Assembly: GCA_031459855.1 (NCBI GenBank)
Contig: JAVKHP010000001.1
Coordinates: 2,501,906-2,565,905 of the forward strand
Length of the DNA: 64,000 nucleotides
Reading direction: 5' to 3'
From: Armatimonadota bacterium
Lineage (GTDB): Bacteria > Sysuimicrobiota > Sysuimicrobiia > Sysuimicrobiales > Humicultoraceae
Part shown: positions 1 through 64,000 of the stretch, one piece after another
Layout: the number at the start of each line of letters is the position of its first letter
How positions within the stretch are numbered: position 1 is the stretch's first letter
The notes under the pieces: generated by a model
What the model saw: the letters and a program-made list of their open reading frames with translations, nothing else
Databases searched by the model: none
Told to the model about the DNA's origin: nothing
Translations under genes and position numbers: made by a program

Positions 1-1
1 G

Positions 2-346
2 GCCTGCCACACCGGGCACGCGTCGTGCTTCTACCGTGATACAGGCGGATGCGAGCAGCGCGCCGCCGGCCCGGTGTTGCCACGCCTGGAGGCGGTGATC
101 GCCGACCGTCGCCGCGCGATGCCGTCCGGATCCTACACCGCGCGCCTCCTGGCGGGCGGCGTGGATGCCATCGGCGCCAAGGTGCGCGAAGAGGCCGAGG
201 AGGTGGTGCGGGCCGCGCGCGCGGAGTCCGACGACCGGGTGGCAGAGGAGGCGGCCGACCTAGTGTACCACCTCCTCGTCCTCCTGGCGGGCCGCGGCGT
301 GCCGCTGGCGCGCGTGCTCGACGTCCTGGCCGCACGTGGGGCGTAA
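2..346 (+). CDS. hisIE: Bifunctional HisI-HisE histidine biosynthesis protein, 5' truncated
   Basis: The reading frame is open from base 2 and lacks its start. The first residues read ACHTGHASCFYR, the metal-binding and catalytic signature at the end of phosphoribosyl-AMP cyclohydrolase (HisI). After a short linker comes a complete HisE (phosphoribosyl-ATP pyrophosphatase) domain of about 90 residues, with the helical KVREEAEE and EEAADLVYHLL segments typical of MazG-like pyrophosphatases. The protein therefore catalyses steps 2 and 3 of histidine synthesis in the cytoplasm. A GTG at 74 could start a free-standing HisE, but the uninterrupted HisI signature upstream in the same frame makes a fusion much more likely. 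It is convergent with the next gene, with only one base between the stops. Confidence 0.9.
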   Translation, partial: ACHTGHASCFYRDTGGCEQRAAGPVLPRLEAVIADRRRAMPSGSYTARLLAGGVDAIGAKVREEAEEVVRAARAESDDRVAEEAADLVYHLLVLLAGRGVPLARVLDVLAARGA

Positions 347-347
347 G

Positions 348-1502
348 TTAGGGCTCCTTTGGCCAGGGGCCGACCACGCCAGGGGCGGCCCACTCCATGC
401 TGGTCAGCTCCGCGACGGTCATCCGCTTGCCGGTCGGCACGCGCACCACACCCTTGCGGTCACGGATCGGCCCGGTGAACGGATCGAAGGCCGGAGGATT
501 CTTGGCCATCTGCGCGTGGCGGCGCATGACCAGGTCGTACACCGACAGCCGCCCCAGGTCGGGGGTCTGCACGGTCACCGCCTTCAGGCGGCCGACCCAC
601 TGGGGGTTGATCGGCTCGCCCATCTCGCATCCCAGCTCCACCGCGCCTTGGGCCAGGAGCCACCAGTAGTCGACCTTCTCGAGGTTCTCCGTGGTGTACG
701 TGCCCTGGTACACCTTTCGTAGGAAGTCCACGTAGATCTTGTCCCAGTGGACGAGCTGGCCCGAGAGACAGTGCTGGGGCGCGAACCGCTTCATGGGCGA
801 GTAGTGGCCGAAGCTGGGGAGGTTGCGCCGGGCCGCCACCTGCACCACGGTGGGCGAGTCCTCGGTGAAGGCGAAGACGTCGGCCCCCTCGGCGATCAGC
901 GCCTCGGCCGCCTCCTTGGCCGCAGCCGGGTTGAACCAGTCGTTGATCCAGCGCACGTGGACGGTGGCCCGCGGGTTGACCGCCCGCACCCCCAGCGCGA
1001 AGGCGTCGATGTGCCGCTTCACCTCCGAGATGGGATGGGCCCCCACGTAGGCGATCTTGCCGCTGCGGGTGACGGCCCCGGCCATCAGGCCGTTCAGGTA
1101 GTAGACCTGGTAGAAGTCGGCCATGTAGGTGGCCATGTTGGGCGCCCGCTTGAACCCCGAGGCGTGCGCGAAGATGTGGTTGGGGTAGCGCCTGGCGGCC
1201 GCCAGCGTGCCGTCCATGAAGCCGAAGCTGGTGGTGAAGATGACCCGCGCGCCCTGCTGGATCAGCTTGTCGATGAACAGCGTCTCCTGCCCCTCCTTGA
1301 CGCTCTCGATGAACACCGTCTCGAGCCAGGGGAGCTGCTGTTCCGCCTTCCTCCGCCCCACATCATGGGCGTGGGTCCACCCGTAGTCGCCGATGGGCCC
1401 CACGTAGATGAAGCCGGCCTTCAGCTTCCGCTGCTGCGCCCCGCCCGCAGCGGTCAGGCTGCCGAGCAGCAGCGCAACGACCACCGCCACCGTCCACCGC
1501 AT
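348..1502 (-). CDS. BMP-family ABC transporter substrate-binding protein (nucleoside-type)
   Basis: The 384-residue product is an extracytoplasmic binding protein of the BMP/Med (PnrA) family, which binds purine nucleosides for ABC uptake. The start at 1502 is chosen because a strong Shine-Dalgarno (AAAGGAGG) lies six bases upstream; an upstream in-frame ATG at 1553 lacks this. Residues 1-22 form a Sec signal peptide (MRWTVAVVVALLLG) ending near GGAQQ. There is no lipobox cysteine, unlike the lipoproteins usual for this family in monoderms. The mature part opens with AGFIYVGPIGDYGW, typical of the family. It is the last gene of the minus-strand transporter set, after two permeases and an ATPase, and hpt lies just upstream of those. 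Confidence 0.9.
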   Translation of the reverse strand: MRWTVAVVVALLLGSLTAAGGAQQRKLKAGFIYVGPIGDYGWTHAHDVGRRKAEQQLPWLETVFIESVKEGQETLFIDKLIQQGARVIFTTSFGFMDGTLAAARRYPNHIFAHASGFKRAPNMATYMADFYQVYYLNGLMAGAVTRSGKIAYVGAHPISEVKRHIDAFALGVRAVNPRATVHVRWINDWFNPAAAKEAAEALIAEGADVFAFTEDSPTVVQVAARRNLPSFGHYSPMKRFAPQHCLSGQLVHWDKIYVDFLRKVYQGTYTTENLEKVDYWWLLAQGAVELGCEMGEPINPQWVGRLKAVTVQTPDLGRLSVYDLVMRRHAQMAKNPPAFDPFTGPIRDRKGVVRVPTGKRMTVAELTSMEWAAPGVVGPWPKEP

Positions 1503-1792
1503 GGTGCGCCTCCTTTCGCTGGTCCTCCCGACTCGCTGGTCCTCCCGCCGCATTCGCCCTCTGGACCACGATACGCCCTGCGGGCGCGCTTACCTGCCGG
1601 CCCGCGGCGGGCCGACAGGCATCGGGACCGTCCGACGGCCGCGCCGGAGAGACCTACCGCCTGACATCTACCGCCCGCCCGTGCCGGTGCGGACGTTGCG
1701 GGGCGTACGCCGTCAGGCGGCGTCGCGGTGCTCACGTGCCCCGCCCGTGTCGGCACACACCCTGCGGGACGCAGGCACGGGCGCAAGGGCCA
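1503..1792. other. Intergenic region between permease and binding-protein genes
   Basis: About 290 bases without a credible gene. Besides the tandem repeat near 1516-1547, I see a small hairpin (ACGCCG and CGGCGT around a TCAGG loop, near 1707-1723). It could act as a processing or attenuation site between the permease and binding-protein cistrons. There is no T-run, so it is not a clear intrinsic terminator, and I see no promoter. Confidence 0.4.
1516..1547 (-). repeat. Tandem 15-bp repeat upstream of the BMP binding-protein start
   Basis: TCGCTGGTCCTCCCG occurs twice (1516-1530 and 1533-1547), 17 bases apart, directly before the binding-protein start. On the coding strand each copy contains GGGAGGACC, so the mRNA has two extra Shine-Dalgarno-like sequences upstream of the real one. 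This may be a slippage duplication. Confidence 0.6.
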
Positions 1793-2653
1793 TCATCGTT
1801 CCCCGGGCGCCCACGGCACCCCCAGGGCCTCCGGTGCCCCCTGGCCCCGCTGCCGGCGCGCCATGACGGCCAGCGCCGCGATGGTGAAGGCGAAGGGGAG
1901 CATGCGCAGGAACTCCGGTGGGATCTGCGCCTGCAGCCGGAACGACAGGAAGAACAGGGCACCGTACAGGAAGGTGCCCGCGACGGCACGCAGGGGGTCC
2001 CAGCCGGCGAAGATCGCCAGCGCGATGGCGATCCACCCCAGCCCGGCAGTCATCCCCTCGGTCCACGACGGCCGGTAAGCGACCGACAGGAACCCGCCGG
2101 CCACCCCGGCCAGGACGCCGCCGAACACCACGGCGGCATAGCGCACCAGGATCACGTTCACGCCGGCGGCTGCGGCCGCGGCGGGCGCCTCGCCCACCGA
2201 GCGGAGCACCAGGCCCAGGCGCGTGTGGTACAGCGCGCCCCACAGCACGACCGCAAGCCCCAGACCCAGGTACGTCAGCGCCGAAACCTCCGGCAACGTG
2301 GTGAGGAGGGGGATGCCTTCCCAGCCGCGGCCCAGCACGCCAGCCGCGCCCAGGCCGAACATCGCCAACGCCAGGCCCGAGACGTACTGGTTGCCGCGCA
2401 GCGTGATGGCCACCACCGCATGCAGGAACGCCGCAGCACCGCCGGCCGCGGCAGCCGCCAGCAGCCCCAGCACGGGGTGGCCCGTGGTGTGCGCCACCGC
2501 GAAGGCGAAGAAGGCGCCAAGGATCATCATGCCTTCCACGCCCAGGTTGACCACGCCGCTCCGCTCGGCGTAGATCTCGCCCAGCGACGCCCACAGCAGG
2601 GGTGTGCCCACGGCCAGAGCGCGGACGACGGTCGTGAGGACGTAGTCGATCAC
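1793..2653 (-). CDS. ABC transporter permease, nucleoside/BMP type (NupQ-like)
   Basis: This 286-residue protein is very hydrophobic, with about eight to nine predicted membrane segments. It belongs to the BPD_transp_2 permease family that pairs with BMP binding proteins. The stretch EIYAERSGVVNLGVEGMMI is the family hallmark near the N-terminus. The start is a GTG at 2653 whose codon overlaps the stop of the preceding permease gene (GTGA), implying translational coupling. With its neighbour it should form the heterodimeric channel. The C-terminal tail (RRQRGQGAPEALG) is cytoplasmic and basic. Confidence 0.92.
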   Translation of the reverse strand: MIDYVLTTVVRALAVGTPLLWASLGEIYAERSGVVNLGVEGMMILGAFFAFAVAHTTGHPVLGLLAAAAAGGAAAFLHAVVAITLRGNQYVSGLALAMFGLGAAGVLGRGWEGIPLLTTLPEVSALTYLGLGLAVVLWGALYHTRLGLVLRSVGEAPAAAAAAGVNVILVRYAAVVFGGVLAGVAGGFLSVAYRPSWTEGMTAGLGWIAIALAIFAGWDPLRAVAGTFLYGALFFLSFRLQAQIPPEFLRMLPFAFTIAALAVMARRQRGQGAPEALGVPWAPGER

Positions 2654-3800
2654 CGTCGGTGCGCTCCCCCCACGCCCGTGGCGGCCGTGCTCTCGTTGCC
2701 GGCGGCCACCAGCGCCGGTGCGCCCGCACGCGGGACCCCCGTCCAGCGGACGCGGTACGCGAGCAGCCGCTCGCTGCCGATGAGGAAGAAGAGGATCAGC
2801 CCGTTGAACATCAAGGTCACCTGGAACGGGAGCTGCAGGGCGACCTTCATGACGTCGCCGCTGGTGAAGATCCACCCCAGGAAGAGGGCGGTGAGCACCG
2901 CGGCCAGCGGGTGCCCGCGCGCCAGCCACGCCACGATGATGGCGGCGTAGCCGTACCCCGCCGACACCTGGGAGGGCGAGAGCAACTTGTGGTGGATGCC
3001 CGCCACCTCGCCCGCCCCGGCCAGGCCGGCCAGCCCGGCCGAGAGCACCACTGCCGCCAGGGTCGTCCGCGCGGCGTCGATGCCGGCGTAGCGCGCTGCG
3101 TGCGGGTTCTGGCCCAGCACGCGGATCTCGAAGCCCAGGCGCGTCCGGGCCAGCAGGAATGCGAGCCCGCCTGCCGCCAGCAGTCCCACCGCCAGCGTCG
3201 GCCAGTGGACGTGCGTGCCCGGGATCACCGGCAGCCACGCGGGCTGCGGAAACGTGTCGGTGTACGCGAACCCGAAGACCGCCGTGCCCTTCCACGGGCC
3301 GTGGATCAACCATTCCACGAGGAAGAGGGCGATGTAGTTCATCATGAGGGTCGTGATGACCTCGTTCACCTCGAGGCCCAACCGCAACCACGCGGGCACC
3401 AGGCTCCACGCCGCGCCGGCCGCGAACCCGGCGGCGAACAGCACGGGAATCGACCACGGCCCTGCGGGGACGAACAACGCAACGCCCGTCGCGCCCACGG
3501 CGCCCGCCAGCAGCTGGCCCTCGGCACCGATGTTCCAGAACTGGGCGCGAAACGCGACGACCAGACCCGCGCCGCACAGCAGCAAGGGGATTGACTGGCG
3601 GAGGATCTCTGGCGCGGCGCGCGGATCGGCCAGGGTGCCGGCGAACATCGCGCGGTAGACTGCCACGGGCGAGAGCCCAAACGCCCAGAACAGCGCGGCC
3701 GAGGCCGCCAGCGCCGCGGCGACGGCGCCGGCCGAGACCGCCAGCACCCAGGCGCCCGAGGGCGCCGCCACCGGTTCGATCGCCACCGGACCGAGGCGCT

Positions 3801-3804
<4 letters not shown>
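2650..3804 (-). CDS. ABC transporter permease, nucleoside/BMP type (NupP-like)
   Basis: The 384-residue membrane protein is the larger partner permease of a BMP-type nucleoside importer. Signature segments are FWNIGAEGQLLAGA and LEVNEVITTLMMNYIALF, which match the NupP/YufP branch of BPD_transp_2 permeases. About nine to ten hydrophobic segments are visible. The start is a GTG at 3804 that overlaps the ATPase stop as GTGA, and its own stop overlaps the next permease start in the same way. ATPase, permease and permease are thus a strictly coupled unit. Confidence 0.92.
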
Positions 3805-5297
<1,493 letters not shown>

Positions 5298-5343
5298 GCC
5301 GGCGGATTCTGCGCGCCAGGCAGCGGCCCCTGCGCCGCGCTCC

Positions 5344-5889
5344 TCAGGCCCCGGCGGGATCGGCCCGCAACACGCCCACGTAGGGCAGGTTGCGGTAGAG
5401 CTGGCGGTAGTCGAGCCCGTAGCCCACCACGAAGACGTCGGGGATCTCGAAGCCGCGGTAGCGGATGGGCAGCGTCTCCACCAGCCGCCGCACGCGCTTG
5501 TCCAGCAGCGTGCAGATAGCCAGGTCGGCCGGGTCCCGCGCCTGCAGGGCGCGCACCAGGTAGGACGCCGTCAGCCCGGTGTCGATGATGTCCTCCACCA
5601 GCAGCACCGACCGCCCGGTGATCTCCTCGTCCAGGTCCTTGAGCAACCGGACGACGCCCGTGGGGCCCTTGCCCCCGCGGTAGGAGCTGATGGCCAGGAA
5701 ATCGATGGTCACCGGGATCTCCAGCGCGCGGGTGAGGTCCGTGAGGAAGTAGACGCCGCCCTTGAGCACCGTCACGACCAGGAGGTCGCGTCCGGCGTAG
5801 TCGCGGCTGATGGCGGCCGCCAGCTCGCCCACTCGGGTCCGGATCTCGGCCTCCGTGAAGAGGACGTCGATGGGTGCCGTGACCATCAC
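5344..5889 (-). CDS. hpt: Hypoxanthine(-guanine) phosphoribosyltransferase
   Basis: The 181-residue enzyme converts hypoxanthine or guanine plus PRPP to IMP or GMP in the cytoplasm. The PRPP-binding loop LLVEDIIDTGLTASYL and the flexible-loop region ISSYRGGKGPTG match bacterial Hpt, and the length is normal. A GTG at 5889 is immediately followed by an ATG at 5886, and either may be the start. No good Shine-Dalgarno is visible, so it may be translationally coupled to the upstream small gene that ends at 5924. It lies just upstream of the nucleoside transporter, which suggests a purine uptake and salvage unit. Confidence 0.93.
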   Translation of the reverse strand: MMVTAPIDVLFTEAEIRTRVGELAAAISRDYAGRDLLVVTVLKGGVYFLTDLTRALEIPVTIDFLAISSYRGGKGPTGVVRLLKDLDEEITGRSVLLVEDIIDTGLTASYLVRALQARDPADLAICTLLDKRVRRLVETLPIRYRGFEIPDVFVVGYGLDYRQLYRNLPYVGVLRADPAGA

Positions 5890-5923
5890 GGTCGCCGGAG
5901 GGCGGTGCGGGCGGGTGGCGGGG

Positions 5924-6268
5924 TCACCGGCTGCGCACCGGGTGCAGGCCGTACTTGGCCAGCAGGTTGCGGTAGTCGCGACCGTAGAAGATCTTGACGC
6001 GCACCTCGGGGTACAGTTCCCGCATGCGCCGCAGCTTACGGTTCTTTCGGGTGACCAGGCTCTGCTTGAGGGTCGTGAGCTCGACGTAGAGGTCGAGATC
6101 GGGCAGGTAGAAGTCGGGGCTGAAGCTCTCGATCACCCGGCCCTGCGCGTCCCACTGGAGCGGGAAGGAGCGAGGCTCGTACTCCCAGCGGATGCCGTAG
6201 AAGTCCAGGATCCGCGCGAACTCCGCCTCGCTTTCGTGGGCGAAACGGACGCCCGGCCGTACTGCCAT
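5924..6268 (-). CDS. Small protein resembling PD-(D/E)XK nuclease fold, function unknown
   Basis: This 114-residue protein is not one I can name. The centre reads SFSPDFYLPDLDLYVELT, the strand-turn-strand arrangement of PD-(D/E)XK nucleases: an Asp in PDFYLP and a Glu in VELT. The usual Lys two residues after the Glu is a Thr, so activity is uncertain. The C-terminal half is basic (TRKNRKLRRMRELYP) and could contact nucleic acid. The start at 6268 is favoured over an upstream in-frame ATG at 6304 because a promoter lies between them. It heads the hpt-transporter group on the minus strand; the 34-base gap to hpt suggests co-transcription. Confidence 0.6.
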   Translation of the reverse strand: MAVRPGVRFAHESEAEFARILDFYGIRWEYEPRSFPLQWDAQGRVIESFSPDFYLPDLDLYVELTTLKQSLVTRKNRKLRRMRELYPEVRVKIFYGRDYRNLLAKYGLHPVRSR

Positions 6269-6275
6269 TGCCCTG

Positions 6276-6304
6276 AGTATAGGGAGTCCGCCCGTCGGCC
6301 GCAA
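6276..6304 (-). promoter_or_regulatory. Promoter giving a leaderless or near-leaderless transcript
   Basis: On the minus strand TTGCGG (6304-6299) and TATACT (6281-6276) are separated by 17 bases. The -10 ends seven bases before the ATG at 6268, so transcription should begin at or next to the start codon. No Shine-Dalgarno is present, consistent with leaderless translation. Confidence 0.6.
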
Positions 6305-6396
6305 GCCGGCCGTGGGTCGGGTTCCCTCCTCGTCGGGTCCTGTCGGGTCCTTGTGCCAGGTTCGCGGCCTCAGGGTGCGGGGCAGGCGCAGGGGTG

Positions 6397-6405
6397 TGGT
6401 ACAAT
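6397..6405 (+). promoter_or_regulatory. Extended -10 promoter for the HEAT-repeat gene
   Basis: TGGTACAAT is an extended -10 (TGN followed by TACAAT) in an AT-rich island within very GC-rich sequence. There is no good -35 at the expected distance. Transcription would begin near 6412, leaving a leader of about 75 bases before the ATG at 6486. Confidence 0.5.
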
Positions 6406-6485
6406 ACTTATTAAAGCAGGCCCGCCAGGACCGCCCGGGCGCGGGTGGGCGGTACTCGTGTGTCTACATCAGGGGGAGTCTGTAC

Positions 6486-7649
6486 ATGCCGGAGGCCGCC
6501 AGGGCCGAGGAGCTACAACGCTATCTCCGGCAATTGGAGAGCCACGACGTCACCGTCCGGAGCGACGCGGCCCATGCGCTGGGCAAGCTCGGCGACGAGG
6601 CCGCGGTGACGGCCCTTGCGCGGGCGCTCCAGGACCCCGACGAGTACGTGCGCAAGAGCGCGGTGATGGCGCTGCGGCGCATCGGCGGTGCCGCTGCGGC
6701 CGAGGCGTTGCGCACCGCGCTGGGCGACCGCAGCGAGCAGGTCGTCCTGCAGGCTGTCAACGGCCTGCGGGACATGCGGGACCGGGGGGCGGTGGAGCCG
6801 CTGATCCGCGTGCTGGGGCGCCGCGAGCGGTCGCTGCAGCTGGCCGCGACCGAAGCCCTGGTGCGGATCGGCCCCGACGCCGTGCCCGCACTGCTAGCGG
6901 CCTTCGAGGACAAGAACCTCCGGCGCAAGCTTGGCGCCACCGTGATGAAGATCCTGGTGGACATCGGCCCGCGGGCCGTCGACGCGCTGCTGCAGGCGCT
7001 GCACCACGAGAGCCAAGTCATCCAGGTCACGGCCTTGACCGTGCTGGGGCGCGTGGGCGACAGCCGCATCGTGAAGCCCCTCGTCGAGCTGTTCCTGCGG
7101 GACCCGCGGATGCAGGAAGCGGTGGTGGCGACGCTGGCGCGGCTGGAAGAGCGCGGCGTCGTCGAGCCGGGTGAGGGGGGCCACGGGGACCGGGAGGTGT
7201 ACCCCCCGCGCGCCGTCGTCGAGGCCTTCGCCGCGCACCCGCGGGGCGAGGTCGTCGAGCAGCTGCGCCTGGCCCTCGAGAACCCCATGCCGAAGGTGCG
7301 GCGGTTCGCGCTGCGCGTCCTGTTCGCCCTGTTCGGCGAAGGCGCCGCGGACCAGTTCGTCACCTCGCTGGACGACGACGACGTGGAGGTCAAGCGGCTG
7401 GCCATCAAGATCCTGGGCAAGCTGCGGGACAAGCGGGTGATCGAGCCCCTGGTCGCCCTGCTCCAGAAGGAAGGCGGCGAGCACGTGGAGGACGCGGTGT
7501 GGAACACCCTCAAGGTGCTCACCGACCTCCGCGAGTTCGAGCAGCTCCGCGCGCGCGTCGCCAAGGAGCGGGCCGGCGCCCGGCCCAGCGTGCGCAAGGT
7601 GCGGTCCGAGCGCGACCTGTCTCCGGACTGGTGGCGCGAGCAAGACTAG
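6486..7649 (+). CDS. HEAT-repeat protein
   Basis: The 387-residue product is built almost entirely of roughly 31-residue HEAT / PBS-lyase-type helical repeats, for example SDAAHALGKLGDEAAVTALARAL, here split by position across residues 20-45, and again at about 50-75, 80-105, 110-135 and 270-330. There is no signal peptide or membrane segment, so it is a cytoplasmic scaffold; no enzymatic motif is visible. A charged linker (EEGHGDRE-like, about residues 225-245) separates two repeat blocks. The start at 6486 has an AGGGGGAG Shine-Dalgarno. The partner is unknown. It lies divergently from the nuclease-like gene. Confidence 0.8.
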   Translation: MPEAARAEELQRYLRQLESHDVTVRSDAAHALGKLGDEAAVTALARALQDPDEYVRKSAVMALRRIGGAAAAEALRTALGDRSEQVVLQAVNGLRDMRDRGAVEPLIRVLGRRERSLQLAATEALVRIGPDAVPALLAAFEDKNLRRKLGATVMKILVDIGPRAVDALLQALHHESQVIQVTALTVLGRVGDSRIVKPLVELFLRDPRMQEAVVATLARLEERGVVEPGEGGHGDREVYPPRAVVEAFAAHPRGEVVEQLRLALENPMPKVRRFALRVLFALFGEGAADQFVTSLDDDDVEVKRLAIKILGKLRDKRVIEPLVALLQKEGGEHVEDAVWNTLKVLTDLREFEQLRARVAKERAGARPSVRKVRSERDLSPDWWREQD

Positions 7650-7767
7650 GCCTCCCCGCCCAGGGCCGCGTGGCCTGCACCGGCTCGACCCGTTCTGGGA
7701 CACGCGGGGTCCCGGGCGGCGGTCGGCGCCACGCGCGCTGGGTGTGCGCGCCGCCAGTAGACGGCCG

Positions 7768-8120
7768 ATGATCCCGGTGATCGTCCTCAGTACCGCTGCC
7801 AGCCTCGACGAGGCCACGCGGATCGCCGACGCCCTGGTGGAGGAGCGCCTGGCGGCCTGCGTGACCGTCGTGCCAGGGGCACGGTCGGTCTACCGCTGGC
7901 AGGGGCGCGTGGAGCACGCCGACGAGGTGCTCCTGGTGGTCAAGACCGTGGCGGCGCGTCTCGAGGCGCTGACCGCGCGGGTGCGTGCGCTGCACTCCTA
8001 CGAGGTGCCCGAGGTGGTGGCGGTGCCGGTCACGGGCGGATGGCCGCCCTACCTGGCGTGGCTGGCCGGCGAGGTCAGCGCAGCCGACGGCGGCCCTGTG
8101 CCCGCGGGCGGAGCCGCGCC

Positions 8121-8124
<4 letters not shown>
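7768..8124 (+). CDS. cutA: CutA1-like divalent-cation tolerance protein
   Basis: The 118-residue protein matches CutA1, a trimeric cytoplasmic protein that binds divalent copper. Family motifs are VLSTAASLDEATRIADALV, ERLAACVTVVPGARSVYRW and EVLLVVKT, with YEVPEVVAVPV near the end. The start at 7768 is chosen because homologous sequence begins at MIPVIVL; an in-frame ATG at 7744 would add eight unrelated residues. The stop overlaps the start of surE as GTGA. The physiological role of CutA in bacteria is not well settled. Confidence 0.9.
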
Positions 8125-8888
<764 letters not shown>

Positions 8889-9027
8889 CCACCGCGGGGC
8901 GCAGGGGCGTCCCGTGTGCCCGGGTGCGGCGGGAGGCGGGCAGGAATTCTCCCGAGCACGGAGAACACCGCTGCGACGCCGGACGGCGTCGACGTGGCAG
9001 GCGTCGGACTCTTCCGTCGGAGCGCGC

Positions 9028-9714
9028 ATGGTCCAGTTTGACGGCGTCGGCAAGCGGTATTTCCCCGGGGTCATCGCTCTCCAGGACGTCACGGTCCACA
9101 TCGCGGCCGGCGAGTTCGTCTTCCTGGTCGGTCCCACGGGCAGCGGGAAGTCCACGTTCCTCAAGCTGATCCAGCGCGTGGAACGTCCCACCACGGGCCG
9201 TGTCGTCGTGGACGGCGTGGACGTCGGGGCGCTGGCCGCTGCGGAGGTGCCCTACTTCCGGCGCCGGCTGGGCGTGGTCTTCCAGGAGTTCAAGTTGCTG
9301 CCGGGCCGCACGGTGGCCGGCAACGTCGCGTTCGCCCTGGAGGTGACGGGCGCCGACCCCCTCGAGATCACCCCCCGCGTGCACTGGGCGTTGGAGGTGG
9401 TCGGCCTGGCCGACCGCGCGCACGCGCTCCCCGCCAGCCTCTCGGGTGGCGAGCAGCAGCGAGCGGCCATCGCGCGGGCCATCGTCAACCGGCCGCGAGT
9501 GCTGCTGGCCGACGAACCCACGGGCAACCTCGACCCCGAGGCGGCGTGGGAGATCATGCACCTGCTCAGCGAGATCAACCGGCGGGGAACGACGGTGATC
9601 GTGACCACCCACAACCCCACCCTGGTGGACATCCTTCGGCGGCGGGTGGTGGAACTGCGGGGAGGGCGCGTGGTCCGCGATGAGCACCGAGGTCTCTACG
9701 CCCCCGCGCGCTGA
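9028..9714 (+). CDS. ftsE: Cell division ATP-binding protein FtsE
   Basis: The 228-residue ABC ATPase partners with FtsX at the division site, where ATP hydrolysis switches on peptidoglycan hydrolases outside the membrane. It has Walker A GPTGSGKST (about residues 35-43), signature LSGGEQQRAAIARAI, Walker B VLLADEPTGNLD and switch His in TTHN. FQEFKLLP at the Q-loop is characteristic of FtsE. The start at 9028 fits the family length. Its 3' end overlaps ftsX by 35 bases in another frame. Confidence 0.95.
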   Translation: MVQFDGVGKRYFPGVIALQDVTVHIAAGEFVFLVGPTGSGKSTFLKLIQRVERPTTGRVVVDGVDVGALAAAEVPYFRRRLGVVFQEFKLLPGRTVAGNVAFALEVTGADPLEITPRVHWALEVVGLADRAHALPASLSGGEQQRAAIARAIVNRPRVLLADEPTGNLDPEAAWEIMHLLSEINRRGTTVIVTTHNPTLVDILRRRVVELRGGRVVRDEHRGLYAPAR

Positions 9715-10651
9715 GCCCCGACCGGGCGGGCTGTCCGGCCGACCGCCCGCATCCGGTCGACGGCCGACGAGCCGCCGGCAGCGCGGGGCGGCGGTGCGGG
9801 AGGCGCTGGCGGCCATGCGCCGGGGCGGCCTGATGACGCTCGCCGCCACGACCACGATGCTCGTAGCGCTGGCGGTCGCCGGCGGCGGGGCGCTGGTGTC
9901 GGCGAACCTGGTGCACCTGGCGACCCTCCTTGAGGACCAGGTGGAAGTGGTGGTTCTGCTGCGCGACGGGCTCACTGCGGCGCAGCAGCATCGCACGCTG
10001 GCCGCGGTCGAGGCCCTCCCGGGCGTACGCCGCGCCGTGCTGGTCGGGCGTGCCGAGGCCCTGCGTCGCCTTCAGGCCACCTACGGCATGCCCGCCTCCC
10101 TGGCCGCGTCGTTGCCGTCGAACCCGCTGCCCGACTCCATCGAGGTGCGGGTGCGCGATGCGGCGCGGATTCGCGAGGTGGCCGAGGCGACTCGCCGGCT
10201 TCCCGGTGTCGACGACGTCGTCTTCGGCACGCCGGTGGTCGACCGCGTGGTGGCCGTGACCCGGGCCGTGCGGGTCAGCGCCGCGGCCGTTGCGGGCGTC
10301 CTGGCGGCCGCGGCCCTGCTGATCATCACGAACACGATCCGCCTGACGGTGTCGGCGCGACGGCAGGAGATCGAGATCATGACCCTCGTGGGCGCCACGC
10401 CCGGGTTCATCCGCGGGCCGTTCCTGTGGGAAGGTGCCCTGCAGGGCGCGCTCGCCGCGGCAGCGGCCAGCTGCCTGCTGGGCGCCGGGTACGCCTGGCT
10501 GGCCGCCCGGGTCGACGCCTCGCTACCGTTCCTTCCGCTGTTGCCCCCGCCCGCGGTCCTGCCCGGCGTGCTCGCGCTGGTCTGGGCCGTGGGGATCGCC
10601 GTGGGCATTGTCGGTAGCGCCCTGGGGCTGCGCCGGTACCTGGTCCTGTGA
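9680..10651 (+). CDS. ftsX: Cell division protein FtsX
   Basis: The 323-residue integral membrane protein has a Pro/Arg-rich cytoplasmic N-terminus of about 50 residues. One membrane helix follows (about 55-80), then an extracytoplasmic domain of roughly 110 residues and three C-terminal helices with the FtsX-type segment LIITNTIRLTVSARRQEIEIM. It transmits FtsE ATPase cycles to the extracellular hydrolase encoded next. The end of the gene, including the stop, is duplicated 75 bases downstream. The last codons and the next start overlap as GTGA. Confidence 0.93.
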   Translation: MSTEVSTPPRAEPRPGGLSGRPPASGRRPTSRRQRGAAVREALAAMRRGGLMTLAATTTMLVALAVAGGGALVSANLVHLATLLEDQVEVVVLLRDGLTAAQQHRTLAAVEALPGVRRAVLVGRAEALRRLQATYGMPASLAASLPSNPLPDSIEVRVRDAARIREVAEATRRLPGVDDVVFGTPVVDRVVAVTRAVRVSAAAVAGVLAAAALLIITNTIRLTVSARRQEIEIMTLVGATPGFIRGPFLWEGALQGALAAAAASCLLGAGYAWLAARVDASLPFLPLLPPPAVLPGVLALVWAVGIAVGIVGSALGLRRYLVL

Positions 10652-10733
10652 GGACGACATCCGGCGGGCAGGGGGCCATTGCGCGGCGGGTTTCGCGCGG
10701 GGTTGCGCCGCTACCTGGTCTTGTGAGGACGAC
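10624..10733 (+). repeat. Direct repeat spanning the ftsX stop / peptidase start junction
   Basis: Bases 10624-10658 and 10699-10733 match at 32 of 35 positions and lie exactly 75 bases (25 codons) apart. Both copies encode LRRYLVL followed by TGA in the ftsX frame, and both carry GTGAGGACGAC in the next gene's frame. This is a tandem duplication of the junction, leaving two equivalent GTG start candidates at 10648 and 10723. Confidence 0.85.
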
Positions 10734-11889
10734 GGTCGTGAGGACGCTGGCTGCCGGGGCGATCGCGTTCCTGCTTGGGCTCTTCGACCCCGTGGCGGCT
10801 GCCCTGGCCGCGCCGTCCGGCACTCCGGATGCGGCTGTTGTCCAGGCCTCGCCCGAAGGTCGCCAGCAGGAACTGCGACGCCTCCAACGCCAGCTCCAGC
10901 TCGAGCGGCGCCGGCTCCTGGTCGTGCGGCGGCGCGAGCGCCGGCTTGTTGACGAGGTGCAGCACCTCGACCAGGCCCTGGAAGCCACGGAGGCCCGGCT
11001 CGATCAGCTGGAGGTCGACCGGCGGCGCGCGCAGCAGCGCGCGGCGGCGGCCGCGGCTGCGGTGGCCAGCGCCGAGCGGGAGCTGGCCCGGCGCCGGGCC
11101 GTGCTGGGGACCCGGCTGCGGGACCTCCACCGGTACGGACGGGCAGGCTATCTCGACGTCATCCTGGGCGCCGCCACCTTCTCGGAGTTCGTGACCCGCG
11201 CCCGCATCGTCGGCGCCATCGTGCGGAGCGATACCCGGCTGATCGCCGCCTACCGCCAGGACCGCGATCGCGCCGAGGCGTTGCGCGCGGAGTTCCAGGC
11301 CGAGCAGCGTCGCCTGGCAGCCCTGGTGGAGGAAACCCGCCAGCGCCGCCAGCTGCTCGCCGAGCAAAAGGAGGCCAAGCGGCGGCTGCTGGAGGGCATC
11401 GCGCAGGAGCGCGCCGCTGTCGAGCGCGTCGTCGAGGACCTGCGCCGGGAGTCCGCAGAGCTGGAAGCGCTGATCCGGCGGCTGCAGGCCAGCGGGCCAT
11501 CGCGGATGGCCATCGGCGCGTTCGTCTGGCCGCTGCGCGGCATGGTCACGTCGCGGTTCGGGTTCCGACGGCACCCGATCTTTCGGGCGCGCCTCTTCCA
11601 CCAGGGCGTCGACATCGCCGCGCCCCACGGCACCCCGGTGCGGGCCGCCGGGGACGGCGCCGTGCTCTTCGCCGGCTGGTACGGCGGTTACGGCAAGCTG
11701 GTGGTGCTCGACCACGGCGACGGTCTCAGCACCCTCTACGGGCACCTCTCCGCGATCCTGGTCGCGCCGGGGGCGCAGGTCGTCCGCGGCCAGGTCATCG
11801 GCCGGGTGGGCAGCACGGGCTACAGCACCGGACCCCATCTGCACTTCGAGATCCGGCGCAACGGGCAACCCATCGACCCACAGCGGTGA
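10648..11889 (+). CDS. EnvC-like M23 peptidoglycan hydrolase with coiled coil
   Basis: The product has a signal peptide or membrane anchor (VVRTLAAGAIAFLLGLF), then a long Arg/Glu-rich coiled coil of about 200 residues, then a LytM/M23 domain. The zinc and catalytic residues are intact: HQGVD, YGHLS and GPHLHFE. E. coli EnvC has lost these residues and only activates amidases, so this protein could cut peptidoglycan itself, as proposed for FtsEX partners such as CwlO or PcsB. Three starts are possible: GTG 10648 (overlaps the ftsX stop), 10723 and 10738. The last two give a more normal signal peptide. Position after ftsEX supports an FtsEX-controlled division hydrolase. Confidence 0.9.
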   Translation: MRTTSGGQGAIARRVSRGVAPLPGLVRTTVVRTLAAGAIAFLLGLFDPVAAALAAPSGTPDAAVVQASPEGRQQELRRLQRQLQLERRRLLVVRRRERRLVDEVQHLDQALEATEARLDQLEVDRRRAQQRAAAAAAAVASAERELARRRAVLGTRLRDLHRYGRAGYLDVILGAATFSEFVTRARIVGAIVRSDTRLIAAYRQDRDRAEALRAEFQAEQRRLAALVEETRQRRQLLAEQKEAKRRLLEGIAQERAAVERVVEDLRRESAELEALIRRLQASGPSRMAIGAFVWPLRGMVTSRFGFRRHPIFRARLFHQGVDIAAPHGTPVRAAGDGAVLFAGWYGGYGKLVVLDHGDGLSTLYGHLSAILVAPGAQVVRGQVIGRVGSTGYSTGPHLHFEIRRNGQPIDPQR

Positions 11890-12002
11890 GACGCCGGCGC
11901 CGGCATCGTGCCTCGCGCCGCGTCGGCGCGCTTGTTCGCCGCCGTCGACCACGATAAGCTACAACCGGCGGTCTGGGGACCGACCGCCTGGAGGCGAGAG
12001 GC

Positions 12003-13220
12003 GTGCACAGCCGCATCCTACAGCGACTCCCGTGGCCTGCCGTGGCCGCGGTGATCGTCGCGGTCTTCCTGGCCGGCTACGGCGCGGGCCAGGCGTCGGT
12101 GGCCCGGGGCGCCGACGACCAGGGCTTCGCGCTCCTGCGGCAGCTGCTCACCCACATCCGGCAGGACTACCTGGGGCCCGTGCCCGACGCACGCGTGCTC
12201 TTCGACGGCGCGGCGCGGGGGATGCTAGAAGCGCTGGGCGACCCCTACACGCGGTACATGGACGCCAGGGCGTTCCGGGAGTTCGCGCAGGACGCCCAGG
12301 GCTACTTCTTCGGCATCGGCATCTTCATCGACATCCGCGACGGCCAGCTGATCGTCGTGCAGCCCATCGAGGGCACCCCGGCGCATCGGGCGGGCCTGCG
12401 ACCGGGCGACCGCATTCGCGCCATCAACAACGTCTCCACCGAGGGCATGGCGCTGCAGGAGGCCGTCAGCCGGATCCGGGGCCCTGCGGGCACCCGGGTG
12501 GTGCTGCGCATCCAGCGGGCCGATCGGTCCTTCGACGTGGAAATCACCCGCGCGCGCATCCAGATCGTGTCCGTGCAGGGCGCCGGGGTCCTGGACGCTG
12601 ACCTGCAGAAGCAGCTGGCGGCCGAGCGACTGGGATACGTGCGCATCCTCACGTTCAACGATCGAACGGCGGAGGAGGTGGCGGCCGAGATGACCCGGCT
12701 GCAGCAGGTCGGGGTCCGTGGGGTGCTCCTCGACCTGCGCAGCAACGGCGGCGGGCTGCTGGAGGCGTCGCTCCGGGTGGCCGAGCGCTTCGTGCCCGAG
12801 GGGCGGCCGCTCGTGCACATCGTGGACCGCACCGGCCGCAAGACGACCGAGCGTGCCGGGCGCGGCCCGAAGATCCAGCTGCCGGTGGTCGTGCTCGTCA
12901 ACGAGTTCAGCGCCAGTGCCTCCGAGATCCTGGCGGGCGCGCTCAAGGACTCCGCCGGCGCCACGCTGGTCGGGATCAGAACGTTCGGCAAAGGGGTCAT
13001 CCAGTCGGTCTACGCGCTCCCCGGCGGTGGCGGCGCCGCCATCACGACGTCCAAGTACCTGACGCCCGCAGACCACGACATCCACGGGAAGGGTGTGCCG
13101 CCCGACGTCGTCGCCGGAGACCGGCTGGAGGGCAAGAGCGATGCCGAGGTGGCGCGCATCCAGCAGGAGCAGCTACGGCGGGCTGTCGAGGTGCTCCGGC
13201 AGCGCGCAGGGAGACGATAG
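12003..13220 (+). CDS. C-terminal processing peptidase, S41 family (CtpA/Prc)
   Basis: The 405-residue protease has an N-terminal membrane anchor or signal (about residues 11-32), a PDZ domain (about 95-185) and an S41 domain. The catalytic dyad is visible as Ser305 in EFSASASEI and Lys330 in TFGKGVIQ, spaced 25 residues apart as in known CtpA enzymes. It degrades or trims proteins outside the membrane. The GTG start at 12003 has GGAGG upstream. In other bacteria such proteases control the levels of division hydrolases, so its place after the EnvC-like gene may be functional; that is inference. Confidence 0.94.
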   Translation: MHSRILQRLPWPAVAAVIVAVFLAGYGAGQASVARGADDQGFALLRQLLTHIRQDYLGPVPDARVLFDGAARGMLEALGDPYTRYMDARAFREFAQDAQGYFFGIGIFIDIRDGQLIVVQPIEGTPAHRAGLRPGDRIRAINNVSTEGMALQEAVSRIRGPAGTRVVLRIQRADRSFDVEITRARIQIVSVQGAGVLDADLQKQLAAERLGYVRILTFNDRTAEEVAAEMTRLQQVGVRGVLLDLRSNGGGLLEASLRVAERFVPEGRPLVHIVDRTGRKTTERAGRGPKIQLPVVVLVNEFSASASEILAGALKDSAGATLVGIRTFGKGVIQSVYALPGGGGAAITTSKYLTPADHDIHGKGVPPDVVAGDRLEGKSDAEVARIQQEQLRRAVEVLRQRAGRR

Positions 13221-13276
13221 GGACGTGGCGAGGCGCGTCCCCACCTCCTGAGCCCACCACGGGAGACCCGGCGCCC

Positions 13277-14224
13277 ATGTCGCGCCATCGGCGTGCAGCG
13301 GCCCGGCGGCGGTCTCTGGGGATCGTCCCACTGGTCGTCGTGGCCATGGGAGCCGGGGTGCTACTCGCCCGGCTGTCGCCCGATGCCCCACCTCCCGTCC
13401 GTGCCCCAGAGCCTGCGGTGCGCCCGGCCGCGCCCCCGCGCGCGCGACCGCCGGCGGCCCGCCCCTCGCCGACCCCGACCCCACGCCCGCAGCGTGCGAC
13501 CCCGGTGTCGCCCGCCCACACCCCGCGGGGCCGGCTGGCGGTCGTATTCGACGACGCAGGCGGGGACCTCGCCCACGTCGAAGCGATCATTGCCATCGGC
13601 CGGCCCGTGACCGTCGCCGTGCTGCCGTTCCTCGCGCACTCGGACGAGGTCGCGCAGCGGGCGCGTGCGGCCGGGCTGGAGGTGTTAGTGCATCTGCCGC
13701 TGGAGCCGGAGGACCCCGGCAAGGACCCGGGCCCGGGAAGCATCACCGTTGCCATGAGCGATGCGCAGATCCGGCAGGCGGTGCGCGCCGCCCTGGCGGC
13801 CGTGCCCGGGGCCGTGGGGATGAACAACCACATGGGCTCGCGGGCCACGGCGGATCGGCGGGTCATGCGGGCGGTCCTGCAGGCGGCGCGGGACGCGGGC
13901 GCCTTCTTCCTCGACAGCTACACCACGCCGCACTCGGTGGTTCGCGAGGTGGCCGCCGAGCTGGGCGTGCGGACAGCCACCCGGGCGATCTTCCTGGACA
14001 ACGTCGACGACGACGCCGCGATTGCGGCCCAGGTCCGGCGCGCGATCGCGCGCGCCCGGCAAGAGGGCGCCGTCATCGCCATCGGGCACGCGCAGCGCCG
14101 CACGCCAGCGGTCGTCGCCGCCATGCGCCACGAGTTCGACGAGGCCGGGGTGGCGCTGGTGCCGCTCTCGGCGCTGATGGGCGGGATGCCGGCCCCGGCC
14201 TCGGAAGGACGCAAGAGCCCGTAA
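13277..14224 (+). CDS. Divergent polysaccharide deacetylase (YibQ-like)
   Basis: The 315-residue protein has a basic N-terminus, one membrane helix or signal (about residues 15-35), a Pro/Ala-rich linker of about 55 residues and a domain of the divergent polysaccharide deacetylase (DUF610/YibQ) family. Markers are [41 protein letters not shown] and GMNNHMGS. The domain lies outside the membrane and probably acts on glycans, but no activity has been firmly assigned to the family. In E. coli yibQ follows envC, and here it follows the EnvC-like and CtpA genes, extending the same neighbourhood. Confidence 0.88.
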
Positions 14225-14264
14225 CCCAAGGGAACCGCAGGAGGCGAAAAGGAGGACGAGCGGG

Positions 14265-15536
14265 ATGGCGACGCAGGCGATGCTGATCACGCCCCAGGGC
14301 GACCCCTGGCAGGCGGCCCTGCGGCAGTTCGACCGGGCCGCGGACTACCTGCCGCTCAAACGGGGCATCCGCGAGTTCCTGGCCTACCCCAAGCGGGAGC
14401 TCACCGTGCACTTCCCGGTGAAGATGGACGACGGCTCCGTGCAGATCTTCACCGGATACCGCGTCCACCACAGCACCGTGCTGGGGCCGACCAAGGGCGG
14501 CATCCGGTACCACCAGGACGTGACCCTCAACGAGATCCGTGCCCTGGCCATGCTGATGACGTGGAAGTGCGCGGTCGTCGGGCTGCCCTACGGCGGCGCC
14601 AAGGGCGGCGTGGTGGTCAACCCCAAGGCGCTGTCGACCACTGAGCTCGAGCGACTCACCCGCCGGTACGCCACGGAGATCTCGATTCTGATGAGCCCGG
14701 AGGGCGACATCCCCGCGCCCGACCTGGGCACCACGCCCCAGGTCATGGCGTGGATCATGGACACCTACAGCATGCACCGGGGCTACTCGACGCCGTCGGT
14801 GGTCACCGGGAAGCCCACGTCCATCGGCGGGTCGCTGGGCCGCGTGGAGGCCACCGGCCGGGGCGTGGCCATCGTGACCCGTGAGGCCGCCCGCTGGCTG
14901 GGCATGGAGCTGGCCGGTGCCACCGTGGTGATCCAGGGCTTCGGGAACGTGGGCTCGGTGGCGGCACAGCTCCTGACGCGCCTGGGCTGCCGCGTGGTGG
15001 CCGTCAGCGATACGCGCGGGGGCGTCTACAACCCCGCGGGGTTGGACCCCGACCGGCTGATCGCACACAAGGCACGCACCGGCAGCGTCGTGGGCTATCC
15101 CGGTGCGGACGTGGTGACCAACCAGGAGCTGCTGGAGCTGCCCTGCGACGTGCTCGTGCCCAGCGCGCTCGAAGGCCAGATCACCGAGGAGAACGCGCCC
15201 CGAATCCGGGCGCGGGTCGTCGTCGAGGGCGCCAACGGGCCCACGACGCCCGAGGCGGACGTGATCCTGCGCGAGCGGCGCATCACGGTCCTGCCGGACA
15301 TCGTGGCCAACGCCGGGGGCGTCATCGTCTCGTACTTCGAGTGGGTCCAGGGGCTCCAGCAGTTCTTCTGGACCGAGGAGGAGGTCAACGCCAACCTCGA
15401 GCGCATCATCGTGCGCAGCTTCGGGCAGGTGGTGAAGGTCGCGGAGGAGCGCAACGTGGACCTGCGCACGGCCGCGCTGATCCGGGCCATCGACCGCGTG
15501 GCGGACGCGCTGTTCACCCGGGGGATCTACCCGTAG
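14265..15536 (+). CDS. gdhA: Glutamate dehydrogenase (Glu/Leu/Phe/Val family)
   Basis: The 423-residue cytoplasmic enzyme interconverts glutamate and 2-oxoglutarate plus ammonium. The substrate loop [10 protein letters not shown] and catalytic Lys region [11 protein letters not shown] are present (about residues 75-115). The Rossmann domain has [14 protein letters not shown]. The length matches hexameric bacterial and archaeal GDH of the small type. A very strong Shine-Dalgarno (AAAAGGAGG) precedes the ATG. A broad amino-acid dehydrogenase cannot be excluded; the downstream LIV-type transporter makes amino-acid catabolism a reasonable context. Confidence 0.92.
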
Positions 15537-15851
15537 GCGCACCGGCGCGCGGCCGGCCGCCACGGGGCCGTCGTGGGCGTGCAGGACGCAGGGGCTCCGG
15601 CGCGGGGTCGGCCGGTGCGGGGGTTGGGTCGTCGTCTCCGACGGTCGGCGGGCGCCGACCCTGGAGGCGGCAGGAAGTCGCCCGGGGCCGGACGAACCCG
15701 AGTAGGCGACCTGCATGGACAGCGTGGAGAGCCCGCCGCCGGCGGGCCGCGGAGGAGGTGAGGGGTCGAGCGGGGGAGAGCGTGAGGTGAGCAAGGCGGC
15801 CGGACGCTGTGCACGCAACCACACGAAGGACACGACGAAGGAGAGATGGGT
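15537..15851 (+). other. Intergenic region between gdhA and LIV binding-protein gene
   Basis: About 315 bases without a credible gene. I see GC-rich palindromic stretches near 15545-15562 but no U-tract terminator and no convincing promoter. The only clear signal is the Shine-Dalgarno GAAGGAGAG just before 15852. Confidence 0.4.
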
Positions 15852-17063
15852 ATGACGCGACTTCGTGGAGTGCTTGTCGCGCTGGTGCTCCTGGTCACCG
15901 CTGCGCTGCTGGTGCCGGCACAGGCGCCGGTGCGGGCGCAGGCGACGAAGGGCAAGATCAAGATCGCCACCCAGAGCCCGCTCTCGGGAGGCCAGGCGGT
16001 CCTGGGGGAGGGCATCAAGAACGGCGCCCAGCTGGCCATCGAGCAACTCGGCGGGCCCATCAAGCGGCTCGGCTTCGACCTCGAGCTCGTGCCGTTCGAC
16101 GACCAGGCCAAGCCCGACGTGGGCGTGGCCAACGCCAAGAACCTGGTCACCGACCCCGACATCCTGCTGGTCATCGGGCACCTGAACTCGGGCGTCGCCA
16201 TTCCGTCGTCCGAGGTCTACAAGGACAGCATGCTGGCCATGATCTCGCCGGCCAACACCAACCCCAAGATCACCGACCGCAAGTACAAGAACGTCTTCCG
16301 GGTGGTGGGCCGCGACGACGTGCAGGGCGTCGTCGGCGCCGAGTTCGCGGCCAAGGAGATGAAGGTCAAGACCGTCTACATCATCCACGACAAGACGGCC
16401 TACGGCCAGGGCGTCGCCGAGTTCTTCCGCGACCACGCGCCCAAGGTAGGCATGCGCGTGGTGGGGTTCGAGGGCACCGAGGAGCAAGCCAACTTCGACC
16501 CCATCATCACCCCGATCCTGGCCCGGCGGCCCGACCTGGTGTACTTCGGCGGCATCTACAACCAGGCCGGCGTCTTCTTCAAGCAGGCGCGGGCCAAGGG
16601 CCTGAAGGCGCGGTTCCTGGGCCCTGACGGCATGGACTCCTCCGACCTGGCCAAGGTCGCAGGGCAGGCGATCGTGGGGATGCACTACACGACCGTGGCC
16701 GGACCGGTCTCGGTCTACCCCAGGGCCGCCAAGTTCGCCCAGGACTACAAGGCCAAGTTCGGGAAGGACCCCGAGCCCTTCGCGGCCCAGGCCTACGACG
16801 CCACCGCCATCGGCCTGAAGGCCATCGAGAACGCCATCAAGGCCGCGGGCGGCAAGAAGCCCACCCGCGAGCAGGTCACCAACGAGATCCACAAGATCAA
16901 GGGCTTCCGCGGCCTGACCGATACCTTCACCTTCGACGCCAAGGGCGACCCGGTGCCGGCCACCTACTTCGTGATCAATATCGTGAGCGGCGACCCGGCC
17001 AAGTGGGGGCAGAACAAGCTGGTGAAGACGCTGCGGATCAACCCGCCGGGGGCCGGCATGTAG
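15852..17063 (+). CDS. Branched-chain amino-acid type ABC transporter substrate-binding protein
   Basis: The 403-residue protein is a LivJ/LivK-type periplasmic binding protein (Peripla_BP_6). A Sec signal peptide (residues 1-28) ends in APVRAQA without a lipobox cysteine. The mature part starts KIKIATQSPLSGGQAVLGE, the LIV-type opening. Of two ATGs at 15846 and 15852, the second is preferred because AAGGAG lies at a normal distance from it. Permease and ATPase genes follow. A long hairpin separates this gene from livH, probably allowing more binding protein than membrane subunits. The substrate could be Leu/Ile/Val, another amino acid or a small amide. Confidence 0.92.
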   Translation: MTRLRGVLVALVLLVTAALLVPAQAPVRAQATKGKIKIATQSPLSGGQAVLGEGIKNGAQLAIEQLGGPIKRLGFDLELVPFDDQAKPDVGVANAKNLVTDPDILLVIGHLNSGVAIPSSEVYKDSMLAMISPANTNPKITDRKYKNVFRVVGRDDVQGVVGAEFAAKEMKVKTVYIIHDKTAYGQGVAEFFRDHAPKVGMRVVGFEGTEEQANFDPIITPILARRPDLVYFGGIYNQAGVFFKQARAKGLKARFLGPDGMDSSDLAKVAGQAIVGMHYTTVAGPVSVYPRAAKFAQDYKAKFGKDPEPFAAQAYDATAIGLKAIENAIKAAGGKKPTREQVTNEIHKIKGFRGLTDTFTFDAKGDPVPATYFVINIVSGDPAKWGQNKLVKTLRINPPGAGM

Positions 17064-17088
17064 GCCACCCCTCGGCGCGGCGGTTTCC

Positions 17089-17122
17089 AGGAGGGGCCCG
17101 CCCGGGCGGCGCGGCCCCTCCT
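17089..17122 (+). terminator. Intercistronic GC hairpin after the LIV binding-protein gene
   Basis: AGGAGGGGCC (17089-17098) is perfectly complementary to GGCCCCTCCT (17113-17122), with a further CGCCCGGGCG palindrome in the loop. There is no U-tract. It probably stabilises the upstream mRNA or partly attenuates transcription into livH. Confidence 0.55.
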
Positions 17123-17182
17123 GCTGTGCGGGCGCGGATGCCGGAGGGTTCCCCTGGTGGGCGGTGAATAGGTGAACAGTCG

Positions 17183-18164
17183 GTGCCGGTGGGGGGTGCG
17201 GACCGGGTGGAGTGGGACATCCTCCTGCGGATCCTGCCGACCGTCGTGGTCGACGGCTTCGTGCTGGGCTTCGTCTACGCCATGATCGCCCTGGGCTACA
17301 CCATGGTCTACGGCGTCCTCCAGATGATCAACTTCGCTCACAGCGAGATCTTCGTCATGGGGGCGTTCGTGGGGGCCGAGACCCTGTTGATCCTGCAGGC
17401 CAGCGGGCTCCTGACGGTGCTGCACCCGCTGGCGTTGCTGGCCGTGGTCCTCGTGCTGGCCATGGCGGGCAGCGGCCTGCTGGCGGTCGCGGTCGAGCGC
17501 GTGGCCTACCGGCCCCTGCGGGGGGCCCCGCGTCTGATCCCCCTGATCTCGGCCATCGGCGTCTCGTTCTTCCTCCAGGACGCGATCCGGCTGTTCGAGA
17601 GCCTGTGGCGGAACGCGTTCTTCCTGACCTACCCGACCATCGACCTCTTCGACCGGCGGATCCCGCTGGTCGGCGAGGTGGAGATCTCGGTGAAGTCCCT
17701 CCTGATCATCGTGGCGTCGCTGCTGATGCTGGTGGTGCTGACGCTGTTCGTCAACCGGACCAAGCTCGGGATGGCGATCCGGGCGGTGGCCGAGGACCAG
17801 CCGACGGCCGGGCTCATGGGCGTCAACGTCGGGCGGATCATCTCCCTGACGTTCCTGATCGGCGGGGCGATGGGCGGCGCGGCCGGGGCGCTGTTCGGCG
17901 TGCAGTTCGGGACGATCAACCCCTACTCGGGGTTCATCCCCGGCCTGAAGGCCTTCACCGCGGCGGTGCTGGGCGGCATCGGTAACGTGCCCGGCGCCAT
18001 GGTGGGGGGCCTGGTGCTGGGCATGCTGGAGGCGTTCGCGGCCTCGTACATGTCGCTGCTGACCGGTGGGGCGTTCGGGGCCGAGTACAAGGACATCTTC
18101 GCCTTCAGCGTGCTGATCGTCATCCTCATGTTCCGGCCCCAGGGGCTGCTGGGGGAGGTCGTCC

Positions 18165-18178
<14 letters not shown>
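17183..18178 (+). CDS. livH: LIV-type ABC transporter permease LivH
   Basis: The 331-residue protein has about eight membrane helices and the LivH hallmark ALGYTMVYGVLQMINFAHSE near residues 35-55. The C-terminal RPQGLLGE is typical. A GTG at 17183 with AGGTGA seven bases upstream is used as start; a second GTG at 17207 is possible. It forms the translocation pore with LivM, whose gene overlaps it by 14 bases. About 330 residues is on the long side; the extra lies in a loop around residues 150-170. Confidence 0.93.
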
Positions 18179-19460
<1,282 letters not shown>

Positions 19461-19461
19461 G

Positions 19462-20244
19462 ATGGCGCTGCTGGAGGCCGTGGGGGTGACCAAGCGCTTC
19501 GGCGGGCTGGTCGCCGTCTCTGCCGTGGACTTCGTGCTGGAAGAGGGGACGATCGCCAGCATCATCGGACCCAACGGGGCAGGCAAGACCACCTTCTTCA
19601 ACGTGCTGACCGGCGTGTACGCGCCCGAGGAGGGGCAGGTGCGGTTCCGTGACCGGCCCATCGTGGGGCTGCGGCCCGATCAGATCACCGCCCTGGGCAT
19701 GTGCCGGACGTTTCAGAACATCCGTCTGTTCGGCAACATGACCGTGGTGGAGAACATCCTGGTGGGGATGCACAGCCGGCTGGCGCTGGGCGCCTGGGAC
19801 GCGCTGCTGCGCACCCCGCGCTTCTATGCCACCGAGCGCGCAGCGCTGCGACGTGCCGGCGAGCTGCTGCAGCTAGTGGGACTCTCGGGGCGCGCCAACG
19901 AGCTGGCCAAGAACCTGCCCTACGGCGACCAGCGCCGGCTGGAGATCGCCCGCGCGCTGGCGAGCCAGCCCCAGCTGTTGCTGCTGGACGAGCCGACCGC
20001 CGGCATGTCGCCCACGGAGGCCCAGGCGCTGATGGACTTCCTGCGCCGCCTGCGGGCCGAGCTGGGGCTGACGATCCTGCTGATCGAGCACAACATGCGC
20101 GTGGTGATGAACATCTCCGACCGGGTCACGGTGCTCGACTACGGCGAGAAGATCGCCGAGGGCCCGCCCGCCCAGGTGCAGAACGACCCCCGGGTCATCG
20201 AGGCGTACCTGGGCGTCGGCAAGGGGGTGGCTGCACTGCGCTGA
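19462..20244 (+). CDS. livG: LIV-type ABC transporter ATP-binding protein LivG
   Basis: The 260-residue ATPase has Walker A GPNGAGKTT, Walker B LLLLDEPTAGMSP and switch His in IEHNM. The long insertion LFGNMTVVENILVGMH and the end AEGPPAQVQNDPRVIEAYLG are typical of LivG. In place of a canonical LSGG signature it has the LPYGDQRRLEIARAL form, normal for this subfamily. The ATG lies one base after the livM stop. Confidence 0.95.
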   Translation: MALLEAVGVTKRFGGLVAVSAVDFVLEEGTIASIIGPNGAGKTTFFNVLTGVYAPEEGQVRFRDRPIVGLRPDQITALGMCRTFQNIRLFGNMTVVENILVGMHSRLALGAWDALLRTPRFYATERAALRRAGELLQLVGLSGRANELAKNLPYGDQRRLEIARALASQPQLLLLDEPTAGMSPTEAQALMDFLRRLRAELGLTILLIEHNMRVVMNISDRVTVLDYGEKIAEGPPAQVQNDPRVIEAYLGVGKGVAALR

Positions 20245-20325
20245 GGGCGGGTTCTGCGGAACCTCAGGCGGCGCGGCGTAGGCGACGCGACGGGCGAACG
20301 GCGGGGCGGGCAAGCGGGACGGACG

Positions 20326-21036
<711 letters not shown>

Positions 21037-21089
21037 ACGCCGGTCCGCAACTCGCTGCGTCGTGCCGGCCGTGACGGCCGTGGCCCGCG

Positions 21090-21113
21090 GTGCCGGCGTT
21101 CCCGCGCCGGCAC
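21090..21113. terminator. Convergent hairpin between livF and the histidine kinase
   Basis: GTGCCGGCG (21090-21098) pairs with CGCCGGCAC (21105-21113) around a six-base loop in the short space between two converging genes. No U-tract is seen on either strand, so termination efficiency is uncertain. Confidence 0.45.
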
Positions 21114-21129
21114 GTTGCCGCCTGCATCC

Positions 21130-22886
21130 TCAGTCGCCGTTGCGCGGCAGGGTCACCGTGAAGGTCGTGCCCACCCCCGGGGCGCTGCGGACGGCGATGC
21201 GGCCACCATGTGCCTCCACGATGTGCTTGGTGATGGCCAGCCCCAGGCCGCTGCCGCCAGGGTGCGCTGGCCGGGCCCGGTCGGCCTTGTAGAAGCGCTC
21301 GAAGATCCGCGGCAGGTCCGCTTCGGGGATGCCCGGCCCCGAGTCCGAGACCGAGATCTCCACCTCGCCGTCGGTGCACCGCCAGCCCACGGTGATGCGG
21401 CCGCCGTCTGGGGTGAACTTGATGGCGTTGTCCAGCAGGTTGGTGAGCACCTGACTCAGGCGGTCGCGGTCGGCCAGGGCGACGACCTCGGTCGGCGGCG
21501 CCTGCACGTCGATCGCCCGCTGCCCTGCCAGCGGCCGCAGGCGCGCCAGCGTCTCGTCCACCAGGGCGCCCACGTCGACCTGGCCCAGCTGCAGGCTGAT
21601 CCGCTTGTCCTCCAGGCGCGAGAGGTCCAGCAGGTCGTCGACCAGCTTCACCAGGCGGTCGGCCTCCTTGTCGATGATCTCCAGGAAGCGCCGGCACGTG
21701 GCCTCGTCGCGCATGGCGCCGCCGAGCAGTGTCTCGGCGAAGCCCTTGATGGACGTGAGCGGGGTGCGCAGCTCGTGGGAGACGTTGGCGGTCAGTTCGC
21801 GCCGCAGACGCTCCAGGCGCCGCAGCGCGGTGACGTCGCGCAACACCGCCACCGCCCCGCCAGGCCCGCCCTCGCCCGGCAGGGGCGCGCAGTGCACCTC
21901 CACCAGGCGATCGCCGACCTCTGCTGGCGGCAGCTCCCCGGTGACCGGCTGTCCGCGGCTCGCCGCCTCGGCCAGCATCGCCCGCAGGCGCGGACCGGGC
22001 TGCACGGCCGTCTGGTCGCCTGCACGCCCGGGCGCCAGCAGGTCGGCGGCGGCCCGGTTGGCCAGCAGCAGCGTGCCGCGACGATCCACGGCCACCACGC
22101 CGTCGGACATGCTGGTCAGGATCGTCTTCAGGCGGGTGCGCTCGGCCTCCAGGGTGGCCACCATGTCGCGCAGCCGGCCGGCCATGCGGTTGAAGCTCTC
22201 CGCCAGCCGCGCGATCTCGTCGGCACCGCGGGGCGCGACGGTCTGGTTGAGGTCGCCGGCGCTCATCCGCGTGGCCACGCGGGTCAGGTCCTCGATGGGC
22301 TCGACGAGCCCTCGGGCCAGGCGGGTGCCCAGCAACCAGGCCAGGACCAGGCCGATGGCCAGCCCCACGCCCAGCTGGGGGAGCATGCGGCCCAACTGCA
22401 CCCACACCCAGCCCGTGGGCACCGACACGTGCACGACCGCGAACACCCGGCCGTCGACCACCACCGGCGACGCCGCGAACACGCGCTGGCCGCCGCCGGC
22501 CGGGTCCCGGCGCACGGACCGGGTCGTGCAGTCGCCGCTGCGGTCGGCGGCAGCCAGGCACGCCGCCAGCGCGGCCAGTTCGCTTGCCTGGCCGGTCGTC
22601 TCCGGGGCGCGCAGCACGCCGGCGGAGAGCACCCGGATGGTCGCGTCGCGCCGCCACCGGAACTCCTGCGCCAGGCGTTCCAGGGCGGCAGGATCGGTGC
22701 GGCCGTCCCGTGCGTACTCCTCGAGCATGCGGCCGATCAGCCGGGCCTGGCGCTCGATGACCCACGCATAGGTGGTCGTGTACTGGCGCTGCAGGCGCCA
22801 GGTGACGAACGTCGCCACCAGCACCAGGCACAACGCGGCCAGCACCAGGTACGACAGGGCCAGACGACTGCGAATCGACCGCGACC

Positions 22887-22890
<4 letters not shown>
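21130..22890 (-). CDS. PhoR/WalK-type sensor histidine kinase
   Basis: The 586-residue membrane kinase has helices at about 10-32 and 170-190 flanking an extracytoplasmic sensor of about 135 residues. Then come HAMP (about 190-240), PAS (about 250-350), a DHp domain with phospho-acceptor His372 in NVSHELRTP, and a catalytic domain (NLLDNAIKF, DSGPGIPE, GSGLGLAI). The sensor contains two cysteines (about residues 111 and 121). The GTG start at 22890 overlaps the response-regulator stop as GTGA, so both are coupled. Order and domains resemble PhoBR; the true signal is unknown. Confidence 0.93.
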
Positions 22891-23618
<728 letters not shown>

Positions 23619-24023
23619 TTACATCACCCGCCGCAGTTCACCGCCGATGTAGCCGGTGGCCGCGATAAGCACGGCGCCGACGACCATGAGAGTTACAAAG
23701 AGCGCTCGGGACAGCCCGGGCCGGCGCCACCGGGCCAGGAAGCTCGCCAGGTAGACGGCCGTGGCCGCCACCGCCACGAGCTGGTGGAGGCGGTGCTGGG
23801 CCACGAACGTCTGCCCGATCCCCTGGGCCACCAGGGGCAGGTAGTCGACGTAGCCGCTGACGACCGAGGCCGCGGCGCCCACCAAACCGAGGCCGACCAG
23901 CCACTGGGAGGCGCGCAGGTGTCCCCGGTCGCCCGAGCGCAGGTAGAGCACGTCGAACACCGCGCTGGTCAGCCACAGCGCCACCGGGAAGTGCACGACC
24001 AGCGGATGGACCAGGAACGGCAT
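23619..24023 (-). CDS. DUF2231-type small membrane protein
   Basis: The 134-residue protein has four predicted helices (about 8-28, 42-58, 80-97, 108-126). It starts MPFLVHPLVVHFPVAL, the His-containing opening typical of DUF2231 proteins, which sometimes bind haem or pair with cytochromes. His residues at positions 6, 11, 77 and 80 could be ligands. A good Shine-Dalgarno (AGGGGGG) precedes the ATG at 24023. It is the first gene of a three-gene operon with the response regulator and kinase, so it could be part of the sensing machinery; that is inference. Confidence 0.75.
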   Translation of the reverse strand: MPFLVHPLVVHFPVALWLTSAVFDVLYLRSGDRGHLRASQWLVGLGLVGAAASVVSGYVDYLPLVAQGIGQTFVAQHRLHQLVAVAATAVYLASFLARWRRPGLSRALFVTLMVVGAVLIAATGYIGGELRRVM

Positions 24024-24461
24024 CGCACCCCCCTGCGGTGTGTGCTGCGCAGTCGGTGCTGCGCAGGTTGGTGCTCCGCAGCCCGTGCTGCGCACCCCGT
24101 CGTTGCGCCCGGTGCGCAGGCCCCCTCGTTGCGGGACGACGGTGCGACCACCGGGGCCATTCCGGTCCCAGGGGCGCGGTGCAGGACGCCCCGCGGTGGG
24201 GCCGGCCCGCGCACACGGCGCACCGAAATTCCTTTGGCCCCGCCGGGTCGTGCTCCCTGCTGGCCCGGCGCCCCCTGCCCCCACCGGGCCATCCGCCCCG
24301 CCCCTGCTTTCCTTCGCAGCCCAACGCGACCTGGACGCCCGCGCGTTCAGGGCCGTTGTACCGTCACCGGGTAACGCCCGTGTCACCGCGGTGCCCCCGG
24401 TGCCACCGCGGAGGGCGGGTGCGGCTGCGCGTCGAAACGCGCTGGAGGTGAAGGTCGCGAG
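24024..24461. other. Divergent intergenic region before kbl
   Basis: About 440 bases separate two divergent genes. It contains the tandem repeat array near its left end and several C-rich, T-poor stretches. No clear -10/-35 pair is seen for either gene, although promoters for both directions must lie here or nearby. The last 30 bases carry GGAGG and AGGTGAAGG motifs in front of kbl. Confidence 0.4.
24042..24095. repeat. Four tandem 11-bp repeats upstream of the DUF2231/two-component operon
   Basis: GTGCTGCGCAG occurs at 24042-24052 and 24056-24066, GTGCTCCGCAG at 24071-24081 and GTGCTGCGCAC at 24085-24095. The period is 14, 15 and 14 bases. The array lies 20-75 bases upstream of the operon start, a place where a regulator could bind. 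Confidence 0.7.
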
Positions 24462-25676
24462 GTGAAGGGTGCGATGGGCGGCGATACGCTGGAGACGCGC
24501 GCGAACCCCCTGGCGTTCCTGGAGGACGACCTGCGCGACCTGCGGGCGCGTGGGGTCTGGCGCTGGCCGCGGCGACTGGAGGGTCCCCAGGAGCCGGTCA
24601 CCCGCTACGACGGCCGCGAGGTCATCAACCTCTGCTCCAACAACTACCTGGGGCTGGCGACGCATCCGGCGTTGAAGGCGGCTGCGCGCGAGGCCCTGGA
24701 GCGCTACGGCGTGGGTGCGGGCGCGGTGCGCACCATCGCCGGGAACCTGCAGCTGCACGAGGAGCTGGAGGCGGAGCTCGCCGCCTTCAAGCAGACCGAG
24801 GCCGCCTTGCTCTTCCAGTCCGGCTTCACCGCCAACGCCGGTACGGTGGCGGCGATCCTCGGCAAGGACGACGTGGTGGTCAGCGACGAGCTGAACCACG
24901 CCAGCATCATCGACGGCTGCCGGCTCTCGGGGGCCGAAAAGAAGATCTACCCGCACGGCGACGTGGCGGCGGCGCGGCGTCTGCTGGAAGCCTCGCGCGG
25001 CGCGCGGCGCGTGCTGCTCATCACCGATGGCGTCTTCAGCATGGACGGGGACATCGCGCCCCTGCCCGACCTGGTGGAGGCGGCCGAAGCCTGTGGAGCC
25101 ATCATGATGGTGGACGACGCGCACGCCAGCGGGGTGCTCGGGCGCGCCGGCCGCGGGACGGTCGACCACTTCGGGCTGCACGGCCGCGTGCACATCCAGG
25201 TGGGCACGCTGTCCAAGGCGTTCGCCGGCCTGGGGGGCTACGTCGCCGGCAGCCGGGCGCTGATCGACATCCTGATGCACCGGGCCCGTCCGCTGCTGTT
25301 CTCGACCTCGCACCCGCCGGCGGTGGCGGCCGCGGCCCTGGCCGCGGTGCGGCTGGTGCAGCAGCATCCCGAGCTGATCCAGCGCCTCTGGGAGAACACG
25401 CGGTTCTTCCAGGAGGGACTGGTGCGGCTGGGCTTCGACATCGGCCGGAGTCAGACGCCCATCACCCCGGTGATGATCGGCGACGAGCAGCGGGCGTTCG
25501 CGTTCTCCGACCGGCTCTTCGCGGAAGGGGTGTTCGCGCTGGGCATCGCCTTCCCCACGGTGCCGCGCGGCAGGGCGCGGGTGCGCGCCATCGTCACGGC
25601 CGCGCACACCCGCGAGCACCTCGAGGCGGCACTGGAGGCGTTCGCGCGCGCCGGCCGGGCGCTGGGAGTGATCTGA
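24462..25676 (+). CDS. Glycine C-acetyltransferase / 8-amino-7-oxononanoate synthase-type enzyme
   Basis: The 404-residue PLP enzyme belongs to the alpha-oxoamine synthase family. It joins an amino acid and an acyl-CoA with loss of CO2 (or the reverse, thiolytic reaction). Markers are NLCSNNYLGLATHP, GAGAVRTIAGN, DELNHASIIDG, VDDAHASGVLG and the PLP lysine in GTLSKAFAGLGG. The segments are closest to the KBL (2-amino-3-ketobutyrate CoA ligase) branch, but BioF cannot be ruled out. There is no threonine dehydrogenase or biotin gene next door to decide. The start is GTG at 24462; an ATG at 24474 is also possible. Confidence 0.88.
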   Translation: MKGAMGGDTLETRANPLAFLEDDLRDLRARGVWRWPRRLEGPQEPVTRYDGREVINLCSNNYLGLATHPALKAAAREALERYGVGAGAVRTIAGNLQLHEELEAELAAFKQTEAALLFQSGFTANAGTVAAILGKDDVVVSDELNHASIIDGCRLSGAEKKIYPHGDVAAARRLLEASRGARRVLLITDGVFSMDGDIAPLPDLVEAAEACGAIMMVDDAHASGVLGRAGRGTVDHFGLHGRVHIQVGTLSKAFAGLGGYVAGSRALIDILMHRARPLLFSTSHPPAVAAAALAAVRLVQQHPELIQRLWENTRFFQEGLVRLGFDIGRSQTPITPVMIGDEQRAFAFSDRLFAEGVFALGIAFPTVPRGRARVRAIVTAAHTREHLEAALEAFARAGRALGVI

Positions 25677-25677
25677 G

Positions 25678-26925
25678 GTGGCTGTGCCCACCCGGGCGTT
25701 CGGGGCGCTGCTGACGCCGGCGCAGGCGCGGGCGCGCTACCTGGCGGCGCTGGACGTGCCGGCACCCACGACGGAGACACTGCCGGTGCACGCCGCGCTG
25801 GGCCGGGTGCTGGCCGTCGACGTGGTGGCCGACGTCGACCTGCCGCCGTTCGACCGGTCCGCCGTCGACGGGTGGGCGGTGCGCGCGGCCGACGTGGCCA
25901 GCGCCACACCCGGGCGCCCCGTGCGCCTCCGGCACGTGGGGGAGGTGGTCATGGGCGCGGTGGAGGCGCCACGCGTGGAGGCGGGCGCGGCCGTCCGCGT
26001 GCCCACCGGTGGAGTGCTGCCCGCAGGCGCCGACGCGGTCGTCATGCAGGAGGACGTCGCGTTCCGGCCGCCGGAGGTCTGGGTAAGACGAGCGGTCCAG
26101 TCTGGCGCCAACGTGGTGGCGCGGGGGGTGGACGTGCGCGCGGGCGAGGTGGTGCTGGCCCGCGGTCGGCGCCTGCGGCCCGCCGACCTCGGCATCCTGG
26201 CCGGCCTGGGGTACGCGACGGTGCCGGTGGCGACGCGGCCGCACGTGGCGATCGTGGCCACCGGCGACGAGGTCGTGCCGCCCGAGGCGCCGCTGCGCCC
26301 CGGGCTGGTGCGCGACATGAACAGCGCGGCGCTGGCCGGCGCGGTGGAGGCGGCCGGTGGTCAGGCGCACCTGGTGGGCATCGTGCGCGACGACCGGGCG
26401 CTGCTGGAGGCCACGCTGCGGGAGGCCGTGGGGAGGCACGCGATGGTCCTGGTGTCGGGCGGGTCGTCGGTCGGCGAACGCGACACCGTGGCCGATGCCA
26501 TCGGCGCGTTGGGACCGCCCGGGATCGTCGTGCACGGGGTGGCGATCCGCCCGGGCAAGCCGACGATCCTGGCGGCGGTGGGTCGGGTGCCCGTGCTGGG
26601 GCTGCCAGGCAATCCGGTCTCGGCGCTCGTGACGTTCGACCTCTTCGCCCGGCCGGTGCTGGAGCGGCTGCTGGGTGCAGATCCCGCGGCGCGGCCATGG
26701 GACCGCGTGCGGGCGCGCCTGGCGGACGCGCTGCCGACGGCCGGCGCGCGGGAGGATCACCGACGCGTGCGTCTGGAGGCGCGGCCAGATGGCATCTGGG
26801 CGCATCCGCTGCCCGCGGGGTCGCAGGTCCTCACGTCGCTGGCGCGGGCAGACGGCATCGTGGTGGTGCCGCCCGACGGGGCGGGATACGCCGTAGGGGA
26901 CGAGGTGGAGGTGCGGCTGGTATGA
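25678..26925 (+). CDS. moeA: Molybdopterin molybdenumtransferase MoeA
   Basis: The 415-residue enzyme inserts molybdate into adenylylated molybdopterin to form Mo cofactor. Family motifs include [17 protein letters not shown] near residues 60-76, [30 protein letters not shown] and [18 protein letters not shown] start lies one base after the kbl stop. The ATGA overlap with moaC shows a coupled moeA-moaC-mogA cofactor operon. The C-terminal MoeA domain IV (about residues 335-415) is present. Confidence 0.95.
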
Positions 26926-27491
26926 CGCCACGCCGGCGGTCCGGCAGCCGAGACGGCCGGCACGGCGCCGACGGCCGGACGCCGGCGCAGGCGCGCCTCA
27001 CCCACGTCGATGCCGCAGGCCGCAGCCGCATGGTCGACGTCTCCGCCAAGCCCGCCACGCTGCGCCATGCGACGGCGCGCGGCGAGGTGCGCATGCGGCC
27101 TGCCACGTTGGCCCTCCTGCGGGCCAACCGCCTGGCCAAGGGCGACGTGTTGAGCGTCGCCCAGATCGCCGGCGTGCTGGCCGCCAAGCGCACGGCGGAG
27201 TTGATCCCGCTGTGCCACCCGCTGCCGCTCACCGACGTCCATGTCCACCTGACCCCGCAGGCGGCGCCGGCCCGCGTGGCGATCGAGGCCACGGTTCGCA
27301 CGGTCGCGCCCACCGGTGTCGAGATGGAGGCGTTGACGGCTGTGGCCGTGGCCGCGCTCACGGTGTACGACATGTGCAAGGCCGCCGACCGTGGCATGAC
27401 GATCGGGCGCATCCGCCTGGTCCACAAGGCCGGCGGGCGCAGCGGCGAGTACCGGCGTCCTGGTGAGCCGCCGGTGCGCACGACGCCATGA
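26922..27491 (+). CDS. moaC: Cyclic pyranopterin monophosphate synthase MoaC
   Basis: The 189-residue enzyme acts with MoaA to make cyclic pyranopterin monophosphate from GTP. The core contains [32 protein letters not shown] and [19 protein letters not shown] with the active-site DMCKAAD. The first 25 residues are a basic extension ([14 protein letters not shown]) not typical of MoaC. The ATG is fixed by the ATGA overlap with moeA; the next gene overlaps in the same way. No moaA is seen in the window. Confidence 0.95.
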
Positions 27492-28012
27492 TCAGCCTGG
27501 AAGGCCGGCGGGTGGCGGTACTCACCGCCAGCGACACCGTCGCCCGCGGGGCGGGAGCCGATACCAGCGGCGACGTGGTGGCAGCGCGCCTCACCGCGGC
27601 CGGCGCCGAGATCGTCGCGCGGGACGTCGTGGCCGACGATCGCCGGGCGATCGCCGACCGTCTGCGCCGCTACGCCGACGACCTCGGGGTCGCGCTCGTC
27701 CTCACCACCGGCGGCAGCGGCTTGGCGCCCACCGACGTCACCCCCGAGGCCACGCTCGACGTGATCGAGCGGCTGGTGCCCGGTCTGCCCGAGGCGGCGC
27801 GTCAGCGCACCGCCGCGGCCGCACCCCTGGCCGTCCTCTCGCGCGGCGTCGCGGGCATCAGGAAGCGCACGCTGATCGTGAACCTGCCGGGCAGCCCTCG
27901 GGCCGTGCGCGAGTGGCTGGACGTGCTGCTGCCGGTGCTCCCCCACGCGTTGGCGGTGCTGCAGGGCGAGCCGATGCCCTGGGGGCAAGAACACCGTCCC
28001 GAAGGACGGTGA
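27488..28012 (+). CDS. mogA: Molybdopterin adenylyltransferase (MogA/MoaB family)
   Basis: The 174-residue protein adenylylates molybdopterin before molybdenum insertion by MoeA. It has the family signatures [32 protein letters not shown] and [25 protein letters not shown], the last given here as the closing helix at about residues 133-157. It overlaps moaC by ATGA. MogA and MoaB cannot be separated firmly by eye, but the length and closing motif fit MogA-like proteins. Confidence 0.92.
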
Positions 28013-28074
28013 GCCACCCCGGTCCCCCCGCGCGCGAGCGGCGTGCGCCGCAGCGACATGCGTTGCAGGATCAC

Positions 28075-29541
28075 GTGACCGCGCCAGCAACCACGGACGG
28101 TGCCCCGCCGGGCGAGTGGACGCGGCGCTGGGGGGCGTTGCTGCTGGCCACCGCGGCGCTGGGCACAGCTGGCCTGGGCCTGCCGTCGCTGGCAGGCGAC
28201 GACGAGTTCTACGGCGCCATCGCCCGCCACGCCGTGGCGACCGGCGAGTGGATTACGCTCGCCCACCCCGAGCACCCGGGCTGGCTGGTCGACAAGCCCC
28301 CGCTCACCTTCTGGCTGATGGCCATCTCGCTGCGGGTGGGGGGTGACCATCCGGGGGTGCTCCGCGCCTGGCACGTGGCGCTGGCGCTGGCGACCGTGGT
28401 GGCCACCTGGCGGCTCGGGGCGCGGGCTCTCGGCCGTGAAGGCGGACTGCTGGCGGCCCTGCTGCTGGCCACCAGCGGACAGTTCTTCTATGTTGCGCTC
28501 GATCCGGCACAGGACGTGCCGCTGACCTTCTTCCTCACGGCAGCGATGGCGGCCTACGTCGACTATCGGGCAACGGGCCACACCCGCGCGACGGTGCTGG
28601 CTGGCCTGGCCGTGGCGCTGGCGGTGCTCACCAAGGGCATCGTCGCCCTCGCCGTCGTCGGCCTGGTCGTGGCCGCGGACCTGGCACTGCCCCCACGCCG
28701 CGGCGTCTGGCGCTGGCGGGACGCAGCCATCGGTGCGGCGGTCTTCCTCGTGGTGGCCGCCCCGTGGTTCGTCGCGGGCGCCCTGCGCCAGGGGCGGCCG
28801 TTCGTGGACACGTTCTTCCTGTGGGGCACCCTGGGCGTGGGCCGGTTCTTCCAGGGCGTCACCCCGAAGCTGCCCTACTGGCAGGCGCTGGTCGTCTTCG
28901 TGCCCACCCTGATGGTGGGCGTCCTGCCGTGGACGGGGTTGCTGCCGGGTGCAGCGACCGAAGGGTGGCGCGCCGTGCGGGACGGCGTCCCGGTGCTGCG
29001 CGTCTGCGGCCTGTGGGCCGGGGTGTACTTCCTGTTGCTGTCGGTCTCGCCTGGCGACAAGATGATGCACCACCTGTTGCCGCTCTACCCGGCGGCGATG
29101 GTCCTGGCCGCGCGCGTCGTCCTGACCGCCGACGGGCACCCGGCGCGCCTGCGCCTGCCGGCAGGCGTGGCGCTGGCGGCGGTGGTCCCGGCTGCGGCCG
29201 GCGTGGCCATCATGCTGGCGCGCTATCCAGAGGTCAGCCGGACGGTGCTGCCCGCGGCCGCGCCGTTCGTGGTGGCACTGCTGGTGGCGTTGCTGGCGTT
29301 CGCAGGCGCCGCCCGGCGCGGCCGCGCGCGTGTGGCGGTGGCGGCCGCTGCGGCGCTGATGGTGGTGGCACACGCGTCCGCCGAGGCCTTCGTGCTGCGC
29401 CGCTGGGACGCGCTACACCGCACCGGGCAGACGGTCCGCCGGGCCGGAAGTGTGCTATCCGCTGCGCCGACGCGCGACGTTCCCGGTGCCGATCGCCGCG
29501 TCGGGCGCAAGGTTGACGCTCCTGGAGCGGCGCCAATATAA
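28075..29541 (+). CDS. ArnT/PMT-type membrane glycosyltransferase
   Basis: The 488-residue membrane protein has about 11-12 helices and the first-loop acidic motif LAGDDEFYGAIARHAV typical of GT83/PMT_2 enzymes, which transfer sugars from polyprenyl-phosphate carriers. VDKPPLTFWLMAI and PFVDTFFLWGTLGVGRF are further family segments. The start is GTG 28075 with AGGA five bases upstream. Acceptor and donor are unknown; roles in envelope glycolipid or protein glycosylation are possible. The last codons overlap the promoter of the following T-box leader: the stop TAA lies inside its TATAAT. Confidence 0.85.
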   Translation: MTAPATTDGAPPGEWTRRWGALLLATAALGTAGLGLPSLAGDDEFYGAIARHAVATGEWITLAHPEHPGWLVDKPPLTFWLMAISLRVGGDHPGVLRAWHVALALATVVATWRLGARALGREGGLLAALLLATSGQFFYVALDPAQDVPLTFFLTAAMAAYVDYRATGHTRATVLAGLAVALAVLTKGIVALAVVGLVVAADLALPPRRGVWRWRDAAIGAAVFLVVAAPWFVAGALRQGRPFVDTFFLWGTLGVGRFFQGVTPKLPYWQALVVFVPTLMVGVLPWTGLLPGAATEGWRAVRDGVPVLRVCGLWAGVYFLLLSVSPGDKMMHHLLPLYPAAMVLAARVVLTADGHPARLRLPAGVALAAVVPAAAGVAIMLARYPEVSRTVLPAAAPFVVALLVALLAFAGAARRGRARVAVAAAAALMVVAHASAEAFVLRRWDALHRTGQTVRRAGSVLSAAPTRDVPGADRRVGRKVDAPGAAPI

Positions 29542-29542
29542 T
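29513..29542 (+). promoter_or_regulatory. Strong sigma70-type promoter of the T-box / tRNA / ilvE-leuS unit
   Basis: TTGACG (29513-29518) and a perfect TATAAT (29537-29542) are 18 bases apart. This is one of the best promoters in the window. The -35 lies inside the end of the glycosyltransferase gene, and the -10 contains that gene's stop codon. Transcription should start near 29549. Confidence 0.8.
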
Positions 29543-29735
29543 GGCTTCCGGGTTTGACGAACTGCACACTGGCGAGGATCGGGAGCAGTAGGTCGGGAGC
29601 CTGCCTGCGAGCGAGCCGGTGGAGGGTGCGAACCGGTGGCGGGGCCGGCCGAACTCGCCCGGGAGCTGCGGGTGCGCGGGCGTCGGGTGACGCCTCAGGG
29701 CCCGCCGCCTCGCCCACGAGACGGGCGGCAGAGCG

Positions 29736-29838
29736 GACGGACGCACGGGGCAGTAGCTCAGCGGGAGAGCGCCCGCTTGGCGTGCGGGAGGTCGAGGGTT
29801 CAATTCCCTCCTGCTCCACCACGAAGGCCGCGTCCGTC
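29736..29838 (+). other. Nine-base-pair helix bracketing the tRNA inside the leader
   Basis: GACGGACGC (29736-29744) and GCGTCCGTC (29830-29838) are perfect complements. They flank the tRNA with two bases on the 5' side and eight on the 3' side, immediately before the antiterminator. This is the position of stem III in ordinary T-box leaders, so the tRNA replaces that stem's loop. Confidence 0.8.
29747..29821 (+). tRNA. tRNA-Ala (anticodon GGC), CCA encoded
   Basis: A 75-base cloverleaf. The acceptor is GGGGCAG/CTGCTCC with the G3-U70 wobble pair that AlaRS recognises. The D stem is GCTC/GAGC, the anticodon stem CCCGC/GCGGG with loop TTGGCGT (anticodon GGC), and the T arm GAGGG TTCAATT CCCTC. 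Discriminator A and an encoded CCA follow. All stems are fully paired, so it looks functional. It is co-oriented with, and inside, the T-box leader, between stem I and the antiterminator, and should be transcribed from the same promoter whether or not the downstream terminator fires. Confidence 0.95.
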
Positions 29839-29859
29839 AACCGGGGTGGTACCGCGGAG

Positions 29860-29899
29860 GCCGCCTTCGCCCTTGGGGGAAGGCGGCGCACTGTTTTTT
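29860..29899 (+). terminator. T-box-controlled intrinsic terminator
   Basis: GCCGCCTTC (29860-29868) pairs with GAAGGCGGC (29879-29887), extended by GCCC/GGGG in the loop, and a TTTTTT tract follows at 29894-29899. The 5' arm is also needed for the antiterminator, the normal mutually exclusive arrangement. Confidence 0.92.
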
Positions 29900-29915
29900 C
29901 CAGGGGGCGAGCGCC

Positions 29916-30848
29916 ATGCAACCATCGAGCCGGATCTGGTTTGACGGCAGGCTGGTGCCATGGGACCAGGCCACGGTGCACGTCGCGGCCCATGTGATCC
30001 AGTACGGGTCCAGTGTCTTCGAGGGCATCCGCTGTTACGAGACGGCGACCGGCCCCGCCGTCTTCTGCCTGTACCCCCACCTGCGGCGTCTGGCGGACTC
30101 GTGCAAGATCTTCCGGATGGCGCTGCCCTACAGCACCGACGACCTGGCCCGGGCCGTGCTGGAGACCGTGGGGGCCAACGGCCACCGGTCGTGCTACATC
30201 CGGCCCGTGGTGTTCCGGGGTGTGGAGTCGTGGAGCGTCGAGCCGCGCCGGTCGCCGCTGCACGTCGCCATCATCACCATCGAGTGGGGCCGCTACCTGG
30301 GGCCCGAGGCGATCGAGCAGGGCGTCGACGTCATGGTGAGCTCCTGGCGGCGGATGGCGCCCGACACGCATCCCGGCATGGGCAAGATCGGCGGGAACTA
30401 CGTCAACTCGGCGTTCGTCGTGATGGAGGCCGTGGACAACGGCTACGCGGAGGGCATCGCCCTGGACGTGCACGGGTACGTCAGCGAGGGGAGCGGCGAG
30501 AACGTCTTCGTGGTGCGCGACGGCGTGATCTACACGCCGCCGCTCGCCGCCTCCATCCTGGGGGGCGTGACGCGTACGGTGGTGATGACCCTGTGCCGCG
30601 ACCTCGGGATCGACGTCCGCGAGACCGCGATCCCCCGCGAGCTGCTCTACGTGGCCGACGAGGTCTTCTTCACGGGCACCGCCGCCGAGATCACCCCGGT
30701 GCGCTCGGTGGACAAGGTGCCCATCGGTACCGGCACGCGGGGGCCCATCACCCGTCGGCTGCAGGAGGAGTTCTTCGGCATCGTGGAGGGGAGGACGCCC
30801 GATCGGCACGGCTGGCTGACGCCGGTGCCCGTGTTGAGCCGACCGTGA
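29916..30848 (+). CDS. ilvE: Branched-chain amino-acid aminotransferase
   Basis: The 310-residue class IV PLP aminotransferase carries out the last step of Leu, Ile and Val synthesis (or the first of their breakdown). It opens IWFDGRLVPWDQATVHVAAH with the family motif HVIQYGSSVFEGIRCYET, given here in parts. PLP Lys lies in GMGKIGGNYVNSAF, and EGSGENVFVVRDG and TVVMTLCRDLGI complete the pattern. It is the first gene after the T-box terminator, with AGGGGGCGA as ribosome site. Sharing a leader with leuS supports control by leucyl-tRNA charging. Confidence 0.94.
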   Translation: MQPSSRIWFDGRLVPWDQATVHVAAHVIQYGSSVFEGIRCYETATGPAVFCLYPHLRRLADSCKIFRMALPYSTDDLARAVLETVGANGHRSCYIRPVVFRGVESWSVEPRRSPLHVAIITIEWGRYLGPEAIEQGVDVMVSSWRRMAPDTHPGMGKIGGNYVNSAFVVMEAVDNGYAEGIALDVHGYVSEGSGENVFVVRDGVIYTPPLAASILGGVTRTVVMTLCRDLGIDVRETAIPRELLYVADEVFFTGTAAEITPVRSVDKVPIGTGTRGPITRRLQEEFFGIVEGRTPDRHGWLTPVPVLSRP

Positions 30849-30868
30849 CGGGACAGGGGGGCCCGACC

Positions 30869-33319
30869 ATGCGCTACGATCACCGGACCGTGGAGGCCAA
30901 GTGGCAGGCGCGGTGGGAAGCCGACCGGCTCTACCACGCGCCCGACTTCGACCCGCGGCCCAAGTTCTACTTCCTGACCATGTACCCGTACCCGTCGGGC
31001 GACGGGCTGCACATCGGCCACTGGTACGCCATGGCGCCCACCGACGCGGCCGCGCGCTACAAGCGCATGCGCGGGTACAACGTCATGCTCCCCATGGGGT
31101 TCGACGCCTTCGGGCTGCCGGCGGAGAACGCGGCCATCAGCCGGGGCGTGCACCCGTACCGGTGGACGATGGAGAACATCGCCCGCATGCGCCGGCAGCT
31201 GCGCTCCATGGGCGCCATGTGGGACTGGGATCGCGAGGTCATCACCTGCCAGCCCGAGTACTACCGGTGGAACCAGTGGTTCTTCCTGAAGATGTACGAG
31301 CGCGGGCTGGCCTACCGGGCGCTGGCGCCCGTGGACTGGTGCCCACAGGACAACACCACGCTGGCCCGCGAGCAGGTGGTGGGGGAGGAGCGCGTCTGCG
31401 AACGGTGCGGCACCCCGGTGGTCAAGAAGAACCTCGAGCAGTGGTTCCTCAAGATCACCGCCTACGCCGAGGAGCTGCTGGACTTCTCGAAGATCCAGTG
31501 GCCCGAGCGGGTCGTCACGCTGCAGCGGAACTGGATCGGGCGCAGCGAGGGGGTCGAGTTCGCCATTCCGGTCCGCGACCACCCCGGGGTGACGTTCAGG
31601 GTGTTCACGACCCGTCCCGACACGGTCTTTGGCATGACGTTCTGCGTGCTGGCACCCGAGCACCCGCTGGTCGACCGGCTGGTCACGCCGGAGCGGCGGG
31701 CGGAGGTGGAGGCCTACAAGTTCAAGGCCGCCCGCGAGTCGGACATCGAGCGCCTGTCCACCGAAAAGGAGCGCGACGGGGTCTTCATCGGCGCCTACGC
31801 CATCAACCCCATGAACGGTGCGGCGGTGCCCATCTACATCGCCGACTACGTGCTGCTGACCTACGGCACGGGCGCCATCATGGGCGTGCCCGCCCACGAC
31901 GAGCGCGACTTCGACTTCGCCCGGAAGTATGGTCTGCCGATCCCGGTGGTGGTGGCGCCGCCGGGCTGGGACGGGCAACCGCTCGCCGCGGCCTACCTGG
32001 GCGAGGGCACCATGGTCAACTCCGGCGAGTTCGACGGGCTGCCGTCGCCGGTGGCGTGGCAGCGCATCGCCGACGCCATGGTGGCTCGCGGCATCGGCGA
32101 GCGGAAGGTCCACTACCGGCTGCACGACTGGCTGATCAGCCGGCAGCGCTACTTCGGGACGCCCATTCCCATCATTTACTGTGGGCGCTGCGGCACCGTG
32201 CCGGTGCCCTACGAGGACCTGCCGGTGGTGCTGCCCGAGGACGCCGAGTTTCGCCCCACCGGCGAGTCGCCCCTGAAGTACCACGAGGGGTTTCGGCGCA
32301 CGACCTGCCCGCGGTGCGGGAGCGAGGCCGAGCGCGAGACCGATACCATGGACACGTTTGTCGACTCGTCGTGGTACCAGTATCGCTACGTGAGCCCCCA
32401 CTACGACCAGGGGCCGTTCGACCCCGAGGTGGGGCGTTACTGGCTGCCCGTGGACCAGTACACCGGCGGGGTCGAGCACGCGGTCATGCACCTGCTGTAC
32501 ACGCGGTTCTGGACCAAGGTCATGCGCGACCTGGGCCTGGTGTCGTTCGACGAGCCCATGCTGCGCCTGTTCAACCAGGGGATCATCCTGGGCCCCGACG
32601 GCCAGCGCATGAGCAAGTCGCGCGGCAACGTCGTCAACCCCGACGAGCTGGTGGCCGCGCACGGCGCTGACGTGGTCCGGGCGTACCTGATGTTCATCGG
32701 CCCATGGGACGAGGGCGGCCCCTGGGATCCTCAGGGCATCGGGGGCATCGTCCGCTTCCTGGGACGCGTCTGGACCCTGGTGACCCAGACGGCCGGCCGG
32801 GCCACCCAGGGGGATGGCGACGGGCGCGCCGCCCGCGAGCTCGAGCACTGGGTCCACCGCACGGTCGCGCGGGTCACGGCGGACCTGGAGGAGTTCCGGT
32901 TCAACACCGCGCTGGCGGCGCTCATGGAGCTCACCAACACGCTCCAGCGTCTGCGCGAGGCGCTGGCGGGTACCCCGACGTGGCGTGACGCCGTGCGGGC
33001 CCTGGTGCTGATGCTGGCGCCGTTCTGCCCCCACATGGCCGAGGAACTCTGGGTGGAGCACCTCCACGAGCCCTACAGCGTGCACACCCAGGCCTGGCCG
33101 ACCTACGATCCGGCGAAGGCCGCCGCCGAGGAGCTGACGCTGGTCCTGCAGGTGGACGGCCGGGTGCGCGACCGCATCCAGGTGCCGGCCGGGATCAGCG
33201 ACGAGGAAGCGCGGGCGCGGGCCCTGGCGAGCCCGCGGGTCCGTCGATTCATCGACGGGCGGGAGGTCGCCACCGTCATCGTGGTGCCCGGGCGGCTGGT
33301 GAACATCGTCACGCGGTAG
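30869..33319 (+). CDS. leuS: Leucyl-tRNA synthetase
   Basis: The 816-residue enzyme charges tRNA-Leu. HIGH is at 48-51 (GLHIGHWYAM) and MSKS at about 581-584 (GQRMSKSRGN). The editing CP1 domain is present (about 220-415) with TTRPDTVFG and the conserved GVPAHDERD. The C-terminal anticodon-binding and LeuRS-specific domains complete a normal bacterial length. The start at 30869, 20 bases after ilvE, has AGGGGGG upstream. A zinc-type cysteine set (CERCG, CGRCG, CPRCG) is visible. Control is through the upstream T-box. Confidence 0.97.
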   Translation: MRYDHRTVEAKWQARWEADRLYHAPDFDPRPKFYFLTMYPYPSGDGLHIGHWYAMAPTDAAARYKRMRGYNVMLPMGFDAFGLPAENAAISRGVHPYRWTMENIARMRRQLRSMGAMWDWDREVITCQPEYYRWNQWFFLKMYERGLAYRALAPVDWCPQDNTTLAREQVVGEERVCERCGTPVVKKNLEQWFLKITAYAEELLDFSKIQWPERVVTLQRNWIGRSEGVEFAIPVRDHPGVTFRVFTTRPDTVFGMTFCVLAPEHPLVDRLVTPERRAEVEAYKFKAARESDIERLSTEKERDGVFIGAYAINPMNGAAVPIYIADYVLLTYGTGAIMGVPAHDERDFDFARKYGLPIPVVVAPPGWDGQPLAAAYLGEGTMVNSGEFDGLPSPVAWQRIADAMVARGIGERKVHYRLHDWLISRQRYFGTPIPIIYCGRCGTVPVPYEDLPVVLPEDAEFRPTGESPLKYHEGFRRTTCPRCGSEAERETDTMDTFVDSSWYQYRYVSPHYDQGPFDPEVGRYWLPVDQYTGGVEHAVMHLLYTRFWTKVMRDLGLVSFDEPMLRLFNQGIILGPDGQRMSKSRGNVVNPDELVAAHGADVVRAYLMFIGPWDEGGPWDPQGIGGIVRFLGRVWTLVTQTAGRATQGDGDGRAARELEHWVHRTVARVTADLEEFRFNTALAALMELTNTLQRLREALAGTPTWRDAVRALVLMLAPFCPHMAEELWVEHLHEPYSVHTQAWPTYDPAKAAAEELTLVLQVDGRVRDRIQVPAGISDEEARARALASPRVRRFIDGREVATVIVVPGRLVNIVTR

Positions 33320-33466
33320 CCCGGCCCCGGGAAGTCGCCGCAACGGGGGTCGCGCGCGCGGCGCGATGCGCGCGACGTGGCGTGCCCCGGATTGGTCCAC
33401 CCGCGTCGGCCAGGGAGATGTGCGCCGTGACCCGTACGCCACGGACTGCCCCGCCGATCGTTCCAG

Positions 33467-34108
33467 GTGGGGGCGAGGGTCATCTCCCGCACCGAGCAGA
33501 TCGCCCTGATGGCGCTCGTGTGCGCCGCGGCCCTGCTGATCGCCGTGGCGGGCCGGACTGCGCGTGCGCCCGCACCGGTCGTCATCACGACACCCCGGGC
33601 GCCCCAGCCGATCCGCGTCCACGTCACCGGCGAGGTCGTCTGGCCGGGCGTCTACGTGCTGCCGGCCGGCGCGCGGGTGCAGGATGCGCTGGCGGCCGCG
33701 CGCGGCCCGACGCTGGCCGCGGATCTCACCCAGGTCAACCTGGCCGCGGTGCTCCGCGACGAGGACCGGGTGGTGGTGCCGCGCCGTCCGCCGGCGCACG
33801 CGCTGGTGCCGGAGTCGCCGGTCCGTGCGCCGGGTGACCTCCACGGGCGCGGGCACCGGCCGACCGGTGGCGGGGCCGCAGGGCGCGCCGGGCCGCCGGC
33901 AGGGGTCGCGCGCAAGCCGGTGAACGTGAACACGGCCGCCGCCGACGAGTTGGAGCGGCTGCCCGGGGTCGGGCCCGTGCTGGCCCGGCGCATCGTGCAG
34001 GACCGCGCCGCCCGCGGACCGTTCCGGCGCGTCGAAGACCTGGAACGGGTGCGGGGCATCGGGCCCGGGCTGGTTCGGCGCCTGCGGCCGCTGGTGCGGC
34101 TTGAGTGA
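33467..34108 (+). CDS. comEA: ComEA-like helix-hairpin-helix DNA-binding protein
   Basis: The 213-residue protein has one N-terminal membrane helix (about 12-30), an SLBB domain (about 45-100; VHVTGEVVWPGVYVLPAG) and a C-terminal double helix-hairpin-helix (about 150-213; VNVNTAAADELERLPGVGP). This is the architecture of ComEA, the DNA receptor for natural transformation in Gram-positive-type bacteria. ComEC is not beside it here. The start is GTG 33467; it is not certain, since Shine-Dalgarno evidence is weak. Confidence 0.88.
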   Translation: MGARVISRTEQIALMALVCAAALLIAVAGRTARAPAPVVITTPRAPQPIRVHVTGEVVWPGVYVLPAGARVQDALAAARGPTLAADLTQVNLAAVLRDEDRVVVPRRPPAHALVPESPVRAPGDLHGRGHRPTGGGAAGRAGPPAGVARKPVNVNTAAADELERLPGVGPVLARRIVQDRAARGPFRRVEDLERVRGIGPGLVRRLRPLVRLE

Positions 34109-34168
34109 CGGAACCGGAGCCGCCCCGTCTCCGTACGAAGGGCGTGGGGGCGCGGGCGCAGGTGGGAC

Positions 34169-34756
34169 GTGACCGACACACCGCAGCATGCCCGATCGGC
34201 GGACACCCCCGACGACGTGGCGCACCTGGAGGCGCTGGTGGCGCGGTACGGGGCGCACGTGTATGCGATCGCCTACCGGCTGGCTGGCAATGAGGCCGAC
34301 GCGCGGGACCTCGCCCAGGAAGCCTTCCTGCGGGCCTGGCGGGCACTGCGCACGATCCAGCCGGGCGCTGCGCTGGAAGGCTGGTTCTACCGGATCGTCA
34401 GGAACCTGTACATCGACCTGGTGCGGCGCCGGCCGCGGCAGCGCGTCGAGTCGCTCGACGTCCCCCTCGACACCGCCGAGGGGCCCATGGCCCGCGAGCG
34501 GCCTGACCCGACAGCAGACGTCGAGCACGCGGTGGCCGCCCGGACGGTCGACCGGCGCGTGCAGGCGGCGCTGCTCGCGCTGCCGCCCGACCTGCGTGCA
34601 GTGGTGGTGCTCGCCGATGTCGAGGGCTATGGCTACGAGGAGATCGCCGCCATGCTCGACGTGCCGCTGGGCACGGTCAAGTCGCGGTTGCACCGCGCCC
34701 GGCGCGCCCTGCGCGACCGGCTGGCGCCCTACCGTGCGGAGTTGATGCAGCCATGA
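34169..34756 (+). CDS. ECF-family RNA polymerase sigma factor
   Basis: The 195-residue sigma factor has region 2 (about 25-90: DARDLAQEAFLRAWRAL, FYRIVRNLYIDLVRRR) and region 4 (about 130-185: LPPDLRAVVVLADVEGYGYEEIA, then LGTVKSRLHRARRALR). These mark a SigE/RpoE-like ECF factor that directs envelope or stress genes. The GTG start at 34169 has CAGGTGGGA upstream. It overlaps the anti-sigma gene by ATGA, and an RseB-like gene follows, so the three make a regulated sigma switch. Confidence 0.95.
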   Translation: MTDTPQHARSADTPDDVAHLEALVARYGAHVYAIAYRLAGNEADARDLAQEAFLRAWRALRTIQPGAALEGWFYRIVRNLYIDLVRRRPRQRVESLDVPLDTAEGPMARERPDPTADVEHAVAARTVDRRVQAALLALPPDLRAVVVLADVEGYGYEEIAAMLDVPLGTVKSRLHRARRALRDRLAPYRAELMQP

Positions 34757-35259
34757 TCGCCCATCACGCCATCCGTCGGCAGCTCGGCGCCTACCTCGAC
34801 GAGGAACTGCGTCCCGAGGAGGCAGCGGAGGTACGAGCGCACCTGGCGGCGTGTGCCGCGTGCGCCGCCGACCTGGAGGAGCTGCGGGCCACCCGCGCGC
34901 TGCTCCGCCAGCTTCCGCCGCCGCCGGTGCCTGAAGGGTTCCTCGACGAGCTGCGCGCGCGGCTGCGTGCCGAGGGCACCGGACGGCGGACGTGGTGGCC
35001 ACCGGTCCTGGTGGCGCGTCCGGCGGTGCTGGTGGCGGCGGTGGTGGCCGTGCTGATCCTGGTGGGCCTGCCCGTGGCCCGTGGTCGGCTCGAGCGGCTG
35101 CGGGCCGCCGAGGTAGGGCCCGATCTGTTCGTCCGCCAGTACGTGTCCACCGCCGTGACCGACCCCCTGGTCGACCGCGCGTTTCTGGGGCTGCTGGTCA
35201 CCGACGCCAACCTCCGGCTCATCGGCGAGGACCCGCGGGCGGTCGGAGGATCACGGTGA
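34753..35259 (+). CDS. Zinc-finger (HC2) anti-sigma factor
   Basis: The 168-residue protein has a cytoplasmic zinc-binding anti-sigma domain with HLAACAACAADLEEL (the HxxxCxxC motif at about residues 31-38), a single membrane helix (about 91-111) and a short extracytoplasmic tail of about 55 residues. It should hold the sigma factor encoded by the overlapping upstream gene. The tail could contact the RseB-like protein encoded next. Start and stop codons overlap both neighbours (ATGA, GTGA). Confidence 0.9.
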   Translation: MIAHHAIRRQLGAYLDEELRPEEAAEVRAHLAACAACAADLEELRATRALLRQLPPPPVPEGFLDELRARLRAEGTGRRTWWPPVLVARPAVLVAAVVAVLILVGLPVARGRLERLRAAEVGPDLFVRQYVSTAVTDPLVDRAFLGLLVTDANLRLIGEDPRAVGGSR

Positions 35260-36353
35260 GGGCGCGCGGCCTCGCATGGCTTCCGTGCAGGCGGTGCGGC
35301 CGGACCGGCGGCCGTGCAATGCTTCTGTGGTGCGCTGTGGCCGTCTGCCTGGCAGCGACGCTGGTGGCCGGGCGCGCGAGCGGGCAGTCGGATCCCCAGG
35401 GCCTGCTGGGCGGCGTCTCGCTCGACCAGTTCTTGCGACACGCCGCCCTGGCCCCGCAGTTCGTCGACTACGAGGGCACCAAGGTGGTCTCGGTGCTGCG
35501 GGGCGCCACGATGGAGACGGTGACGGTCAGCGAGGCCCACAAGCGCCCCAACCGCACCCGCCTGGAGTTCCTCTCACCCGAAGCCGTGGCCGGCCGCCTG
35601 GTCGTCGACGACGGGTTGCAGACGTGGCAGTACGAGCCGCGCCTGCACGTGGTGATCCAGGGGCCCTCGCTCGCCCCACCGGTGGAGACGCCGCCGCCGC
35701 GGCTGCTCGACCGGTACGAGGCCTCGGTGCTCGCCCTCGAGGAGGTCGTCGGCCGGCTGGCCGTCCACGTGCGGCTGCGGCCCAGGGGCGCAGGCGGCGA
35801 ACGGCGCCTGTGGATCGACCGCTACACCGGGGTCGTGCTGCGCAGCGAGGACCGCGACCCGCGCGACGGCGTGGTCGCCACCAGCTACTTCACGCGGATC
35901 AGCTACGGCCTGAACTTCCCTTCCGCGATGTTCCTGCCGCGCATCCCGGCGGGCGCGCGAGTGCTCTCGCCGGTGGAGACCATCGGGCCGCTGATGTCGC
36001 CGGATGCACTGCAACGGCAGCTCGGCTACGCGGTGCAGGCACGGGCAGTCCTGCCGGGCGGCTTTCGGTTGCAGGGCGGCGAGATCGCGGTCGCCGGCGT
36101 GCTGCGCGTCGCGCACCTGCACTACCACGACGGTATCCGCGCCCTGGGGCTGTTCGTCGTGCCCGCACGGCGCATGGGGCCACCGGGCGCCGAGACCCCG
36201 GTCCCCACGCTGGGTGCCACGGCCGGGGTGATCACCCGGGGCGTCCTACATATGGTGCAGTGGGAAGCAGGCGGGATGCGCTACGCGCTGGTCGGGCCGC
36301 TCCCCGTGGCCGACCTGGTGGCGCTGGCGCGGGCCGTGGCGCCGCCGCGGTAG
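35256..36353 (+). CDS. RseB/MucB-like sigma factor regulatory protein
   Basis: The 365-residue secreted protein has a signal peptide around residues 21-45 (MLLWCAVAVCLAATLVAG). A MucB/RseB-like N-terminal domain follows (about 55-240; FVDYEGTKVVSVLRG, ERRLWIDRYTGVVLRSEDRD), then a smaller C-terminal domain. RseB-like proteins bind lipids or lipoprotein precursors and shield the anti-sigma factor. The GTG start at 35256 overlaps the anti-sigma stop; an internal ATG at 35319 also precedes the signal peptide. Presence of this protein is usually a feature of cells with a periplasm. Confidence 0.85.
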   Translation: MRARGLAWLPCRRCGRTGGRAMLLWCAVAVCLAATLVAGRASGQSDPQGLLGGVSLDQFLRHAALAPQFVDYEGTKVVSVLRGATMETVTVSEAHKRPNRTRLEFLSPEAVAGRLVVDDGLQTWQYEPRLHVVIQGPSLAPPVETPPPRLLDRYEASVLALEEVVGRLAVHVRLRPRGAGGERRLWIDRYTGVVLRSEDRDPRDGVVATSYFTRISYGLNFPSAMFLPRIPAGARVLSPVETIGPLMSPDALQRQLGYAVQARAVLPGGFRLQGGEIAVAGVLRVAHLHYHDGIRALGLFVVPARRMGPPGAETPVPTLGATAGVITRGVLHMVQWEAGGMRYALVGPLPVADLVALARAVAPPR

Positions 36354-36404
36354 GGTGCACGCGCACCGACAGGGGCACGGGGCAGCAGCAGCGAATCGCC
36401 GCGT

Positions 36405-36689
36405 GTGACCCTCCGCGAGTTCCAGGAACAGATCGACCGCACCTACGGCATCCGCGACCGCGCGCGCGGCCTCGATGGCACCTTTCGCTGGCTGGTCGAG
36501 GAAGTGGGCGAACTGGCCAGGGCGCTGCGCGAGGGCGATCCCGATCGGCTCCAGGAGGAGGTCGGGGACGTGCTGGCCTGGACCGTCAGCGTGGCGTCGC
36601 TGTGCGGCGTCGACGTGGCCCTGGCTGCGGCGCGCTACGCAGCGGGTTGCCCCAAGTGCGCCCGGACCCCCTGCGCCTGTGGCGCGTGA
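36405..36689 (+). CDS. MazG-like nucleotide pyrophosphohydrolase with Cys-rich tail
   Basis: The 94-residue protein is a minimal MazG-type all-alpha NTP pyrophosphatase. WLVEEVGELARAL and EEVGDVLAWTVSVA hold the EExxE and ExxD metal-binding residues. A C-terminal tail CPKCARTPCACG can bind zinc; I recall similar tails on archaeal MazG-like proteins. The GTG start at 36405 lies 51 bases after the RseB-like gene. It may remove non-canonical nucleotides; the exact substrate is unknown. Confidence 0.85.
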   Translation: MTLREFQEQIDRTYGIRDRARGLDGTFRWLVEEVGELARALREGDPDRLQEEVGDVLAWTVSVASLCGVDVALAAARYAAGCPKCARTPCACGA

Positions 36690-36793
36690 CGGCCAGCTCC
36701 GGCACGGTCGGGCGTGCCGGGCGCGCACCGAACGGGAGGGCCTGCGCCTGCGGCGGATGACCGCCAGCCCCGGCAGCCGGCTGTGCAGGGGCC

Positions 36794-37612
36794 TCATCGG
36801 GCGAAGGCCAGGATCATCTCCCGCACGAGCCACGCCGCCAGCATGGCCGTGCGGCCCCCAGGGTCATAGGGCGGGCTGACCTCGACGAGGTCGCAGCCGA
36901 CGACGCGTCCCTGCCGCAGCACACTTACCAGCGTCACGAGGTCGTCGACGGCCAGCCCCAGCGGTTCCGGATTGCCGGTGCCGGGCGCATGCGCCGGGTC
37001 GAGCCCGTCGATGTCCACCGACAGGTAGAGCGGGCGGTCGGCCAGCGCGGCCCACGCCGGGTGCGGCAGGCGGCCGGTGGGCGCGACGGCCAGCAACCCG
37101 TCGGCACGGGCCCATTCCTCCCGCGTGCCCGACCGCGCACCGACCACGACGATGCGACGGCCGTCCATGCGGTCGAGGATGCGCGCGAGCGTCGTGGCGT
37201 GCGACCAGCGGGCGCCCGCGTAGTCGTCCCGCAGGTCCAGGTGCGCGTCGACCACCACCAGCCCCAGATCGGCGTGGCGGTCGAGCAGCGCGGTGACCGC
37301 GCCCACGGTGACGGTATGCTCGCCGCCCAGCAGCACTGGCAGGCCCTCGGCTGCCGCCACCGCGTCCCGCACGCGCTGGACCGCCTGCGCGGCGTCGACG
37401 CCGGCCAGGTCGAGGTCGCCAGCGTCGGCCAGCCGGATCTCCTGGAGGTCGCGCTGCTGCGTGGGGCTGTACGACTCCAGCCCGTCCGACGCCCAGCGGA
37501 TGGCCGCGGGTGCCCACCGGGCACCGGCCCGGTGGGTCGCCGTCGCATCGAACGGAGCACCCAGGATGGTCGCCTGCGGCGCGGGCACGGCCCGCGCGGC
37601 AAGAAAGGGCAT
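36794..37612 (-). CDS. speB: Agmatinase / ureohydrolase family protein
   Basis: The 272-residue enzyme is of the arginase-agmatinase family. The manganese ligands are visible: GGEHT (His99), DAHLD (122-126) and SVDIDGLDP (around 199-206). It lies two bases after speE in an operon that begins with an arginine decarboxylase. It should hydrolyse agmatine to putrescine or, as in Thermus, aminopropylagmatine to spermidine. The usual GGDHS is GGEHT here. The start at 37612 gives MPFLAARAVPAPQATILGAPFD, with the family's opening strand. Confidence 0.88.
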   Translation of the reverse strand: MPFLAARAVPAPQATILGAPFDATATHRAGARWAPAAIRWASDGLESYSPTQQRDLQEIRLADAGDLDLAGVDAAQAVQRVRDAVAAAEGLPVLLGGEHTVTVGAVTALLDRHADLGLVVVDAHLDLRDDYAGARWSHATTLARILDRMDGRRIVVVGARSGTREEWARADGLLAVAPTGRLPHPAWAALADRPLYLSVDIDGLDPAHAPGTGNPEPLGLAVDDLVTLVSVLRQGRVVGCDLVEVSPPYDPGGRTAMLAAWLVREMILAFAR

Positions 37613-37614
37613 CG

Positions 37615-38496
37615 TCAGGCGCCGGCCGCACCGCCGGCCTCCCCGTCCGCAGACGGCGGAGCCAGGAAGGGCGGGAACGTGAACAGGTGGCGGTGCGCTG
37701 CCGGCGTGTAGTACCGCGTGGTGATGCCCGCCAGGCGCTGCGCGATCTCGGCCGCGTCCACGGCCAGCGGGTCGCGCGCCTGAGAGCCGATGGTGAACGT
37801 CCACAGCACGCCGGGGTAGGTCGGCACCGTGCCCAGGTAGGGACGCACCCAGCGGAAGTGCGACGCCATCCCCCGGGCGACTGTGGCCATCACGTCGCGC
37901 TGGTACAGCGGGGAGCCGCTCTGGACCGCCAGCACGCCTTCGGGCCCCAGCCGGGCGGCGAGCTGTCCGTAGAACGCCTCGCTGAAGAGCCCCACCGCGG
38001 GCCCCACAGGGTCGGTCGAATCGACCAGCGCCACGTCGAACTGCTCCGACGTCTGCCGCACGAACGCCAGACCGTCGTCGATCACCAGGCGCGCGCGGGG
38101 ATCGTCGAACGCGTCGCCCGGGATCTCGGGGAGGTACTGCCGGGTGACCTCCACCACGGCACGGTCGATCTCGACCATGGTCACCTGCTCCACGGGGTGC
38201 CGCAGGGCTTCCCGCAGCAGCCCGCCGTCGCCCCCGCCGATGATCAGCACGCGGCGCGGCCGGGGATGGGTGCACAGCGGCACGTGGGCGAGCAGCTCGT
38301 GGTAGATGAAGTCGTCGCGCTCGGTGGTCTGCACGGCGTCGTCGAGGATGAGCATGCGGCCGAAGGCCGCGTTGCGGATCACGCGGATGCGCTGGTAGGC
38401 CGAGCGGCCGTCGTAGAGCAGGTCGTCCACCCGGTACGCGTGGGCGAAGCCCTCACCCCCGGAATCGAAGATCCACGCCCTGGCGTCGCGGGCCAT
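37615..38496 (-). CDS. speE: Spermidine synthase-type aminopropyltransferase
   Basis: The 293-residue enzyme transfers an aminopropyl group from decarboxylated S-adenosylmethionine to a polyamine acceptor. Motifs are LIIGGGDGGLLREALRHP, MVEIDRAVVE and the acceptor-site VDSTDPVGPA. The start at 38496 is chosen because MARDARAW begins the conserved region and GGAGTGAG lies upstream, overlapping the pdaD stop. The acceptor may be putrescine or agmatine; the family cannot be resolved by eye. No SAM decarboxylase gene is visible in the window. Confidence 0.93.
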   Translation of the reverse strand: MARDARAWIFDSGGEGFAHAYRVDDLLYDGRSAYQRIRVIRNAAFGRMLILDDAVQTTERDDFIYHELLAHVPLCTHPRPRRVLIIGGGDGGLLREALRHPVEQVTMVEIDRAVVEVTRQYLPEIPGDAFDDPRARLVIDDGLAFVRQTSEQFDVALVDSTDPVGPAVGLFSEAFYGQLAARLGPEGVLAVQSGSPLYQRDVMATVARGMASHFRWVRPYLGTVPTYPGVLWTFTIGSQARDPLAVDAAEIAQRLAGITTRYYTPAAHRHLFTFPPFLAPPSADGEAGGAAGA

Positions 38497-38501
38497 GGCG
38501 C

Positions 38502-38963
38502 TCACTCCGGCCAGAACAGCGCGGCGGCCACCACGCACCCGGTGCGTTGGACCGTGTGCTCCTTCACGGCCACCTCGACGCGCGCGAGGCGCAGGCCGCG
38601 CATCGCCACCGCTTCCTCGACCATGCGCCGGACGATGCTTTCGGCGTTCTCACCGGTGCCGGTGTGGGAGTGCTCCATGATGACGCCGTAGCCGTCGTCG
38701 GCGATGCCCACACCGACCGCCGCCGCGATACGCTCGCCCGGTGTGTGGCGCACGATCCGGGCGTAGACGGCCGGCATCAGCACCCCGGGCTGGTAGGGGC
38801 GCAGCGGGACGATCTGCGCGCCCAGGGGAAAGATGCTCGTGACGCGCACGAAGTTCAGGTTGGCGATACCGGCGTCCAGCAACGCCCGGTCGAAGGCGTT
38901 GAGGTCCGTCGAGCCCTCGCCGGCGCCGGCGACCAGCGAGACGGCCTTCGGCAGGTGCCACAT
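38502..38963 (-). CDS. pdaD: Pyruvoyl-dependent arginine decarboxylase
   Basis: The 153-residue proenzyme makes agmatine from arginine. It matches PvlArgDC: LNFVRVTSIFPLGAQIV holds the self-cleavage site, here Thr42-Ser43, where Ser becomes the pyruvoyl group. Other family segments are PLRPYQPGVLMPAVYARI and EHSHTGTGENAESIVRRM. GGAGGG lies eight bases before the ATG at 38963. It is the first gene of the pdaD-speE-speB polyamine operon. The enzyme is common in archaea and scattered in bacteria, so transfer is possible. Confidence 0.93.
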   Translation of the reverse strand: MWHLPKAVSLVAGAGEGSTDLNAFDRALLDAGIANLNFVRVTSIFPLGAQIVPLRPYQPGVLMPAVYARIVRHTPGERIAAAVGVGIADDGYGVIMEHSHTGTGENAESIVRRMVEEAVAMRGLRLARVEVAVKEHTVQRTGCVVAAALFWPE

Positions 38964-39275
38964 CGCATACCCTCCAGGGTCGGTGGACGCGCCGGCGCAG
39001 GGCGCCGGCAACAAGGCGCTATAGTTTCGATTCGCACCGGCGCGTTCCTGCCCCGCGTCGGTGCGGCCCGCGCCTGTCGTGGCCCGCTCGGCCGCAGCGT
39101 GGCCCGGGACCAGAGGCCGTGCTGCCTGCGCGCCATCGGCGCACGTTGTGGGAGTGGCCGTGGCGGGCGCGCTGGTCGTGCTGCCTGCGCGCGGTCGGCG
39201 CGCGCAGACCGCGGTGGCGGGAGGAACAAGGAAGACCGCGTCTTGGGCGGCGAACTTCCCGGGGTGCTCGCGCGC
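38964..39275. other. Divergent intergenic region between pdaD and the VanZ-like gene
   Basis: About 310 bases. It contains a perfect 8-bp inverted repeat (GCCGGCGC at 38991-38998 and GCGCCGGC at 39002-39009) just before pdaD, a TATAGT (39020-39025) that could be a forward -10 without a clear -35, and two copies of a 25-bp repeat. No gene is convincing here. Confidence 0.5.
39118..39201 (+). repeat. Two 25-bp direct repeats upstream of the VanZ-like gene
   Basis: CGTGCTGCCTGCGCGC, two variable bases and TCGGCGC occur at 39118-39142 and 39177-39201, differing only at those two bases and spaced 59 bases apart. Each copy is partly self-complementary (GCGC on both sides). They could be protein-binding sites or a local duplication. 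Confidence 0.6.
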
Positions 39276-39620
39276 ATGCGGTGGGCCCGCCCTCTTGCCG
39301 TAGCGTACATGGCCGGGTTGCTGGTGACCTCGCTGCTCCCGGGGCCGTCCATTCGTGCGGTGTCGGATCTGACGCAGCACGCCCTGGCCTACGCCGGCTT
39401 GACCGGCGTGCTCTGGTGGGCGGCGCCGGCGTCGAGCTGGCGCTGGGCCGTGGCGCCTGCGGCGTGGGGATACGGCGTCGCGCTCGAGCTGGTACAGCGT
39501 ACGGTGCCGTACCGCACCGCGGACGTGCGGGACGTGGTGGCCAACGGGGTTGGGGTGCTCGCGGCCACGCTGCTCGCGCTCGCCCTTTCGTCCCGGCGGC
39601 TCGGGACGTCCCGGCGGTGA
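39276..39620 (+). CDS. VanZ-like membrane protein
   Basis: The 114-residue protein has about four membrane helices. Segments SLLPGPSIRAVSDLTQHALAYAGL and GVALELVQRTVPYRTADVRDVVANGVG, quoted here by key residues, match the VanZ/YqgF-like membrane family with the conserved LExxQ and RxxDxxDxxxN pattern. Function is unknown for most members. ATG 39276 is used; an in-frame GTG at 39264 or TTG at 39243 (the latter with AAGGAA upstream) may be the true start. Its stop overlaps the next start as GTGA. Confidence 0.8.
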   Translation: MRWARPLAVAYMAGLLVTSLLPGPSIRAVSDLTQHALAYAGLTGVLWWAAPASSWRWAVAPAAWGYGVALELVQRTVPYRTADVRDVVANGVGVLAATLLALALSSRRLGTSRR

Positions 39621-41434
39621 TCCGGCAAGCGCCCCGGGCAAGAGCGACGGTCTCCTCCCCGGCGAGGCCGGTTGCGGCTGAGGGTGGCGCGCGCCGTCCG
39701 GTGGCGGCGGCGAACGCTCGCTCCCCGGCGCGATGGCCGCCGGCGATTCCGGCCCCACGCCCCGCACGGGCTGGTGTCCTCGGCGTGGCCGTGCTCGCGG
39801 TTCTGCTGGTCGGCGCGCCCGGCGTCGTGGCGACCCGTGCGGCGCCTTCCCCTGCTGCCGCACCCGAACTCGGCCTGGTCGCGGGGCGGTCGGCGACCGG
39901 GTTCGCCGAGGCGCGGGCCGCGGGCCTGCGGGCTGTCAGCCTGTTGGCCGACTGGAGCCTGATCGAAGCGCGCCGTGGCCAGCCGGTCTGGGACGAGCTG
40001 GACCGGGCGGTCGCGGCAGCGGCCCAGGAGGGACTGGCGCCGGTGGTGGTGCTGGCGCACACACCCCGATGGGCCAGCCTGGCCACCGGGGTCGACCTGA
40101 CCCGTCCCGAGGTCTTCGCACGGCAGCCGCCGCGCGACGTGCGCGACTGGGACCGCTTCGTAGGGTGGGCGGTGGCCCGCTACCGTGGCCGTGTGCGCGA
40201 CTGGCAGATCTGGACCCACCTGGGGCTGCCCGCGTTCCGCGGCACCGGCAGCGAGTACCTCGCGCTGCTCCAGACCGCATCGGCGCGGATTCGCGCTCTC
40301 GACCCGCAGGCGCGGGTGATCGCGACCTCCCCGGCCGGCGTCGACCTGGGGTTCGCCGTCCGGCTGGCCGAGACCGCGCCGGCGGCATTCGATGCGATCG
40401 TCGTGCCCGCCACGGGCATGTCGCCCGAGGCCCTGCTGCGGCCGCTTGGGGTGCTGGGCGCCCGCCTGCGCGAGCGCGGCAGACACCTCTGGCTCCAGTG
40501 GGCTCCCGATGCGACCGCGGACGCGCCGCGGGCCGCCGGCGAGTGGCTGAAGATGCTGCTGGTGGCCGATGCGACCGGCGTGCAGCGGCTGGTGGCGGCA
40601 GAGCCCGAGCGCAGCATCGGGGCGGTGCGGCAGGCCGTGACGCGGCTCGGCGCCAGGCGCGTCACCGGGTACCTCCTGCGTGACCCCGAGGTCTTCGTGG
40701 CGGCAGCGGAGTCGCCCGAGGACGGCATCCTGGCGGCCTGGGCGCGCGGTGAACGCACCCTCGAGCTGCCGGCCGCGCCCGGCATCCAGGGGGTGCCCCT
40801 CGATGGCCGCGCCGGGGCCCTCGAGGTCCGTGACGGCCGTGTGCTCGCCCACCTCCGCGAGATCCCCCTGGTGCTCACGGGCGTCCCCGCCGGCCTGCTC
40901 GAAGAAGCCCGGGCGACCGCGGCGCGCAGGCCCTGGCTGCCACTGCCCGCCCGCGACTACAGCGGCAGCCGAGAGGTCCAGGCACGCCTTGGGAACCCCG
41001 GAGAGGAACACGGCCTCTACAACGCGGCCTACCGGCACCGCCCCAACGGCGCCGTCGAGGTGATCGACCTGGACGGCACCACCGCCGTGCGCACGGCCGT
41101 GGGCCGCGGCGTGGTCTACGTCTACTTCGACGTGGACGACACGTTCCTGTACTTCGCTGAGGGCCGGGTGCCGCTGGAGGTGCACGTGGAGGTCTGGGGG
41201 GCGCGCGCCTCACAGCAGCTGGGCTTCAACCTGCTCTACGACGCGGCCGGCGGCTACCGCTTCACGCCATGGGTCTGGGTCGAGCCCGGCGAGGGCTGGC
41301 GCACCTACACGATCCGGCTGCCCGACGCCAGCTTCGCCAACACCTGGGGCTACGACTTCGCCATTAACGCTGCGGGCAACCGCGTCGAGGACCTCACCGT
41401 GCGCACGGTCCGGGTCCGGAAGGTGGCACCCTGA
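39617..41434 (+). CDS. Secreted glycoside-hydrolase-like protein, probably catalytically inactive
   Basis: The 605-residue protein has a long basic Pro/Ala/Arg-rich N-terminus and one hydrophobic anchor or signal (about 52-73). A TIM-barrel domain like GH39/GH42 enzymes follows (about 85-345), then a C-terminal beta-rich domain (about 430-605) resembling a carbohydrate-binding or discoidin-like module. The barrel has DWSLIEARRGQ and LAHTPRW as expected. The acid/base site, normally IWNEP, reads IWTHLG (about 197-202), and the nucleophile site, normally WxTExGW, reads LWLQWAPD (about 291-298). Both glutamates are missing, so it may bind rather than cut glycans. The start at GTG 39617 overlaps the VanZ-like stop; GTG 39701 is an alternative. 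Confidence 0.75.
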   Translation: MIRQAPRARATVSSPARPVAAEGGARRPVAAANARSPARWPPAIPAPRPARAGVLGVAVLAVLLVGAPGVVATRAAPSPAAAPELGLVAGRSATGFAEARAAGLRAVSLLADWSLIEARRGQPVWDELDRAVAAAAQEGLAPVVVLAHTPRWASLATGVDLTRPEVFARQPPRDVRDWDRFVGWAVARYRGRVRDWQIWTHLGLPAFRGTGSEYLALLQTASARIRALDPQARVIATSPAGVDLGFAVRLAETAPAAFDAIVVPATGMSPEALLRPLGVLGARLRERGRHLWLQWAPDATADAPRAAGEWLKMLLVADATGVQRLVAAEPERSIGAVRQAVTRLGARRVTGYLLRDPEVFVAAAESPEDGILAAWARGERTLELPAAPGIQGVPLDGRAGALEVRDGRVLAHLREIPLVLTGVPAGLLEEARATAARRPWLPLPARDYSGSREVQARLGNPGEEHGLYNAAYRHRPNGAVEVIDLDGTTAVRTAVGRGVVYVYFDVDDTFLYFAEGRVPLEVHVEVWGARASQQLGFNLLYDAAGGYRFTPWVWVEPGEGWRTYTIRLPDASFANTWGYDFAINAAGNRVEDLTVRTVRVRKVAP

Positions 41435-41616
41435 GCGCGCCCCGTGCCGGCCGGAACGCCGGAGCCGCCCGCGTGGAGCGTTCGGGCCGCGATCGGCACC
41501 GAGCGCCCTGGGAAGAACCAGGAGACCGCGGAACCCGCCGGCAGGGAGCGGTCAGGGAGCCGCCGAAGCCCACGGGCAACGTGCAGGGCCTCGACTCCGG
41601 AGGGAGGGATGGTCCG

Positions 41617-42891
41617 GTGAGCAGGCAGCTCCGTAGCCTCGCAGTGGCCCTCGGCGTCCTCGTGGCCGCCGCCGTCGTTCCCGCAGTGGCACAGCAGCCA
41701 CCGCCCCTGCCGGCCAGCATCAAGGTGGGCGCGCTCTTCGACCTCACGGGGCCCACGTCGGACGTGGGCGTGGACTACTCCAAGGGCGTGCTCGACCACG
41801 TCCGGTACATCAACGAGGTCATGGGCGGCATCCGGGGCAAGGTGAAGATCGACCTGGTCTGGGCCGACTACGCCTACCGCATCCCCGAGAGCCTGAACCT
41901 GTACCGGAAGTACCGCGACGTCGACCGGGTCCAGGCCATCATCGGTTGGGGCACCAACGACACCGAAGCCCTCAAGGAGCAGATCGCGGCCGACCAGATC
42001 CCGTTCATCTCCGCGTCGTACTCCTCGCACCTGAACGACCCGTCCAAGACGCCCTACAACTTCTACCCGGTGTCGTCGTACTCCGATCAGCTCCGGGCCG
42101 TGCTGAAGTTCGCTGCCGAGCTGGCCAAGAAAGAGGGCAAGGCGCGGCCCAAGTTCGTCTTCGCCTACCCCGACCACCCCTACGGCCGGGCGCCCATCCC
42201 GGCGGGCAAGGACTACGCCAGGGAACTGGGGTTCGAGGTCGGCCCCGACCAGTTCGTGCCGCTGACGGCCCTGGAGGCCCGCTCCCAGGTGGCGGCCATC
42301 AGGGCGTTCGGGGCGGACTTCGCCTGGTTCGGCGGCACGACCAACTCGGCGTCGGTCACCATCCGCGACGCGAAGCAGGCGGGCCTGACCACCCGCTGGT
42401 TCGTGAACGTGTGGGGGTTCGACGAGAACATGATCAAGCTCATCGGTGCGGCGGCGGAGGGGGCGTACGGCAGCACGCCGCACGCGTACTTCGGTGAGCC
42501 GGTGCCGGGCATGAAGACGATCTTCGACGCCTACCGGCGGTTCCAGGGCAAGGAGGTGCCCCAGTTCCAGTGGGGGACGACCCAGACGCCCTACATCGCC
42601 TCGTACATCCGCGGCTGGCTCAACGTCTACCTGCTGCGCCGCGGCCTGGAACAGATCGTCGACGGCTGGTCGTCCTACGGCCGGCTGGGAGGCTTCGCCG
42701 GCGTGAACGTGCGCTCCGCGCTGGAGCTGTTGAAGAACTGGGACCCCGAGGGGCTCGCGCCGCCCATCACGCTGGCGCGGGACGACCACCGGCCGTCCAC
42801 CACAACCCGCATCATGCAGGTCCGCAACGGCCGCATCGTCGTGGTGGAGCAGGTCACGGTGGAACGGCGCAAGGACTGGCTGGGGTACTGA
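41617..42891 (+). CDS. LIV-type ABC transporter substrate-binding protein (second system)
   Basis: The 424-residue Peripla_BP_6 protein has a Sec signal peptide (VSRQLRSLAVALGVLVAAA) ending near AVAQQ, again without a lipobox cysteine. The mature part opens IKVGALFDLTGPTSDVGVDYS. The GTG at 41617 is preceded by GGAGGGAGGG, which decides the start. Proteins of this branch, found beside acyl-CoA ligases, often bind aromatic or other carboxylic acids rather than leucine. The neighbouring ligase genes make that likely here too, but the ligand is not shown by sequence alone. Confidence 0.9.
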   Translation: MSRQLRSLAVALGVLVAAAVVPAVAQQPPPLPASIKVGALFDLTGPTSDVGVDYSKGVLDHVRYINEVMGGIRGKVKIDLVWADYAYRIPESLNLYRKYRDVDRVQAIIGWGTNDTEALKEQIAADQIPFISASYSSHLNDPSKTPYNFYPVSSYSDQLRAVLKFAAELAKKEGKARPKFVFAYPDHPYGRAPIPAGKDYARELGFEVGPDQFVPLTALEARSQVAAIRAFGADFAWFGGTTNSASVTIRDAKQAGLTTRWFVNVWGFDENMIKLIGAAAEGAYGSTPHAYFGEPVPGMKTIFDAYRRFQGKEVPQFQWGTTQTPYIASYIRGWLNVYLLRRGLEQIVDGWSSYGRLGGFAGVNVRSALELLKNWDPEGLAPPITLARDDHRPSTTTRIMQVRNGRIVVVEQVTVERRKDWLGY

Positions 42892-42959
42892 GGGCCCGAT
42901 CCTGCGCGGTGCTCGCGACTGCACCCCGCAGGGCGTCTGGCGGGGCGGGGGGCGCTGCC

Positions 42960-42993
42960 GTCCCGGGGTGGGCACGGTGCTCCGCCCCGGGAC
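42960..42993 (+). terminator. Intercistronic GC hairpin after the second LIV binding-protein gene
   Basis: GTCCCGGGG (42960-42968) is perfectly complementary to CCCCGGGAC (42985-42993), and the loop can form an additional GCAC/GTGC pair. There is no U-tract. It mirrors the hairpin after the first LIV binding protein and may set the expression ratio. Confidence 0.5.
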
Positions 42994-43084
42994 GGCCACG
43001 CGTGGGGATCGTGCTGTCGCCAACCCACACCGAGGTCGTCTCCTGCCGGCAGGGTGTGAACGACCCTGACGGCCCCGGGCGACC

Positions 43085-43870
43085 ATGCTGGTGCTGAACA
43101 ACGTCGAGGTCGTCTTCTGGGGCACGATCCTGGTGCTGAAGGGGATCTCGCTGCGCGTCGAGCCCGGCAGCATCACCGCGGTCATCGGCGCCAACGGCGC
43201 GGGCAAGACCACCACCCTCAAGGCGATCTCCGGGCTGGTGCGCCTGGAGCGGGGCGAGGTCACCCGGGGCACCATCGAGGTCGACGGACAGCGTATCGAG
43301 AACTGGCTGCCCGAGGACGTGGCGCGGCTGGGCATCGTCATGGTGCGCGAGGGCCGGCGGCTGTTCGAGGAACTGACAGCCGAGGAGAACCTGCTGGTCG
43401 GGGCCGCCGTGCGGCGCGACGGCCGGCGCGAGCTCCTCGACCTGGTCTACACCTACTTCCCGCGCCTGCGGGAGCGCCGGCGGGTGCGGGCCGGCTACCT
43501 CTCCGGCGGCGAGCAGCAGATGCTGGCCATCGGGTGCGCGCTCATGGCCCGGCCGCGCCTGCTGCTGCTGGACGAGCCCAGCCTGGGGCTGGCCCCGATC
43601 GTGGCCCACGAGATCTTCGAGCTCGTCCAGCGGCTGAACCGGGACGAGCGCATCACGATCCTGCTGGTCGAGCAGAACGCCCGCATGGCGCTGCAGCTGG
43701 CCTCCTACGGTTACGTGATGGAGAACGGCAAGATCGTCCTGGACGGACCGGCCGACCGGCTGCGGGAGGACGCCGACGTCAAGGAGTTCTACCTGGGCAT
43801 GAGCAAGGCGGGCCGCCGTCTGTTCACGGAGGTGAAGAGCTACAAGCGCCGCAAGCGCTGGCTGGCCTGA
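43085..43870 (+). CDS. livF: LIV-type ABC transporter ATP-binding protein LivF (second system)
   Basis: The 261-residue ATPase has Walker A GANGAGKTT, signature LSGGEQQMLAIGCAL, Walker B LLLLDEPSLGLAP and VEQNARMAL, the LivF pattern. The C-terminus is longer than usual, ending in a basic FTEVKSYKRRKRWLA tail, a variant I recall from ligase-linked LIV systems. Its LivG, LivH and LivM partners are encoded on the opposite strand just beyond, so the transporter is split between two convergent transcripts. Confidence 0.93.
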   Translation: MLVLNNVEVVFWGTILVLKGISLRVEPGSITAVIGANGAGKTTTLKAISGLVRLERGEVTRGTIEVDGQRIENWLPEDVARLGIVMVREGRRLFEELTAEENLLVGAAVRRDGRRELLDLVYTYFPRLRERRRVRAGYLSGGEQQMLAIGCALMARPRLLLLDEPSLGLAPIVAHEIFELVQRLNRDERITILLVEQNARMALQLASYGYVMENGKIVLDGPADRLREDADVKEFYLGMSKAGRRLFTEVKSYKRRKRWLA

Positions 43871-43967
43871 CCCGCGGCCGGCGCGGCGCCGGTGCACGGT
43901 TCGCAGAGCCGGGCGCGCATCGCTGAGGCGGGCTGTGGGCAGCGGCCCTGCGGACGCCAGGTGTGCC

Positions 43968-45005
43968 TCAGTGCGGGAAGGGCCAGAGGTCCAGGTAGCG
44001 CTTGAGCTTGCGAAACAGCGTCGCCAGGCCCCCGGGTTCCCAGATCAGCAGCGCGATCAGCAGCGTCCCGAAGACGATCTCGCGCAGCGGGGTGGCGGCC
44101 TTGCCCAGGCCGGGCAGGGCGGCCACCAGCAGGGGGGTGGCGAAGCGCAGGCCCTGGTTGAGCAGCGTGACGAACGCCGCGCCCAGGTGCGGCCCCCACA
44201 CGCTGGTCAGGCCACCGAGCACGATGATGGCGATGTAGTCGATGGACAGCCCGATGCCGAAGTGCTCGGCGCCGATGACGCGGTTGTAGTGGGCGAACAG
44301 GCTGCCGCTGATGCCCGCGAAGCACGCCGCCAGCGCGAACGCCAGCGTCTTGTAGTAGAGCAGGGGCACGCCCAGCACCTGGGCGGCGTAGTCCCGGTCG
44401 CGCACGGCCATCAGGGCCAGGCCGATGCGTCCGCGCACCAGGTTGGCAGCGAACACCCCGCTGGCCAGCCACAGGGGCAGCAACAGGTACAGGTAGAAGT
44501 CGGCCTCCTGCTGGAAGACGCGGCCCCCGATGCGGGCCGGGGGCACGACGTTCCCGGCCATGCCGCCCGCGGTGTGGATGATCACGTACTCGGTGATGAA
44601 CTGGAACGCCATGGTGGCGATGGCGAGGTAGAGGCCCTTGATGCGCAGCGACGGCAACCCCACCACGGCGCCCACCACGAACGCCACCAGGCCCGCCAGC
44701 GGCAGCGCCGCCACGAAGGGCCACTGCAGGCGCGTGGTCACGTACCACGACGTGTACGCGCCCACCGCCATGAAGGCGGCGTGCCCCAACGAGATCTGTC
44801 CGGCGAAGCCCGTGAGCAGAGCCAGACCGACGGCGCCGATGGCGAAGATGCCGATGGTGTTCAGCAGGAACAGGTACCGGCCGGCCCACACCGGCGCCGC
44901 GGCCAGGACCACCAGCAGCGCCAGGAACCCCACCCGGTACAGCCGGGTGTCCAGCAGCGCCATGTCCGCCGCGTAGTGGGTCTTGAAGTCGCCGGCGGGC
45001 CGCAC
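43968..45005 (-). CDS. livM: LIV-type ABC transporter permease LivM (second system)
   Basis: The 345-residue permease has about nine to ten helices and the hallmark LLTGFAGQISLGHAAFMAVGAY, quoted by its central residues GQISLGHAAF. LRIKGLYLAIATMAFQFI and the EAA-like MAVRDRDYAAQVLGV loop follow. The GTG at 45005 lies two bases after the LivH stop; an internal ATG at 44963 is also possible and no Shine-Dalgarno decides. It ends the minus-strand operon livG-ligase-livH-livM. Confidence 0.92.
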   Translation of the reverse strand: MRPAGDFKTHYAADMALLDTRLYRVGFLALLVVLAAAPVWAGRYLFLLNTIGIFAIGAVGLALLTGFAGQISLGHAAFMAVGAYTSWYVTTRLQWPFVAALPLAGLVAFVVGAVVGLPSLRIKGLYLAIATMAFQFITEYVIIHTAGGMAGNVVPPARIGGRVFQQEADFYLYLLLPLWLASGVFAANLVRGRIGLALMAVRDRDYAAQVLGVPLLYYKTLAFALAACFAGISGSLFAHYNRVIGAEHFGIGLSIDYIAIIVLGGLTSVWGPHLGAAFVTLLNQGLRFATPLLVAALPGLGKAATPLREIVFGTLLIALLIWEPGGLATLFRKLKRYLDLWPFPH

Positions 45006-45007
45006 GC

Positions 45008-45928
45008 TCACAGCCGCTCGATGTGCTCCGTGCCGAAGAGGCCGTAGGGTCTGACCAGGAGCACCAGCAGGATGACCAGGAAGGGCGTGATGTCCTTGAA
45101 GCCCTGGAGCGGAATGCCGAAGAGGACCACGTTGGCGTCGATGTAGCCCCCGACGACCGTCTCCAGCACGCCGATGATGAACCCGCCCAGGATCGCCCCG
45201 GGGATGCTGTCGAGCCCGCCCAGGATCACGGCGGCCAGGGCCTTCAGGCCCACGTGGGCCAGGGCGAAGTTCACGCCCAGCCACAGGCCGATGAGGATGC
45301 CGCCCACCGACCCGGCGATGGCCGCGAACGCCCAGGCGTAGGCGAACACGCGCTTCAGGCTGACCCCCAGCGTCGACGCGGTGAGCTGTTCGTTGGCCGC
45401 GGCCCGCATGGCGATGCCCCACAGGGAGTACCGGAAGAACAGCGAGAACACCACCAGCAGCGCCACGGCCACCCCCGCGCTCCAGACGCCGACGCGGGGA
45501 ATGGGGATGCTGCCCAGCCGCACCACGTCGGCGGGAATGACCGGCGGGAACTGTCGGGTGTCGCCACCCCACAGGCCCACCATGACGCCCCGGATGATGT
45601 AGCCCAGCGCCAGGGTCACGATGATGACCGAGAGCAGGGGCTGGCCGAACAGCGGCCGCATCACCCCGCGCTCGACCACGAACCCCAGGGCGGCGGCGGC
45701 GGCCAGCGTCGCCGCCACGCCCAGCCCGAAGGCCGCCAGCACCGGCAGGTCCAGGGCCCGGGTCAGGGCGATGGCCAGGTAGCCGCCGAACAGGACCAGT
45801 TCGCCGTGGGCCAGGTTCAGGATCTTCGTGGACTTGTACAGGAGGGCGAACCCCAGCGCGATCAGGGCGTAGATGGACCCCACCGCCAGGCCGACCACGA
45901 GGCCGTCGAGGACGAACGCCAGGGTCAC
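45008..45928 (-). CDS. livH: LIV-type ABC transporter permease LivH (second system)
   Basis: The 306-residue permease has the LivH hallmark ALGFALLYKSTKILNLAHGE and ends RPYGLFG. About eight helices are visible. The GTG at 45928 overlaps the ligase stop as GTGA, so the ligase and permease are translated together. That coupling supports a joint role in taking up a carboxylic acid and trapping it as its CoA thioester. Confidence 0.93.
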   Translation of the reverse strand: MTLAFVLDGLVVGLAVGSIYALIALGFALLYKSTKILNLAHGELVLFGGYLAIALTRALDLPVLAAFGLGVAATLAAAAALGFVVERGVMRPLFGQPLLSVIIVTLALGYIIRGVMVGLWGGDTRQFPPVIPADVVRLGSIPIPRVGVWSAGVAVALLVVFSLFFRYSLWGIAMRAAANEQLTASTLGVSLKRVFAYAWAFAAIAGSVGGILIGLWLGVNFALAHVGLKALAAVILGGLDSIPGAILGGFIIGVLETVVGGYIDANVVLFGIPLQGFKDITPFLVILLVLLVRPYGLFGTEHIERL

Positions 45929-47892
45929 GGCGCGGGGGCGGGCGCGACGGTGACGATGCGCATCACCGGGTGCAGCTCGGCGGTCCGCCCGTCCTCGTAG
46001 CGGATCGTCACCACCGCCTGGTAGCGCTCGGCGCCGGCGTAGATGGCCGCGATCAGGTCGGCGTAGCGCTGGTTGATGTGGGCGCGCCGCAGCTTGCGCG
46101 TCCGCGTCAGCTCGTCGTCGTCGGGGTGGAACTCCTTGTACAGCGAGACGAACCGGGCGATGCGCCAGGCGGGCTGCAGCCGGCTGTTGGTCTCCTGCAC
46201 CAGGCGCTGCAGCAGCGCCAGCACCTCCGGGCGCTGCGACAGGTCGGCGTAGGAGGTGTAGGCGATCCCCCGGTCCTCGGCCCACTTGCCCACGTTGCGC
46301 AGGTCGATGTTGAGGATGGCCGCCAGCGCGGGCTGGCCGTCGCCGATCACGCACGCCTCCTGGATGAAGGGCGTGAACTTCAGCATGTCCTCGATGACCC
46401 GGGGGGCCACGCGGGTGCCGTCGGCCAGCTGGATCACGTCGCCCATGCGGTCGAAGAGGATGACGTCGCCGCTGGGGTCCAGGGTCCCGTAGTCGCCGGT
46501 GTAGAGCCAGCCGTCGCGCAGCGCCCGGGCGGTGGCCTCGGGGTTCCGGTAGTACCCGAGGAAGACCGAGGGGCTGCGCTCGAGGATCTCGCCGTCGTCG
46601 GAGATGCGGACCTCGGTGTGCGCGATCGGGGCACCCATGGTCCAGAAGCGCACCTGGCCGTCGCGGTGCACGCACGAGATCCCGGCGATCTCCGTCTGGC
46701 CGTAGATCTGCTTGAGGTTCAGGCCCAGTGCCCGGAAGAACTTGTGGTAGTCCGGCCCCAGGGAGGCGCCGCCGTTCCAGGCCACCCGCATGCGCACCAT
46801 GCCCATCTTGTCGAGGATGGGCCGGTAGACCGTCCAGTACCACAGCAGCCGCAGCGCCCGCAGCCACCAGGGCACCGGTCGGCCCTCGGCCTCCAGCTCG
46901 ACGGCCCGGATGCCGTGGCGCATGGCGGTCTCGTAGATCCAGCGGCGCACCGGGCCGGCGTCCAGGATGCGCACCGTGGCGGCCGAGTGCAGCCCTTCGT
47001 AGATGCGGGCGGGCGCGAAGGTGAAGTGGGGGCCGATCTCGCGGAAGTCGCGCTGGGCCGTCTCGGGTTCCTCGGGGAAGTTGACCGTGAAGCCCACCCA
47101 CTGGTGCAGGCTGTAGGCGATCATCTGCTCGCCGATCCACGCAAACGGCAGGTACGAGACGAACTCGTCGCCCGGGCCGATGTGGGGTTCGACCGCGTGG
47201 AAGTTCTCGGCCTGGGCCAGCAGGTTGCGGTGCGACAGCATTGCGAGCTTGGGCATGGCCGTCGTGCCCGACGTCTGGCAGAGGATAGCGACGTCGTCGG
47301 GCTGCGTCTGGGCCACCAGGGCGGCGAACCGCTCGGGACTCCGCGCATGCACCTCGCGGCCCAGCGCCATCAGGTCGGCGAAAGCCAGCAGCTTCGGGTG
47401 CCGGTAGCGCCACATGCCCCGCCAGTCCTCGACGACGATGCGCTCCACGGTGGGCAGGCGCTCCTCCACCGCCAGGATCTTGTCGGTCTGCTCCTGGTCC
47501 TCGCAGAAGACGAACCGGGCGCCGGCGAACGCGATGAGCTCGGCCAGCTGCTCGGCCAGGCTGTCCTGGTACATGCCGCAGGAGATGGCTCCCAGCGTCT
47601 GGGCGCCCATGGCCATGTAGAACAGCTCGGGTCGGTTGTCGCCGATCAGCACCAGCACGTCGCCCCGCCGCAGTCCCAGGGCCTCCAGGCCCAGGGCGCA
47701 CGCCCGCGCGCAGTCCAGGTACTGCGCCCACGTGATCTCGCGCCAGATGCCGAACTCCTTCTCGCGGAAGGCCACGCGGTCGCCGAACCGGGCGGCGTTG
47801 TAGACCAGGCGCCGCGGGAACGTGTCGGGCGCCCGGGCCACGTCCACAGCCGCCGCGGGGCGGGGGCGCTCGAGCACTGCCTCGGCGGTCAT
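45925..47892 (-). CDS. AMP-dependent long-chain-type acyl-CoA ligase
   Basis: The 655-residue enzyme belongs to the ANL adenylate-forming family and couples a carboxylic acid to CoA using ATP. The P-loop CQTSGTTAMPKLAML, the YGQTE motif (IYGQTEIAG), the hinge GWLYTGDYG and the C-terminal RTRKLRR are intact. The long form with RVAPRVIEDMLK resembles FAA/long-chain synthetases found between liv genes. The ATGA overlap with livG fixes the start at 47892. The substrate may be aromatic, branched or long-chain; sequence by eye does not decide. Confidence 0.9.
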   Translation of the reverse strand: MTAEAVLERPRPAAAVDVARAPDTFPRRLVYNAARFGDRVAFREKEFGIWREITWAQYLDCARACALGLEALGLRRGDVLVLIGDNRPELFYMAMGAQTLGAISCGMYQDSLAEQLAELIAFAGARFVFCEDQEQTDKILAVEERLPTVERIVVEDWRGMWRYRHPKLLAFADLMALGREVHARSPERFAALVAQTQPDDVAILCQTSGTTAMPKLAMLSHRNLLAQAENFHAVEPHIGPGDEFVSYLPFAWIGEQMIAYSLHQWVGFTVNFPEEPETAQRDFREIGPHFTFAPARIYEGLHSAATVRILDAGPVRRWIYETAMRHGIRAVELEAEGRPVPWWLRALRLLWYWTVYRPILDKMGMVRMRVAWNGGASLGPDYHKFFRALGLNLKQIYGQTEIAGISCVHRDGQVRFWTMGAPIAHTEVRISDDGEILERSPSVFLGYYRNPEATARALRDGWLYTGDYGTLDPSGDVILFDRMGDVIQLADGTRVAPRVIEDMLKFTPFIQEACVIGDGQPALAAILNIDLRNVGKWAEDRGIAYTSYADLSQRPEVLALLQRLVQETNSRLQPAWRIARFVSLYKEFHPDDDELTRTRKLRRAHINQRYADLIAAIYAGAERYQAVVTIRYEDGRTAELHPVMRIVTVAPAPAP

Positions 47893-48686
47893 GCGACCCG
47901 GTGCTCCTCCCCGAGGTAGGCCCGGATGACCTCGGGATCGCGCTGGATCTCCTGTGGGGGCCCTTCGGCGATCTTCCGACCGTAGTCCATGGCGAGCACC
48001 CGGTCGCACAGGTCCATCACGACGCCCATGTCGTGCTCGATGAGGATCATGGGCAGGCCCCGGACCTCCCGCAGCTCCAGGAGGTAGCGCGCCATGTCGG
48101 CCTTCTCGTCGGCGCTCATGCCCGCCATGGGCTCGTCCAGCAGCAGCAGGCGAGGCTCCATGGCCAGGGCCCGGCCCAGTTCCACCTTCTTCTGCACGCC
48201 GTAGGGCAGCTCGGCCACGCGGTGCCCCCGGTGCTCTTCCAGCTCCAGGAAGTCGATGATCTCCTCGACACGCGCCCGATGCGCCAGGAGCTCTCGCTCG
48301 GCGGGTCCCCAGTAGACCCCCGAAGCCAGCACGCCCGCGCGCATGTGGAGCAGACGTCCCGAGAGGATGTTGGCCAGCACAGTCATGCCCGGGTAGAGCG
48401 CGATGTTCTGGAACGTGCGGCCCAACCCCAGGGCCGCCCGCTGGTGGGGTGGCAGCCGGGTGATGTCACGGCCAAACAAGGTGATGCGGCCTTCCTGGGG
48501 GTGGTAGAACCCGCTGATGGAGTTGAGGACGCTGGTCTTGCCCGCGCCGTTGGGCCCGATGATCCCCAGCAGCTCACCGGCCCGGACCGAGAACGACAGC
48601 CCGTGGACCGCGACGACGCCCGCGAACCGGAGCGTCAGCCGCTCGACGGTCAGCACCGTGTCCGCGAGGGGGACCGGCGGGTCCAC
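47889..48686 (-). CDS. livG: LIV-type ABC transporter ATP-binding protein LivG (second system)
   Basis: The 265-residue ATPase has Walker A GPNGAGKTS, the LivG-type signature ELPYGVQKKVELGRAL, Walker B LLLLDEPMAGMS and IEHDMGVVMD. It ends with AEGPPQEIQRDPEVIRAYLG. A GTG at 48686 with TAGGA upstream is the start; longer upstream extensions lose similarity. It is the first gene of the minus-strand operon and faces the PaaK-like gene divergently across about 100 bases. Confidence 0.93.
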   Translation of the reverse strand: MDPPVPLADTVLTVERLTLRFAGVVAVHGLSFSVRAGELLGIIGPNGAGKTSVLNSISGFYHPQEGRITLFGRDITRLPPHQRAALGLGRTFQNIALYPGMTVLANILSGRLLHMRAGVLASGVYWGPAERELLAHRARVEEIIDFLELEEHRGHRVAELPYGVQKKVELGRALAMEPRLLLLDEPMAGMSADEKADMARYLLELREVRGLPMILIEHDMGVVMDLCDRVLAMDYGRKIAEGPPQEIQRDPEVIRAYLGEEHRVA

Positions 48687-48784
48687 GGTCCTACAAATTA
48701 GGGCTGCCGGAAGGCCATTCCTGCCGGGCAGGAGACGGTCGACGCGCGGGGGAAGACCAGCGCATACCGCACCGGGAGGGCACC

Positions 48785-50029
48785 ATGGACGACCTGTGGG
48801 ACCCCGCAGAGGCCTGGCCGGCGGCGACCCGACGGCGGTGGCAGGACCAGCGGCTGCGCGACGTCGTGGGCGCTGCCCTGCCCCATGCCCCGGCCCTCGG
48901 CGAGGCGCTCGCCGCAGCTGGCGTCGAGGTCGCCGACCTCTCGCTGGACGCCCTGCCTGCCCTCCCTGTGCTGCGCAAGGACGACCTGCCCGCGCTCCAG
49001 CGGCAGCGTCCGCCGTTTGGTGGCTGGGTGGGCGTACCTCTGGCGACCCTGGGACGCATCTACCGGTCGCCGGGGCCGATCCTGGACCCTGAGGGCGCCG
49101 AGCGCGACTACTGGCGCTTTGCGCCGGCGCTCTTTGCGGCGGGGTTTCGGGCTGGCGACGTGGTGCTGAACACCCTGGCCTACCACATGACGCCCGCCGG
49201 GCTGATGCTCGACGGGGCGTTGCGCGTGCTGGGCTGTCCGGTGATCCCCGCGGGTCCCGGCAACACCGAGGCACAGGTGGCCCTGCTGGCCGACGTGGGC
49301 GCCACCGGCTACGTCGGCACCCCCAGTTTCCTGGCGACGCTGCTGGATGCGGCCGCGGCGGCCGGGCGCGGCGTCCGCCTGCGGCGCGCGTTCGTGATCG
49401 CCGAGATGCTCCCCGAGAGCCTGCGCCGACGGCTGCACACAGCCCACGGCGTGGAGGTCAGCCAGGGCTACGGTACCGCCGACGTGGGGTCCATCGCCTA
49501 CGAGTGCTCACGCCACGACGGCATGCACGTCTGGCACGAGCTGATCGTGGAGCTCCTGGATCCGCAGACACGCGCGCCGGTGCCGCCCGGCGTGCCCGGG
49601 GAAGTGGTGGTGACGGCGCTGAACCCCGTCTACCCGCTGCTGCGGCTCGCCACCGGCGACCTGGCCGTGATGGCCGAGGGATCGTGCCCCTGCGGCCGCA
49701 CCGCCCCGCGCATCGCGCGGATCCTGGGCCGCGTGGGCGACGCGGTGAAGGTCCGCGGCATGTTCGTGCACCCCGCAGAGGTAGCCCGGGTGATGGCCCG
49801 CTTTCCGGAAGTCGTGCGCTACCAGGTGGTGGTCTCACGGGTGGGCCACCAGGACGTGATGCGCGTGCGCGTCGAGCCGCGCCCCGATGCCGGCGTCCAC
49901 GGGCTCGAGGACCGGCTGCGGCAGGCGATCGCGGAGGCGGTGCGGCTGCGGTGTGAGATCGACCTGCTCCCGCCCGGGACGCTGCCGGCGGAGGCCCGGC
50001 CGATCGTGGACGAGCGCCGCTGGGAGTGA
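48785..50029 (+). CDS. PaaK-like phenylacetate-CoA ligase family protein with altered P-loop
   Basis: The 414-residue protein follows the PaaK fold: GDVVLNTLAYHMTPAGLM, VIPAGPGNTEAQVALL, GTPSFLATLL, SQGYGTADVG, the TGD motif (LATGDLAVM) and RILGRVGDAVKVRGMFVHP are all present. The ATP-binding loop, normally SSGTTGKP, instead reads RSPGPILDPEG (about residues 98-108), so nucleotide binding may differ. A strong GGGAGGG lies upstream of the ATG. Divergent from the LIV-ligase operon, it may add a second CoA-ligase activity for the imported acid or a related one. Confidence 0.85.
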   Translation: MDDLWDPAEAWPAATRRRWQDQRLRDVVGAALPHAPALGEALAAAGVEVADLSLDALPALPVLRKDDLPALQRQRPPFGGWVGVPLATLGRIYRSPGPILDPEGAERDYWRFAPALFAAGFRAGDVVLNTLAYHMTPAGLMLDGALRVLGCPVIPAGPGNTEAQVALLADVGATGYVGTPSFLATLLDAAAAAGRGVRLRRAFVIAEMLPESLRRRLHTAHGVEVSQGYGTADVGSIAYECSRHDGMHVWHELIVELLDPQTRAPVPPGVPGEVVVTALNPVYPLLRLATGDLAVMAEGSCPCGRTAPRIARILGRVGDAVKVRGMFVHPAEVARVMARFPEVVRYQVVVSRVGHQDVMRVRVEPRPDAGVHGLEDRLRQAIAEAVRLRCEIDLLPPGTLPAEARPIVDERRWE

Positions 50030-50061
50030 TCGACACACGGCGCCATCGCGTCTGGTTCGCG

Positions 50062-50090
50062 TTGACACCCCCAGGTGCCCGTGTTAGATT
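50062..50090 (+). promoter_or_regulatory. Sigma70-type promoter of the lysA operon
   Basis: TTGACA (50062-50067) is a perfect -35. After 17 bases comes TAGATT (50085-50090) preceded by TGT, an extended -10. Transcription should start near 50097, leaving a leader of about 25 bases, too short for a lysine riboswitch. Confidence 0.75.
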
Positions 50091-50123
50091 GGCACCGATC
50101 TTGCAGGCAGGTCGGTGCGCGCG

Positions 50124-51488
50124 ATGTCGACTGCGTCGGATGCGGCCATGACGACGCCCGCCCGCCACGGCTTCGAGGTCGACAGCCGGGGTCACCTCGT
50201 CATCGGCGGGGTCGACGCCGCCGACCTCGCTGCGCAGTTCGGCACGCCGCTGCACGTGATCGACGAAGGCCGCGTGCGGGCCAACTGCCGCACCTACGTC
50301 CAGACCCTGCGGGCGTCCTACCCGGGCCCGGGCCGCGTGCTGTACGCCAGCAAGGCGCTGTGCACCATCGCGTCCTGCCAGGTGGTCTCCGACGAGGGGT
50401 TGGGCCTGGACGTGGTCAGCATGGGCGAGATCCACACCGCCCGGCTGGCCGGCGTGCCGGCCGAGGCGCTGGTCTTCCACGGAAGCAACAAGACCGCCGA
50501 GGAGCTCGCGTACGCGCTGGACGTGGGCGTGGGGCGCATCGTGGTGGACAACGACCACGAGCTGCGCACCCTCGACCGGCTGGCCCGTGAGCGCGGGCAG
50601 GTGGCCGAGATCCTGCTGCGCGTGACGCCGGGCATCGAGCCACACACGCACAGGGCGATCCAGACCGGCGGGGTCGACTCGAAGTTCGGGTTCGGGTTGC
50701 TCGGGGGGGAAGCCGCACGGGCCGTGCGTTGGGCGCTTGGCGCCCGTGGCCTGCGGCTGCGCGGCCTGCACTCGCACATCGGCTCCCAGATCCTCGAGCT
50801 CGAGCCCTTCCTGGAGGCCGCGCGCGCCGTCGTCGCGTTCGCCGCCCAGATGCAAGAGGCCGGCTTGCAGCTGGACGAGCTCAACCTCGGCGGGGGGCTT
50901 GGGATCCGCTACGTGGCCGAGCAAACCCCACCCGACCGCGCCGTCTTCGTGCGCACGCTGGCCGCCACCGTGCAGGACCTGCTGCACCAGCACCGCCTGC
51001 CCCTGCCCACGCTGATGCTGGAGCCCGGTCGCTCCATCGTGGGCGATGCGGGGGTGACGCTGTACACGGCCGGGGCCATCAAGACGATCCCGGGTGTCCG
51101 CACCTACGTGTCCGTCGACGGCGGCATGTACGAGAACCCCCGGCCGGCGCTCTACGGGGCCAGGTACGAAGCGGTCGTGGCCACCCGCGCCGATGCCCCG
51201 TCGACCCGGACAGTGGCGCTGGCAGGGCGCTGCTGCGAGTCGGGCGACGTGCTGATCTGGGACGCCGCCTTGCCCGAAGTGCGCGAGGGCGACCTGATCG
51301 CCGTCTTCGCCACCGGCGCGTACACCTACGCCATGGCCGGCAACTACAACCGGTACCCGCGGCCCGCGGTGGTCTTCGTCCGTGACGGCCAGGCCCAACT
51401 CGCCGTGGCCCGCGAGACGCTGGACGACCTGGTGCGGCTCGACCGACCGCTGCGCGCCCGCGTGTCGGACCCGGCCGGCCCGCGCTGA
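50124..51488 (+). CDS. lysA: Diaminopimelate decarboxylase
   Basis: The 454-residue PLP enzyme decarboxylates meso-diaminopimelate to lysine. PLP Lys is in LYASKALCT, and HSHIGSQI, EPGRSIVGDAG, CESGDVL and the C-terminal YTYAMAGNYNRYPRP are family motifs. The start could be GTG 50115, ATG 50124 or ATG 50148; 50124 is placed about seven bases after AGGTCGG. It begins a long operon with M50 protease, scpA, scpB, dacA, a methyltransferase, cmk and plsC. Its stop overlaps the next start by one base (TGATG). Confidence 0.95.
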   Translation: MSTASDAAMTTPARHGFEVDSRGHLVIGGVDAADLAAQFGTPLHVIDEGRVRANCRTYVQTLRASYPGPGRVLYASKALCTIASCQVVSDEGLGLDVVSMGEIHTARLAGVPAEALVFHGSNKTAEELAYALDVGVGRIVVDNDHELRTLDRLARERGQVAEILLRVTPGIEPHTHRAIQTGGVDSKFGFGLLGGEAARAVRWALGARGLRLRGLHSHIGSQILELEPFLEAARAVVAFAAQMQEAGLQLDELNLGGGLGIRYVAEQTPPDRAVFVRTLAATVQDLLHQHRLPLPTLMLEPGRSIVGDAGVTLYTAGAIKTIPGVRTYVSVDGGMYENPRPALYGARYEAVVATRADAPSTRTVALAGRCCESGDVLIWDAALPEVREGDLIAVFATGAYTYAMAGNYNRYPRPAVVFVRDGQAQLAVARETLDDLVRLDRPLRARVSDPAGPR

Positions 51489-52102
51489 TGCTGGGCCTGG
51501 AGCTCCCCGCGCTCGTCTTCCGCCTGGTCGCGCTGCTGGTCGCCGCCACCGTCCACGAGTTCGCCCACGCCTGGATGGCGGACCGGCTCGGCGACCCCAC
51601 GCCCCGCCTGCGTGGCCGCCTGTCGCTGAACCCGCTGGTCCACCTGGACCTGGTCGGGTCGCTGTTGTTGCTGCTCGTCGGGTTCGGCTGGGCCAAGCCC
51701 GTCGAGGTCAACCCGCGGAACTTCACGCGCTGGCGGCAGGGCATGATGCTCGTGGCGGCCGCCGGGCCGCTGGCGAACGTCACGCTGTTGTTCCTGCTGG
51801 GCCTGGTGGTCCAGGGCGGGGTGGTGGCCGATGGCCTGCTGGGGCGCCTGGTCTTCACGATCATGGTGATCAACGCCGTGCTGGCGGTGTTCAACCTGCT
51901 GCCGATCCCGCCGCTGGACGGCTCGCGGATCCTGGCCGGCTTGCTGCCGCCCCGCCAGGCCCTCGCCTACGACCGGCTGCAGCCCTACGGTCCGCTGGTG
52001 CTGCTGGTGGTGCTCGTGCTCCCGGGCAACCTCGTCGGGCGGGTGCTGTGGCCGCCCACGCAGTGGCTCGTGCGCGCGGCGCTAGGCGGAGGGTTCTTCT
52101 GA
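51488..52102 (+). CDS. Site-2-type membrane metalloprotease (peptidase M50)
   Basis: The 204-residue membrane protein carries the zinc motif HEFAHAW (about residues 23-29) in its first helix and NLLPIPPLDGSRIL in a later one, the signature of minimal M50 proteases of the YwhC/YdhC-like rhomboid-free type. Five or six hydrophobic segments are visible, with no PDZ domain. Between lysA and scpA it occupies the same spot as in many Bacillota-like genomes. Substrates are unknown. Confidence 0.92.
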   Translation: MLGLELPALVFRLVALLVAATVHEFAHAWMADRLGDPTPRLRGRLSLNPLVHLDLVGSLLLLLVGFGWAKPVEVNPRNFTRWRQGMMLVAAAGPLANVTLLFLLGLVVQGGVVADGLLGRLVFTIMVINAVLAVFNLLPIPPLDGSRILAGLLPPRQALAYDRLQPYGPLVLLVVLVLPGNLVGRVLWPPTQWLVRAALGGGFF

Positions 52103-52917
52103 TGCGTGACGTCCCGACGCCTCCCGGCATGGCGGCGCAGGGCGGGGCCCAGCCCTCAGATGCGGATCGGGATGGCGGTCTGTTCGGGCGCAGCGCGGCT
52201 GCGGCCTACACCGTCAAGGTCCCGGGGTTCGAAGGGCCGCTGGACCTGTTGCTGACCCTTGCGCACCGCGGTGACGTCGACCTGTCGGCGATCCCGCTGG
52301 CCGACCTCGCCCGGGACCTCCTGGAGCGCACGAAGCGCCGGCTCGACCTGCCGGAGGCCACCGAGGCCCTGTGGATGCTGGCGGCCCTGGTCGAGATGAA
52401 GGCCAAGCTGCTGCTGCCCAAGCCGCCGCCTGCAGAGCCGCTGCCGGAGCCGGAGCCGGAGACGACGGACCTCGCCGCGCAGCTGGAAGGGCAGCTGGCG
52501 GAGTACCGGGCGTTCCGCGAGGCGGCCGAGGCGCTGCGGGCGCTGGAAGAGGTGCAGCAGCGCATCTTCCTGCGTCCACCGCAGGATCCGGACCCTGCGG
52601 ACCTGCCGCTGATCGGGTTGAGCCTGGACGACCTCTTCCAGGCGTTTGCGGCGGTCCTGGAACGCGCCCGCCGCAACCGGGCAGCCGAGATCTCGGCCGA
52701 GCCCATCCGGGTCGTCGACCGGATGGCGGCGATCCTGCAGGCGGTGCGCCGGGCGCCCGAGGGCATCACCTTCGACGAGTTGTTCCCCGAGCAGGTGACG
52801 ACGGTCATGATCGTGGTGACCTTCCTGGCCCTGCTGGAACTGATCAAGGACCGCAAGGTGCAGGCCGAGCAGGACGGGCCGCTGGCCCCGATCCGCCTGC
52901 GGGCGGTGGCGGCATGA
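52102..52917 (+). CDS. scpA: Segregation and condensation protein ScpA
   Basis: The 271-residue kleisin bridges the SMC heads in the chromosome condensin. The N-terminal domain has VKVPGFEGPLDLLLTLAHRGDVDL around residues 36-60, the middle is charged and coiled, and the C-terminal winged helix contains ITFDELFPEQ and FLALLELIKDRKV. The first 33 residues are a Gly/Asp-rich extension; an internal ATG at 52129 would shorten it. It overlaps scpB by ATGA. Confidence 0.94.
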   Translation: MRDVPTPPGMAAQGGAQPSDADRDGGLFGRSAAAAYTVKVPGFEGPLDLLLTLAHRGDVDLSAIPLADLARDLLERTKRRLDLPEATEALWMLAALVEMKAKLLLPKPPPAEPLPEPEPETTDLAAQLEGQLAEYRAFREAAEALRALEEVQQRIFLRPPQDPDPADLPLIGLSLDDLFQAFAAVLERARRNRAAEISAEPIRVVDRMAAILQAVRRAPEGITFDELFPEQVTTVMIVVTFLALLELIKDRKVQAEQDGPLAPIRLRAVAA

Positions 52918-53504
52918 TCGACGCCGGCACGCCGGTGAGCATCGCCCTCGAGGACGCCCCAGGCGAGACGCCCCTCGTCCGGCTGGCCGCCGCAGTGGAG
53001 AGCGTCCTCTTCGTCGCCGGCGGGCCGGTGCCGACGCGCCGGCTGGCCGAGGTGACCGGGGCGCATCCCGAGGAGGTCGAACGCGCCATTGCCGTCCTAC
53101 AGACGCGCCTGGCGGACAGCGGGCTGCTGGTCCAGGCGGTGGCCGGAGGGTACCAGCTGGGCACGCGTCCGGAGCATGCGGAGGTCGTCCGGCGCTTCCT
53201 CCAGACCGAGCACCGCGAGCGGCTGTCCAAGGGGGCGCTGGAGGTCCTGGCCATCATCGCCTACCGCCAGCCGTGCACGCGTGGGGACATCGAGCAGATC
53301 CGTGGCGCGCGCAGCGACTGGCACATCGAGCGTCTGCTGGAACGGCAGTTGATCCGTGAGGTCGGGCGGCGCGAGGCACCCGGCCGCCCGGTGTTGTTTG
53401 GCACCACGGACCTGTTCCTGCGGTACTTTGGCCTGCGGGACCTGCGTGATCTGCCCCCACTGGGCGAGCGCGGCGTCCACGCGCTGCTCGACACCCTGGG
53501 CTGA
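52914..53504 (+). CDS. scpB: Segregation and condensation protein ScpB
   Basis: The 196-residue protein is the tandem winged-helix partner of ScpA in the SMC-ScpAB complex. VESVLFVAGGPVPTRRLAEV, LSKGALEVLAIIAYRQPCTRGDIE and LFGTTDLFLRYFGL, given here by their core residues, are hallmarks. The start is fixed by the ATGA overlap with scpA; the stop overlaps dacA by one base. The cluster order lysA-M50-scpA-scpB-dacA is well conserved in several phyla. Confidence 0.96.
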   Translation: MIDAGTPVSIALEDAPGETPLVRLAAAVESVLFVAGGPVPTRRLAEVTGAHPEEVERAIAVLQTRLADSGLLVQAVAGGYQLGTRPEHAEVVRRFLQTEHRERLSKGALEVLAIIAYRQPCTRGDIEQIRGARSDWHIERLLERQLIREVGRREAPGRPVLFGTTDLFLRYFGLRDLRDLPPLGERGVHALLDTLG

Positions 53505-54616
53505 TGCGGCTGCGGTGGTTGGTGGCCCTGGGCGCCTGCGTCGCCATGCTCGGCGGCGCCGCAGCAGTGACGGACCCGGCCCGGGCAGGGGTGGCCCGCG
53601 GCAGCGCTGCAGCGGTGGCAGGCGCGCCACCGGCGGTGGACGCCGCAGCCGCGGTGCTCATGGACGTGCGCACGGGCCGGGTGCTCTACGCGCTCGAGCC
53701 ACACCGCCGTCTGGCCCCGGCGTCCACCACGAAGATCCTCACGGCGATCCTGGTACTGGAGCGGCTGTCGCTGTCGGCGCCGGTGACGATCAGCGCGCGC
53801 GCGGCGACACAACGTGATGGTGCTGCCATCGGTCTGGCCCCCGGCGAGCAGTGGACCGTGGACGAGCTGCTGCACGTCATGCTGCTGAAGTCGGCGAACG
53901 ACGCCGCGGTGGCCCTGGCCGAGGCCGCTGCGGGCAGCGTGGAGCAGTTCGTGAGCCTCATGAACACCAGGGCACGCCACCTGGGCGCCCGCAACAGCCA
54001 GTTCGTCACCCCCCATGGCCTCGACCGCCCCGACCACTACAGCACGGCCTACGACCTGGCCGTGATTGCTCGCTACGGGCTGCACCACCCGGTGTTCGCC
54101 GCGCTGGTCCGTACCCGGGCGTGGGTCCTGCAGCGGCCCGGCCGCGAGCCCCAGGAGGTGGTCACGACCAATCGCTTCCTCGCGCGCTACGAGGGTGCGG
54201 ACGGCGTCAAGACCGGCTGGACCGCGCGCTCCGGTCCGTGTTTGGTGGCCTCGGCCACGCGCGGTGGATGGCAGCTGCTGGCCGTGGTGCTCAACAGCCC
54301 CGAGGTGGTCTCGGCAGCCGAGCGCCTGTTGGACTACGGCTTCGTGCGGTTCGAGCCGGTGCGGGTGGCCGCGGCCGGCCAGCGCCTCGCTACGGTCGTC
54401 GTGGGGCGCCGGGGCGCACGGGTCGAGGCCGTGCTGGCCGCCGACCTCTACGCGGTGGTCCCACGGGGGACGCCGGTGGCGTCGCGCGTCGTCCTGCGCC
54501 AGCCGCTGAGCGCGCCTGTGTCCGCCGGCGCAGTGGTTGGCCAGGTGGAAGCAGTGGCCGGCGGCACGGTGGTGGCGCGGGCGCCGCTGGTGGCCGCGCG
54601 GGGCGTACCCCGGTAG
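53504..54616 (+). CDS. dacA: D-alanyl-D-alanine carboxypeptidase (DacA family)
   Basis: The 370-residue low-molecular-mass penicillin-binding protein trims the terminal D-Ala of peptidoglycan stems. It has a signal peptide (about 1-28), then the catalytic set Ser74-x-x-Lys77 (PASTTKIL), Ser130-Ala-Asn132 (KSANDAAVAL) and Lys236-Thr-Gly (GVKTGWT). A C-terminal beta domain follows (about 285-370). No C-terminal amphipathic anchor is obvious, so attachment is uncertain. It is coupled to scpB. Confidence 0.94.
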   Translation: MRLRWLVALGACVAMLGGAAAVTDPARAGVARGSAAAVAGAPPAVDAAAAVLMDVRTGRVLYALEPHRRLAPASTTKILTAILVLERLSLSAPVTISARAATQRDGAAIGLAPGEQWTVDELLHVMLLKSANDAAVALAEAAAGSVEQFVSLMNTRARHLGARNSQFVTPHGLDRPDHYSTAYDLAVIARYGLHHPVFAALVRTRAWVLQRPGREPQEVVTTNRFLARYEGADGVKTGWTARSGPCLVASATRGGWQLLAVVLNSPEVVSAAERLLDYGFVRFEPVRVAAAGQRLATVVVGRRGARVEAVLAADLYAVVPRGTPVASRVVLRQPLSAPVSAGAVVGQVEAVAGGTVVARAPLVAARGVPR

Positions 54617-54708
54617 CGTGCCCCGGTAGGGTGGAGGCGGGGTGCCAGCGTGTGACGTCGGGCAACGTGGCGACGTGCTCGGCGGTGTGTGCGACGGGCT
54701 GAGCGCCG

Positions 54709-55311
54709 GTGGAGGCCGAACGGCGCACGTGGGAGGCCCGCTACCGCAGCGGAGAACGGCCGCACGACGGCCCGCCGTCTGCGGTGCTCGTCCGCTGGGC
54801 GGCGCAGCTGCGGCCAGGACGCGCACTGGACGTCGCCACGGGGTTGGGCCGCAACGCGCTCTTCCTTGCCCGGCGCGGGTGGCGCGTGGACGCGATCGAC
54901 ATCTCGCCGACGGCCATCCGCGAGGCCGCCCGCCGGGCCCGCGCGCAGAAGGTGCGGGTCCGGTGGCTCGTCGCGGATCTCGACCGCTACAGGTTGCCGC
55001 GGGCACGGTACGATCTGGTCGTCAACACGTTCTTCCTCAAGCGCCGGCTGTTCCCCCACCTCATGGCGGCGGTGCGTCCCGGCGGGCTGCTGGTAGTGGA
55101 AACCCACCTAGCGAGCCCGCGGCCGTCGGCCGACCTCTGGGCCACGCGGCGTGCCCATCGCTTGCGGCCCGGCGAGTTGCGCCGGCGTCTTCGGGCGTGG
55201 GAGGTCCTCGAGCTCGCGGAGGGCTACTTCACAGACGGCGGGCAGGGCCGCTGGCTGGGGCGCATCGTGGCGCGCCGGCCGGCGGCGCGCGTGCGGCGGA
55301 GGCGCCCGTGA
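54709..55311 (+). CDS. SAM-dependent class I methyltransferase
   Basis: The 200-residue protein has a Rossmann SAM-binding domain: LDVATGLGRNALFLARRGW (motif I), VDAIDISPTAI (motif II) and ADLDRYRLP. It resembles the TehB/tellurite-resistance-type branch, and the substrate is unknown. In comparable gene clusters this place is often taken by a pseudouridine synthase, so this may be a lineage-specific replacement. GTG 54709 is the likely start. The last bases overlap cmk as GTGA. Confidence 0.8.
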   Translation: MEAERRTWEARYRSGERPHDGPPSAVLVRWAAQLRPGRALDVATGLGRNALFLARRGWRVDAIDISPTAIREAARRARAQKVRVRWLVADLDRYRLPRARYDLVVNTFFLKRRLFPHLMAAVRPGGLLVVETHLASPRPSADLWATRRAHRLRPGELRRRLRAWEVLELAEGYFTDGGQGRWLGRIVARRPAARVRRRRP

Positions 55312-55991
55312 CGCGGCGTCTGCCGGTGGTGGCCATCGACGGCCGCAGCGCCTCGGGCAAGTCGACGGTGGCCCGCGCCGTGGCGGCCCGCCTGGGCTTC
55401 CGCCACGTGGACACCGGGGCCATGTACCGTGCGGTGGCCCTGGCCGCCCTGCGCCGCGGCGTCCCGCTGGACGACCCCGGCGCCCTTGCGGCGCTGGCGG
55501 CGTCGCTGGTGATCGACCTGCGCGCAGACCCCGCCGGATCTCGCGTCCTCATCGACGGGGAAGACGTGACCGAGGCGATCCGAACGCCCGAGGTGAGCGA
55601 GGCCGCCTCTGTGGTCAGCGCGGTGGCGGACGTGCGCGCGGCGCTCGTGCCGCGGCAGCGGCAGCTGGGCGCCGGTGGGGGCGTGGTGGTGGAGGGGCGC
55701 GATATCGGCACCGTCGTCTTCCCCGATGCGGAGGTCAAGGTCTTCCTCGACGCCTCGCTGGAGGAACGCGCCCGCCGCCGCCACGCAGAACTCGCCGCCA
55801 GGGGCCTGCGCGTCGATCTCGACGCCGTGCGCCGCCAGCAGGCCGAGCGCGACCGACGCGACGAGACCCGCACGGTCTCCCCGCTGCGGCCGGCCGCGGA
55901 CGCCGTGGTCATCGACACCACCGGCCGTCCATCCCACGAGGTCGTCGAGCAGGTCCTCCGGCTCGTGCGGGAGCGTACCGGTGTGGTATAG
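55308..55991 (+). CDS. cmk: Cytidylate kinase
   Basis: The 227-residue enzyme phosphorylates CMP and dCMP. P-loop GRSASGKST is near residues 11-19, and HVDTGAMYRAVALAAL, VVEGRDIGTVVFPDA and DRRDETRTVSPL are family motifs. The GTG start at 55308 overlaps the methyltransferase stop. The stop lies inside the plsC start region, an 11-base overlap. The cmk-plsC pairing is common in bacteria. Confidence 0.96.
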   Translation: MTRRLPVVAIDGRSASGKSTVARAVAARLGFRHVDTGAMYRAVALAALRRGVPLDDPGALAALAASLVIDLRADPAGSRVLIDGEDVTEAIRTPEVSEAASVVSAVADVRAALVPRQRQLGAGGGVVVEGRDIGTVVFPDAEVKVFLDASLEERARRRHAELAARGLRVDLDAVRRQQAERDRRDETRTVSPLRPAADAVVIDTTGRPSHEVVEQVLRLVRERTGVV

Positions 55992-56646
55992 CTTCTGGAA
56001 GCGGTTCTTCCTGCTCTGGTTGCGGGTGCAGTGCCGCTTCCGCGTGGACGGCGCGCACCACGAGCCCGCCTCCGGTCCTGTCCTGGTCGTGGCGAACCAC
56101 ACCAGCGCCGCCGACCCGGTGCTGGTCGCGATCGCCCTGCGCCGTCGTGTGATCACCATGGGGAAAGAAGAGCTGTTCCGGGTGCCCGTGCTCGGCTGGT
56201 GGTTGCGCTCGCTGGGCGGGTTCCCGGTGCGGCGGGGCGAGCCCGACCGTCGCGCCCTGCAGGTCGCCGCCCTGGAACTGGCGCGCGGTGGCGTGGTGGT
56301 GATCTTCCCCGAGGGGACGCGCAGCGTCGACGGGCGCCTCCAGCCCGCCGAGCCCGGCGCCGCACTGCTGGCGCTCCGCACCGGTGCGCCGGTGCTGCCG
56401 GTGGCCGTGGTGGGCGCGCACCGAATGCTGCCCAAGGGCGCACGGCTCCCGCGTCCATACCCGATCGTCGTGCGCCTCGGGCCGCCCCTGTACCCGCCCC
56501 GCCTGGACGGCCGCATCGCCCGCGACGTGCTGGACGCCTGGGGCCAGCGGTTCATCGACGCACTGGCCGCGCTGCTGCCGGCCGACCAGCAACCCGCCCG
56601 CGGCGCTACGGCGCCAGCACCGTCAGGGCCCGCGGCACCACGCTGA
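55981..56646 (+). CDS. plsC: 1-acyl-sn-glycerol-3-phosphate acyltransferase
   Basis: The 221-residue membrane-associated enzyme adds the second acyl chain to make phosphatidic acid. The acyltransferase motifs are NHTSAADP (HxxxxD, about residues 39-46), GGFPVRRG and FPEGTRS. An N-terminal hydrophobic segment (FWKRFFLLWLRV) attaches it to the membrane. GTG 55981 is used. The 3' end overlaps the convergent lipid-kinase gene by 41 bases. Confidence 0.93.
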   Translation: MWYSFWKRFFLLWLRVQCRFRVDGAHHEPASGPVLVVANHTSAADPVLVAIALRRRVITMGKEELFRVPVLGWWLRSLGGFPVRRGEPDRRALQVAALELARGGVVVIFPEGTRSVDGRLQPAEPGAALLALRTGAPVLPVAVVGAHRMLPKGARLPRPYPIVVRLGPPLYPPRLDGRIARDVLDAWGQRFIDALAALLPADQQPARGATAPAPSGPAAPR

Positions 56647-57472
56647 ACGTCGCCGGCAGGCGACCGACGAGTTCCCCGTCGGCCTGAATGGCCAGGGGGC
56701 CGCCCCGGACGCGGATCACACGCGCGCGTACCTGGCGCACCTTGGCGTGGTGGACGTGCCGGCCGGAAAACACCTTCGGCAGTACGGCCAGGGTCTCGAG
56801 CCGGCCCAGCGGGCCAGCCACGACCGCGTCGAGCACGCCGTCGTCGGGCCGCGCGCCGGGCACGAGCCACATGCCGCCGGCGTTCCAGGCCGTGTTGCCC
56901 ACCGCCAGCAGGAAGATGCGCTCACGCGTGGACGCCCCGTCCACCTCCAGGTCGACCTCGGCGGGCGTGTAGGTGGCCAGCGTCGTCAGAATGCCCGCGA
57001 CGTACATCACCGTGCCGCCGACGAGTTTGGGCCAGCGGTTCACGCGGGCCGCGACCTCGCCGTCGAATCCCACGCCGGCGATCGTCACGAAGTACCGGTC
57101 GTTCACCCGGCCCACGTCGACCTGGCGCAGGCCGCAGCCCGGCAGCGCCCTGGCCGCCGCCAGCGCGTCGCGCGGCAGCCCGATGGCGCGGGCGAAGTCG
57201 CAGCCCGTTCCCACGGGGACGATGCCCAGCGGGCCGCCCCGGCCCGTCGCCAGCAAGCCGTTGACCACCTCGTGGGCCGTGCCGTCGCCGCCGACGGCCA
57301 CCACCAGGTCCGCACGCGCCGTCCGCGCCACCTCCAGGGCGTGTCCGCGCCGCTCCGTCATGGTGGCCGCAATCGACCAGCCGGCCTGTTCCAGCACCGA
57401 ACGCACCTGGGGCCAGATGCGGGCGCCGCGGCCCCATCCGGCTTGCGGGTTGACGATGGCGCAGACGCGCAC
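56606..57472 (-). CDS. Diacylglycerol/sphingosine kinase-like lipid kinase
   Basis: The 288-residue protein is of the DAGK catalytic family (DgkB/YegS type) and phosphorylates a lipid such as diacylglycerol. It begins CAIVNPQAGWGRG, has the ATP motif VVAVGGDGTAHEVVNGLL and IVPVGTGCDFARAIGLP, where the usual GTxND is GTGCD. ITIAGVGFDGEV-like and LLAVGNTAWNAGGM segments follow. A perfect GGAGGT six bases before GTG 57472 decides the start. Next to plsC it fits phospholipid recycling. Confidence 0.9.
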   Translation of the reverse strand: MRVCAIVNPQAGWGRGARIWPQVRSVLEQAGWSIAATMTERRGHALEVARTARADLVVAVGGDGTAHEVVNGLLATGRGGPLGIVPVGTGCDFARAIGLPRDALAAARALPGCGLRQVDVGRVNDRYFVTIAGVGFDGEVAARVNRWPKLVGGTVMYVAGILTTLATYTPAEVDLEVDGASTRERIFLLAVGNTAWNAGGMWLVPGARPDDGVLDAVVAGPLGRLETLAVLPKVFSGRHVHHAKVRQVRARVIRVRGGPLAIQADGELVGRLPATFSVVPRALTVLAP

Positions 57473-57710
57473 GCACGGACCTCCAGCCGTTGGGTTCCTC
57501 CGACACCTACGGGGTGCGCGCCGCGACTCCTCCTGCGTGTTATGGAGCGTACGCGCGGGGGTCCTCGTGTGGGCCTGGCCTGGGTGCTGCCGTGACGACC
57601 TGCTGCGCACACCGCACGACGCTTTTCGCCCCGGCTTCGGCGGTACTGGTAGCTGCTGAGGCCCGCCGGCAGGAGTCGTGCGGTGTTGTCGCGGACTCTA
57701 CAGCGGGCCC

Positions 57711-58061
57711 ATGGGCACGCCTGTGGTGGTCGAGGTGCTGGCGCCCGGGCTGGGTGCGCCGGTCGTCCGGGGGCTGCCGCGCTGGGAGAACGGCAGCGGA
57801 TCTCCGCTGCCGTCCCGATCGCGAGCGTACGAGCTGTACCGGATGCTCGATACGCTGCGGCAGCGCTTCGACGCCCAGGTGGTGGTCCACGTGCTCGAGC
57901 CGTTCTCGGTGGCGTGGATGCTGCGGGTTCTCCGGTTTCGGCCTCGCGGCTACCCGGCGTTCATCGTGGGCGGACGCGCCGTGGTCGTCGGGTTGGACGA
58001 GGCGGCCCTGCTGCGCGCGGTCGGCAGTTGCCTTCGCGCACGGTGGGCATCGCGTCGGTGA
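57711..58061 (+). CDS. Small protein, possibly thioredoxin-fold-like, function unknown
   Basis: I do not recognise this 116-residue protein with certainty. Strand-helix alternation (VVVEVLAPGLG, RAYELYRMLDTLRQRF, AQVVVHVLEP) ends with GYPAFIVGGRAVVVGLDEAALLRAV, which resembles the cis-proline strand and final helix of thioredoxin-like proteins. There is no CxxC redox pair. ATG 57711 is preferred over an upstream in-frame ATG because the product then starts directly at the first strand. It is coupled to glpP by a GTGA overlap, so it may assist that regulator. Confidence 0.5.
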   Translation: MGTPVVVEVLAPGLGAPVVRGLPRWENGSGSPLPSRSRAYELYRMLDTLRQRFDAQVVVHVLEPFSVAWMLRVLRFRPRGYPAFIVGGRAVVVGLDEAALLRAVGSCLRARWASRR

Positions 58062-58687
58062 GCCCGCCCGGCGGACGGCCCGGTGAGGCCGAGCCCGCGG
58101 CCGTGGGGTGGCGGCGGATCGCGGCGGGCCTGCGGCGGTTTCCGGTGGTGCCAGCACTGCGCGGAATCGAGGATGCCCGTGAGGCCCTGCACCGTCCCGG
58201 GGCGGCGGTGCTGGTGTTCAAGGGGACCATCTTCACGCTGCGGGAGGTGCTGCAGCTGGCCGCGGGGCGACGGCCGGTACTGGTGCACCTCGACCTGCTG
58301 GAGGGGATCGGCAAGGACGAAGCCGGCGTGCAGCTGCTGGCCGAGCTGGGACTCCAGGGCATCGCCAGCACCCGCGCGCAGCTGGTGCGTCACGCGGTCC
58401 GTCACGGGCTGGTGGCGATCCAGCGGGTCTTCGCCGTGGATTCCGACGCGCTGGCGACCGGCCTGGCCTCGGCGCGCGACGCGGGCCCCCATGCCGTCGA
58501 AGTGCTCCCGGGCTTGATGGTGCCCTACGTCAGCGACCTGCTGGGCCGGGGGTTGGAGGTGCCGGTGCTGGGTGCCGGGCTGGTGCGCACGCCGGACCAC
58601 GTCCGGACCATTCTGGCCGCAGGCGCGGTGGGCGTCTCCAGCAGCACCCGGGCCCTGTGGGGGCTGGAAGCCCCCGACCTCCGGTAG
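58058..58687 (+). CDS. glpP: GlpP-type glycerol-3-phosphate-responsive antiterminator
   Basis: The 209-residue protein matches GlpP, an RNA-binding TIM-barrel regulator that, with glycerol-3-phosphate, prevents termination in leaders of glycerol genes. Markers are VVPALRGIEDA, AVLVFKGTIFTLREVL, VHLDLLEGIGKDEAG, VEVLPGLMVPYV and VLGAGLVRTPDHVRTIL. The GTG start overlaps the upstream small gene. A leader with a terminator follows directly, before a Ugp-like transporter, which is a plausible target of this regulator. Confidence 0.9.
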   Translation: MSPPGGRPGEAEPAAVGWRRIAAGLRRFPVVPALRGIEDAREALHRPGAAVLVFKGTIFTLREVLQLAAGRRPVLVHLDLLEGIGKDEAGVQLLAELGLQGIASTRAQLVRHAVRHGLVAIQRVFAVDSDALATGLASARDAGPHAVEVLPGLMVPYVSDLLGRGLEVPVLGAGLVRTPDHVRTILAAGAVGVSSSTRALWGLEAPDLR

Positions 58688-58768
58688 GTCCGCCCCGGTG
58701 CCTTGCATGCCCCATGAGGTCCGCGTGTCGCGCTGCGTGTTGCGCTGCAGGCCTGGCGCCCCGGGCCT

Positions 58769-58797
58769 TGCGCCCGCCGTGCCGCGGTGGAATAATT
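58769..58797 (+). promoter_or_regulatory. Promoter of the Ugp-like transporter leader
   Basis: TTGCGC (58769-58774) and AATAAT (58792-58797) are 17 bases apart, in an AT-rich island. Transcription from about 58804 gives a leader of about 70 bases ending at a terminator. The -35 type TTGCG matches the promoter at 6276-6304. Confidence 0.6.
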
Positions 58798-58833
58798 ACG
58801 ATGAGAACTGCATAGGTGCGGGCGAGTCTGGAG

Positions 58834-58874
58834 AAAACCCGCCGTGGGCCAGAGGGCTGGCCGGGCGGGTTTTT
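58834..58874 (+). terminator. Leader terminator upstream of the Ugp-like operon, with competing hairpin
   Basis: AAAACCCGCC (58834-58843) pairs with GGCGGGTTTT (58864-58873), with an inner GGCCAG/CTGGCC stem, and ends in TTTTT. GCGGG at 58818-58822 can instead pair with CCCGC at 58838-58842, which would break the terminator. This is a classical antiterminator arrangement, and a GlpP gene lies immediately upstream. Confidence 0.8.
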
Positions 58875-58935
58875 GTGCTGAGCGTGACCGCTTGCGCCGG
58901 CGAAGGTGCACGGCATGCAAAGGGAGGTGGAAGTC

Positions 58936-60243
58936 GTGAAAGGACCTCGAACATGGCTGCCGATGCTCAGCCTGCTGGTCTGTGTGGTCGTGGCAACCGG
59001 TGTCGTCGCGCTGGGCGCCCCGGCACCACGGCTCGTGCGCCTCACGTTCTACTACCCCGTGGGAGTGGCGGGGCCGCTGGCGCGCGTCATCGACGAGATG
59101 GTCGGGGAGTTCAACAAGCAGACGCCAGGCATCGAGGTCGTACCCGTCTACTCCGGCGACTACGACCCGACCATGCAAAAGGTGCAGACGGCGGTCATGG
59201 GGGGCAACCCGCCCGACATCGCGATCGTCGAGATCTCCGAGATGCCGACCCTGCTGGCCATGGATGCGCTGATCGAGCTGGATGGCTACGTGCGTGCCGA
59301 GGGGCGCTCGTGGCTGGCGGACTTCTTCCCGGCCTTCCTGCAGAACAGCTACTCCGATGGCAAGTTCTATGCCGTGCCGTTCCAGCGAAGCACGCCCGTT
59401 TTCTACTGGAACAAGGAGGCGTTCAAGGAGGTGGGGCTTGATCCCGATCGCCCGCCCACGACCTGGGATGAACTCGAGGACTACGCGAAGAAGCTCGTCA
59501 AACGCGACGCTGCCGGCAACATCCAGCGCTGGGGGGTGACGATCTCCGGAGGGTGGAACGACTGGCTGTTCGAGGCGTTCGTCCGCCAGAACGGCAGCGA
59601 GCTGCTGAACTACGAACGGCGCAGGCTGCGCTTCGACTCCCCTGAGGCGATCGAGGCGCTACGCTTCTGGGTCACTTTGACCAACGACCTCAAGGTGGCC
59701 CCGCCCCACAGCACCTGGGCGTCCACGCCTCCGGACTTCGTCGCCGGGCGGACGGCCATGCTGTACCATTCGACGGGCATTCTAACGTTCCTGAAGAACT
59801 CCGCGAAGTTCCCGTTCGGCGTGGCGTTCATGCCCCGGAAGAAGCAGTACGGCGCAGAGGTGGGCGGCGGCAACTTCTACGTGTTCAAGAAGATTCCCAA
59901 AGCCAACCAGGACGCCGCCTGGCAGTTCATCCGGTGGATGGTGACGCCCGAACGCGCCGCCCAGTGGTCCATGGCCTCGGGGTACATCGCGGTGCGGCGG
60001 TCCGCGTACGAAGTGCCCGCCATGCGCGAGTTCACCGACAAGAACCCCGAGTACCTCGTAGCGCGTGAGCAGCTGCAGTACGCAGCGGGCAAGATGATGG
60101 CACCCAACTTCCAGCGGCTGCGGGAGATCCTCAAGCGGGCCCTCGACGACGCCACGGGCGGGCGCGTCCCGCCGGATGCTGCGCTGCGCCAGGCGCAGCG
60201 CGAGGCCGAGCGCGTCCTGGGCGCGTGGTTGAGACCGCAGTAA
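58936..60243 (+). CDS. Ugp-like ABC transporter extracellular sugar-binding protein (family 1)
   Basis: The 435-residue binding protein has a Sec signal (WLPMLSLLVCVVVATGVVAL, ending near LGAPA). The cysteine lies inside the hydrophobic core and no proper lipobox follows. The mature domain is SBP_bac_1: ITFYYPVG-like start, NKQTPGIEVVPVYSGDYD, GNPPDIAIVEIS, VPFQRSTPVFYWNKEAF. The resemblance is to UgpB-like proteins. GTG 58936 is chosen because GGGAGGTGG lies six bases upstream; the earlier ATG at 58906 does not have this. Two permease genes follow. With GlpP next door glycerol-3-phosphate or a glycerophosphodiester is a likely ligand. Confidence 0.85.
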   Translation: MKGPRTWLPMLSLLVCVVVATGVVALGAPAPRLVRLTFYYPVGVAGPLARVIDEMVGEFNKQTPGIEVVPVYSGDYDPTMQKVQTAVMGGNPPDIAIVEISEMPTLLAMDALIELDGYVRAEGRSWLADFFPAFLQNSYSDGKFYAVPFQRSTPVFYWNKEAFKEVGLDPDRPPTTWDELEDYAKKLVKRDAAGNIQRWGVTISGGWNDWLFEAFVRQNGSELLNYERRRLRFDSPEAIEALRFWVTLTNDLKVAPPHSTWASTPPDFVAGRTAMLYHSTGILTFLKNSAKFPFGVAFMPRKKQYGAEVGGGNFYVFKKIPKANQDAAWQFIRWMVTPERAAQWSMASGYIAVRRSAYEVPAMREFTDKNPEYLVAREQLQYAAGKMMAPNFQRLREILKRALDDATGGRVPPDAALRQAQREAERVLGAWLRPQ

Positions 60244-61157
60244 CGTCGGGCGCCTCGGTGCCGCCTGGCGGTCGGCGTGCCGGGGTCTGGCGGGGGGAGC
60301 GGGCGCTTCTCTACCTGCTCCCCTCGCTGGTCTTCCTGGCGGTGTTCACCTACATCCCCATGCTGCGGGCGCTGGCGACCAGCGTGCTGGCGTGGAACGT
60401 GGCACACCCGCAGCCTGTCTTCGTCGGACTCCGCAACTACCAGCAACTGCTAACAGAACCGGTGTTCCGCTTGGTGGTGCGGAACACGTTCCTGTTCGCC
60501 GCCGTGGGGATCCCCGTGACCATCGGGCTGGGGCTGTTCCTGGCAGTGCTTTTGAACGAACGCTTGGGGGTCTTGCGGGCGGTGTACCGGGCGGCGGTGT
60601 TCTACCCCACGATGCTGCCCATGGCCGCGGCGGCCATGCTCTGGGTGTGGTTGCTGAATCCGGGCATCGGCCTGGTGAACTACTACCTGGGCAAACTCGG
60701 CGTGCCGCGCATCGAGTGGCTGTACGACATGAACTGGGCGCTCCCGGCCATCATGGTGACGTGGATCTGGAAGAACGTGGGCTACCTCACCATCCTGTAC
60801 CTGGCCGGGCTCCAGGCGATTCCGTCCGATCTGCTCGAAGCTGCCAGCGTGGAAGGTGCCGGCTTCTGGCAGCGGTTTCGGCACGTGACCTGGCCGCTGC
60901 TGGGGCCCACGACGGTGTTCGTCGTGGTGGTGTCGGTCATCAACTCCTTCCAGATCTTCGATGCGGTGCACATCATGACGCAAGGCGGGCCGGCAGATCG
61001 CACCAACGTGCTGGTGTACTACGTCTACCAGCAGGCCTTTCGGTTCTGGGATATCGGGGTGGCCAGTGCGCTCACCGTGTTGTTCGTGGGGTTCCTGCTG
61101 TTGCTGATCCTCGTTGCGGTCCGCCGCATGGAGCAGGCGGTGTTCTATGAGGTCTAG
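60225..61157 (+). CDS. Ugp/MalF-type ABC transporter permease (UgpA-like)
   Basis: The 310-residue permease has six helices after a cytoplasmic N-terminus. The EAA loop EAASVEGAGFWQRFRHVTWPLLGP lies around residues 205-228, here named by LEAASVEGAGFWQRF. It begins with ALLYLLPSLVFLAVFTYIPML. The GTG start at 60225 lies within the last codons of the binding-protein gene (19-base overlap). An ATPase of the UgpC/MsmK type is not encoded directly after the permeases; the one at 63279 belongs to another family and may or may not serve it. Confidence 0.9.
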   Translation: MVETAVTSGASVPPGGRRAGVWRGERALLYLLPSLVFLAVFTYIPMLRALATSVLAWNVAHPQPVFVGLRNYQQLLTEPVFRLVVRNTFLFAAVGIPVTIGLGLFLAVLLNERLGVLRAVYRAAVFYPTMLPMAAAAMLWVWLLNPGIGLVNYYLGKLGVPRIEWLYDMNWALPAIMVTWIWKNVGYLTILYLAGLQAIPSDLLEAASVEGAGFWQRFRHVTWPLLGPTTVFVVVVSVINSFQIFDAVHIMTQGGPADRTNVLVYYVYQQAFRFWDIGVASALTVLFVGFLLLLILVAVRRMEQAVFYEV

Positions 61158-62037
61158 TTTGGTGCCTGTGGCAGCATGGGCACGTCACGCCGCGGCGTCC
61201 CGCCGGATGGCATGGGTGCGGCGACAGGCGGCGGCCGCCGCGCTTCATGGCGTCCTGGCCAGCGCCGCGCTGGTGATGCTGGCGCCGTACCTGTGGGCCC
61301 TGTCGGCCTCCGTGAAGAGCCGTGCCGAGGTGTTTACCCCGGTGCCCCAGTGGTGGCCGTCAACGTGGCAGTGGACCAACTACCTCGACGTGTTCCGCTA
61401 TGCGCCGTTTGGCACGTACTTCCTCAACACGGTGGTCGTCGTCCTCGGGATCCTCGGCGTGCAGCTGGTGACCATCACGCTGGCGGCGTTTGCCTTCGCC
61501 CGCATGGAGTTCCGCTTTCGCGACGTGCTCTTCTACCTGTTCATCGTGCAGATGATGCTGCCCGTGCATGCCGTCATCGTGCCGAACTACCTGACCATGA
61601 AGAGCCTGGGGTTGCTCGACACCCGGCTGGCGATGATGCTGCCGTTCTGGGCCAGCGGGTACGGCACCTTCTTGTTGCGGCAGGCGTTCCGGCAGGTACC
61701 CCAGGAGCTCGAGGACGCGGCATTGATCGACGGATGCAGTGGGCTTCGCTTCCTCTGGAGCATCCTGCTGCCCCAGGTGCGGCCCACGCTGGTGGCGTTC
61801 TCGCTCATCAGCATCGTGACCCACTGGAACGACTTCCTGTGGCCGCTGATCGTCACCAACACCCCAAGCGTCCGGACGCTGACGATTGGCCTGGCGATGT
61901 TCGTGCAGCAAGAGAGTGGCGCCGACTGGACCCTGCTCATGGCGGCCACGGTGCTGGTGACGTTGCCCCTGCTGGTGGCGTTCGTGGTGTTCCAGCGGAA
62001 GTTCGTCGAGAGCTTCATGTACGCGGGGTTGCGGTGA
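61147..62037 (+). CDS. Ugp/MalG-type ABC transporter permease (UgpE-like)
   Basis: The 296-residue permease is the MalG-type partner. The EAA loop reads LEDAALIDGCSGLRFLWSI (about residues 195-213), and the segment SLISIVTHWNDFLWPLIV with the C-terminal KFVESFMYAGLR is typical. ATG 61147 overlaps the upstream permease stop region by 11 bases; an earlier in-frame start at 61114 would lie deep inside that gene. A 94-base gap then separates it from the next binding protein. Confidence 0.9.
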   Translation: MRSSLVPVAAWARHAAASRRMAWVRRQAAAAALHGVLASAALVMLAPYLWALSASVKSRAEVFTPVPQWWPSTWQWTNYLDVFRYAPFGTYFLNTVVVVLGILGVQLVTITLAAFAFARMEFRFRDVLFYLFIVQMMLPVHAVIVPNYLTMKSLGLLDTRLAMMLPFWASGYGTFLLRQAFRQVPQELEDAALIDGCSGLRFLWSILLPQVRPTLVAFSLISIVTHWNDFLWPLIVTNTPSVRTLTIGLAMFVQQESGADWTLLMAATVLVTLPLLVAFVVFQRKFVESFMYAGLR

Positions 62038-62131
62038 TCGTGTACCGAGGAAAATTCACGGACGACGGGGAAGTCAGACCCCGGGACCCTGTGGTACGCG
62101 CAGACTGCCGAGGAGAGGGGCTGAGACGACG

Positions 62132-63268
62132 ATGAGGCGGATCATGCGGACAGGTGCGCTGGCAGTGGCACTCGCGGCCGTGGTCCTGCCGGCCGCGTGG
62201 CTCGGCGCCCAGCCGGCCATCGAGGACCGGCTGGTGATCATCACGCCGGTGGCGCGGACCGTGGCCGACCCCACCGTGGCCGCGTTTCGCGAGTTCGCGC
62301 GGCGGCAGTTCAACGTCGACGTGCGGGTGACGGTGGTCTCCGCCGGCACCCCGGTGGCCTACGGCCGCATCCGCGAGTGGGGCGGCCGGCCCGAGGCCGA
62401 CATCTTCTGGGGCGGGGAGCCGGCCCTGTTCGACGACCTGGCCGAGCGGAAACTGCTGGCCCCCCTGGAGCTGCCCGAGGCCGTCTGGCGCGAGATCCCG
62501 GCGGCCATCGGCACCCCCAAGCAGGTGCTCCTGAAGGACCCGCGGGGGTTCTGGGTGGGATGCTGCCTGACGCCCTACGGGCTGGTCTACCACCCGCGGC
62601 TGCTGAAGCGGCTGGGGATGGACGCGATCCGCGACTGGGACGACCTGCTCGACTGCCGGCTGAAGGGCCAGGTGGCCCAGGCCACGCCCGACCGCTCCAG
62701 CTCCAACCACGCCTCCTACGAGGTCATCCTGCAGATGCACGGCTGGCAGAAGGGGTGGGAGTGGGCCCAGCGTCTGGGCGCCAACACCGGCATCTTCGTC
62801 GCCCGCAGCCGCGACGTGCCCACCGTGGTGGCCAAGGGCGAGTTCGCCGTGGGCTTCGCGGTGCCGGCCTACATGGCGTTCGAGGACGTGCTGGACGGCC
62901 ACGACCTGAAGTACGTGCACCCCACGGCGGCCTTCGTCACCCCCGAGCCGCTGGCCATCCTGGCCGGATCGCGCAACCCGCGGGCGGCCCGGGCCTTCAT
63001 CCAGTACGCGCTCAGCGACGAGGGGCAGCGGGTGATGATGGCCCGCGGCCAGTACGGCATCACCCCCAAGCACCGGATGGAAGGGCCGCCGGGCTCGCCG
63101 CTGGCGCGCATGGCCGAGTTTGCAGGCATCAAGTCGTTCTTCGACCGGCCCGTGCGCAACGTCTACGACGACAACGTGGCCCAGCAGCGCTACAGCCTGG
63201 TCAACGATACGTTCCGCAAGCTCATCGTGGAGCGGCACAACGAGCTGAAGCGCCTCTACTGCCCGTGA
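62132..63268 (+). CDS. Extracellular binding protein of the ferric-ion/2-aminoethylphosphonate type
   Basis: The 378-residue protein has a Sec signal peptide (about residues 6-27) ending in LGAQPA without a cysteine. An SBP_bac_6/11-type domain follows: RLVIITPVARTVADPTVAAF, EADIFWGGEPALFDDLAE, FWVGCCLTPYGLVYHP and VGFAVPAYMAF. Such proteins bind ferric ion, phosphonates, spermidine or similar ligands. The cysteine pair in GCCLTP is unusual and could form a disulfide or metal contact. A matching FbpC/PotA-type ATPase gene follows after ten bases. Confidence 0.85.
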   Translation: MRRIMRTGALAVALAAVVLPAAWLGAQPAIEDRLVIITPVARTVADPTVAAFREFARRQFNVDVRVTVVSAGTPVAYGRIREWGGRPEADIFWGGEPALFDDLAERKLLAPLELPEAVWREIPAAIGTPKQVLLKDPRGFWVGCCLTPYGLVYHPRLLKRLGMDAIRDWDDLLDCRLKGQVAQATPDRSSSNHASYEVILQMHGWQKGWEWAQRLGANTGIFVARSRDVPTVVAKGEFAVGFAVPAYMAFEDVLDGHDLKYVHPTAAFVTPEPLAILAGSRNPRAARAFIQYALSDEGQRVMMARGQYGITPKHRMEGPPGSPLARMAEFAGIKSFFDRPVRNVYDDNVAQQRYSLVNDTFRKLIVERHNELKRLYCP

Positions 63269-63278
63269 CGGGACGGCG

Positions 63279-64000
63279 ATGCAGGTCCGCCTGACCGACG
63301 TCGTCAAGCGGTTCGGCCCGGTCGAGGCCATGGCCGGGGTGTCGGTGACCATCACCGACGGCGAGTTCTTCACCCTGCTGGGGCCCTCGGGTTGCGGCAA
63401 GACCACGACGCTGCGAGTCATCGCGGGCTTCTACGACCCCGACGCGGGGACCGTGCACTTCGACGACACCCTCATGAACGGCGTCCCGCCCGCCGAGCGC
63501 GGGATCGGCATCGTCTTCCAGAACTACGCGCTGTGGCCGCACATGACCGTCTACGAGAACGTGGCCTACGGCCTGCGTCTACGGCGCGTACCCCCCGACG
63601 AGATCCGCCGCCGGGTCGAGGCGACGCTCGAGCAGGTGGGGCTGCAGGGCCTGGGCGACCGCACGCCGGGCCAGCTCTCCGGGGGCCAGCAGCAGCGCGT
63701 GGCCGTGGCGCGGGCGCTGGTGTTGAACCCCCGGGTGCTGCTGCTCGACGAGCCGCTCTCCAACCTCGACGCCAAGGTGCGCGCCCGGCTGCGCAGCGAG
63801 ATCCGCCGCCTGCAGCAGGAGCTGCGCATCACGACGATCTACGTCACCCACGACCAGGAAGAGGCCATGGTCCTCTCCGACCGCATCGCGGTCATGGACC
63901 GGGGCAGGATCCTCCAGATCGGGACGCCGGTGGACCTCTACGAGCGTCCGGCCAGCCTGTTCGTCGCCGACTTCATCGGGACCAACAACCTGGTCGCCGG
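63279..64000 (+). CDS. ABC transporter ATP-binding protein (FbpC/PotA type), 3' truncated
   Basis: The frame is open from ATG 63279 to the end of the window; 240 codons are present. It has Walker A GPSGCGKTT (about residues 35-43), Q-loop FQNYALWPHMTVYENVAYGL, signature LSGGQQQRVAVARAL, Walker B VLLLDEPLSNLDAK and switch His in THDQEEAM, the order of FbpC/PotA/PhnT ATPases. The C-terminal TOBE region is cut off. It should energise the permease presumably encoded beyond the window for the upstream binding protein. Confidence 0.93.
   Translation, partial: MQVRLTDVVKRFGPVEAMAGVSVTITDGEFFTLLGPSGCGKTTTLRVIAGFYDPDAGTVHFDDTLMNGVPPAERGIGIVFQNYALWPHMTVYENVAYGLRLRRVPPDEIRRRVEATLEQVGLQGLGDRTPGQLSGGQQQRVAVARALVLNPRVLLLDEPLSNLDAKVRARLRSEIRRLQQELRITTIYVTHDQEEAMVLSDRIAVMDRGRILQIGTPVDLYERPASLFVADFIGTNNLVA

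Follow-up and report, generated by a model that had tools for sequence, protein, structure and literature searches.

A predicted leucine T-box leader with a tRNA-Ala gene in stem III recurs in several bacterial phyla

The leader of the ilvE-leuS operon in the window (the whole 64,000-nucleotide stretch of DNA analysed here) carries a complete tRNA-Ala(GGC) gene within a predicted leucine T-box riboswitch, and the same arrangement is found in bacteria of several phyla. Judged from sequence, the tRNA-bearing leucine T-box is a real, conserved and apparently undescribed variant, and it is probably a leader with two outputs, in which a leucine sensor and a tRNA-Ala precursor are combined in one RNA. 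An earlier reading of this DNA from its letters alone (the sequence-only reading) knew of no T-box with an internal tRNA. We likewise found none described in the open-access literature searched, and term searches of the TBDB paper, a 2020 T-box review and a 2008 in silico survey turned up no embedded tRNA gene.

The features of the leader are collected in Table 1. Its central part runs GAGCG-GACGGACGC-2 nt-tRNA-8 nt-GCGTCCGTC-AA-CCGGGG-UGGUACC (29731-29853).

Table 1. Predicted elements of the ilvE-leuS leader and operon, in window coordinates.
Feature	Position	Strand	Basis
Sigma-70-type promoter TTGACG-18-TATAAT, for the whole leader	29513..29542	+	11/12 consensus match
T-box stem I, AGTA at 29587-29590	29566..29669	+	RF00230 39 bits, E=3.2e-7
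Specifier codon CTC (Leu)	29654..29656	+	Sequence; fits the single tRNA-Leu(GAG) gene
Interdomain region, place of stem II and IIA/B pseudoknot	29670..29730	+	Position only
GAGCG, the RRRxG purine string 5' of stem III	29731..29735	+	Sequence; motif per PMC7583486
Stem III 5' arm GACGGACGC	29736..29744	+	Perfect 9-bp pairing with 29830-29838; covariation in relatives
tRNA-Ala(GGC), stem III apical domain; anticodon 29779-29781, CCA 29819-29821	29747..29821	+	ARAGORN, Rfam
Stem III 3' arm GCGTCCGTC	29830..29838	+	Perfect 9-bp pairing with 29736-29744; covariation in relatives
AA 3' of stem III (RRRxG-stem III-AA motif)	29839..29840	+	Sequence
Antiterminator	29841..29876	+	RF00230 14.3 bits at 29823-29874; fold energy
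Antiterminator A1 helix	29841-29846/29871-29876	+	
T-box bulge UGGUACC	29847-29853	+	
Antiterminator A2 helix	29854-29859/29865-29870	+	
Intrinsic terminator, overlapping the antiterminator	29860..29899	+	9-bp stem 29860-29868/29879-29887, T6 29894-29899
ilvE, branched-chain aminotransferase, operon gene 1	29916..30848	+	ORF; orthologues downstream in relatives
leuS, leucyl-tRNA synthetase	30869..33319	+	ORF; leuS downstream in relatives

Searches with the T-box covariance model RF00230 at permissive settings gave a match to stem I upstream of the tRNA, with 39 bits and E-values of 3e-7 for the region and 4.7e-7 for the whole genome. This score is below the Rfam gathering score of 93 because the insert and the high G+C content split the match. 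Among relatives with the same layout 12 of 15 loci score above the gathering score, and in the best of them (129 bits) the model spans positions 1-219 across the tRNA. The CTC specifier and the leuS gene downstream match in amino acid, and UGGU at 29847-29850 is complementary to a tRNA ACCA end. Antiterminator and terminator are mutually exclusive, as 29860-29876 is common to both, with predicted energies of about -14 and -19 kcal/mol, respectively. On its sequence features, the window leader is a leucine T-box of the transcriptional class with a predicted antitermination function.

Genome-wide, eight T-box hits had an E-value of 2e-6 or better, the window stem I among them, and no tRNA was found inside the other T-box loci read in this genome. 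The genome holds about ten T-box leaders (L001-L013), of which the eight best reach only 37-54 bits against the gathering score of 93; the RF00230 cut-off misses T-boxes in such high-GC genomes.

According to PMC7583486, stem III is a variable region of T-boxes but is framed by conserved residues, in an RRRxG-stem III-AA motif that directly precedes the antiterminator. The sequence-only reading had noted a perfect 9-bp helix around the tRNA at the usual place of stem III, and this helix is indeed present, in the setting of the motif and with arms that covary among relatives. Since it lies between RRRxG and AA it is stem III, with the tRNA in place of the loop. Ordinary T-boxes of the same genome have a plain stem III hairpin at this point, for example CCCGCCGGTCG-gagc-GACCGGCGGG-AA in L003. 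For the comparison among genomes the arms were anchored on the last [AG]AG[ACT]G before the tRNA and on the AA before the T-box motif. Over 65 distinct arm pairs from the listed loci the helix averages 4.9 bp, compared to 2.2 bp (sd 0.19, maximum 3.1 in 2000) when the 3' arms are permuted among genomes, a control that corrects for kinship only in part; helices of 7 bp or more make up 34% versus 4% after permutation. Furthermore, pair positions change among A-U, G-C, C-G and U-A across relatives. An unanchored search for the longest helix around the tRNA gave spurious longer helices in several loci, and the RRRxG and AA anchors were used instead. In three loci (L058, L061 and L062) inserts of roughly 40-100 nt, partly hairpin-rich, lie between CCA and the stem III 3' arm; the short stem III arms (GATAGC/GCTATC in L058) are still complementary despite the inserts.

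The tRNA gene itself is intact, as had been claimed. It scores 68.8 bits with RF00005, the ARAGORN call agrees, and the sequence provides a cloverleaf, G3-U70, the GGC anticodon and an encoded CCA. Sub-threshold Rfam matches that might be read as a permuted tmRNA or a plastid element proved to be the tRNA-Ala itself. A census over stretches of the window genome (97.7% complete assembly) found 47 tRNA genes, among them one tRNA-Ala each for GGC, TGC and CGC, so that the embedded gene has no second GGC copy there. With an anticodon-specific pattern a single tRNA-Ala(GGC) was also found in eight other genomes with the embedded layout (Syntrophomonas wolfei, Thermosyntropha, two Desulfofundulus, Desulfallas, Desulfotruncus, one Symbiobacterium-like and one Anaerolineae); two Ktedonobacterales have two copies each. 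As the only copy, the embedded tRNA would therefore normally have to be expressed and released.

The layout is not peculiar to the window genome. We scanned one genome per GTDB species with an isotype-blind pattern consisting of a tRNA T-arm, CCA and then the T-box motif within 65 nt. At least 120 stretches matched, and most of the 80 listed carry a tRNA by ARAGORN; reversed-pattern controls gave 0 matches. Eight loci in which ARAGORN found no tRNA were set aside (L080, L083, L088, L104, L119, L137, L144 and L147), and L091, at a contig edge, was left out of the count. The matches listed, together with the relatives of the window, comprise 89 loci with a tRNA followed by a T-box motif, and the tRNA is tRNA-Ala(GGC) in 86 of these. 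The other three, two with tRNA-Leu (L092 and L150) and one with tRNA-Pro (L151), have no T-box context and no leuS. This predominance among the matches listed and the relatives, with the empty reversed-pattern control, rules out chance juxtaposition.

A CTC specifier is present in all 86 listed embedded loci (84 by regular expression; L094 and L152 by eye). Downstream, leuS follows in 77 of the 86 and ilvE in two more, on truncated contigs. Six of the remaining seven lie on contigs that stop within 1.2 kb, and in L079 no leuS is present over 1.7 kb; in L105 and L115, whose leaders are similar to that of L079, leuS lies at 1.8-2.0 kb. The embedded layout was found in 51 of 63 genomes of the class of Syntrophomonas wolfei (reversed-pattern control, 0), in 16 of 301 genomes of the phylum of an Anaerolineae genome, and in 19 of the 43 genomes of the phylum of the window, all of one order, where the pattern missed at least four further relatives with long trailers or at contig ends. 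It thus occurs in Bacillota, Chloroflexota, Sphaerobacter and the window's own phylum, with carriers that include Syntrophomonas, Thermosyntropha, Desulfofundulus, Desulfallas, Symbiobacterium, Ktedonobacter, Dictyobacter and Sphaerobacter as well as Anaerolineae, Caldilineales, Coprothermobacterota and Armatimonadota bins; a few odd taxon labels (e.g. Proteobacteria) belong to unverified bins. Within the window's order the leader has matches in other genomes with the tRNA in the same place, and a comparison of related leuS leaders, as the sequence-only reading had proposed, shows that this position recurs. Collectively, the embedded layout is common to several phyla, with tRNA-Ala(GGC) and CTC throughout the listed loci.

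In several Chloroflexota a second tRNA gene accompanies the leader. At L126:5107-5480 a tRNA-Ala(CGC) without encoded CCA lies upstream of stem I, and tRNA-Ala(GGC) lies in stem III. A tRNA-Ala(CGC) before stem I is also seen in L081, L118, L125, L127, L129, L143 and L148, so that in leaders of this type two tRNA-Ala genes flank the leucine sensor.

In the dual-output leader that we favour, transcription would run from a single strong promoter through stem I with its CTC specifier, stem III with tRNA-Ala(GGC) as its loop, and the antiterminator/terminator switch. If the switch works as predicted, uncharged tRNA-Leu(GAG) would pair through its anticodon with the stem I specifier CTC and through its ACCA end with the UGGU bulge, so that the antiterminator is favoured and the polymerase reads on into ilvE-leuS; with charged tRNA-Leu the terminator would prevail. 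The tRNA-Ala precedes the terminator and should therefore be transcribed whether or not the terminator fires, a point on which the layout bears out the earlier claim, and RNase P together with 3' maturation enzymes would release it in both outcomes. One tRNA-Ala would be made per initiation, and aborted leaders would not be wasted. Leucine would set only the expression of leuS and ilvE, promoter strength would set tRNA-Ala output, and leuS output would be the product of promoter strength and read-through. The helix arms would keep stem III intact as a scaffold of the aminoacylation sensor, and could join both halves of the leader after tRNA excision. As the T-box choice is made while the leader is being transcribed, and maturation needs RNase P and 3' enzymes, the tRNA is likely excised only after that choice; if RNase P cut rapidly beforehand, stem I would no longer be coupled to the antiterminator.

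Predicted folding gives a mixed picture for this mechanism. The isolated tRNA-Ala folds as a cloverleaf (-33.9 kcal/mol). In the minimum-energy fold of the window leader the acceptor and anticodon arms are broken and no cloverleaf is formed, and although such secondary-structure energy models ignore tRNA tertiary contacts, this misfold still counts against the dual-output leader. Among the listed loci the predicted fold of the leader contains the acceptor arm in 56 of 85 cases and both arms together in 30 of 85; in the Syntrophomonas wolfei leader both tested tRNA arms reach about 0.97.

Parts of this arrangement are familiar. With leucine T-boxes of the RF00230 family the leader shares stem I with CTC, the RRRxG-stem III-AA motif, UGGUACC, mutually exclusive antiterminator and terminator, and ilvE/leuS as downstream genes; it differs in that a complete tRNA gene replaces the stem III loop and the leader would also be a tRNA precursor. 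In Escherichia coli metY-nusA and thrU-tufB, a tRNA and a protein gene are under one promoter and the tRNA is cut from the mRNA. The window layout resembles these operons in its shared promoter and its expected tRNA excision, but there the tRNA lies outside any riboswitch helix, whereas here it lies between sensor and expression platform. A 1997 paper by Condon and co-workers, cited in PMC4419217, concerns processing of the Bacillus subtilis thrS T-box leader. Cleavage there reportedly falls between sensor and terminator and leaves a shorter downstream mRNA. It is reportedly made by an endonuclease near the terminator and releases no tRNA, whereas here the cut would be tRNA maturation. The leader would represent a riboswitch with another functional RNA gene in its structural core, in wide natural use, and it apparently has been overlooked although the Rfam T-box model matches many of these loci; embedded tRNAs ought to be accommodated in T-box databases and in annotation pipelines. 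It suggests that stem III may carry large RNA inserts, which could be of use in RNA engineering, and it poses a testable question, namely how one transcript can serve as a regulatory sensor and also be cut up for an essential tRNA, and which of the two comes first.

As to why the layout persists, a frozen accident, which is compatible with the dual-output mechanism, is quite possible, although we lean somewhat against it. The tRNA would have landed in an insert-tolerant hairpin loop, where it shares the promoter, and the layout would bring no advantage; on the same tentative footing, it would persist since deletion of an essential single-copy tRNA is lethal. The variability of stem III among T-boxes (PMC7583486) is consistent with this, as are the further long inserts tolerated beside the tRNA in family f2 and the existence of escapes. 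In three genomes that belong to the same family, G001, G004 and G007, the orthologous T-box still precedes ilvE-leuS, with an ordinary hairpin as stem III at the corresponding position (L195, AAGCG-GACAGCGGGTC...GACCCGCCGTC-AA). In G001 and G004 tRNA-Ala(GGC) is a standalone gene of a different allele, located upstream on the contig in the same orientation. In G001 it is separated from the T-box motif by about 0.3 kb, and the T-box there has its own promoter. Family f7 has tRNA-Ala(GGC) as an independent gene with a promoter of its own, and no T-box precedes leuS. Against an accident, the layout has been kept across several phyla and in most genomes of the Syntrophomonas wolfei class, though escape is evidently possible.

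These variants bear on two further claims. The tRNA does cap stem III, as expected of a structural part of the leader, but plain hairpins serve in G001, G004 and G007. Unlinked tRNA and T-box in relatives, which had been named as evidence against a genuine association, do occur (f7 and the same three genomes); however, f7 and the lineages with a T-box without tRNA nest inside embedded ones in a LeuS tree, which is sampled mostly from embedded loci and from which origins across phyla cannot be counted, and they are therefore read as later losses within the window's phylum. Embedded, tRNA-lost, T-box-lost and unlinked states together provide a natural experiment.

A more ambitious proposal, which we regard as doubtful, makes tRNA maturation a part of the switch, such that tRNA-Leu occupancy and tRNA-Ala excision influence each other in an ancient, selected dual-function RNA. 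An RNase P cut may, for example, reset or commit the T-box and determine where the leuS mRNA begins and how stable it is. If true, alanine-tRNA supply would be tied to leucine-controlled synthetase expression. Regulated coupling in general, in which tRNA-Leu binding or terminator choice alters how the embedded tRNA is processed, or in which leuS responds to the processing of tRNA-Ala, seems unlikely to us. The same tRNA is paired with the same specifier in all 86 listed loci, and in many loci only short spacers separate stem III from the tRNA ends, which puts processing sites near the sensor domain. Yet spacer length varies from 0 to about 100 nt, more than would be expected of a tightly tuned geometry, and a single origin with subsequent inheritance accounts for the constant pairing without any function. 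The proposed coupling of tRNA-Ala supply to leucine is not supported: with the tRNA placed before the terminator, the layout ties its output to how often the promoter fires and not to the leucine decision.

It is very improbable that two transcripts are involved, with the tRNA behind an internal promoter of its own and merely overlapping the T-box. In line with the claim of one strong promoter for everything, the only promoter-like site between 29300 and 30000 is TTGACG-18-TATAAT upstream of stem I (11/12; shuffles 0.0), and a promoter is found at the same position in most relatives. Among the listed loci, a site of 10/12 or better lies upstream of stem I in 43 of 79, and just 4 of 79 have one of similar quality between specifier and tRNA, almost all others having none there. 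These four, all Ktedonobacterales (L076, L127, L128 and L143; 10/12), possibly do have an internal tRNA promoter.

That the tRNA disrupted the switch and left a dead T-box, the leader being merely promoter, tRNA and terminator, is extremely unlikely, since CTC and the T-box motif persist in the 86 listed loci, stem I, RRRxG-AA, covarying stem III and the terminator are present in the loci examined, and where the T-box decayed it vanished. Such a state is seen in G018, G021 and G024 (L211, L212 and L213), in which tRNA-Ala(GGC) and a terminator precede ilvE-leuS, with stem I and the T-box motif absent before these genes; the riboswitch has apparently decayed there while the tRNA was kept.

L205:480-850 (G015, family f6) has repeated copies of the tRNA 3' end near tRNA-Ala(GGC) before the T-box motif. 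The repeats resemble the attachment-site duplications of an integrative element.
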